Assembly (NCBI GenBank): GCA_028688815.1
Contig: JAQTXJ010000013.1
Location: 1-41,493, forward strand
Reading direction: 5' to 3'
Length of the DNA stretch: 41,493 nt
DNA from: a bacterium
GTDB lineage: Bacteria > Hydrothermota > UBA3073 > JACQXS01 > JAQTXJ01
Shown piece after piece: positions 1 through 41,493 of the stretch; positions within the stretch are counted from its first letter, which is position 1, and every line of letters begins with the position of its first letter. The notes beneath the pieces are model-generated. The model was given only the letters and a program-made list of their open reading frames with translations. It made no database searches and was not told the DNA's origin. The translations under genes were made by a program, and so were the position numbers.

Positions 1-459
1 CTGTTGAACTGAATAGCCCACATCATAGTCAGTTCCGCCATAAGTGTTTGTCCACAAGGCATTACCTGAAGAATTTGTTCTAATTAGATATACATTAGGA
101 GAAGTCGGTGTGCCTGCCCCGAAAGAACGTGTAGAACCTGCAATAATAAAACCACCTTCAGAAGTCTGCTGAACTGAATAATCATAATCATCGCCAATTC
201 CGCCAAAAGTTTTTGTCCAGTTAGCATTGCCCGAAGAATTTGTCCTAATCAGATAGACATCCGTCTCGCCTGCTCCGAAAGAGCGTGTTATTCCTGCAAT
301 AATAAAACCGCTGTCTTGAGTCTGTTGAACCGAATAGCCCACATCAGAGAAGGTTCCGCCGAAAGTTTTTGTCCAGAGAGTATCGGGCGCGGATGCACTT
401 GCAAGATTAATCATTCCAATTACTCCAACAAAAATCCAAACTCCTAATTTTTTATACAT
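1..459 (-). CDS. Secreted repeat protein, N-terminal part (gene runs off the left edge)
   Basis: Reverse-strand reading from ATG at 459 gives MYKKLGVWIFVGVIGMINLASASAPDTLWTKTFGGTFSDVGYSVQQTQDSGFIIAG...; signal peptide then ~50-aa W-T-x-T-[FY]-G-G repeats as in the 10019-11656 and 26693-28150 ORFs. Confidence 0.8.
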   Translation of the reverse strand, partial: MYKKLGVWIFVGVIGMINLASASAPDTLWTKTFGGTFSDVGYSVQQTQDSGFIIAGITRSFGAGETDVYLIRTNSSGNANWTKTFGGIGDDYDYSVQQTSEGGFIIAGSTRSFGAGTPTSPNVYLIRTNSSGNALWTNTYGGTDYDVGYSVQQ

Positions 460-542
460 AATTTCTCCTTACTGTATTTGTAGATTAGCTTATCACAGAT
501 TAAAGCGAGAATGGGAAAAGTCAAGGGTTTTTAGAAGAGTAG

Positions 543-556
543 TCCCGCGAGCGGGG
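543..556. repeat. Short GC-rich inverted repeat CCCGC-GA-GCGGG
   Basis: tcCCGCgaGCGGgga in an otherwise AT-rich intergenic region. Confidence 0.5.
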
Positions 557-667
557 ATACCAATCCCTAATCGCTAAAGTTCAAGGGCTTGTTATAATTG
601 ATAGTAATACATTGTAATTAATAGTAACTCATTGTAAAATATAAAAGACAAACGCTATAAAAACTGG

Positions 668-687
668 ATTCCCGCTTTCGCGGGAAT
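668..687. repeat. dRS3-like inverted repeat ATTCCCGCTTTCGCGGGAAT
   Basis: 8-bp arms ATTCCCGC/GCGGGAAT with a tttc loop; fits ATTCCC-N8-GGGAAT. Confidence 0.7.
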
Positions 688-704
688 GACAAAGCAGAGT
701 GATA

Positions 705-2492
705 TTATGTATATTGAAGATTATACAGCACTGCGTAGAAACCATCGTTTTTGATTAGCTCCTCGTGAGTTCCGTTTTCTATGATTTTACCATCGGAGAT
801 AACGATAATTCGGTCAACATTCTTTATCGTAGATAACCTATGTGCGACTACGATTGCCGTCCTGTTTTCCAACAATTTATGCGTGGCGTCCTGAATTAAG
901 CCTTCCGTCAAGGAGTCAACTTCTCTCGTCGCCTCATCCAGAATCAATATAGACGGGTTAACGGCAATTGCCCTTGCAAACGTCAACAACTGACGTTCTC
1001 CGCTTGAAAGGTTTGTGCCCCGTTCTTTGATGTCTTCATCGTATTTACCAGGCATTTTATCGATAAATTTAGTTACATTTGTTATCTCGGCGGCTTTTTG
1101 TATTTCCTCTTCCGTAACTTTTGAATCCCTTAACTTTATATTATCCCTGATAGTGCCGCTGAATATATAACTGTCCTGAGTAACAAGCGCAAGTTTACTT
1201 CTGAGTTCGGCATGTTTTATGTTTTGAATGGGAATACCGTCAATTAATATTTCTCCTTTTTGCGGAGTATAAAACTTAACAATAAGTCCGATAATTGAAG
1301 TCTTCCCTGCACCCGTTGGCCCTACAACTGCAATTCTTTCTCCCGGCTTTATTCGTAAATTAATATCTTTCAGAACCCAGTTCTCCGGAGTTGGAGTATC
1401 TTCATAAGAAAACCATACATTTTTAAATTCTATTTCTCCTTTCGTCTTCAAGTGCTGGGAAACCGCTTTTTCATCATCGTATTCAAAGTCTTTCGTATCC
1501 ATAAGCAAGAATATTCTTTCAGCCGCAGCAAGAGAAGACTGGACGGTATCAAGTTTGTGGGAAAAATCTATTATAGGCTGGAACAATAAGCGAATATAAC
1601 TCGTAAAAGCGACAAGCGTTCCTATTGTTATTTTTGATTGAAGCGCTTCGCCTCCCCCCCACCATATAATAAGAGCAGTCCCTACCGAAAGAAGTAATTC
1701 CGTTATGGGCATAAAAGTCCCGTATACAATAACCTGTTTCATATTTGAATTGTAATACTCTTTATTAACGGCGGTAAACTTATGACAATTTTCCTGCTCG
1801 CGATTGAATAGTTTCGTCGTTTTCATTCCCTCGAAATATTCACTAAGCAAAACGTTTATTTGCGCCAGCCATTTGCGAACGGTGCGGTAAGCTTTTTTTG
1901 CTCTAATACGGAAAAGATTAAGACTGATAACAAGAGGCGGAATTACCAGGAAAGTAATAAGGGATACTTTTACATTCAACTGAAGCATAAGCCATATTGC
2001 GCCAATGACCGTAAATATATTCGCAAATATCGTTGCGCCTACGTTCGATATCATATCGTTAAGAGCTTCTTCGTCATTCGTAACTCTCGTAACGAGCCTG
2101 CCTACCGGATTAAGGTCAAAGAATTTTATTTTTAGTTTTTGTAAATGCGAGAACAAAGCTACCCTGATGTCTCTTATTACGGACTGCGCAGTAAAAGCAA
2201 TGGAGTAATTCATTCCCCATGAGGAAAGTCCACCTGCAAAGAGAAAAGCCGCATAAATAAAGACCAGTTTTTTCAGTCCTTCAAAATCGCCGACCATTAT
2301 ATATTTATCTATTGCGATTTTGGTAATATGTGGCAATACAAGCGCGACGGCAGTGCTAATCAAGGATATGAAAACGGCAAACCAGAAAGTCCATTTATAA
2401 GGAGTCAGATAAGCGAAAAAACGATTTAAAAGTTTTATATCGTACGACTTATCTATATCCTCATCACTATAAAAGTGCGAATGTCTGCTCAT
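705..2492 (-). CDS. ABC transporter, fused permease/ATPase (MsbA/MdlB-like), catalytic-type half of a heterodimeric exporter
   Basis: 595 aa; N-terminal TM domain; Walker A GPTGAGKTS, signature LSSGE, Walker B ILILDEA, H-loop VAHR. Confidence 0.9.
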   Translation of the reverse strand: MSRHSHFYSDEDIDKSYDIKLLNRFFAYLTPYKWTFWFAVFISLISTAVALVLPHITKIAIDKYIMVGDFEGLKKLVFIYAAFLFAGGLSSWGMNYSIAFTAQSVIRDIRVALFSHLQKLKIKFFDLNPVGRLVTRVTNDEEALNDMISNVGATIFANIFTVIGAIWLMLQLNVKVSLITFLVIPPLVISLNLFRIRAKKAYRTVRKWLAQINVLLSEYFEGMKTTKLFNREQENCHKFTAVNKEYYNSNMKQVIVYGTFMPITELLLSVGTALIIWWGGGEALQSKITIGTLVAFTSYIRLLFQPIIDFSHKLDTVQSSLAAAERIFLLMDTKDFEYDDEKAVSQHLKTKGEIEFKNVWFSYEDTPTPENWVLKDINLRIKPGERIAVVGPTGAGKTSIIGLIVKFYTPQKGEILIDGIPIQNIKHAELRSKLALVTQDSYIFSGTIRDNIKLRDSKVTEEEIQKAAEITNVTKFIDKMPGKYDEDIKERGTNLSSGERQLLTFARAIAVNPSILILDEATREVDSLTEGLIQDATHKLLENRTAIVVAHRLSTIKNVDRIIVISDGKIIENGTHEELIKNDGFYAVLYNLQYT

Positions 2493-4219
2493 TTATTAAA
2501 CTCCTGATATCTGAATAAGTGGAAATAAATTCCCTGCAAAGCAAGAAGTTCGTTATGGTTGCCTTTTTCGGTAATCTTGCCGTGTTCAAGAACTATTATC
2601 TTATCGGACTCCATAATACTTCTTATGCGATGCGAAACAACGATTAATATTTTATCTTTCAAGGTATGTCTAAGGTTATGCAGAATTTCCATTTCTTTCT
2701 CTATGTCTATGCTAGCAAGAGCATTATCAATAATAAGAACGTCCGGATTAAGAAGCAATGCTCTTGAAAGAGCAACTCGTTGGCACTGTCCTCCGGAAAG
2801 AGTAACGCCTCTTTCGCCAATTACGTCATAATAGTTATTCGGGAAACTCATAATTTCATCGTGTATTTTTGCAATTTTTGCGACTGTTTGTACTTCTTCC
2901 AGAGTAGCGTGAGGTTTACCAAAAGCTATATTGGCAAAAATCGTATCAGAGAACAGGAAAGAATCCTGTGGAACAAAAGAAACAACTTTTCTGAGGTTAT
3001 CGAACGGAATGTTTTTCAGGGACACGTCGTTTAGTTTGATTTCCCCTTTATCAGGGTCATACAGACGGGTTATGAGATTCAAGAGTGTAGTTTTTCCCGA
3101 ACCGATTTTACCCGTTATGCCAAGCGAATCACCTGCGTTAAGATGCAAGTTTATGTCCTCTAGAACCTGTTTTTCTTTGTAAAAGAAACTAAGATTGACG
3201 ATTTCAAGTTTTTTAACATCCGAGATTGTTTTTATTTCCACCGGATCCGAAGGAGCTTTTATTTCGGGTAAAGTATTTAATATTTCATTTATCCTGCTCA
3301 TAGAAGCAGAACCGCGCTGGATTGTATTAAGTAATAGCCCGATTGCTATTGTAGGCCAGATAAAAGTTGCGAGATAAGACATAAACGCAACAAGGTCACC
3401 CATTGATATAGTATTTGCAATAACATATTTTCCCCCGACTAACAAGACAATAGCAGTTGAGATGCTTGTAAAGAAGAATATCATAGGCGAAAATATGCTG
3501 TGAATTTGTGTAAGCCGCATATTTTTGTCCATATAGTCCTGAGATTTATCCGTAAAATTAGATATTTCACCGTTTTCCTGATTAAAGACTTTTATTACTT
3601 TGATACCTTCAATGTTTTCTCTTGCATTAGCAGTAAGAGCGGAAAAAGAAGCCTGGACATTCTTAAATCTCGTATAAATTAATTTACTGAATCTCATAAT
3701 CATTATAGAAACAAAAGGTAAGGGGATAATTGCAAACAAAGTAAGTTTGACGGATATGAATAACATAAAAGCGAGAGAAAATGGTCCCCATATAATAATA
3801 TCAAGAAATTGAATCATACCGTGGCCAAGAGTTTCCCTGATAGCATTGACATCATTGGTAGCATGAGCCATCAAGTCACCGATTTTATGATTATTAAAAA
3901 ATTTCATATCCATATTCTGGATATGTGCAAAAAGCTTATTACGGATTTGTTCTTCTATTTTTCTTGAAGTTCCTATTATATAATATCGCCAAAAGAACCT
4001 TAAAACAGAGACGATAAGAGCCAGCCCGACAATTAATAACGCATAGTGAAACAAATCGGTTTTGGTTATATTACCTTTAGTTATACCGTCTATGGCATAT
4101 TTTATTATCCTCGGGATAAAAAGATGAAATATATCAACTAAAAAGAGGGCAACAATACCAATCCATAATCTATTTTTATATGGGGAATAACACCGGTATA
4201 AAGATTTAAAACTGTTCAT
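2489..4219 (-). CDS. ABC transporter, fused permease/ATPase (MdlA-like), degenerate-type half
   Basis: 576 aa; Walker A GKIGSGKTT, LSGGQ signature, Walker B VLIIDNA (catalytic Glu replaced by Asn), H-loop VSHR; 4-bp overlap with the next ORF. Confidence 0.9.
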   Translation of the reverse strand: MNSFKSLYRCYSPYKNRLWIGIVALFLVDIFHLFIPRIIKYAIDGITKGNITKTDLFHYALLIVGLALIVSVLRFFWRYYIIGTSRKIEEQIRNKLFAHIQNMDMKFFNNHKIGDLMAHATNDVNAIRETLGHGMIQFLDIIIWGPFSLAFMLFISVKLTLFAIIPLPFVSIMIMRFSKLIYTRFKNVQASFSALTANARENIEGIKVIKVFNQENGEISNFTDKSQDYMDKNMRLTQIHSIFSPMIFFFTSISTAIVLLVGGKYVIANTISMGDLVAFMSYLATFIWPTIAIGLLLNTIQRGSASMSRINEILNTLPEIKAPSDPVEIKTISDVKKLEIVNLSFFYKEKQVLEDINLHLNAGDSLGITGKIGSGKTTLLNLITRLYDPDKGEIKLNDVSLKNIPFDNLRKVVSFVPQDSFLFSDTIFANIAFGKPHATLEEVQTVAKIAKIHDEIMSFPNNYYDVIGERGVTLSGGQCQRVALSRALLLNPDVLIIDNALASIDIEKEMEILHNLRHTLKDKILIVVSHRIRSIMESDKIIVLEHGKITEKGNHNELLALQGIYFHLFRYQEFNK

Positions 4220-4296
4220 TAATTAACTTGTAATCTTGGGTTATATATATAAAAAGTCAACTAAAATTATTGAATAATTATAGAGTAAAATTTTAA

Positions 4297-4324
4297 TTGA
4301 CAATTATAGATTAGAAGTTATAAA
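4297..4324 (+). promoter_or_regulatory. Putative sigma70-type promoter for gcvH
   Basis: TTGACA-16 bp-TATAAA upstream of gcvH; good SD aaggagg before the ATG at 4382. Confidence 0.45.
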
Positions 4325-4381
4325 CTTTTATAATTATTTAATAAAAAATAGTATAATTTAGTATAATTTAAGGAGGAAAAA

Positions 4382-4762
4382 ATGGAATTTCCTGAGAATT
4401 TAAAATATACCCCCACTCATGAGTGGTTAAAAGTAGAGGGAGATAAAGGAAGTTGCGGAATTACGGATTTTGCACAGTCCGAACTTTCGGATGTAGTATT
4501 TGTTGAATTCAAACCCGTAGGGACAAAAGTAGAAAAAGGTAAATCCGTTGGAACAATTGAAGCGGTTAAGGCTGTCTCGGACATTTTTGCTCCTGTATCC
4601 GGAGAAATTATTGAAGTAAACACAAAAGTTACAACTAGCCCGGACCTTATCAATAAAAGCCCTTATAATGATGGCTGGCTGGTAAAAATCAAAATAGCAA
4701 ATTCTAATGAAGTGGCAACACTACTTTCTAAAACAGACTACGAAAAACTAGCACATCATTAA
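4382..4762 (+). CDS. gcvH: Glycine cleavage system H protein
   Basis: 126 aa; [36 protein letters not shown] and the lipoyl-lysine motif EAVKAVSD. Confidence 0.95.
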
Positions 4763-4794
4763 ATTTCAATAGTAGTAAAAAGAGGATAAAAAAT

Positions 4795-6051
4795 ATGAAT
4801 TACGATATAAAGGATAGGAATTTACATAAATCAGGCAAGGCAAGAATAGAATGGGCAGATGCCTTAATGCCTGTCTTAAAGCAAATAAGAGAAGAATACA
4901 CAAAATCAAAACCACTTAAAGGCGTTAAAATAAGTGCCTGTTTACACGTGACTACGGAAACTGCCAACTTAATGCGGACACTAAAAGCGGGTGGAGCAGA
5001 CGCAATGTTGTGCGCATCAAACCCATTATCCACACAGGATGATGTAGCCGCGTCCCTGGTTGTTGACTATTCTATACCCGTATTTGCAATAAAAGGCGAA
5101 TCCAATGATGTTTATTATAAACATCTAAATCAGGTACTTGATAATAAACCTCATATAACTATGGATGACGGGGCTGATTTGGTATCTACAATACACTCCA
5201 AAAGAAAAGAATTATTAAAAAATCTTAAAGGCGGGACAGAAGAAACAACAACGGGAGTTATAAGACTTAAAGCTATGGCTCAAAAGGGAGCGCTTAAGTT
5301 TCCTATCATAGCAGTAAATGATTCTAAAACAAAATATTTATTTGATAATCGCTATGGAACAGGACAATCTACTATAGACGGGATATTAAGAAGCACTAAC
5401 ATCCTGATTGCAGGAAAAAACTTTGTCGTTTGCGGATACGGATGGTGCGGTCGCGGAGTTGCAATGAGAGCTCACGGGCTTGGCGCAAATGTGATTGTAA
5501 CTGAAATTGACCCGGTTAAAGCATTAGAAGCAAGACTTGACGGGTTCAGAGTAATGCCTTCAAAAGAAGCAATAAAAATAGCCGATATTGTGCTTACGGT
5601 TACCGGCGATATAAATGTCGTAGATAAACGTCATTTCACGGATGCAAAAGATGGAATTATACTTGCAAATTCAGGGCATTTCGACGTAGAAATAAACAAA
5701 AAAGAACTACAAAAACTTTCCGTAGAGACTCACGAGGTTAGGCCATTTGTCCAATCATACAAATTAAAATCAGGGAAACGAATCTATTTGTTAACGGAAG
5801 GCAGGCTTGTTAATCTATCTGCAGCAGAAGGACACCCGGCAGAAGTAATGGATATGTCATTTGCAAACCAGGCATTAGCTGCTAAATATACCATAGAAAA
5901 CGCCCAAAAACTAAAAAATCAGGTCTATAAAATTCCTGAAGAACTTGATAATCGCATAGCACAATTAAAATTAAAAGCCCTTGGAGTAGAAATAGATACG
6001 CTTACAAAAGAACAAAAAGAATACCTACAATCCTGGGAAATCGGAACATAA
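4795..6051 (+). CDS. ahcY: Adenosylhomocysteinase
   Basis: 418 aa; [65 protein letters not shown]; ends in YLQSWEIGT. Confidence 0.95.
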
Positions 6052-6114
6052 AAATTGAAAGTGTTATTAACCTTACAAAGTTTTATCCCTATCAAGACAA
6101 TTGATTGATATTAT

Positions 6115-6885
6115 ATGCCTAATTCAATCCATAAAAGCGCAATCGTAGATAAATCTGCAATTATTGGAAATAACGTAACCATAGGGGCTTATAGTATCAT
6201 TGAAAAAGGCGTAGAAATAAAAGATGGGACAGAAATTGGTCCTTTCGTCAGAATAACCGGAAATACAAAAATTGGTTTAAAATGTAAAATATATGAAAGT
6301 GTTTCAATAGGCAATCCCCCTCAAGACGTAAAATTCAAAGGAGAACAAATTTATATTGAAATAGGAGACAATAATATACTGAGAGAATACGTAACTGTTC
6401 ATGGCGGAGCAGGAACACCAACAATTATAGGAAACAATAATTTTCTAATGTGTTATGTTCATATCGCACATAATTGTAAACTCGGGAATAATATAATAAT
6501 AGCCAATGCAACTCAGATTTCAGGAGTGGTAGAAATAGAAGACTATGCGTTCGTATCAGGATTATGTCCCGTTCACCAATTCACAAGGATCGGAGGGCAT
6601 AGTATGATAGCCGGAGGATATAGAGTTCCAAAAGACGTCATTCCATATTCTTTAGCCGCATCTGACCCCTTAAAGATTCATGGATTAAACATTGTAGGGC
6701 TTAAAAGACGTAACTTCCCGCCAAAGACTCTTAAAACATTAAAACAAGCATTCCAGATTTTGTTGTTCTCAAACTTGAATACTTCACAGGCGATTGCACA
6801 GATGAAAAAAGAATTGCCTTTAATCCCCGAAGTCAAACACCTCTTAACGTTTATAGAAACATCCAAACGCGGAATAGTAAAATAA
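6115..6885 (+). CDS. lpxA: Acyl-ACP--UDP-N-acetylglucosamine O-acyltransferase
   Basis: 256 aa; left-handed beta-helix hexapeptide repeats, GNPPQDVKFKGE, AHNCKLGNN, HQFTRIGGHSMIAGG. Confidence 0.93.
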   Translation: MPNSIHKSAIVDKSAIIGNNVTIGAYSIIEKGVEIKDGTEIGPFVRITGNTKIGLKCKIYESVSIGNPPQDVKFKGEQIYIEIGDNNILREYVTVHGGAGTPTIIGNNNFLMCYVHIAHNCKLGNNIIIANATQISGVVEIEDYAFVSGLCPVHQFTRIGGHSMIAGGYRVPKDVIPYSLAASDPLKIHGLNIVGLKRRNFPPKTLKTLKQAFQILLFSNLNTSQAIAQMKKELPLIPEVKHLLTFIETSKRGIVK

Positions 6886-7295
6886 TATCTTCCTTTGTGC
6901 TTTGCAGTTTCATATTCTCATTCTGTTTTTTGGCGACTTTGCGTGAGAAACTCTTGGTCGGTTTGTCATTCCCGCCTGCCTGTCGTTTTTCTTGGCATGG
7001 CGAAAGTCAAAGACCCCGCTTAGGCGGTGGTGTCTGGAATCCATCCTTTTTGCTTTTATCTTTCTTTTGTCTCTTCGTATCTGATTTCCCTATATTCTGT
7101 TATCCTTTCCCGTGTAAATCTGTGTTTACTTTGAGTTTATTCCATCAGGAACACTGTATGCCTTCCGTTCTGTTGGGGAAGTTATCTGTTCTTTGCGAAC
7201 TCTGCGTCTCTGCGGTGAAAACCGAAAAGCTTTTTAACGAGTTCCAAAAATAAAGAATTTGACTTCTCTATATATTGATATAAATTACATAAATT

Positions 7296-8372
7296 ATGCT
7301 CTTATTTCTATTTTTAAGCACAATTGAATTAAATTTTTCTTATCATACTGGAGTCTTTCTAAATAAAGACAGCACGGAAGAATTAAGAATCTTTTATGAA
7401 ATTCCGACTAATCAATTAATCTACATAAAATCAGATAACAATTTTTTTGCAAACTATGAAATTTCAGCTATTCTTATACATAATAAAAAAGAAATTGGCG
7501 ATGTCTGGACAGAAAAATTCCAACAAGACAGTACCGTAAAAAAAATAAACAATAAAATAGATTTGCCTGCTCCACCCGGAACTTACGATTTAATAATCAA
7601 ATTAAAAGATTTGAACTCTCAAAAAGCCGGAGAAAAAAAAGACAAAATAACTGTTAAAAAAATAGAAAAATCACTATTGTCTTTTTCAAGCAGAAACTTT
7701 GATTCTGAAACTAAAAAATTGAATTTCGAAATATATAATTTCTGTAACTCACCATTCAAGGTTTTATGTAAAATAGATGATATCTTGGATAGTGTAATAA
7801 TCAACAATACCAATTTCATAAATGAAATTTCGTTCAGGCTCGATTCTCTTAAATCAGGAACCCATAATTTTTTGCTCTCGGCTTGCCCGTCTAATGGTAA
7901 CACCTGTGATTTCGTAACCGACACACTATACGTTAAAGAACCTTTCTGGGGAAAAGATTGGGGTTCAAAAGTAAGACAGCTTTCTTATATTGCAAATAAC
8001 AAAGAAATAGATTCCCTTATTAAAACACCTGCCTTAAAAAGAGAAACAGCATGGTTAAATTTCTGGCAAAAGAAAGAATCGCAATACAAATATGAAGGGC
8101 TCGAAACTGAATATTTTAATCGTGTAGATTACGCAAATGCTAATTTTGAGAAAGGAAAACAGGGGTGGCAAACGGATAGAGGGAAAATATATATATTACT
8201 AGGGGAACCTGATGAGATAGATTCGCATCCTTTTGAAATAGGAAAAAATCCTTACGAAATATGGCATTATTACTCAATAGAGACAGAATTTATTTTTGAA
8301 GATAGAAACGGATTTGGAGATTATGTAATCACATATCCGGCATTTATAAATGTCAAATTTAGAGTCAATTAA
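7296..8372 (+). CDS. GWxTD domain-containing protein
   Basis: 358 aa; C-terminal GWQTDRGKIYILLGEPDEIDSHPF...YEIWHYYS typical of the GWxTD domain; hydrophobic N-terminus. Confidence 0.8.
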   Translation: MLLFLFLSTIELNFSYHTGVFLNKDSTEELRIFYEIPTNQLIYIKSDNNFFANYEISAILIHNKKEIGDVWTEKFQQDSTVKKINNKIDLPAPPGTYDLIIKLKDLNSQKAGEKKDKITVKKIEKSLLSFSSRNFDSETKKLNFEIYNFCNSPFKVLCKIDDILDSVIINNTNFINEISFRLDSLKSGTHNFLLSACPSNGNTCDFVTDTLYVKEPFWGKDWGSKVRQLSYIANNKEIDSLIKTPALKRETAWLNFWQKKESQYKYEGLETEYFNRVDYANANFEKGKQGWQTDRGKIYILLGEPDEIDSHPFEIGKNPYEIWHYYSIETEFIFEDRNGFGDYVITYPAFINVKFRVN

Positions 8373-9006
8373 CCCCGATAAACGGGAAAAAGTAAAAAAA
8401 ATAATAAGCACACTCCAATTAAGATATGGAACAACCACTAAAAAAGACAGCCCTTTCTACATACTTATATCCACGCTTCTTTCCCAACGAACAAAAGATG
8501 AAACTACGGATAAAGTAAGTAAACAATTATTCCTGAAATATAAAACACCTGACAATTTTAACAAAACACCTGTTAAAACAATAGAATCTTTAATAAAAAG
8601 TATCGGATTTTACAGGGTAAAAGCACAACGAATAAAGGAAATATCAAATATTCTGATAACTAAATTCAATTCAAAAGTTCCAAATAATTTTGATGATTTG
8701 GTTTCTCTGCCGGGCATAGGTCCCAAAACCGCTAATTGCGTCTTGTTTTATGGTTTTGGGATACCTGCTCTCGCAGTAGATACACATGTACACCGCATAT
8801 CCAACAGGTTAGGGTTGGTAAAAACAATTAAACCGGAAGATACTGAGAAACACTTAAAACCCATTATCCCTCAAAAATACTGGGGTTGGATAAATTACGC
8901 TCTGGTAAGTTTTGGAAAAGAAATTTGCCGCCCAATAGGCCCAAAATGTAGTGAATGCAATCTTACAAAAATATGTAATTACAAAAAACAACAGGAGAAA
9001 AAATGA
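8350..9006 (+). CDS. nth: Endonuclease III
   Basis: 218 aa; HhH LPGIGPKTANCVL, VDTHVHRISNRLGLV, C-terminal four-Cys Fe-S loop CRPIGPKCSECNLTKIC. Confidence 0.93.
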   Translation: MSNLESINPDKREKVKKIISTLQLRYGTTTKKDSPFYILISTLLSQRTKDETTDKVSKQLFLKYKTPDNFNKTPVKTIESLIKSIGFYRVKAQRIKEISNILITKFNSKVPNNFDDLVSLPGIGPKTANCVLFYGFGIPALAVDTHVHRISNRLGLVKTIKPEDTEKHLKPIIPQKYWGWINYALVSFGKEICRPIGPKCSECNLTKICNYKKQQEKK

Positions 9007-10004
9007 AAATAGGAATCGTAGGACAAGAAACTTCAGGGAAGACAACAATATTTAAATTGCTTACTTCGCAGATAAATATGCCACCATCCGCCAAACCACA
9101 AATATGGACAATGGATATTAAAGATTCAAGACTTGATTTTCTTGCTTCTGTCTTTAACCCCAAAAAACTTACATATGTAAAGCTTGAACTGAACGATATC
9201 CCCGGATTTTCAAAGTCCGGCTTGGCATTACTCCAGACAATGGATGCTCTAATCTACGTCATCCCATTCTGGGGAAGTTTTAACAATCCAATAAAACACC
9301 TATCAGACCTGCAATCTGAACTTATTTTAAGAGATATTGAAATGTGTGAAAATGCAATAAAGAAGGCTGATTCTCCTCAAACATCCGAATTACTAAAAAA
9401 ATGTAAAGCCTCGCTTGATGAATCAATTCCCTTAAGCAAAATAACACTAACCGAGGAAGAAGAAAAATACTTACGGGGATTCGGATTTCTATCACAAAAA
9501 CCGTCAATCGTTATATTAAATACGGATAATCAGGAAAAAGATAATAAAGAACTATTAGCATTCAAAGAAAAAAATATTCTCCCGTTGCTTGTTATTAATG
9601 CATCTATTGAACTTGAAATTCTAGAACTTGAACCGGATGACAGAGCAACATATTGCAAAGAATTTGGCATAGAAAAGCCTATCATTGATAGATTCTCGGA
9701 AACCGCTTACACTCCATTCAAATTAGCCGTCTTTTTTACGGTAGGAGAAGATGAAGTTAGGGGATGGCAAATAACGGCAGGGGCAAAAGCATCCGTAGCC
9801 GCAGGAAAAGTCCATTCTGATATAGAACGTGGATTTATAAAAGCGGATATAATAGGATTCGAAGACTTTAAAAAAGTTTTAGCAACAGTTTCTTCACCAG
9901 CAATTGCTTTAAAAACAGCAAAAGGCAACGGATTATTACAAGTCGTGGATAAAGACTATATAGTTAAAGATGGGGACATAATTGAATTCAAATTTAACGT
10001 ATAA
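9003..10004 (+). CDS. YchF/OLA1-like GTP-binding protein with TGS/DUF933-type C-terminus (divergent paralogue)
   Basis: 333 aa; P-loop GQETSGKTT, ELNDIPGF, C-terminal RGWQITAGAKASVAAGKVHSDIERGFIKADI; P-loop differs from canonical GLPNVGKST. Confidence 0.8.
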   Translation: MKIGIVGQETSGKTTIFKLLTSQINMPPSAKPQIWTMDIKDSRLDFLASVFNPKKLTYVKLELNDIPGFSKSGLALLQTMDALIYVIPFWGSFNNPIKHLSDLQSELILRDIEMCENAIKKADSPQTSELLKKCKASLDESIPLSKITLTEEEEKYLRGFGFLSQKPSIVILNTDNQEKDNKELLAFKEKNILPLLVINASIELEILELEPDDRATYCKEFGIEKPIIDRFSETAYTPFKLAVFFTVGEDEVRGWQITAGAKASVAAGKVHSDIERGFIKADIIGFEDFKKVLATVSSPAIALKTAKGNGLLQVVDKDYIVKDGDIIEFKFNV

Positions 10005-10018
10005 CCTGATACTGTAAA

Positions 10019-11656
10019 TTATTTAACTACAATAAGCTTTTTAACCTCTGTACGCTCTGATTTTAACACGCAAAAATAAGTTCCTGCCGAAACTTTAATA
10101 CCTTTACTGTTTTTTGCATCCCAGCTTACAATTCCGCTTCTATTAAGTGGTTCAAACGTTTTAACAACTCTTCCTGCTTCATCCTGAATCAGGATTTGCC
10201 CTGTTTTGTTTTCGCTTGAAATTGAATATCTGATTACAGTGGTATTTTTTACCGGGTTAGGAAAACATACCAATTCAGTTTGCACAGGTTTTACAACTTC
10301 TTCCATACCGGCTTCCGAACATACATCAGCAGTTTGAAGTGTTGGAGTATTTGTTGTTACTGAGGGAGAACTATTAGTAGGCGTACAAATTGCTCCCGTA
10401 CTAACTGAAGTTCCGGTTATTCCAGGCGTATTAACTGTTACCGGGGCATCAACCCATGGACAATCAGGCGCCATTCCTCCGGCAGAATTTACTTTAACCA
10501 TTAAAAAATCATAATTACTACTGTAAGACACCGTTTCACCGGCAATTATGCATCCACCATCAGCAGTTAAACGCACCCCATTAGCACAATCGTTCTGTGC
10601 ACCTCCAAAAGCCTTTGACCACAATACGCTCCCTGATACATCCAATTTCATAACTAAAAAATCTGAATTACCTGCACCATAAGACTTAGTTTCACCAACT
10701 AATATATAATTATTACTCGCATCTTGTTGAATATACCATGGACAATCAAGTGCAGTACCTCCATAGGTTTTCACCCATGAAACTGCTCCACCGGAAGTTA
10801 ATTTTGCAAGCATAACATCGCCCTGCCCCGCTCCATAAGAATTAGTTATTCCTGCCACTACATAACCGCCATCTGAAGTCTGCTCTATTGCATTTGCTTC
10901 GTCATCCTGAGTACCTCCTAAAACCCTTGTCCATGAGACAGTACCGGTAGACGTTAACTTTACAACTAGAAAATCTTCTCCTCCTGAGCCATAAGAAGCA
11001 GTAAATCCATCTACTATAAATCCCCCGTCTGAAGTTTCCTGAACCCCATTTGTTCCTATTTCCAAATCTCCACCACCTAAAGTTTTTGCCCAGGAAATAT
11101 TACCTGTTGCATCTAATTTCATAACCAAAAACTCTCCACCGCTCGCAATTGAAGGATAGGAAAAAGTATACCCTAATACTATATACCCTCCATCTGAAGT
11201 TTGTTGTATTGCATTTGCGCCATCTATACTTGTCCCACCATAAGTTTTTGACCATGAAATAGCACCCGTTGATGTCAATTTTATAACAAGAAAATCTATA
11301 TCTCCTGCACCAAAAGATTTTGTTCCACCTGTTACTATATACCCACCATCTGCAGTTTGTTGAACGGAAAAGGCTTCGTCACGATCACTTCCACCATAAG
11401 TCTTTGCCCATAAAATATTAGCTGTTGAATCCAATTTAACAACTAAAAAATCTGTATTCCCGGCACCAAATGAAGTAGTATAACCGGTCATTATATAACC
11501 TTTATCAGTAGTCTGCTGAATATAACATCCATGATCGTCACCCGTTCCGCCAAAAGTTTTTGCCCATGAATCAGCATACAAAGAAAAACTTATACTATTT
11601 ACGAAAATATAACAAAAAACTCCTATTAAAACACTTTTTTTCATCTTTCCTCCCAT
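10019..11656 (-). CDS. Secreted 7-repeat propeller-like protein with C-terminal sorting (T9SS/FlgD-like) domain
   Basis: 545 aa; signal peptide, seven W-[AST]-K-T-[FY/L]-G-G repeats of ~50 aa, C-terminal CFPNPVKNTTVIRYSI...GTYFCVLKSERTEVKKLIVVK. Confidence 0.85.
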   Translation of the reverse strand: MGGKMKKSVLIGVFCYIFVNSISFSLYADSWAKTFGGTGDDHGCYIQQTTDKGYIMTGYTTSFGAGNTDFLVVKLDSTANILWAKTYGGSDRDEAFSVQQTADGGYIVTGGTKSFGAGDIDFLVIKLTSTGAISWSKTYGGTSIDGANAIQQTSDGGYIVLGYTFSYPSIASGGEFLVMKLDATGNISWAKTLGGGDLEIGTNGVQETSDGGFIVDGFTASYGSGGEDFLVVKLTSTGTVSWTRVLGGTQDDEANAIEQTSDGGYVVAGITNSYGAGQGDVMLAKLTSGGAVSWVKTYGGTALDCPWYIQQDASNNYILVGETKSYGAGNSDFLVMKLDVSGSVLWSKAFGGAQNDCANGVRLTADGGCIIAGETVSYSSNYDFLMVKVNSAGGMAPDCPWVDAPVTVNTPGITGTSVSTGAICTPTNSSPSVTTNTPTLQTADVCSEAGMEEVVKPVQTELVCFPNPVKNTTVIRYSISSENKTGQILIQDEAGRVVKTFEPLNRSGIVSWDAKNSKGIKVSAGTYFCVLKSERTEVKKLIVVK

Positions 11657-11840
11657 TCTATTAACTAATGTTATTATAAATATGATTTCAAAATCAAATT
11701 ATGTCAATCTTTTTTTAATTTACTCCAATATTATCAAAAATAACATTATCTTTTAAGCCGATTGCTTTTTGGATTTTTATTCTATTTTATGTATTAATTT
11801 TATGCTAATATCGCGGTTACTATAATTCTACTCTTTATTC

Positions 11841-12812
11841 TCACGAATTCTCTGCTTTAAGTTCCCTTGCCATCAAAGCTTCTATCGCTATTAAAGGTGA
11901 TTTTTTATTAAATAACACTTCGTGTACTTCCTGTGTTATAGGCATACTTACATTATATTTCTCGGACAATTCTACTGCTGCCGATGTTGTATCTATTCCC
12001 TCTGCCACTTCAACCATCTTTTCACGAATGTATTCCATAGAATAACCCTTCCCAATCAATTCTCCTACTTTGTGATTGCGTGAATCCGTGCTGAATGATG
12101 TAGTTATAAGGTCTCCTATACCTGAAAGCCCCGAAAATGTATCAGTATTGGCACCCATAACTACACCTAAACGGATGATTTCTCTTATCCCTCTTGTAAG
12201 TAATGCCCCTTTAGTATTGGCTCCGAGCCCCAATCCATCACAAATACCAGATGCTATGGCAATTATATTTTTTAATGCTCCGCCAAGCTCCGCTCCAATT
12301 ACATCCGAACTCGTATAAACCCTGAATGTTTTGGAATTTAAAATGTTTTGCACTAATTTTGCATTTTCTTTGCTCTTACACGCACAAACACAACTCGTCG
12401 GGATACCGCGAATTACCTCTCTTGCTATACTCGGTCCTGCAAGAACACAAATATTGTCTTCCGGAACCCCGGTTTCTTCTAATAAAACTTCTGACATCCT
12501 TTTAAGTGTAGTTTTTTCTAAACCTTTTGAAACACACAACAACACGGCATTCGTTTTTTTATATAATACTTTTGCTACATCACGCATCACTTGTGAAGGA
12601 ACGGCAAAAATAATAATGGAACAAGAGTCTATGGCATCATTAAAATCATACGTAATATTTACTTTATCCGGTATTTTATAGCCGGGTAAATATTTGGTAT
12701 TTTCCCTGTTTTCTATTTTTTCTATCGTCCATAAACTTACATTTGATTTATCACTAAGCATTATCGCTAGCGTAGTTCCCCAGTTTCCTGCTCCAAGAAT
12801 ACCTATTTTCAT
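11841..12812 (-). CDS. gpsA: Glycerol-3-phosphate dehydrogenase [NAD(P)+]; likely start at internal Met 12812 rather than 12875
   Basis: MKIGILGAGNWGTTLAIMLSDK, AGPSIAREVIRGIPTS, LGGALKNIIAIASGICDGLGLGANTKGALLTRG, LSGIGDLITT. Confidence 0.95.
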   Translation of the reverse strand: MKIGILGAGNWGTTLAIMLSDKSNVSLWTIEKIENRENTKYLPGYKIPDKVNITYDFNDAIDSCSIIIFAVPSQVMRDVAKVLYKKTNAVLLCVSKGLEKTTLKRMSEVLLEETGVPEDNICVLAGPSIAREVIRGIPTSCVCACKSKENAKLVQNILNSKTFRVYTSSDVIGAELGGALKNIIAIASGICDGLGLGANTKGALLTRGIREIIRLGVVMGANTDTFSGLSGIGDLITTSFSTDSRNHKVGELIGKGYSMEYIREKMVEVAEGIDTTSAAVELSEKYNVSMPITQEVHEVLFNKKSPLIAIEALMARELKAENS

Positions 12813-12896
12813 ATTCTGTATTTTATATATATTCTTATAAAAGTCAATTTTTTCTTGATTTTTTTCATTATTCAAGTATTCTGTATTTCACATAGC

Positions 12897-13694
12897 ATGA
12901 AAATATTATTTATAGGCGATATCATAGGTACCCCAGGAAAAGAAGTCGTTATAAAAAAACTTCCTACCTTGATAAAAGAAAATACTATAGATTTCGTCAT
13001 TGCAAATGCTGAATGTGTAAGCAAAAGTGCAAACAGTATTACACCTGAAGATGCTTTACTCCTAACAGATAGTGGTGTAAATTGCATAACAACAGGCGAA
13101 AGAGTATGGGGAAAACAAGAAATGATAGAATTTCTTACGACTAATTCCACTTCAAATTCTACCCCGGTACAATGCTCCATACTACGTCCCTTAAATTACC
13201 CACACGACGTTCCGGGTATCGGTAGTGCTATTTATCCGGAAGGCATAGCAGTAATAAACTTACTCGGCAGAGCCTTTCTTGCTAATATTGACTGCCCTTT
13301 CAGAACAGGACTGGCTGAAATAGAAAAAATTAGTTCTTCCGCTAAAATAATTATCGTTGACTTCCATGCTCAAACCACTGCAGAAAAACAAGCTTTTAGC
13401 TACTGGATAGAGGGGAAAGTATCAGCAGTAATTGGAACACATACAACGGCACAAACTAACGACGAAAAAATTATGTCCGGCGGAACTGCTTATATATCAA
13501 GCGTAGGAATGACAGGAGTACAAGATTCAATAAGTGGAATGGTCAAAGAACTATATGTCCAACATTTCATTACTGGTATTCCTGTAGAATTTAAACCCGC
13601 TCAAGGAGAAGGTAAATTAAACGGGGTAATTATAGAAATTGATAATTATACCGGAAAAGCAGTAACGATTCGAAAAATTAGCGGCTTATCTTGA
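12897..13694 (+). CDS. ymdB: YmdB-family metallophosphoesterase; likely start at 12897 rather than 12855
   Basis: MKILFIGDIIGTPGKEVV, NAECVS, VDFHAQTTAEKQAF, IGTHTTAQTNDEKIMSGGTAYISSVGMTG. Confidence 0.88.
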   Translation: MKILFIGDIIGTPGKEVVIKKLPTLIKENTIDFVIANAECVSKSANSITPEDALLLTDSGVNCITTGERVWGKQEMIEFLTTNSTSNSTPVQCSILRPLNYPHDVPGIGSAIYPEGIAVINLLGRAFLANIDCPFRTGLAEIEKISSSAKIIIVDFHAQTTAEKQAFSYWIEGKVSAVIGTHTTAQTNDEKIMSGGTAYISSVGMTGVQDSISGMVKELYVQHFITGIPVEFKPAQGEGKLNGVIIEIDNYTGKAVTIRKISGLS

Positions 13695-13710
13695 TCTTCT
13701 ATATTTCTAC

Positions 13711-14361
13711 TTATAAAATTTGCTTAATGCCTACCCCTAAGCCATAAAATATACTGCCATAACTTGTTTGAGTGGTAGCTCCGTTGGCCCCAAAATTGAA
13801 ACTTAACTCTCCAAAACACATAAATCTTGTCTTCTCATTTATTCTATATTCAAAACCTACAGGAGCCATAAATTTCATTTCAGTAATAGGAGTAGTAAAA
13901 GAACTATCATTTACTGTTATCTCTTTATCATACATTCTAAATTTAGGACCACAAGACACAAATGGACACCATTGAGCTTCTTCTTCTAAAGGAAAATAAT
14001 ATTTTACCAGCAAAGAGAACACATTGCCCGTTTCTTTATATTTAATGGCTTCATAAGTAATTAAACTAGTATCATTACCAGTGCTTGTTTCATAGTTGTA
14101 ATTGAATTCAATACCAAAAGTAGGTATTGCGCTAAACATTTTTGTATATTCTTTTCCACATTGAGGACAGTTAAATTTGCGGTTTAAAAAAAAGAAATTA
14201 CCCTCAATTGAAACTCCGCCTCCAAACCAGTATTGATTTCCGTTTGAACTTGTTGCTGTTTTATGTAATCCGTTAAACGGAACTTTAGCACCCACACTTA
14301 TTGGAAATACCCGGGTTGTTCCTAAAATAATTAACACCCACCCAAAAGCTATCTTTTTCAT
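13711..14361 (-). CDS. Putative outer-membrane beta-barrel-like protein; probable start at 14361
   Basis: MKKIAFGWVLIILGTTRVFPISVGAKVPF signal peptide; alternating hydrophobic strands, C-terminal GLGVGIKQIL; contains a CPQC motif. Confidence 0.55.
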   Translation of the reverse strand: MKKIAFGWVLIILGTTRVFPISVGAKVPFNGLHKTATSSNGNQYWFGGGVSIEGNFFFLNRKFNCPQCGKEYTKMFSAIPTFGIEFNYNYETSTGNDTSLITYEAIKYKETGNVFSLLVKYYFPLEEEAQWCPFVSCGPKFRMYDKEITVNDSSFTTPITEMKFMAPVGFEYRINEKTRFMCFGELSFNFGANGATTQTSYGSIFYGLGVGIKQIL

Positions 14362-14450
14362 AATTAACCTCCTGATGATTAAAGGTAATAGTTTAGTTTT
14401 TCCTGAAGTCAAACTGTGGCACACAAAATCAAAATCTCTACGCTTGAGAC

Positions 14451-14891
14451 CTACACCGCTTCACCCTTAAGTCTTTTCTCTTCTTTTTCTTGCCGTTTAG
14501 TTTCTCTAGCGTCTATCTTTTTCTTTCTCTCTTCATCAAACCCTAATAGTTCAATGAATGCAAGCTGTGCTCCATCACCTTTGCGAGGCGGCAACCTAAC
14601 TATTCTTGTAAAGCCACTTTTGCGTTCACCAAGTTTAGGAACAATAGTCGTCAAAAGATGTTTTATTATCTTTTTATCATTTCTCAATATTTTATTTAAC
14701 TCATAACGACTGGCTTCTCCTTTTTTGGCAAATGTAAGCGTCCTATCTATAACCTTACTCGATTCTTTGGCTTTCAAAATAGTAGTTACAATCCCGTAAT
14801 GTGTGAAAACATTCCTCATCAGATTAAACAGCGTTGCTTCTCTGTGAGATTTTGTGCGATTTAATTTTTTTACTTTATTCCCGTGTCTCAT
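14451..14891 (-). CDS. rplQ: 50S ribosomal protein L17
   Basis: MRHGNKVKKLNRTKSHREATLFNLMRNVFTHYGIVTTILKAKE. Confidence 0.96.
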   Translation of the reverse strand: MRHGNKVKKLNRTKSHREATLFNLMRNVFTHYGIVTTILKAKESSKVIDRTLTFAKKGEASRYELNKILRNDKKIIKHLLTTIVPKLGERKSGFTRIVRLPPRKGDGAQLAFIELLGFDEERKKKIDARETKRQEKEEKRLKGEAV

Positions 14892-15858
14892 TTTCTCCTA
14901 TCTTAAATGGAAGTTTTGCTCCAAATATAAGGTTATATCTCGCTAATAATTCAATAAGTTCAGCTAACGATTTACGACCAAAATTAGGATATTGCAACAT
15001 ATCCGCTTCAGTCTTCTGAACAAGATCTCCCAATGTTCCAATATCAGCTGCTTTTAAACAATTATGAGCTCTTACTGAAAGCTCAAGTCCATCTATCCTT
15101 ATTGCAAGAGTATCCCTTAATTTTTTCTCGGTTTCATCCATTTCCTGAACTCTTTCAATTTCTTCTTCTTTTCTTAATAACGTAAATATGTTAAAATGGT
15201 CATTTGCAATTGTAGACGCTAATGAAACCGCATCTTCAGGAATCATCTGCCCGTTTGTCCATACCTCTAAAATTAATTTGTCATAATCAGTTCTCCGCTC
15301 AATTCGTGTATGATCAATCTTATATTTAACTCTGCGAACCGGGGAGTAAAAAGCATCTAAATAAATCAAACCTACTTCAGATTCTTTCTTTAAAAATTCG
15401 GCAGCCACATAGCCTCTTCCGGTAGTAACGAAAAGTTCCGCACTAAAGTCTTTTATATCGTCTGTAACTGTTAAAATAAGCTGTTCAGGATTTATTATCT
15501 CACATTCACTGTCTGCTTTAATATCCCCTGCGGTTATTTCTCCCTTTTTATTTATTTTGAGAGAAAGCTTTTTCTCCAGCTTATTTATCAATTTTATGTT
15601 TATCTTCTTTAAATTAAGGATGATTTGAGACATATCTTCATAAACACCCGGAATTGTAGAAAATTCATGCGGAACATTATCGAATTTAATGGCTGAAATA
15701 GCCGCTCCTTGTATCGATGACAGAAGAATACGTCTCAGTGAATTTCCTATTGTCATGCCAAAACCAGGTTCAAGAGGAGAAAAAATAAACTTACCGTATT
15801 CATCAGTAGATTTTTCCACTTCTACCGCTTGAGGCATTTTAAATGGTAATAGTTTCAT
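14875..15858 (-). CDS. rpoA: DNA-directed RNA polymerase subunit alpha
   Basis: 327 aa; EPGFGMTIGNSLRRILLSSIQGAAI, C-terminal alphaCTD LSVRAHNCLKAADIGTLGDLVQKTEADMLQYPNFGRKSLAEL. Confidence 0.97.
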   Translation of the reverse strand: MKLLPFKMPQAVEVEKSTDEYGKFIFSPLEPGFGMTIGNSLRRILLSSIQGAAISAIKFDNVPHEFSTIPGVYEDMSQIILNLKKINIKLINKLEKKLSLKINKKGEITAGDIKADSECEIINPEQLILTVTDDIKDFSAELFVTTGRGYVAAEFLKKESEVGLIYLDAFYSPVRRVKYKIDHTRIERRTDYDKLILEVWTNGQMIPEDAVSLASTIANDHFNIFTLLRKEEEIERVQEMDETEKKLRDTLAIRIDGLELSVRAHNCLKAADIGTLGDLVQKTEADMLQYPNFGRKSLAELIELLARYNLIFGAKLPFKIGENETRE

Positions 15859-15898
15859 ATAATTTTACCTCCTTAAATAGTCCGAATTTTTATAATTG

Positions 15899-16888
15899 TC
15901 AAGATAAGATTTTAATTTGCTTAAATATTTTTGGTTTTAACGCCCTCTCTATTAAAGGGACAAAACAATTCATAATCAAAATTGCAAAACAAACACCTTC
16001 CGGTTGTGCTCCCCATAGCCTGATAAGTACAGTTATAACTCCACATCCTACGCCAAAAACCCACCTCCCTTCACGAGTTATAGGAGATGTTACATAATCC
16101 GTAGCCATAAAAAATGCTCCGAGAAATAATCCCCCCGCAAGGATATGAAAAATACCATTCACGGGAGTTATCCCAAACATATAAAACAATTGCATTAAAA
16201 TCCCTACGGTACCTATATATGACAATGGAATACGCCAATCAATATATTTCATTGCTATGAGAAAAATCCCCCCAAGCAACAGAAAAAGACATGATATTTC
16301 ACCTAATGTTCCCCCATATACACCTAAAAACAAATTTTTAATTGATTCTCCCGAGTTTAGCATTGATACTATTGCAGGGTTTCCCGAATTCATTTTTAAT
16401 ACCCCTAATGGAGCCACATTTGTAATTACATTCATATCGCTTATCGCTCCAAATTTAGGTGCTGACCATAAACTACTCATTGCCTGTGGCCACGAAGCCA
16501 CTATAAAAGCTCGTCCGGCAAGAGCAGGATTGATGAAATTGTACCCCAATCCACCAAAAGCTTGCTTTGCAACCACTATAGCAAAAATAACTCCTACTAT
16601 TGGTATCCATAAAGGAACTTTCACCGGTAAATTAAATGCAAGTAACATTCCCGTCAATATCGCACTTCCATCAAAATAAGTACGTCTTTTTTTTATAAGT
16701 ATTTGAACTATCGCTTCCGTTAAACATGCCACTCCGCAAGAAACAATAACAAGCCATAATGCGCGGATACCAAATGAGTATATCGACCATATAAAAGCAG
16801 GCACTAATGCAATTATTACCGTATATATTATACGGGGTATCGATATATCCCTATGTATATGAGGAGAAACCGAGACTACTAATTTCAT
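15899..16888 (-). CDS. rnfD: RnfD/NqrB-family electron transport complex membrane subunit
   Basis: 329 aa; polytopic; DGSAILTGMLLAFNLP, GGLGYNFINPALAGRAFIVASWP, FFMATDYVTSPITREGRWVFGVGCG. Confidence 0.85.
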   Translation of the reverse strand: MKLVVSVSPHIHRDISIPRIIYTVIIALVPAFIWSIYSFGIRALWLVIVSCGVACLTEAIVQILIKKRRTYFDGSAILTGMLLAFNLPVKVPLWIPIVGVIFAIVVAKQAFGGLGYNFINPALAGRAFIVASWPQAMSSLWSAPKFGAISDMNVITNVAPLGVLKMNSGNPAIVSMLNSGESIKNLFLGVYGGTLGEISCLFLLLGGIFLIAMKYIDWRIPLSYIGTVGILMQLFYMFGITPVNGIFHILAGGLFLGAFFMATDYVTSPITREGRWVFGVGCGVITVLIRLWGAQPEGVCFAILIMNCFVPLIERALKPKIFKQIKILS

Positions 16889-16901
16889 TATTTAGTGAAC
16901 T

Positions 16902-17087
16902 CTACCAGCTTGCTTTTCTTACACCCGGAATTTGACCACGAAGTGCAAGTTGTCGGAAGCAAATCCTGCATAACCCAAACTTCTTATAAACACCTCTTGG
17001 GCGACCGCACAGCTGACAGCGTTGATAACGACGGGTTTTATACTTAGCTGCCCTTTTTTGTTTTATTACCAGACACTTTTTTGCCAT
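16902..17087 (-). CDS. rpsN: 30S ribosomal protein S14, type Z (zinc-binding)
   Basis: 61 aa with CxxC...Cxx[39 protein letters not shown]. Confidence 0.95.
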
Positions 17088-17631
17088 AAGATTTCTTAAA
17101 TGGGATATTAAAAGCGGTTAATAGCTCTAATGAATCCTCTCTATGTTTACATCTAATTGTAAATGTCACATCCATACCTAAAACAAGTTTTACTTTATCA
17201 TAAGAAATTTCAGGGAATATATTCTGCTCTACAATACCAAAACTATAATTTCCCTTTCTATCAAAAGAATCAGGATTTAATCCCCTGAAGTCACGAACAC
17301 GGGGAAGAGCAAAAGTCACTAACCTTTCTAAGAACTCATACATGCGCTCTTTTCTTAATGTTACTTTACAACCAATCGCCTTGCCCTTCACTAACTTGAA
17401 AGAAGATATTGATTTGTGTGCTTGTGTTATTAATGGGCGCTGACCTGTTATCGTAGCTAATTGTTCACACGCTTCATCAAGTATTTTAGGTTCCTGAACG
17501 GCTTCCCCGATTCCCATATTTATCGTAATCTTCTTTAATTCCGGAACTTCATAAACATTAGTGTATTTAAGTTGCTTCATTAACTTAGGAATAATGTTTT
17601 TAGTATATTCTTCCTTTAAATTCACTCCCAT
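17044..17631 (-). CDS. rplE: 50S ribosomal protein L5
   Basis: 195 aa; [75 protein letters not shown]. Confidence 0.96.
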
Positions 17632-17639
17632 TTAATCTC

Positions 17640-18461
17640 CTATTTTAATAAATCATAATTTTCTACTACCTTTACATCTTTACGAAGGCTCAATAATAAA
17701 GAGTCCACTGCCGCATTTCTTCTCGGAATAGTAAGCGCATTATGAATCTTTTCTCTCATATTTTCATAAGTTACTTCCCCATCCTTAATTGGCTTCGTTC
17801 CAAGTAATTTTATTATATGATACCCATACATCGTCCGGATAGGAGCGCTTACTGCACCAATTTCTTTTAACGAAAATAATCCATCCTCTAACTCTGGAAT
17901 AGAAAGGTCTCCCGCTCGAACATAACCCATTACACCACCGTTAACAGCAGATTTGGAATCAATGGAATATTCTTTAGCAAGTTTGGAGAAATCAATTCCT
18001 TCTTTTAGTTGAGACATAATCTTATTAGCCTCTGCCTCATCCTTTAGTATTATTTGTGCAATTTCTCTTTCGGTATTATAATAATCCTTTCTTTCATCAA
18101 AATACTTCTTTACATCCTGCTCAGTTATTCCGCTTATTTTAGATAAATATTTTTCAAGATAATCATTTGCCAGCATCTGTTTCTGTAAAGTAATAAGTTT
18201 CAATTTTACATCTGCTTCCTTATTAAGCTTAGATTTTACAGCTCCTTCATATAGAAGTTCCGTATTAATCCACATTTTAACTAACTCTTTTTTCTGTTCT
18301 ATATCTAATGAAGCAGCATATTCCGGGGGAATAAGAGAATAAAACTGCTCTTCCGTAAGAACAGTCTTGCCGACTTTCGCTAATACCTTACTGTCATTTT
18401 TTTTACAGTTTGTTGAAAAAACAGCTAAAATTATACAAATTACTAACGTTTTATTAAACAT
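17640..18461 (-). CDS. Peptidyl-prolyl cis-trans isomerase (PpiC/SurA/parvulin), lipoprotein-like
   Basis: 273 aa; lipobox-like FSTNC; rotamase segment REIAQIILKDEAEANKIMSQLKEGIDFSKLAKEYSIDSKSAVNGGVMGYV...GYHIIKLLG. Confidence 0.9.
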   Translation of the reverse strand: MFNKTLVICIILAVFSTNCKKNDSKVLAKVGKTVLTEEQFYSLIPPEYAASLDIEQKKELVKMWINTELLYEGAVKSKLNKEADVKLKLITLQKQMLANDYLEKYLSKISGITEQDVKKYFDERKDYYNTEREIAQIILKDEAEANKIMSQLKEGIDFSKLAKEYSIDSKSAVNGGVMGYVRAGDLSIPELEDGLFSLKEIGAVSAPIRTMYGYHIIKLLGTKPIKDGEVTYENMREKIHNALTIPRRNAAVDSLLLSLRKDVKVVENYDLLK

Positions 18462-18543
18462 AAATAGCCTCTTTTTTAAATATTACAGATAAAAAAATTA
18501 AACAAATTTTTATAAGTTTTATTAAACATAAATTAAGTTTTTC

Positions 18544-18571
18544 ACTTTAGCTGTTTTTTTTTATAAGTCAA
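18544..18571 (-). promoter_or_regulatory. Putative promoter for the ppiC-rplE-rpsN-rnfD-rpoA-rplQ operon
   Basis: Reverse strand TTGACT-16 bp-TAAAGT; the -10 matches that of the putative tpl promoter. Confidence 0.4.
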
Positions 18572-18956
18572 GGAAAATTTTAAAAATACTTCTCAACATT
18601 CACACACTTAAACCTCAAATATTTAAACTTTCTGTATAATCCATGCCTATTTTATGCTAATTCGTGAATACAATAATATATTTTGCTTTTACTGGTTTAA
18701 TCTGTTATAAATCTCTGTCGAAATTTTCTTATGCTATTTGCTTATTTGCTGTTTTTTTCACTGGCTCACTACTCTGTTTGCTGGAAACATTATTCTGTTA
18801 CCCCGTTAGGACTTTCCCCCGTATATCTTTTTATTGTTATGTTTGGTGGCTCTATTACGCAGACTGCTTACCCTTATATTTTTCTATGCGACTATGTTGT
18901 GAAATTTTTCCGTTTTCTGTTTTTTTCTTGACACTTCCTTAAAAATAAACTAAAAA

Positions 18957-20189
18957 ATGAATATGCTTAAAAGAATTCAAGTTGAAAGGGAAGCCCGTGC
19001 TTATGTGGTAATCGGCGAATGGGAAAAAGCTATCGCTTTATATCGTGAACTGTTAGAAGAAAGTGAAGACCCTAATATATATAACCTTATAGGTGATGTT
19101 TATGTCCGTATGAGTAGTTTAAATGACGCCCTTCCCGAATACTTAAGAGCTATTGACCTTTATGAAACCGAAGGATTATTTGAAAATGGTATTGCAGTAT
19201 GTAAAAAAGCTCTCCGACTTATCCCGGGATATACAGAATTATACTTTAATCTTGCCGTCTTTTATGCAGAAATAGGTTTATTAAATGAAGCAGCAGAAGC
19301 TTTTAAGCATTATCTTCAGTCTAATTCCAAAAACAAAGGGCCTCTAAAAAAACCTGTTCACTATAGAAAACTCGTGTCTTTGCTTTCAAGTGACCAAAAA
19401 TTAAAAGCAGAGGTAGAAGAATATTATAAAAAATCCAACATTCACGACAACGAACTAGATTCAATATTCTCGGCTTCCTCTGATAGCAGAACGGATTCCA
19501 CAACTCTTGAAAAACAACCAGAGACAATAATAGAAAAAATTGTTACGCCTGAATATGAGAAGTCATACGAACCACAAAACGACCCTGTAAATTTTCCAAA
19601 ACCAGCTTCTTCATATTCGGAACCACCTGTAAAAAAAGAACCCGAAACTCCTGTACCAATCAAAACATACACTACTACGGAAAACGTTCCCAGACATACA
19701 ATGATAAAAAGCTCCCCTCCTCCCATAAAAGCGCAGGATAATGATAAACCCTTGGACAACGAAAAAGATTTTCAATTACTTCTTCACGCGATGAACGAAC
19801 TAAAAGTAGCAACTACTTCTCCTCAAAAAAGGGACCATTACAAGATTGGGTTGGAATACAAAAACCTGGGTTTCTATGATGCTGCAATAAAAGAATTCCA
19901 GCTCTCAACATCTACTCAACAGGAAAGATTGAAATCCTTAAAAGAACTCGGGTACTGCTTCTTAAAAAAGGATAAACCCGATGTTGCCATTAATGCGTTT
20001 AATCGAGCACTTGAGGAAGAAAACAAGTCAAATGATGATTATTATACTCTAAAATATGGACTTGCCGTAGCTTATGAAACTTTAGGTTACGCTGAGAAAG
20101 CAATTAATGCCTTTGAAGAAATATACCTCTATAACATTGACTACCTTGATGTAAGAGACCACTTGAAAAAACTTAAATCCACAAACTAA
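18957..20189 (+). CDS. TPR-repeat protein
   Basis: 410 aa; repeated TPR motifs (YNLIGDVYVRMSSLNDALPEYLRAIDLY, ELYFNLAVFYAEIGLLNEAAEAFKHYL) with a Pro/Lys-rich linker. Confidence 0.85.
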   Translation: MNMLKRIQVEREARAYVVIGEWEKAIALYRELLEESEDPNIYNLIGDVYVRMSSLNDALPEYLRAIDLYETEGLFENGIAVCKKALRLIPGYTELYFNLAVFYAEIGLLNEAAEAFKHYLQSNSKNKGPLKKPVHYRKLVSLLSSDQKLKAEVEEYYKKSNIHDNELDSIFSASSDSRTDSTTLEKQPETIIEKIVTPEYEKSYEPQNDPVNFPKPASSYSEPPVKKEPETPVPIKTYTTTENVPRHTMIKSSPPPIKAQDNDKPLDNEKDFQLLLHAMNELKVATTSPQKRDHYKIGLEYKNLGFYDAAIKEFQLSTSTQQERLKSLKELGYCFLKKDKPDVAINAFNRALEEENKSNDDYYTLKYGLAVAYETLGYAEKAINAFEEIYLYNIDYLDVRDHLKKLKSTN

Positions 20190-20195
20190 TTATCT

Positions 20196-21629
20196 CTATT
20201 TTTTCAACTTTACAATCCCGTTATCCGTTCCAAAATAAACATACCCTTTATCTACAACAACAGAGTAAACTACACCATTCATATAAGAATTCTTTTCATC
20301 ATACCTGTTCCACGACTTGCTGTTCTTATTAAAGGCCCCTACTCCCCTATCCGTCCCTACATAAAGCGTATTTTCATCCGCTCCAAGACACATAATTCTC
20401 TCACCCGGCAAAACCGTAGGATAATTAAACCTATCCCAACTATTATCTTTCTTATATAATAATAAACCCTGTTTAGCGCCAAACCATTTTCCGTATTCGT
20501 CAAATAATAACCTATAAACCCCATGACTCATAATTTTGTCCGGATCATTAAATTGAACCCAGCCTGTATCATTCAAAGAAAACACACCCCTATCAGTAGC
20601 TATCCATACCACCGTAGAACAAACCGCTACATCGTTCACACAGATATTTTTAATTACCGTCCCCATATACCCATTTGTCAACTTTAGCAACCCGCTGTTA
20701 GTCCCAATCCATAACTCATCCCCTTTTACCTCAAGCGACAATACATCGCTGGCTTCTATGAAATTATACCATATATTTTTTGATTTATTAAACTGTGAAA
20801 TTCCGGTCCGGCTCCCAAACCACATATACTTATTGTTAAACGCCATCGCTGTAATTTCTGAATTCAAAAGATTGATTGTATTGGAAAACAGATACGAACT
20901 AAAAGCCCCCTGTCCGATGATATAATTCCCTATCTCCGACAAAGCGCCAAACCATAAAGTGTCGCCCGTTTTAAACAAAGACATTATGCGTCCCGAAGGA
21001 AACCCGTATAAACAATGTTCCAGTAAATTAAATCCCACAGCACTGTATTTATAAATCCCGTCCCCGGAAGTACCTACCCACAAGAATTGTTCATCCACTT
21101 CCGAACAAACAACGGGATACCTGTTAAGAGATTTATCCATTGTATACCACGGCGCTAACCACGAATACTCCTGCGGCGAATTTTTAGGTTCCCAACTTAC
21201 TTGTTGCGGTATGGAATCCGTAACATCCGAAGACCCTGAAAATTTATCAACTTTAATGTATTTATTCCCGTTTCGTAAATATATATATCTATCCGAAACC
21301 CCAAGAGAACATACTCCTGCGATATTATTCATATCTGTAAATTTATAGTTCTCAAAAGTAGGCGTATATTTACCAAGCCCTTTAGGTGTGGTGAACCAGA
21401 CTTCTCCCGTATAAATATCCTGCTGAATTAATTTAATATCCAATGGAAGAGCATCTCTTGAAACCGGGACTTCATACTTTTGAAAAAGCTTATCATATCT
21501 TAATATTCCTTCCCCTGCAAAATAAACATACCTGTTCCCTGCACTAATAGAGTTTACCACCCGCATATTCCTTAATAATTGCCAATCAGAAGGGTTGCTT
21601 ATATAACAAAAAATCATTAATATAATCAT
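20196..21629 (-). CDS. Secreted beta-propeller protein (two-component-regulator-propeller-like); likely start at 21629
   Basis: Repeats such as LWFGALSEIGNYI, MWFGSRTGISQFNK, LWIGTNSGLLKL, LYVGTDRGVGAFNK, VYFGTDNGIVKLKK; signal-like MIILMIFCYIS. Confidence 0.75.
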   Translation of the reverse strand: MIILMIFCYISNPSDWQLLRNMRVVNSISAGNRYVYFAGEGILRYDKLFQKYEVPVSRDALPLDIKLIQQDIYTGEVWFTTPKGLGKYTPTFENYKFTDMNNIAGVCSLGVSDRYIYLRNGNKYIKVDKFSGSSDVTDSIPQQVSWEPKNSPQEYSWLAPWYTMDKSLNRYPVVCSEVDEQFLWVGTSGDGIYKYSAVGFNLLEHCLYGFPSGRIMSLFKTGDTLWFGALSEIGNYIIGQGAFSSYLFSNTINLLNSEITAMAFNNKYMWFGSRTGISQFNKSKNIWYNFIEASDVLSLEVKGDELWIGTNSGLLKLTNGYMGTVIKNICVNDVAVCSTVVWIATDRGVFSLNDTGWVQFNDPDKIMSHGVYRLLFDEYGKWFGAKQGLLLYKKDNSWDRFNYPTVLPGERIMCLGADENTLYVGTDRGVGAFNKNSKSWNRYDEKNSYMNGVVYSVVVDKGYVYFGTDNGIVKLKK

Positions 21630-21654
21630 TTCTAAATTCTTATTTTTATTCTCT

Positions 21655-24534
21655 CTATTTCTTATACGGACATAGTGTTTTGCACGAACAATACTCGCAC
21701 ACCCCTGGATAACTTGGTCTTGTATCAAAATCGCCTGACCGTATTCCATCTGCCACTATCTTAATCGTCTCTCTAGCTTTTTCTATTTTTTTGGGAATGT
21801 CTTTTAATTCTCCAATTACTCCGCCTTCAACAAAATGAAACTCTACCCGGCTCGGCACATTTTTAAATCTTTCAAAATACGCTAACGCATAAACCGGCAG
21901 TTGCACACTCCCGCGTACCCGCTGGTTTGCTTTGATAATGGTATTCACATCCCCTGTTTTATAATCTATTATTATTCCACCTTCATCTACCCTGTCCCAA
22001 CGTCCTCTTACTTTGACATAGTCACAAATAAACGAAAACTCTTCTTCCACATATAAAGGACTCCTGCCGGATTGCTCTTCCTGTTCCCAGAATTGTCTTA
22101 GAACTTCTTTTCCCTTTTGATAACGTTCATCTTCGTGTTCCCTTGAAATAAACCCCTCGCTCTCCCACGAAGACTCAAAAACATGAATCGTAGCTTCTAA
22201 TGATAACGTTCTTCCTGATTTTTTGTATTTCAAATAAGATTCTATTGCCTTGTGAACCGAGCCTCCGTAAATCATTGCATGATGTTTCGGAGTCGGAATT
22301 CTGAGCCAGTGCAAATACCAGTATTTACGCGGACAACTCAGCCAGTCGTCTATACCTGTGCTAGAAAGTTCAACCAGCTGAATATCTTTAAGCAAATTCA
22401 ACTGCACTGCTTTCACATCTTTATATCTCGATATCTTTTTAAGCGTCTCAGCTTTCTCAGTCATAAGCTCTGCTTTTGGTATATCCAAGGTCTCCATAAC
22501 GAACTGGGAAAGTTTCTTCTCCCGCTTTCCGCCGTAATCTACCCCTGAACTTAAAATCAACGTCTCTTTTGCTCGTGTCAATCCTACATAAAATAACCGC
22601 CGTTCTTCCTGTAAATGAATTTCCTCTTCCGATAATTGCAACATCTGTTCTTTTATTAATTCCAATGGTATTTCTACCAGTGTAGGCATTTTATAATGCG
22701 GGAAATTATCCGTCACAAGCGCAGGCAAAAACACGACTCTAAACTCAAGTCCTTTTGCTTTGTGGACGGTTAAAATACGCACTGCTTCGGCATCAAAATC
22801 CGCCTGCGCGCACGGCGGGCTGCTTCCCAACGAAATCAAACTGTCTATATAATTTATGACAAATGGCAATTTGTTATTTGAAATCACATCCATTATATAC
22901 TCAACCAGTTTGAAAAACTCTGAAATGTTTTTCATACGAATTTCCGTTTCTATAGAAGGCTTTGCAACAAGACTGTTAAGCCACCCCGTCCGGACAAGAA
23001 ACTCGTAAAGGACTTTGCTCACAGAATTAACCGAAGCTAATTTGCTGAAAAATTCAAAATCATTCAAAAACTTTTTAATAATAACTGATCCCTTTTCAGA
23101 GATTTCTAATTCTTTATTCAAAGCATCGTATAAACTTAAGTGACGTAAATGCGCAAAACTCATACATTTATAAAGGTCGGGAGAATTAAGTTTGTATGCG
23201 GGGGAACTTATAACATCATACAAAGCCTGGCTGTCGGAAGAATTACTGATTACGCGGAGAAAATTAAGTAAAACTTTTACCTCTTCCCTATCGTAAAGAC
23301 TCTCTCCCCCATCAGAAAGCCAGGGGATTCCTTTCAGATTCAAAGCATCCAAAAAATGCGCCGCTCCACCGTTAGTCCGCACAAGTATTGCAAAATCACT
23401 GTATTTATATCCTTTTGCAACGTTTTCTATGATATAGTCAACTATCGCATCCGCCTCCTCAGAAACAGTAGGATACTGGCAGTATTTTACCCCATTCCGC
23501 TTACTCTTTGAATCCGCAATAATTGATTTGTCGATTTTTAACTCTGTTTCCAATCTATACGGATTATTAAATGTAATAAGTCGATGAGCAACGTCAAGAA
23601 TAGATTGAAGACTACGATAATTTCTGTTAAGAATAACGGTATGCGTATCGGGATAAGTTGTTTTGAATCCTAAAATATTTGAAAGACAGGCCCCGCGAAA
23701 CTTGTAAATAGATTGGTCATCATCACCAACTACGGTCAAATTAGGGTTTTCCCCTGCTAAAAACTTAAGAAACTGGAACTGTGCATAATTCGTATCCTGG
23801 AACTCATCTACTAATATATACTTAAACTGCGATTGAACACGCTTTAATATACTCGGTCTGGTACGGAAAAGCTTTATCGGCAAAGCTATTAAATCCTGAA
23901 TGTCTACATATCCCGTATTCCTTAGTAATTCTTCATAACTTTGATACCAGTTGGCAATCTCAACTTGTCTTGTAAATCCTTCTTTCAATTCAGTCTCCAT
24001 ATTAATATCTAAATTAGTTTTCGCATATTTTAAATACTCTTCCACGTTTACATCTTCGTCTTTGACTCTTGAAATTAGATTCAAAAAAGCGTATAAATAT
24101 TTTGTAGGATTGGATGGCGGACGGAAATAATTCAATGGGAACTCAAACAGTTTTTCCTTTAAGAGAAAGAGCAATTCCGTAGTTGATAACACTTTGAAAT
24201 CCGGGTTTATACCTAATTCAAACGCAAATTCCCTGATTAACCTTTGCCCGAAAGAATGAAAAGTACTAATCTTAGTTCCAACCCATCCATAAGGGACCAA
24301 CGAATCAACCCGTCTTTCCATTTCTTCCGCTGCTTTATCAGTAAAAGTAAGCGCCAGTATTTCACTCGGTTTTGCTTTCTTTGAAGAAATAAGGTATGAT
24401 ATACGATGAGTAATTACACGAGTTTTTCCTGTTCCTGCGCCTGCAATAATCAATAAAGGACCTTCACCAAAAGTCACCGCTTCAAGTTGCTGTGGATTAA
24501 GCGCAGATAGAATTTTATCTTCTTTTAAGCTCAT
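21655..24534 (-). CDS. UvrD/PcrA-type SF1 helicase with C-terminal RecB-like PD-(D/E)XK nuclease and Fe-S cysteines
   Basis: 959 aa; LNPQQLEAVTFGEGPLLIIAGAGTGKTRVITHRI, VDEFQDTNYAQ, VGDDDQSIYKFRGA, VHKAKGLEFRVVFLP; C-terminus IIDYKTGDVN and CPRKYWYLHW...CEYCSCKTLC. Confidence 0.93.
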   Translation of the reverse strand: MSLKEDKILSALNPQQLEAVTFGEGPLLIIAGAGTGKTRVITHRISYLISSKKAKPSEILALTFTDKAAEEMERRVDSLVPYGWVGTKISTFHSFGQRLIREFAFELGINPDFKVLSTTELLFLLKEKLFEFPLNYFRPPSNPTKYLYAFLNLISRVKDEDVNVEEYLKYAKTNLDINMETELKEGFTRQVEIANWYQSYEELLRNTGYVDIQDLIALPIKLFRTRPSILKRVQSQFKYILVDEFQDTNYAQFQFLKFLAGENPNLTVVGDDDQSIYKFRGACLSNILGFKTTYPDTHTVILNRNYRSLQSILDVAHRLITFNNPYRLETELKIDKSIIADSKSKRNGVKYCQYPTVSEEADAIVDYIIENVAKGYKYSDFAILVRTNGGAAHFLDALNLKGIPWLSDGGESLYDREEVKVLLNFLRVISNSSDSQALYDVISSPAYKLNSPDLYKCMSFAHLRHLSLYDALNKELEISEKGSVIIKKFLNDFEFFSKLASVNSVSKVLYEFLVRTGWLNSLVAKPSIETEIRMKNISEFFKLVEYIMDVISNNKLPFVINYIDSLISLGSSPPCAQADFDAEAVRILTVHKAKGLEFRVVFLPALVTDNFPHYKMPTLVEIPLELIKEQMLQLSEEEIHLQEERRLFYVGLTRAKETLILSSGVDYGGKREKKLSQFVMETLDIPKAELMTEKAETLKKISRYKDVKAVQLNLLKDIQLVELSSTGIDDWLSCPRKYWYLHWLRIPTPKHHAMIYGGSVHKAIESYLKYKKSGRTLSLEATIHVFESSWESEGFISREHEDERYQKGKEVLRQFWEQEEQSGRSPLYVEEEFSFICDYVKVRGRWDRVDEGGIIIDYKTGDVNTIIKANQRVRGSVQLPVYALAYFERFKNVPSRVEFHFVEGGVIGELKDIPKKIEKARETIKIVADGIRSGDFDTRPSYPGVCEYCSCKTLCPYKK

Positions 24535-24704
24535 AACTCTTTAATATACTTTAAACTTTTAAATATTGCAAGTGATTTTTACAAACTCTTTGGAGATAAC
24601 TACATCCCAAGTTTATTGTGAATCTGCGTTCTAAAAATTGAATTTGAAACAAATAGCTTGGTGGTAGTTGAATTTTGGATTTACCTTTTGTAGACTTCGA
24701 TAAT

Positions 24705-26078
24705 TTACTTCACCAACAAAAGAAACTTTGATACAAAAAGCCCTATCAATAGCGATAAGATTCCCAATATAAGAACACACGTTACCATAGTCTTACTTAG
24801 AGTAATATTAAACTTTTGTTTCAAATCGCCAACAAATACTGCATCAAATAAACGCCACATATAAAATAACGTCAACATTGCAGAGAAAATTGCCAACACC
24901 GCAATCCACATATGTCCGGCAGTTAAAAGTCCCATAATTATCATTAACTTTGCCCAGAAGCCTCCAAACGGAGGTATCCCTGCAATGGAAGCAGCACAGA
25001 ACAAAAATCCTATGCTTGTAATAGGACTTACTTTAATAAAACCGCCTAATTTACGGATATCTCTCGTATTAAAATACTTTTCTACAACTCCGGCACCAAG
25101 GAATAAACCACCTTTCCCAAGAGCGTGTGCAAATGCATAAAGCAACGCCGCATTTGTTGAAAATTCATTTAATAGCGCAAACCCAAATAAAATATACGCA
25201 ATCTGGGATATGGTAGAATACGCTATTATCTTCTTCATATCGTTAGATACAAGTGCCGCTCCACCTGCAATAATAGACGAAATTATAGCAAGAGGAATAA
25301 CCCACTGAGCAGTATAATTAAATGTACTGACCCATATTTTTGCAAATGCAAGGACTCCAATTTTTGTAATTATTCCTGAAAGCAATGCAGATGAAGGTGA
25401 TGGGGCAACAGGATGAGCATCCTGTAGCCACGTATATATCGGCAGACACACGGATTTCGCAATTAACCCAAGAAAAATAAGATTAAATATTAATTCAGGA
25501 GAATCAAGAGTTTGCCCCCTCAATAAATCGAGATCAAGCGTTCCTTTTTGAAGGTAAATAAATATAAACCCTAATAACATCAGTGATGACCCTAATAAAG
25601 TCATCATAAATGATTTGTCGGCAATTTTAATGTTTGCAGCTTTTCGCGTAAAGCCAATAAGTCGCCATGTACTGAAAGCTGCAATTTCCCAAAAAACATA
25701 AAGCAAAATAAGATTATTGGAATACGCTACTCCCATAAGCGAACCAATCAACAATGTAGTTATAAAATAATATTCGTTAGCATTCTCTTTTATATAATTA
25801 ACCGAATAGATAAGCGCAACTAACCCAAGAAGAGAAAACATAAGCGCAAATACAAGCCCAATCTTATCCAATTCAAAACTTACACTGAAAAAATCCGCAT
25901 TTAATAGAGATATCCAATATGTTTGCCCATTCATAACAGAAGGGATAAGCAAAACAGTTAGAATAAAAGAAACAGCAACCAATGCAATGGCACACGCTTC
26001 TCTTGCACGAGGCTTAAAAACTAAACATAAAGCCGAACCCAACAAAGGGATAATAATGGATAAAATTAACAAAATCAT
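24705..26078 (-). CDS. Proton-conducting membrane subunit (NuoL/NuoN/MrpD/hydrogenase-4-type family)
   Basis: 457 aa polytopic; LLYVFWEIAAFSTWRLIGF, LQDAHPVAPSPSSALLSGIITKIGVLAFAKI, KKIIAYSTISQIAYILFG, AHALGKGGLFLGAG. Confidence 0.88.
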   Translation of the reverse strand: MILLILSIIIPLLGSALCLVFKPRAREACAIALVAVSFILTVLLIPSVMNGQTYWISLLNADFFSVSFELDKIGLVFALMFSLLGLVALIYSVNYIKENANEYYFITTLLIGSLMGVAYSNNLILLYVFWEIAAFSTWRLIGFTRKAANIKIADKSFMMTLLGSSLMLLGFIFIYLQKGTLDLDLLRGQTLDSPELIFNLIFLGLIAKSVCLPIYTWLQDAHPVAPSPSSALLSGIITKIGVLAFAKIWVSTFNYTAQWVIPLAIISSIIAGGAALVSNDMKKIIAYSTISQIAYILFGFALLNEFSTNAALLYAFAHALGKGGLFLGAGVVEKYFNTRDIRKLGGFIKVSPITSIGFLFCAASIAGIPPFGGFWAKLMIIMGLLTAGHMWIAVLAIFSAMLTLFYMWRLFDAVFVGDLKQKFNITLSKTMVTCVLILGILSLLIGLFVSKFLLLVK

Positions 26079-26158
26079 AATTTTTAGGTTTTACATAAAA
26101 TTAAAACAATGTCAAGGAAAAATCTGGAGCTTGCTTAAAAATTTCATTTCACTTACAA

Positions 26159-26195
26159 AAAGAAAGGCTTCACCTTTTGGATGAAGCCTTTCTTT
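26159..26195. terminator. Rho-independent terminator (bidirectional sequence)
   Basis: AAAGAAAGGCTTCA-ccttttgga-TGAAGCCTTTCTTT, perfect 14-bp stem, A/T tracts on both sides; directly downstream of the minus-strand lipoprotein gene. Confidence 0.85.
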
Positions 26196-26210
26196 AATTT
26201 GTTTATTTAC

Positions 26211-26681
26211 TTAATCATTCATTCGCTTTTCTTTCAAACCTTCTCGCTTCATTCGTTCATCTTCACTAATAAGCCTGTCTTTCTCCGTAATCTTAAAATC
26301 CTTCTTGTCTACAGCCCATTTTATCACACCATGTTTGTAATTTGTTATATAACGATATACCAGTTTATCATAATGCCCATAATAATCCGTATATTTAAGA
26401 ATAACGGTATCTATGGCGGAAACTCTTATCCTATAACTGCAAGAAAACCAATCAAGAGGAATTATAATTTTATATGAACCCCATTTATCTGTTGTTGTCT
26501 CCCACTTAGTATCTGAGAGCCAATCCAGCCCCTTGCAAATATCAATCATCACCTTAGCATTAGCCGCCGGATCTTTACCAATTCTAACTCTACCTTTAAT
26601 AATACACTGTGGCTCTTTCCGCTTGGGTGCACAACCGCCAGCTACTAACACAACCAATACTAATAAAAGAATTCTACGCAT
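26211..26681 (-). CDS. Putative lipoprotein with carboxypeptidase-regulatory-like fold
   Basis: 156 aa; MRRILLLVLVVLVAGGCAPKR lipobox; GRVRIGKDPAANAKVMI...TTDKWGSYKIIIP. Confidence 0.65.
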   Translation of the reverse strand: MRRILLLVLVVLVAGGCAPKRKEPQCIIKGRVRIGKDPAANAKVMIDICKGLDWLSDTKWETTTDKWGSYKIIIPLDWFSCSYRIRVSAIDTVILKYTDYYGHYDKLVYRYITNYKHGVIKWAVDKKDFKITEKDRLISEDERMKREGLKEKRMND

Positions 26682-26692
26682 ATACCCCCCTA

Positions 26693-28150
26693 TTATTTTA
26701 ATACAGTTAATTTCCTTATTTCTTTATACTTTCCAAATTCAAGGCAATAAAAATAGATGCCTGATTTCATATCTTTTTTATCTAAAAATATTGTATGAGA
26801 ACCTGCCTCTACTTCCCCATCTAAAATTGTTTTTATCAACTTACCTGCTAAACTATAAACCTTTATTGCCACGTTACTTTTGTTCGGCACTTTATACTTA
26901 ATAACAGTCCTATCCGAAAACGGATTAGGATAATTTTGATATAGTACATAATTATTAGATACACTTTTGTCAATTTCTTTTATTCCTACCGAACCCATTC
27001 TTATAATATACATATCTGTTTGCCCTGAAGTAAAATATTCTCCCACCCCTGCAACTACATATCCGTTATCAGAACATTGTATAATAGAATTCCCCCTGTC
27101 GTCTCCATTCTTTCCAAAAGTCCTTGTCCACAAAGTATCCCCTGTAGAATTTGTTTTTATAACATACACATCTTCCCACGTTCCGCCCATAGTCGAAGTA
27201 TATCCGCTAATAATAAATCCACCATCGTTACACTCCTGGACAGAATATCCCCTATCATCACCGGTTTTGCCATAAGTCCTTGTCCATAAAGTATCTCCGC
27301 TTGAGTTTGTTTTTATCAGATACACCTTTTCGCTTCCCGTTTTTGTATAACCCGTAACAATAAATCCGCCATCGTCACATTGCTTAACATCATACGCACA
27401 ATCATTGTTACTTTTTCCAAAAGTCCTTGTCCATACCGTATCTCCACTTGAACTTATTTTTATAAGATAGACATCATCATAAGTGGTAACCCTGCTGGAA
27501 CCTGCAATTACAAAATTACCGTCTGCACATTTCGCAATGGAATAACCATAATCGTCTTCTGCCCCGCCAAAAGTCCTTGTCCATATCGTATCTCCAAAAG
27601 AACTTGCTTTTATAACATATACATCATTTTTACCTGCACCAAAAGAATTTGTATACCCTGCAATTATAAAACTTCCATCTGTGCAAACTTGAATTGAACG
27701 TCCAAACTCGCTTTGACTTCCGCCAAAAGTTACCGCCCACGACGAATCGCCATCCTCATTAACTTTTAATAAAAGAACATCCGTGGATAGACTGCCAATT
27801 TCACCTGCAATTATATATCCGCCTCCGCATTTCTGCACACAACGTCCTTCTTCATAATCAGTCCATCCGTAATTTCTTGCCCAAACCGAATCGCCTAACG
27901 AATTTATTCTTACAAGATAAACATCCGATTTTCCCACCCCGAATGACCATGTTCCGCCGGTAACTATATACCCTCCTGTTCCCGAACACTCCTGTATGGA
28001 ATTTCCCCAATCCCATTCATCCCCACCATAAATCCTTGTCCATAAAGTATCCGGTCCGCTTGCATATACCGGCATAACAATCAACCCAAAAACAATCGCT
28101 AATAATGTTTTCTTCAAAAAACTTTTTACATTCTTACTTTCACAAACCAT
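26693..28150 (-). CDS. Secreted 7-repeat propeller-like protein with C-terminal sorting domain
   Basis: 485 aa; seven repeats around D-[ST]-x-W-[TA]-R-x-[FY]-G; C-term YQNYPNPFSDRTVIKYKVP...AGKLIKTILDGEVEAGSHTIFLDKKDMKSGIYFYCLEFGKYKEIRKLTVLK. Confidence 0.87.
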   Translation of the reverse strand: MVCESKNVKSFLKKTLLAIVFGLIVMPVYASGPDTLWTRIYGGDEWDWGNSIQECSGTGGYIVTGGTWSFGVGKSDVYLVRINSLGDSVWARNYGWTDYEEGRCVQKCGGGYIIAGEIGSLSTDVLLLKVNEDGDSSWAVTFGGSQSEFGRSIQVCTDGSFIIAGYTNSFGAGKNDVYVIKASSFGDTIWTRTFGGAEDDYGYSIAKCADGNFVIAGSSRVTTYDDVYLIKISSSGDTVWTRTFGKSNNDCAYDVKQCDDGGFIVTGYTKTGSEKVYLIKTNSSGDTLWTRTYGKTGDDRGYSVQECNDGGFIISGYTSTMGGTWEDVYVIKTNSTGDTLWTRTFGKNGDDRGNSIIQCSDNGYVVAGVGEYFTSGQTDMYIIRMGSVGIKEIDKSVSNNYVLYQNYPNPFSDRTVIKYKVPNKSNVAIKVYSLAGKLIKTILDGEVEAGSHTIFLDKKDMKSGIYFYCLEFGKYKEIRKLTVLK

Positions 28151-28158
28151 TTTTCCCC

Positions 28159-28404
28159 CTAGTTTCTTTTTTTTGTTGCTGATTTACTTGCTTCCATTAA
28201 TTCTCTAAAACTGTCTAAAGTCTTTTCTGCTTCTTTTTCATCTATTATTTCTATGGCAAATCCTGCATGTAAAATAACCCAATCTCCAATCTTGACCTGA
28301 GGAACAAGCTGGATATTGATTTCCTTTTGCACCCCCGTCAATTCAATAAGTGCAGTCTCCTCATCGTTTATCTTTACGACTTCTACTGGTATTCCAAGAC
28401 ACAT
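28159..28404 (-). CDS. hypC: HypC/HybG/HupF-family hydrogenase maturation chaperone
   Basis: 81 aa; MCLGIPVEVV...KIGDWVILHAGFAIEIIDEKEAEKTL. Confidence 0.92.
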   Translation of the reverse strand: MCLGIPVEVVKINDEETALIELTGVQKEINIQLVPQVKIGDWVILHAGFAIEIIDEKEAEKTLDSFRELMEASKSATKKRN

Positions 28405-28410
28405 AATTTT

Positions 28411-29937
28411 TTATTCCCACTCAATGGTTGCAGGTGGTTTATGTGTTATATCATATACAACACGATTAACCCCTGTCAACTCATTAGTTATCCTTGTCGA
28501 CATTCTTTCAAGTATTTCATACGGAATATCTACAAACTTCGCGGTCATAGCTTCCCGTGAATCCACGGCGCGAATGGCAATCGTATATCCATACGCACGA
28601 CTGTCACCTTTAACCCCGGTAGTATAAGTATTTGTCAAAACCGCAAAATATTGCCATAAGCTTAACTTACTTCTATCAAGTTCATACCTTACAATCGCAT
28701 CCGCTTCTCTTAGTAGTTCCAACCGTTCTTTTGTAATGTCCCCAATAATCCTGACCGCTAACCCGGGTCCCGGAAACGGCTGTCTGTTAATAATAAAAGG
28801 TGGTAAATTTAACTTTTTCCCAACCCTGCGGACTTCATCTTTATAAAGTTCTTTTAAAGGCTCTACTATTTTCTTAAATTTTACATTCAAAGGTATCCCA
28901 CCGACATTGTGATGAGTCTTTATAACTGCAGAATTCTGGGAGCTTCCGGATTCAATCCTGTCAGGATAAATAGTTCCCTGCAAAAGGTAATCCGCATTTA
29001 CTTTTTTTGCCTCTTCTTCAAAAACTCTTATAAATTGTTCCCCGATAATTTTTCGTTTCTTTTCAGGGTCAACAACTCCTTTTACGGCAGATAAAAAACG
29101 TTCTTCTGCATTAACTTTTATAAAATTCACTTTTAATTTTTTGATTACTTTTGCAACTTCTTCTGCCTCATCTTTCCTCATAAACCCGTGGTCAACAAAA
29201 ACTGTTGTCAAATTATTACCTAAAGCTTTTGCGCCAAGCGCGCCTGCTACGGATGAATCTATCCCTCCGGAAATAGCAAGAATAGCTTTACGATTCCCAA
29301 TTTCAGCTTTTAGCTCATTGACAGAACGGGTAATAAAATCTTCAAGCTTCCAGTTTGCTTTGCAATTACATATATCAAAGATAAAATTAGATAACATCTT
29401 ATCGCCGTATTCGGTATGCACAACTTCAGGATGCCATTGCAAACCATAGAGTTTATAGGTCTTATGCTTAAACGCGGATACGGGACAATTTTTTGTTTGC
29501 GCAAGAATTTCAAACCCCGACGGGAGTGAAACTACACTATCCCCGTGACTCATCCATACTTTAATGGATTTTTTCAATCCTTTTAATAATCCAACAGGTT
29601 TCTTTATTGTTACCTCTGCTACTCCGTATTCCATTTTATTACTTCGTTTTATTTTCCCGCCAAGTTGATGCGCAATAAGCTGATGTCCGTAACATAACCC
29701 CAAAATTGGAATCCCTTTATATAATAATTTGGAAGAAATTTGAGGTGCGTTTTCACAATATACGCTCGATGGCCCGCCGGATAATATTATCCCTTTCACA
29801 TTTGTAGGCAACTCCTCAGGAATAGCTTCCGGACTTACTATTTCAGAATAAACATTCTGCTCTCTTACTCTTCTGGCAAGTAAATGGCAATACTGCCCTC
29901 CGAAATTTACTATATAAATTGTATCAGGATTTTTCAT
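28411..29937 (-). CDS. guaA: GMP synthase (glutamine-hydrolysing)
   Basis: 508 aa; GGQYCHLLARRVRE, LSGGPSSVY, PILGLCYGHQLIAHQLGG, ISGGIDSSVAGALGAKA, C-terminal DITHKPPATIEWE. Confidence 0.97.
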   Translation of the reverse strand: MKNPDTIYIVNFGGQYCHLLARRVREQNVYSEIVSPEAIPEELPTNVKGIILSGGPSSVYCENAPQISSKLLYKGIPILGLCYGHQLIAHQLGGKIKRSNKMEYGVAEVTIKKPVGLLKGLKKSIKVWMSHGDSVVSLPSGFEILAQTKNCPVSAFKHKTYKLYGLQWHPEVVHTEYGDKMLSNFIFDICNCKANWKLEDFITRSVNELKAEIGNRKAILAISGGIDSSVAGALGAKALGNNLTTVFVDHGFMRKDEAEEVAKVIKKLKVNFIKVNAEERFLSAVKGVVDPEKKRKIIGEQFIRVFEEEAKKVNADYLLQGTIYPDRIESGSSQNSAVIKTHHNVGGIPLNVKFKKIVEPLKELYKDEVRRVGKKLNLPPFIINRQPFPGPGLAVRIIGDITKERLELLREADAIVRYELDRSKLSLWQYFAVLTNTYTTGVKGDSRAYGYTIAIRAVDSREAMTAKFVDIPYEILERMSTRITNELTGVNRVVYDITHKPPATIEWE

Positions 29938-29947
29938 TTATTGTAAG

Positions 29948-29964
29948 TCAAGCTTCCAGCTTGA
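29948..29964. repeat. Inverted repeat TCAAGCT-tcc-AGCTTGA (copy 1)
   Basis: Perfect 7-bp arms, followed by gataat. Confidence 0.6.
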
Positions 29965-29985
29965 TAATGTTTTTTCATCTGTAAC

Positions 29986-30022
29986 TCAAGCTTTCCTGCC
30001 TACCGTCAGACGGGCAGCTTGA
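29986..30022. repeat. Inverted repeat TCAAGCT...AGCTTGA (copy 2) carrying internal nested hairpins
   Basis: Same arms as copy 1 but with ttcctgcctaccgtcagacgggc between them, including CCGTC-a-GACGG. Confidence 0.6.
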
Positions 30023-30091
30023 TAATAAGCAAGCAAGTCAACGCCACAGCGAACTCCGCAAAAGGCGGAGATGCTTGCATTACAATAATCT

Positions 30092-31117
30092 TTACAGGTA
30101 CTTTTCAAAATCTTTATCTTCCCCAACTTGACGGACAAGAGATTTTATTTCATCTATCCGATTTCTATCACATATAAAAACAACATTATCGCTTTGAACT
30201 ATAACAAGGTCAGACACCCCGATAGTAGCGATAGCCCCATTTGTAGATACAATAATACAGTCCTTTGTATCTATACCGCTGTGAAGCCCTAACTTCACAT
30301 TATTATGTTTATCTAAAGAATGAAGCCTTTCCAATGAAGTCCAGGAACCGACATCGTCCCACGTAAAATTACTTTTTACCACGGCTACGTTCTGGCATTT
30401 CTCCATTACACCATAGTCAATGGAAATATTCTGCGCCTTATTATAAAGCTGCACCAATGAAATTTGTCTTCTCTTTAATTTCATCAAATCGTCATAAAGT
30501 TCAGGCATACAACTATGAAACGCCTGCAAAATTTTATCTACTCTCCACACAAAAATACCCGAATTCCATAAAAATCTACCCGCGTGAATAAACTCCTGCG
30601 CTTCTTTCTGATTGGGTTTCTCTTTAAAATTCTTAACTTTATAAATAGAACCCGTAATTTCGTCGCCAACTTCTATATACCCATATCCGGTTTCTGCCCT
30701 TTTAGGAGTAATACCAAAAGTAACAAGCCACCCCTGATTTGCAATTTCTACTGCCTGTTCTATAGTATTTAAAAACTCTCTGCCGTCAGGTATCCAGTGG
30801 TCTGCCGGCAACACGGCCATAACGTCATTTTCTTTTAAGTTTATTGCAGTATATCCAATGGCACAAGCCGTATTTCTGCCAAAAGGTTCTAATAGTTTTT
30901 TAACCCCGGGAGTCAGCTTTTTAAGCATTGGATTCAATTCTTTATTAGCGACTACAATAATTTTTTTCCTTGGGATAAGGGGCAATATCCTGTTAACGGT
31001 TTCGACAATCATAGGTTTTGAAGAGGCAATTGGTATGAGCTGTTTGGGATGTTTTCGTGTTGAACATGGCCAGAATCTTTCTCCCCTGCCACCTGCTATT
31101 ATTATACCATATAACAT
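30092..31117 (-). CDS. manC: Mannose-1-phosphate guanylyltransferase
   Basis: 341 aa; IIAGGRGERFWPCSTRKHPKQLI, PFGRNTACAIGYTAI, VLPADHWIPD, GYGYIEVG, FKEKPN, WNSGIFVWRVD, DVGSWTSL. Confidence 0.93.
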   Translation of the reverse strand: MLYGIIIAGGRGERFWPCSTRKHPKQLIPIASSKPMIVETVNRILPLIPRKKIIVVANKELNPMLKKLTPGVKKLLEPFGRNTACAIGYTAINLKENDVMAVLPADHWIPDGREFLNTIEQAVEIANQGWLVTFGITPKRAETGYGYIEVGDEITGSIYKVKNFKEKPNQKEAQEFIHAGRFLWNSGIFVWRVDKILQAFHSCMPELYDDLMKLKRRQISLVQLYNKAQNISIDYGVMEKCQNVAVVKSNFTWDDVGSWTSLERLHSLDKHNNVKLGLHSGIDTKDCIIVSTNGAIATIGVSDLVIVQSDNVVFICDRNRIDEIKSLVRQVGEDKDFEKYL

Positions 31118-31245
31118 AATAGTATTTATTATTGTTAAAATTCAATAAGTCAATAAATTTTTTCCTTTTGGTGTCAAGTTTATACTCTATTAAAAAAAAT
31201 TTCTTTCTCATAACTAGGCATCCCTAATTATGAAAATAAAAAACC

Positions 31246-31274
31246 TTGACAGGTATTTTTTTAGTAATTAAAGT
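31246..31274 (+). promoter_or_regulatory. Putative sigma70-type promoter for the tyrosine phenol-lyase-like gene
   Basis: TTGACA-17 bp-TAAAGT; SD aaaggagg follows at ~31299. Confidence 0.5.
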
Positions 31275-31308
31275 AGCGAAGTTATTTTAAAATACAAAAG
31301 GAGGAAAA

Positions 31309-32760
31309 ATGAGGTTTAAATTATCATCAGGGAAAGAAATCCCTGTGGAGATGCACAAAGCGAGAATGGTGCAGAAAGTTTTTCTGGTACCCGCAAAAGA
31401 AAGAGCCGAAGCTATGAAAGAAGCAGGATATAATACATTTCTGCTCAAGACAAAAGATATATTTCTTGATATGCTTACGGATAGCGGAGTAAATGCAATG
31501 AGCGATCACCAGATGGCTGGTTTTATAGATACGGATGACGCTTATGCCGGCAGCAGAACATTTTATGAATTTGCCGATGCAGTAAAAGACGTATTAGGAT
31601 TCAAATACGTAATGAATGTTCACCAGGGAAGAGCCGCAGAACATTTATTGGCAAAAACATTCATCAAAAACGGTGATGTCGTTGCTACAAATTATCATTT
31701 CACAACAACAAGAGTTCACATTGACCTTATGTCAGGTGGACCGGCTTGTCTCGAACTTTACACCGATGACGCACTTAAGACAGACAGCCAGGTGTTATTC
31801 AAAGGCAATATGTCTCCGCAAAGACTCAAAGACACCATCAAGAAATACGGTAAAGAGAAAATGGCATATGTCAGAATGGAAGCTTCCACGAATTTAATCG
31901 GTGGACAGCCATTCTCCATGGCAAATTACAAAGAAATCACAAAGATAGCAAAAGACCTTGGTATTCTTACAGTATTGGACGGAAGCTTGATATGCGAAAA
32001 CGCATATATGATAAAGGAAAGAGAAAAGGGATACGAAAATAAAACCGTTGCTGAAATAGTAAAAGAATTATGCAGTCTTGTTGATATATATTATATGAGC
32101 GGAAGAAAAAATACCTGCTGCAGAGGCGGATGTATAGCAACAAACAATAAAGAATTGTTTGATAAAATATCCCCCTGGTTGCCCGCTTATGAAGGGTTCT
32201 ATACTTATGGCGGAATGTCACAAAGAGAAGTAGGTATAATGACTGTCGGTATGAGAGAAATGACGGACCCGGAAGTTGCAGGATGCTCGGTAGAACAGGT
32301 TAGATATTTTGTTGGAAGACTTAAAGACGAGGGAATACCTGTAGTTACACCCCCGGGAGCATTAGGTTGCCATATTGATGCAAGAAAATTTGCACCTCAT
32401 ATACCAAAAGAAGGATATATTGCAGGCGCTGTAACTGCTGCACTTTATATCGCATCAGGTATAAGAGCGATGGAAAGAGGAACAGTTTCAATGGAAAGAA
32501 ACCCGGATGGAAGCGAAGCTTATGCAGATGTAGAACTTACAAGAATCGCAGTTCCAAGAAGAGTTTATACGATGTCTCAACTTGAATACGCCGTTGATAG
32601 GGTAGCGTGGCTCCACAAAAATAGAGAATTAATAGGTGGATTAACATGGAAAGAAGAACCACCCGTACTCAGATTCTTTGTCGGAAAATTGGATCCAATC
32701 AATGATTGGGGAACAAAATTAGCAGCTGCATTCAAGAAAGATTTTGGTGATAAGATATAA
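31309..32760 (+). CDS. tpl: Beta-eliminating lyase, tyrosine phenol-lyase/tryptophanase family; probably tyrosine phenol-lyase
   Basis: 483 aa; TDSGVNAMSDHQMAGF, DDAYAGSRTFYEF, HQGRAAEHLL, NYHFTTTRVH, PLP-Lys region YYMSGRKN, AVPRRVYT, PPVLRFFVGKLD. Confidence 0.85.
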   Translation: MRFKLSSGKEIPVEMHKARMVQKVFLVPAKERAEAMKEAGYNTFLLKTKDIFLDMLTDSGVNAMSDHQMAGFIDTDDAYAGSRTFYEFADAVKDVLGFKYVMNVHQGRAAEHLLAKTFIKNGDVVATNYHFTTTRVHIDLMSGGPACLELYTDDALKTDSQVLFKGNMSPQRLKDTIKKYGKEKMAYVRMEASTNLIGGQPFSMANYKEITKIAKDLGILTVLDGSLICENAYMIKEREKGYENKTVAEIVKELCSLVDIYYMSGRKNTCCRGGCIATNNKELFDKISPWLPAYEGFYTYGGMSQREVGIMTVGMREMTDPEVAGCSVEQVRYFVGRLKDEGIPVVTPPGALGCHIDARKFAPHIPKEGYIAGAVTAALYIASGIRAMERGTVSMERNPDGSEAYADVELTRIAVPRRVYTMSQLEYAVDRVAWLHKNRELIGGLTWKEEPPVLRFFVGKLDPINDWGTKLAAAFKKDFGDKI

Positions 32761-32771
32761 ATAAGTAGAAA

Positions 32772-32817
32772 GACTATAGCTGTAATTTCAGAAGTAAGTG
32801 ATTTTACAGCTATAGTC
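32772..32817. repeat. Long intercistronic hairpin (14-bp perfect stem, 18-nt loop)
   Basis: GACTATAGCTGTAA ... TTACAGCTATAGTC between the lyase and aminotransferase genes; no T-tract follows. Confidence 0.75.
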
Positions 32818-32846
32818 ATTTGTATCATAAGTAAAAAGGGGGAGAA

Positions 32847-34070
32847 ATGGGAAAATCTCTGAAAGATAAACTTTCGGCAAGAATCAAAGTTGCCAAACGC
32901 TCTACAATACGAGAACTGTTGAAACTTCTGGAACAACCCGACATTATATCTTTTGCAGGAGGAATGCCCGACCCCGCTCTATTTCCTGTTAATCTTATTA
33001 AAGAAGCCTGTGACCACGTATTGACAAACCATAGTGAATTTACATTACAATATGGGTCATCTGAAGGATATCTCCCCTTAAGACAGGAACTTATCAGAAG
33101 AATAGAAACCAAGGAAAAAACTAAAGTTAGCGAAGATGAAATTATTGTAACAGTAGGTTCGCAACAAGGGTTAGACCTTGTTGCTAAAATATTACTGAAT
33201 TATGGGGATATTGTTATAGTTGAAGAACCAACTTATTTGGGAGGACTTCAGGCTTTCAGGTCTTATGGAGGCCGATTTATAGGAATCCCTTGCGATGAAA
33301 CCGGGATGCAGGTAGAATTAATAGAAGACAAATTAAAAGAACTCGGCAAACACGAGATTAAAAGAATTAAGTTTGTCTATGTAGTCCCTGACTTTCAAAA
33401 TCCGGGCGGGAGAACCTTATCCCTTGAAAGACGAAAAAAATTGATTGCCCTTGCAGAAAAATATGATTTTTTAATAGTTGAAGATAGCCCCTATAAAGAA
33501 TTGCGTTACTGTGGTGAACATAAACCATCTCTATTTTCTCTTGCTCCAAGAGGTAGGGTAGTTATGCTTTGCACATTTAGTAAATTATTTTGCCCGGGGT
33601 TCAGACTGGCTTATGCTATAGGAGATAAAGATGTTATATTCCAGATGGTCACGGGAAAACAGGCTACCGACTTATGCACGCCGGCATTCAACCAGGCAGT
33701 TCTCTCCTATGTGCTCAAGAAAAATGCTTTAGACCCGCATATTGAAAAATTGATTAGTGCTTACCATGGAAAACAAAAATGTATGTTGAATAGTCTTGAT
33801 AAATATATTCCGCCGTTAGGTATGCCTTCAATAGAATGGACAAAACCAGATGGTGGACTATTCCTGTGGATGACGATGCCGGAATACATAGACACGGAAA
33901 GAATGCTTTCAAGAGCAATTGAAAATAAAATAGCTTATGTAACGGGAACGGATTTTTTCCACGATAGTTCGGTAAAAAATTGTATGCGATTAAACTTCTC
34001 AATGTCTTCAGTTGAAAGAATAGAGGAAGGAATAAGAAGACTTGTCGAGGTTATAAACGCGGAAAAATAA
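32847..34070 (+). CDS. PLP-dependent aminotransferase, class I/II (MocR/LysN-like fold)
   Basis: 407 aa; ISFAGGMPDPALFPVNLI, YGSSEGYLPLRQELIRRI, PDFQNPGGRTLSLERRKKLIALAEKYDFLIVEDSPYKELRY, TFSKLFCPGFRLAYAIG. Confidence 0.93.
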   Translation: MGKSLKDKLSARIKVAKRSTIRELLKLLEQPDIISFAGGMPDPALFPVNLIKEACDHVLTNHSEFTLQYGSSEGYLPLRQELIRRIETKEKTKVSEDEIIVTVGSQQGLDLVAKILLNYGDIVIVEEPTYLGGLQAFRSYGGRFIGIPCDETGMQVELIEDKLKELGKHEIKRIKFVYVVPDFQNPGGRTLSLERRKKLIALAEKYDFLIVEDSPYKELRYCGEHKPSLFSLAPRGRVVMLCTFSKLFCPGFRLAYAIGDKDVIFQMVTGKQATDLCTPAFNQAVLSYVLKKNALDPHIEKLISAYHGKQKCMLNSLDKYIPPLGMPSIEWTKPDGGLFLWMTMPEYIDTERMLSRAIENKIAYVTGTDFFHDSSVKNCMRLNFSMSSVERIEEGIRRLVEVINAEK

Positions 34071-34115
34071 TGTTTTGTTACATACGGATTAGCTAATTCT
34101 ATCCGCTGCAAGTTG

Positions 34116-35360
34116 TTATCTTTTTAATATGGGCGGTTTTATCAAAAAAGTCAATATTGCTATTGCCAAACAAAGAATCCCCACAACAATAAATATTAAT
34201 GAGTAGTTGTTGTTTGTTGACTGCAAGACTTTTGGCGCAAAAAGATTGCTGAGCAATCCGCCAAATCCATAAGCAGAAAATACAAAACCATAATTTACAC
34301 CTGAATTTTTTGTTCCGTAATAGTCGGCAGTAATTGCAGGGAAAACAGAAAAATAACCTCCGAAACATAAACCAACCAAAGCAATACCAATCCAGAAATA
34401 AACAGGAAATATCGGAATGATATTTAATAAAAGTATTGTTATCCCACAAATAATAAATATAAAAAATAAAGTTCTAATTCTCCCAATTAAATCCGATACT
34501 TTACCCCAGAATATTCTACCACAGGCATTAAATATTCCAAGCACCATTACCCCAACCGTAGCAAGACTTACAGGAAGTTTTGCCACATCCTGACCAATTG
34601 GAGAAGCTTGTCCTATAATCATTAATCCTGCCGCGCAACCTACAAAATACATTATCCAGATAAGATAAAACTCTTTTGTCTTTAACATTTCCCGGAAAGA
34701 AAAATCATATTTTGTTACACCGATTTTTGCCGATGGATTAAACCCTGCAGGGCACCAATCAACTGGTGGATTTTTTAAAAATTGAGCTCCGGTAGTAACG
34801 ACTATAAGAAAAATTATACCCAGTGTAATGAATGTAAAACTTACCCCTTTAGAGGTAATAAGAAATTGTGCAATAGGTGCAAAAACAAGAGATGATGCCC
34901 CTAAACCAAATACCGATAATCCGGTAATTAATCCTCTCTTGTCGGGAAACCACTTTACGCCGGTAGCAATAGGACAAACATAAGCCAAACCAACACCAAT
35001 ACCACAAATTACTCCATAAGAAATGGCAACTCCAACAATCGTTTTAGATAATCCTGCTAAAATAAGACCAATAGCTAAGAAAACGCCTCCGGTTGTAGCA
35101 ACAACTCTAGGCCCTTTTTTATCCTGCCATCTCCCCCCAACAATTGTAGAAAGAGCACAAAACATAAGAACTAATGCAAATGGCAAACTTGCCTGTGTTA
35201 AAGAAAAATTAAAAGGTTCTGCCTGTAACGGTTTACGAAACACACTCCATGTATATGTTATACCAAGACACATTTGGATTGAAATTCCAGCTATGACTAC
35301 CGACCAACGATTCGTTTCTTTTCGACTGCTCATATTCTCCTTACACTTATTGCTAACCAA
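34116..35360 (-). CDS. MFS transporter, OFA (oxalate/formate antiporter-like) family
   Basis: 414 aa; CLGITYTWSVFRKPL, GGRWQDKKGPR, KWFPDKRGLITGLSVFGLGASSLVFAPIAQFLI, GRIFWGKVSDLIGR. Confidence 0.88.
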   Translation of the reverse strand: MVSNKCKENMSSRKETNRWSVVIAGISIQMCLGITYTWSVFRKPLQAEPFNFSLTQASLPFALVLMFCALSTIVGGRWQDKKGPRVVATTGGVFLAIGLILAGLSKTIVGVAISYGVICGIGVGLAYVCPIATGVKWFPDKRGLITGLSVFGLGASSLVFAPIAQFLITSKGVSFTFITLGIIFLIVVTTGAQFLKNPPVDWCPAGFNPSAKIGVTKYDFSFREMLKTKEFYLIWIMYFVGCAAGLMIIGQASPIGQDVAKLPVSLATVGVMVLGIFNACGRIFWGKVSDLIGRIRTLFFIFIICGITILLLNIIPIFPVYFWIGIALVGLCFGGYFSVFPAITADYYGTKNSGVNYGFVFSAYGFGGLLSNLFAPKVLQSTNNNYSLIFIVVGILCLAIAILTFLIKPPILKR

Positions 35361-35567
35361 TTAAAACTTTTAAAATAATTGTCCTGAAACTATACTTTAA
35401 ATGCTATCTGTCAAGGAATAAAACCTAACTCCATAACTAATTCGAATACATTTTTTATCTTCTTGAAGGATATTATCCTCAAACAAAAATATATTGACAA
35501 ATCGGTATTTTTATGACATCTGTAAGACAATGAGTAAGTTGCTGCGTTTTATCTCAATATTAGATTA

Positions 35568-36371
35568 ATGACTCGGCTTTTATTATTGCCTATTGTTTTC
35601 TTACTCACTCTATTTGTTGATGGTTGTTCACCTAAAAAAAAATCCTCTATAACGATTGCCGGTTCCACTTCTGTACAGCCTTTCATCGAAAAACTTGCTG
35701 ACCAGTTTATGGCAAAATATCCTGGTATAAAAATCGATGTCCAGGGTGGTGGCTCTACTGCAGGAATACAAGCAACGTTTAACAACACATGTAATATAGG
35801 AACATCTTCAAGAAACCTCAAACAAAACGAACAAGAATTAAAAACTTTCCTTATGTGTTATGATGGAATCGTAATTATCCTACATAAAACAAATCCAATC
35901 AATGATTTAACCGAGGAACAAATAAGAGCTATCTTTGACGGCACAATTACTAATTGGAAAGAAGTCGGGGGCAAAGATTCTAAAATTATTCCGGTAACAA
36001 GAGAAGAAGGCTCAGGAACAAGAGGCTCTTTTGAAGACTTGATTATGGAGAAAAAAGTAATAAGTGATGCCTGTCTTGTTCAGGATTCAAATGGTTCGGT
36101 GCGAGAAATAATAGCAACTACCCCTCAAGGAATAGGTTATATATCTGCCGGGCTTGTTGATGAAAGAGTAAAAGCAATCAACATTAATGGAATTTCAGCG
36201 AATACCGAAAATTTTCTTTCTCATAAATATAAGTTTATGAGACCGTTTTTACTATTAACAAAAGATGCCCCGACAAGTAATGTAAAAAAATTTATTGATT
36301 ATACATTGTCTACGGAAGCACAGGATATATTAAAGAAATATGGTTTAATTTCAATAGGAATAAAAGAATGA
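35568..36371 (+). CDS. pstS: Phosphate ABC transporter substrate-binding lipoprotein
   Basis: 267 aa; lipobox FVDGCSPKKK, ITIAGSTSVQPFIEKLADQFMAKYPGIKIDVQGGGSTAGIQA, TREEGSGTRGSFEDLIM. Confidence 0.94.
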   Translation: MTRLLLLPIVFLLTLFVDGCSPKKKSSITIAGSTSVQPFIEKLADQFMAKYPGIKIDVQGGGSTAGIQATFNNTCNIGTSSRNLKQNEQELKTFLMCYDGIVIILHKTNPINDLTEEQIRAIFDGTITNWKEVGGKDSKIIPVTREEGSGTRGSFEDLIMEKKVISDACLVQDSNGSVREIIATTPQGIGYISAGLVDERVKAININGISANTENFLSHKYKFMRPFLLLTKDAPTSNVKKFIDYTLSTEAQDILKKYGLISIGIKE

Positions 36372-37201
36372 AAGATAAAATAGCAAAGTGGACGCTATTA
36401 GTTATTGCTTTTTCTGCTGTCCTTGCTCTTTTATTAATTACATTTTTTATATTTCAACAGGGCGTTCCTTTAATGTTCAAAGCAGGGTTAAAAAACTTTT
36501 TCTCTACTCAATGGTCTCCAACTCACGGAAAATTCGGAATATCTTCAATGATTGTCGGTTCACTAATGGTAACTTTCGGAGCGCTTTTGATCGGCGTCCC
36601 TTTAGGACTTTCCTGTGCAATTTTTTTAACGGAATTTTCTTCCAAAACAGTCCAGAAAAACTTAAAGCCTGTAATTGAATTACTTGCCGGAATTCCATCC
36701 GTCGTTTACGGCTTTATCGGCATTATTGTCTTAGTCCCATTTATAAGAGAACACATAGGAGGACCGGGATTTTCGGTCCTCGCGTCAAGCATTATTCTTG
36801 GTATAATGATTTTACCCACAATAGTAAGTATTTCTTATGACTCTTTACTCGTGGTTCCGGGAACTTACCGCGCAGGCTCATTGGCGCTCGGCGCAACAAA
36901 ATGGCAAACGGTTACTATGGTATTGATCCCTGCCGCCCGTTCAGGTATAATTACTTCAATAATCTTAGGAATGGGAAGAGCAATCGGGGAAACAATGGCA
37001 GTAATTATGATTGCCGGTAATGCCTTAAAAATTCCACATTCAATACTTGACCCGGTGCGCACGATTACTTCAACGATTGCGCTTGAATTAAGTTATTCCG
37101 TAGGTGACCATAGAATGGCTTTGTTTGCTTGCGGAACGATACTTTTTATTATTATCATTATCCTGAATATTATTGCAACTAAACTTACAAGGCGAACATA
37201 A
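36368..37201 (+). CDS. pstC: Phosphate ABC transporter permease PstC
   Basis: 277 aa; FGISSMIVGSLMVTFGALLIGVPLGLSCAIFLTEF, AGIPSVVYGFIG, GATKWQTVTMVLIPAARSGIITSIILGMGRAIGETMAV; 4-nt overlap with pstS. Confidence 0.93.
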   Translation: MKDKIAKWTLLVIAFSAVLALLLITFFIFQQGVPLMFKAGLKNFFSTQWSPTHGKFGISSMIVGSLMVTFGALLIGVPLGLSCAIFLTEFSSKTVQKNLKPVIELLAGIPSVVYGFIGIIVLVPFIREHIGGPGFSVLASSIILGIMILPTIVSISYDSLLVVPGTYRAGSLALGATKWQTVTMVLIPAARSGIITSIILGMGRAIGETMAVIMIAGNALKIPHSILDPVRTITSTIALELSYSVGDHRMALFACGTILFIIIIILNIIATKLTRRT

Positions 37202-37205
37202 AAAA

Positions 37206-37931
37206 ATGTATAATAATTCTATCATTATGAATCTATCACTTATCTGTGTTTTAATTACAGGAGGATGTTCCTGGTACACATCAGAAGAACTTAAAAATTT
37301 AGGTCCGGATGGAATCCATACAATAGGAATTGCCCAAAAACTCCTCAAAACATCAAATCCCAAAAATACAAATGATTTCTGCAAGTGTGATAGATTTTAC
37401 AATGTAATGCGCACACCTGTTTTGCCGAACCTTATAATCTTTGTTTTTGGTCCTTCTTCAGGCATCTGGGATCCTCCTTGCTGTTGTCATGTGGGAGTAA
37501 ATACAATAACAGAAGCGTCAGAATTATTAATTGATTCTCCTTTGTCTAAAGATTTATACAATAACCTAATAGATAGCTCCGATATTTCAAGAATAACTAC
37601 AGATACTCAAGTTTTAGAATACACAGCAAAATTCCTTATACACATATTTTCTTCTGAAGTGGTATGGGATAACTCCAAATATATAAAGATTAATCTTTAT
37701 ATATTTGGAGACTCATCTGCTTCAGAATCAGATTATATGCCAAAAGTAAAGAATACAAGTGATTATTATTGGGTAACTTTATATACTGATAATTTACTTT
37801 TTAGAGGTACAATTTCTAAATGGACATTTTACATAAAAAGAAACGGTATAATTGTAGATATAAAGAAAGAAGATATTAGCATCAATTGGACTAATGTGCA
37901 AAAAGAAATAGAAAACCAAAAAAAGAAATAA
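37206..37931 (+). CDS. Uncharacterised Cys-containing putative lipoprotein inserted in the pst locus
   Basis: MYNNSIIMNLSLICVLITGGCSW (lipobox ITGGC); CKC and PPCCCHVG motifs; likely start 37206 (ORF-track TTG start 37173 lies in pstC). Confidence 0.7.
   Translation: MYNNSIIMNLSLICVLITGGCSWYTSEELKNLGPDGIHTIGIAQKLLKTSNPKNTNDFCKCDRFYNVMRTPVLPNLIIFVFGPSSGIWDPPCCCHVGVNTITEASELLIDSPLSKDLYNNLIDSSDISRITTDTQVLEYTAKFLIHIFSSEVVWDNSKYIKINLYIFGDSSASESDYMPKVKNTSDYYWVTLYTDNLLFRGTISKWTFYIKRNGIIVDIKKEDISINWTNVQKEIENQKKK
37673..37710. repeat. Perfect 38-bp palindrome
   Basis: CTCCAAATATATAAAGATT|AATCTTTATATATTTGGAG, 19-bp arms, no spacer. Confidence 0.97.
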
Positions 37932-38053
37932 AATAATACTATTTATGAAAACTAAATCAAAAGAGCATTACAACCTAAAGGGCTTATAAAAGATATTATT
38001 AAAAACTTTAGTGTATTTTTGTGTTTTTGTGCATTAGTGGCAAAAAAGGAATA

Positions 38054-38893
38054 ATGTTTAAAATTAAACCTAAAACGACTCAAATCATTGCTTATTCGGT
38101 TTTGTTAGCGTTGACTTTTATTACCATTGCAGTCCTTGTTTTTATTATTTTATTCATCTTCAAAAATGGCATCAGGGAATTAAGCTGGAGTTTCTTAACG
38201 CAACCGACTAAAGAAATGGGAAAAGAGGGTGGAATACTACCTTCCATTGTTGGAACTTTACTCGTTACACTGTTTTCAATTATCATTGCAACACCTATAG
38301 GTGTTGGCAGCGCAATTTATTTGACTGAATACACTAAAGGGGGAGCAATCCGCAGGATAATAAGTTTCGGCGCTGATTGCCTTGCAGGTATGCCTTCAAT
38401 TATTTTCGGACTTTTTGGATTTATATTCTTTGTAATAATGTTGAAAATGGGATGGAGTATTTTATCAGGCGGGTTGACTCTCGCAATAATGATTTTGCCG
38501 ACTATTATCAGGACATCCGAAGAAGCAATCAAATCGGTTCCTAACGCCTACCGCGAAATAAGTTACTCGCTCGGGGGCGGGAAATTAGACACGATTATTA
38601 AAATAGTTCTTCCTACTGCATTACCGGGAATATTAACAGGCGTTATTTTAGGGATAGGAAGAGCAATTAGCGAAACGGCAGCAGTAATATTTACGGCAGG
38701 CTCATCGTTAAATATGCCAACGTCATTATTCTCTTCCACAAGAACACTCGCGGTTCATTTTTATATCCTTGCAAGAGAAGGGATATCAATGCCAAAAGCT
38801 TATGGAACAGCAACGGTTTTGATTATAATTATATTGCTTATTAATTTTATCGCTTATAGATTAATGCATAAATTTATTTCCAAATATTACTAA
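38054..38893 (+). CDS. pstA: Phosphate ABC transporter permease PstA; likely start 38054
   Basis: GGILPSIVGTLLVTLFSIIIATPIGVGSAIYLTEYT, AGMPSIIFGLFGF, GGGKLDTIIKIVLPTALPGILTGVILGIGRAISETAAVIFTAG. Confidence 0.93.
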   Translation: MFKIKPKTTQIIAYSVLLALTFITIAVLVFIILFIFKNGIRELSWSFLTQPTKEMGKEGGILPSIVGTLLVTLFSIIIATPIGVGSAIYLTEYTKGGAIRRIISFGADCLAGMPSIIFGLFGFIFFVIMLKMGWSILSGGLTLAIMILPTIIRTSEEAIKSVPNAYREISYSLGGGKLDTIIKIVLPTALPGILTGVILGIGRAISETAAVIFTAGSSLNMPTSLFSSTRTLAVHFYILAREGISMPKAYGTATVLIIIILLINFIAYRLMHKFISKYY

Positions 38894-38911
38894 TGATAAA
38901 AATTATAGCTA

Positions 38912-38983
38912 TGGAGTGCAACAACGGTGTTGTTGCAGAAAATAAAAAAGAAAATATCGCAAAATCGCCGATTTTGCACTCCA
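38912..38983. repeat. Nested palindromic element between pstA and pstB1
   Basis: Outer arms TGGAGTGCAA (38912-38921)/TTGCACTCCA (38974-38983); inner hairpins TGCAACAAC-ggt-GTTGTTGCA (38917-38937) and GCAAAATCG-c-CGATTTTGC (38959-38977). Confidence 0.85.
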
Positions 38984-38995
38984 AAATTTAATAAT

Positions 38996-39739
38996 ATGAT
39001 AAAAATCTCTATAAAAAACTTAAACGTATTTTACAAAAATATTCACGCGCTTAAAAACATAAACTTAGATGTAGAAACAAACGAAATACTTGGGATAATT
39101 GGGCCCTCAAATTCCGGCAAAAGTTCTTTACTACAGGTTATTAACCGACTTTCCGAAATGAATAACTCAAAAGTCACGGGAGAAATACTATTGGATACTG
39201 AAAGCATATTTTCTTTGCCTATAAACAGTTTACGAAAACGAGTCGGCTTAATATTCGCAACTCCAACTGTTTTACCTGGGTCTATATACAAAAACGTTAC
39301 TTATGGGCCTAAACTACATAAAAAATTCAAAAAAAGTGAACTTGATGAGTTAGTTTACTTTGCATTAAATACCGCCGACTTATGGAATGAAGTTAAAGAC
39401 AGACTTCAAGAATCCGCTTCCAAACTTTCCGGGGGACAGCAGCAAAGACTCTGCATTGCCCGTATTCTGGCGCTCAAACCCGAAGTAATTATGATGGATG
39501 AACCATCCTCAGGATTAGACCCGATTTCTACGGCAAAAATTGAAGGAACAATGGTATCATTAAAAGATAAATACACATTTATTCTTGTTACGAATAATAC
39601 AAAACAAGCCGCAAGAGTTAGTTCACGGGTAGCATTTTTCCTGTCAGGCGAAATGATTGAAATTGACAAAACAGAAAAAATGTTTACCAATCCTAAAGAT
39701 AAAAGAACTAACGATTATATAAGCGGCAGGTTCGGATAA
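38996..39739 (+). CDS. pstB: Phosphate ABC transporter ATPase PstB, copy 1 (degenerate Q-loop and switch His)
   Basis: Walker [11 protein letters not shown]-loop position LIFATP (Ala), [29 protein letters not shown] (Asn at H position). Start 38996 preferred because 38927 lies in the palindromic element. Confidence 0.9.
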
Positions 39740-40485
39740 TGATAAAAACAACAAATTTAAACTTATTTTATAAGGATTTTCATGCCTTAAAAAATATTAA
39801 CCTAACAATAAAAGAAAAACTAATAACAGCAATGATTGGACCATCAGGCTGCGGGAAATCAACCCTGCTTAGAGTTTTTAATCGTATGAACGACCTGGTA
39901 GAAGGGACAAGAATTACAGGAGATATTCTAATTAATGATGAAAATATTTACTGCCCTGCCTGTGATTTAACAGCTTTAAGGAAAAGAGTAGGTATGGTAT
40001 TCCAGCGACCGAATGTGTTCCCTTTGTCAATTTTTGACAATGTATCTTACGGCCCTAAAGTATGGGGCATCAGCAATAAAAAGAATCTTTCGGAAATAGT
40101 AGAAAAATCACTAAAAGCAGTCAATCTTTTGGACGAATTAAAAGGTCAGTTAAAACAACCTGCTCTTACTTTATCGTTAGAGAAACAACAAAGATTATGC
40201 ATCGCGAGATTATTGGCAGTAGAACCGGAAATTCTTTTGATGGATGAACCCTGTTCCGCATTAGACCCGATTTCTACGGCAAAAATTGAAGGACTAATGG
40301 TTGAGTTGAAAAATAAATATACCATTGTAATTGTAACGCATAATATGCAGCAGGCAGCTCGAATTGCTGATGAAGTTGGTTTTATGCTTTTAGGGGAACT
40401 CATAGAATTTGATAAAACAAGCAAAATCTTTACTAATCCTGCTGATGAAAAAACAGCAAATTATATAAGTGGAAGATTCGGTTAG
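39739..40485 (+). CDS. pstB: Phosphate ABC transporter ATPase PstB, copy 2 (degenerate signature motif)
   Basis: Walker [11 protein letters not shown]-loop MVFQRP, signature position [29 protein letters not shown]. Confidence 0.92.
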
Positions 40486-40573
40486 AATCCCTTGGGCGAT
40501 AGCCCTTAGGGATTCTTTAGTTGGACTTTGTTCCGTAAGGAACATTAGACCAACTTATTCAGCAGAGCTGAAT
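40485..40573. repeat. Three consecutive hairpins between pstB2 and phoU
   Basis: GAATCCCT...AGGGATTC (40485-40515); GTTGG...GTTCC-gtaa-GGAAC...CCAAC (40520-40554); ATTCAGC-aga-GCTGAAT (40557-40573). Confidence 0.85.
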
Positions 40574-40615
40574 ATCCAGCAAAGCTAGGCTAAAAATGAT
40601 AAAGGGGGGGGAACA

Positions 40616-41305
40616 ATGGATAAATATTTTAATGAAGGATTAAAAAACGTTAAAGAAAATATTTTGCAGATAGCTTCAATAGTTGAAGATTCTATCATAA
40701 AAGCCTTAGACGCTTTAAAAACAGTAGATGTTGAAAAGGCTAAAACAATACGCGAAATTGACCGCAAAATAGATAAAATGGAAATTGCGCTTGAAGAACA
40801 ATGCATTGAATTGATTGCCCGACACCAACCTGTAGGCTCTGATTTGAGATTTTTAATTGGGGCAATTAAAATGAATAATGACCTGGAAAGAATGGGAGAC
40901 CATGCCGTAAACATTTCAGATTGCGTAAATTCACTTGCAGAACAAACAAATATCAGTTCTATCAGCACTATATGGTCAATGGCAGATGCCGCCATAAAGA
41001 TGTTAAAAGAAAGTGTTGATAGTTTTATATATAATGACCCTGTAAAAGCCCAAAAAGTATGCGAACAGGATGACATCGTCGATGAAATGAAAAACGATAC
41101 GATAAGATTGTTGCTTTCAAGAATGATTGAAGAACCTAAAAAAATAGGTGCTGCAACACAATATGCTTTAGTAGCGCGAAATCTTGAAAGAATTGCAGAT
41201 TTGGCAACCAATATCAGTGAAGACGTAATCTATATCGCTCAGGCACGCGTCATTAAACACCACGCCGAAGAAATGGCAAAAGAGGAACCTAACGCATCCG
41301 CTTGA
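40616..41305 (+). CDS. phoU: Phosphate signalling/transport regulator PhoU
   Basis: 229 aa; ASIVEDSIIKALDALKTVDVEKAKTIREIDRKIDKMEIALEEQCIELIARHQPVGSDLRFLIGAIKMNNDLERMGDHAVNIS. Confidence 0.95.
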   Translation: MDKYFNEGLKNVKENILQIASIVEDSIIKALDALKTVDVEKAKTIREIDRKIDKMEIALEEQCIELIARHQPVGSDLRFLIGAIKMNNDLERMGDHAVNISDCVNSLAEQTNISSISTIWSMADAAIKMLKESVDSFIYNDPVKAQKVCEQDDIVDEMKNDTIRLLLSRMIEEPKKIGAATQYALVARNLERIADLATNISEDVIYIAQARVIKHHAEEMAKEEPNASA

Positions 41306-41493
41306 TGAAATCTACTAAGAAGAATACCAATGCTCCCATTAACCCGGCTGCAGGAATTGTTAAAACCCAAGCCCATAATATTTTTGCGGCAATACCCCAC
41401 CGTACCGCTGACACCCTTTTCATTGAGCCAGCTCCGGCAATAGCCCCTGTTATTGTATGAGTCGTGCTGACAGGTATCCCGAAAAGCGACATA
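41289..41493 (-). CDS. PiT-family inorganic phosphate transporter, C-terminal part (runs off the right edge)
   Basis: MSLFGIPVSTTHTITGAIAGAGSMKRVSAVRWGIAAKILWAWVLTIPAAGLMGALVF, the conserved PiT C-terminal signature (VSTTH...GS...W). Confidence 0.9.
   Translation of the reverse strand, partial: MSLFGIPVSTTHTITGAIAGAGSMKRVSAVRWGIAAKILWAWVLTIPAAGLMGALVFFLVDFIKRMR

Follow-up and report, generated by a model that had tools for sequence, protein, structure and literature searches.

In Escherichia coli, a polymerase that has stalled at a quasipalindrome copies the nascent strand, whereby the repeat becomes more perfect (PMC7202029). Template-switch events have altered 39 protein-coding genes in yeast (PMC8604942), and template switching can make perfect hairpins in one event (PMC8794818). 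Template switching has also been proposed for the long coding palindromes of nematomorph mitochondria (PMC6649704). Two further types of sequence that can be compared with the palindrome described here are the Rickettsia palindromic elements and the GTAG-type REP palindromes (PMC3733652).

The locus is found in a window of 41,493 bp, i.e. the whole stretch of DNA that was analysed, from the draft genome (2.67 Mb, 157 contigs) of an uncultured bacterium, which its nearest named relatives place in the WOR-3/Stahlbacteria group. The genes are arranged in the order phosphate-binding protein, pstC, an orphan, pstA, two pstB-type ATPases and phoU. The features are as follows:

36368–37201, forward strand: pstC, phosphate ABC transporter permease (Pfam BPD_transp_1; 98.6% identity to the same-genus protein)

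37202–38053, no strand assigned: expanded pstC-pstA junction (852 bp), in which the orphan gene and what remains of a CTGTG/GTGGC-type dispersed repeat are located (comparison with WOR-3 loci)

37206–37931, forward strand: host open reading frame, an orphan, 241 amino acids from the ATG at 37206 (translation, coding signal and homologue searches)

37643–37740, forward strand: imperfect hairpin, or quasipalindrome, centred on the palindrome; three of its 40 base pairs are G-U (fold)

37673–37710, no strand assigned: perfect palindrome, 19 bp arms, no spacer, coding for (N)SKYIKINLYIFG (sequence and repeat search)

38054–38893, forward strand: pstA, phosphate ABC transporter permease (Pfam BPD_transp_1; 99% identity to the same-genus protein)

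The palindrome resembles the quasipalindrome mutations of the E. coli thyA and lacZ reporters (PMC7202029) and of yeast coding genes (PMC8604942) in that a coding inverted repeat has been made perfect, is surrounded by an imperfect repeat and keeps the frame. It differs in that the ancestral imperfect sequence is missing and the perfect tract is long (38 bp). With the nematomorph palindromes it shares perfection, translation of both arms and a phase 2 register (PMC6649704); however, those number in the dozens, reach 284 bp and lie in conserved genes, whereas here there is one case of 38 bp in a bacterial orphan gene.

An earlier note on this DNA reported a perfect palindrome, read in frame, and both points hold. 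The letters at 37673–37710 are CTCCAAATATATAAAGATTAATCTTTATATATTTGGAG, which are self-complementary throughout, and the arms stop at an A/A mismatch (37672/37711) with no further extension. The segment is read as N-SKYIKINLYIFG-D within the 241-residue frame. The centre of the palindrome falls between two codons, so that second codon positions pair with each other, the register termed phase 2 in the scheme of PMC6649704. Residues are paired across the palindrome as hydrophobic with polar (F-K, I-Y, L-K, I-N), which would fit an amphipathic strand, and the coded segment alternates as K/Y/I/K/I/N/L/Y/I/F, compatible with a beta strand. An AlphaFold2 model of the single orphan sequence has a strand at residues 159–169, i.e. 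most of the segment, at low confidence; the mean pLDDT of 38 is too poor for use, and the model is too weak to count as support.

A search for copies, as the earlier note had suggested, places the palindrome at one site only in the whole 2.67 Mb genome. In this genome, neither the palindrome nor a single arm recurs beyond what chance would give, and with up to three mismatches allowed the palindrome was not found in any of 146 further genomes from the phylum (WOR-3/Stahlbacteria). The flanks likewise have no second copy in the whole genome. A weak match at C5:41622, which falls within pheT, was rejected.

That arms of this length are very unlikely to arise by chance had also been proposed, and the codon-shuffle null is in agreement. 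When 1.31 Mb of reading frames from this genome were codon-shuffled 300 times, arms of at least 16 were seen 0.003 times per replicate and arms of at least 17 never. Extrapolation at about 0.28 per further base gives an expectation for arms of at least 19 of ~1e-5 to 1e-4 per genome, and a register-specific estimate is 1e-5 per genome. In reading frames of at least 150 amino acids, palindromes with arms of 6–11 agree with the null (for arm 6, 303 observed vs. 327), and only two coding palindromes exceed arm 11, one of arm 14 and the one of arm 19. The former is of the GTAGGGAAC...GTTCCCTAC (GTAG) type, which recurs in the genome. Thus, no other coding palindrome of the genome that lacks an explanation comes near the arm-19 one in length.

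Spacerless palindromes in general are overrepresented: in the 1.70 Mb collected of the genome for these statistics, nine with arms of at least 12 were observed and none simulated under an order-5 Markov model. Most of them are intergenic or recurrent REP-like sequences. Other long perfect palindromes of the genome are at L070:15362-15403, L008:1814-1851, L102:11954-11983, L145:19152-19179 and L140:4846-4873. They include one that resembles a bidirectional terminator (arm 21), another that is GC-rich and intergenic (arm 19), and members of the GTAGGGAAC...GTTCCCTAC family, which resembles GTAG-type REPs, although a Y1 transposase was undetected in the genome.

The perfect core is embedded in a larger structure. 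The hairpin of 98 nt has a predicted fold of -43.1 kcal/mol (z -9.9). When the core was kept and the flanking codons of the gene were shuffled, one in 5000 shuffled flanks folded as well with G-U pairs counted, and 20 of 3000 were as good without them. A gapped alignment of the two 30 nt flanks reaches no more than marginal significance (p about 0.017), and symmetry has no significance beyond these flanks. Perhaps the partly G-U pairing of the flanks reflects structure at the RNA level instead. Matches to Rfam scored far under the curated cut-offs.

No convincing homologue of the gene that carries the palindrome was found in Pfam, NCBIfam, PHROGs, PDB sequences, phages, plasmids, viral contigs or genome contigs; weak protein matches in two class-level relatives were rejected, as they are antisense to other genes. 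The product is tentatively a lipoprotein, with a hydrophobic N-terminus that ends in GGC and a lipobox that is not canonical. The gene is AT-rich (30% GC vs. 36% for the genome). Its coding signal runs through the palindrome in one frame, and codon statistics there are normal.

The gap between pstC and pstA is 852 bp here vs. 2–5 bp in 19 other WOR-3 loci. In a same-genus genome (JAQUPX010000002.1), whose flanking DNA is 91–93% identical, the gap is 245 bp, with CACAGAG-type repeat sequence inside, and the reading frame is missing. The orphan may have been gained in this lineage or lost in the sister; the sequence comparison favours gain, because all other WOR-3 loci have a short gap. The gene is probably young and dispensable. 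As it is an orphan confined to this lineage and is missing from the same-genus genome, constraint on it is probably weak.

We consider the palindrome to be real and statistically unusual; most likely it has no function and arose in an orphan gene through a known mutational process. The reading that we prefer, with a probability of roughly 0.55, is that a quasipalindrome was homogenized by replication template switching and the product was tolerated in a young gene. The starting point would have been an imperfect inverted repeat, about 98 nt long, in a stretch of the AT-rich orphan. While replicating it, the polymerase would have switched from its template to the neighbouring arm, on the nascent (or complementary) strand, copied that arm and then switched back; through this quasipalindrome correction, the central 2 x 19 bases would have become fully complementary. 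The corrected product would have been tolerated because it keeps the reading frame and a segment compatible with a beta strand.

Two properties of the locus are those of quasipalindrome correction: the inverted repeat is longer than expected by chance, and it lies within a longer imperfect inverted repeat, for which the flank alignment is weaker (p about 0.017). A perfect core centred in a significant imperfect inverted repeat is the expected footprint of this process. The collections searched yielded no homologue or strain that carries the sequence from before the switch, so the template-switch event is one that we infer. Inferred, too, are when it took place relative to the flanks and that no function was selected. 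If the template-switch reading is true, the palindrome represents one clear natural case, in an uncultured bacterial lineage, of a replication error that rewrote up to half a dozen adjacent codons of a young gene at once. It is a datum on how orphan genes change and not a new system, and the importance of the palindrome would rise only if strains showed co-variation of both arms.

The earlier note had also raised the possibility of an inserted palindromic element that keeps the frame. An element of roughly 98 nt, like those of Rickettsia, would have landed in frame, and its outer arms would have decayed since. The frame, the size and the hairpin shape fit: the Rickettsia elements, too, are palindromic, are about 100 nt with flanks and are found in frame in reading frames. 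In addition, the lineage takes up small palindromic repeats: between pstA and pstB it has acquired ~100 bp that include a hairpin repeat, and a GTAG-type palindrome is present in another reading frame of the genome. However, the palindrome here is single copy with a perfect core; neither it nor its flanks recur in the genome, the core has no copy in the 146 other genomes of the phylum, and thus the multiple copies of a Rickettsia element, or of another mobile palindromic repeat, are not seen. No target duplication is obvious, and a perfect centre with a decayed outside is unlike the outcome of uniform decay. GTAG-type REPs are similar in being short perfect palindromes, and the GTAGGGAAC...GTTCCCTAC ones do occur elsewhere in the genome, but the palindrome described here is unrelated to them in sequence and single copy, and its arms begin with CTCC and have no GTAG tag. 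The Y1 REP transposase (PF01797) had no matches in the genome, the control being positive in five genomes. Insertion is therefore doubtful, although it fits the frame.

It is unlikely that the palindrome is a selected structure that tunes how much pstC product is made relative to pstA product, either as a hairpin in the mRNA (e.g. a site of RNase III cleavage or a switch coupled to translation) or as a binding site in the DNA of the operon. The hairpin is very stable (z -9.9), G-U pairs count at the RNA level and the location is mid-operon. It is within a translated frame, however, where ribosomes would melt it, and neither the same-genus relative nor other WOR-3 bacteria have it in their version of the operon. 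Nor does it have the properties of an intrinsic terminator: the stem is AT-rich, lies inside a reading frame and is followed by ACTCATCTG with no T-run, and the genome's terminator-like hairpins differ from it in appearance. The protein-binding or cruciform site suggested in the earlier note gained nothing in its support, the site being single copy, intragenic and missing from relatives, with no second site for a binding protein in this genome or in the 146 others of the phylum. A hairpin telomere is not indicated either, as the telomere resolvase (PF16684) had no matches in the genome, with the control positive in one genome. That the 98 nt hairpin has been selected as a functional RNA inside the translated orphan gene, where it would serve to process or uncouple the transcript of pstC and pstA, and that the protein sequence has been adapted to the palindrome, appears quite improbable.

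Coincidence has to be weighed as well. The AT-rich codons AAA/TTT, TAT/ATA and ATT/AAT are mutual reverse complements and among the commonest in this genome, and they might have lined up by chance in a beta-strand segment, with a large scan picking out the rare case. Against this are the expectation of ~1e-5 to 1e-4 per genome and the complementarity of the flanks, which adds to the improbability. Such an origin is unlikely but not absurd, as the first stage presumably covered a large number of windows.

Of the replication or assembly artefact that had been proposed, the replication part survives as the template-switch explanation, which is the best that we have; an error of assembly or amplification (a fold-back or chimeric read) is conceivable in a draft, metagenome-type assembly of 157 contigs but highly improbable, because the frame and normal coding signal continue on either side, the palindrome is internal to a contig whose flanking genes are syntenic with those of the same-genus relative, and any short read spans 38 bp.

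Other repeat sequences were observed in the operon and elsewhere in the genome. The pstC-pstA junction has grown in this genus (37202–38053 here; L165/L026 of the same-genus genome), and a remnant of the CTGTG/GTGGC-type repeat, TTAGTGGCAAAAAA, is retained directly upstream of pstA in both genomes of the genus. The ~100 bp between pstA and pstB (38893–39005) are missing from the same-genus genome and are bordered by a 10 bp direct repeat, TGATAAAAAT, at 38893 and 38996. They contain the hairpin repeat TGGAGTGCAACAACG...TTGCACTCCA, to which about ten other sequences of the genome are partly related, and are probably a recently inserted small palindromic repeat. Lastly, the CACAGAG/ACACGGAGG-type dispersed repeat of the genome appears to lie in frame, as the peptide NEKTRRNADVDTEEHRNLKIN, in a linker region of the gene at about 41.6 kb (L246, G000:C5), which we take to be pheT, encoding phenylalanyl-tRNA synthetase beta.
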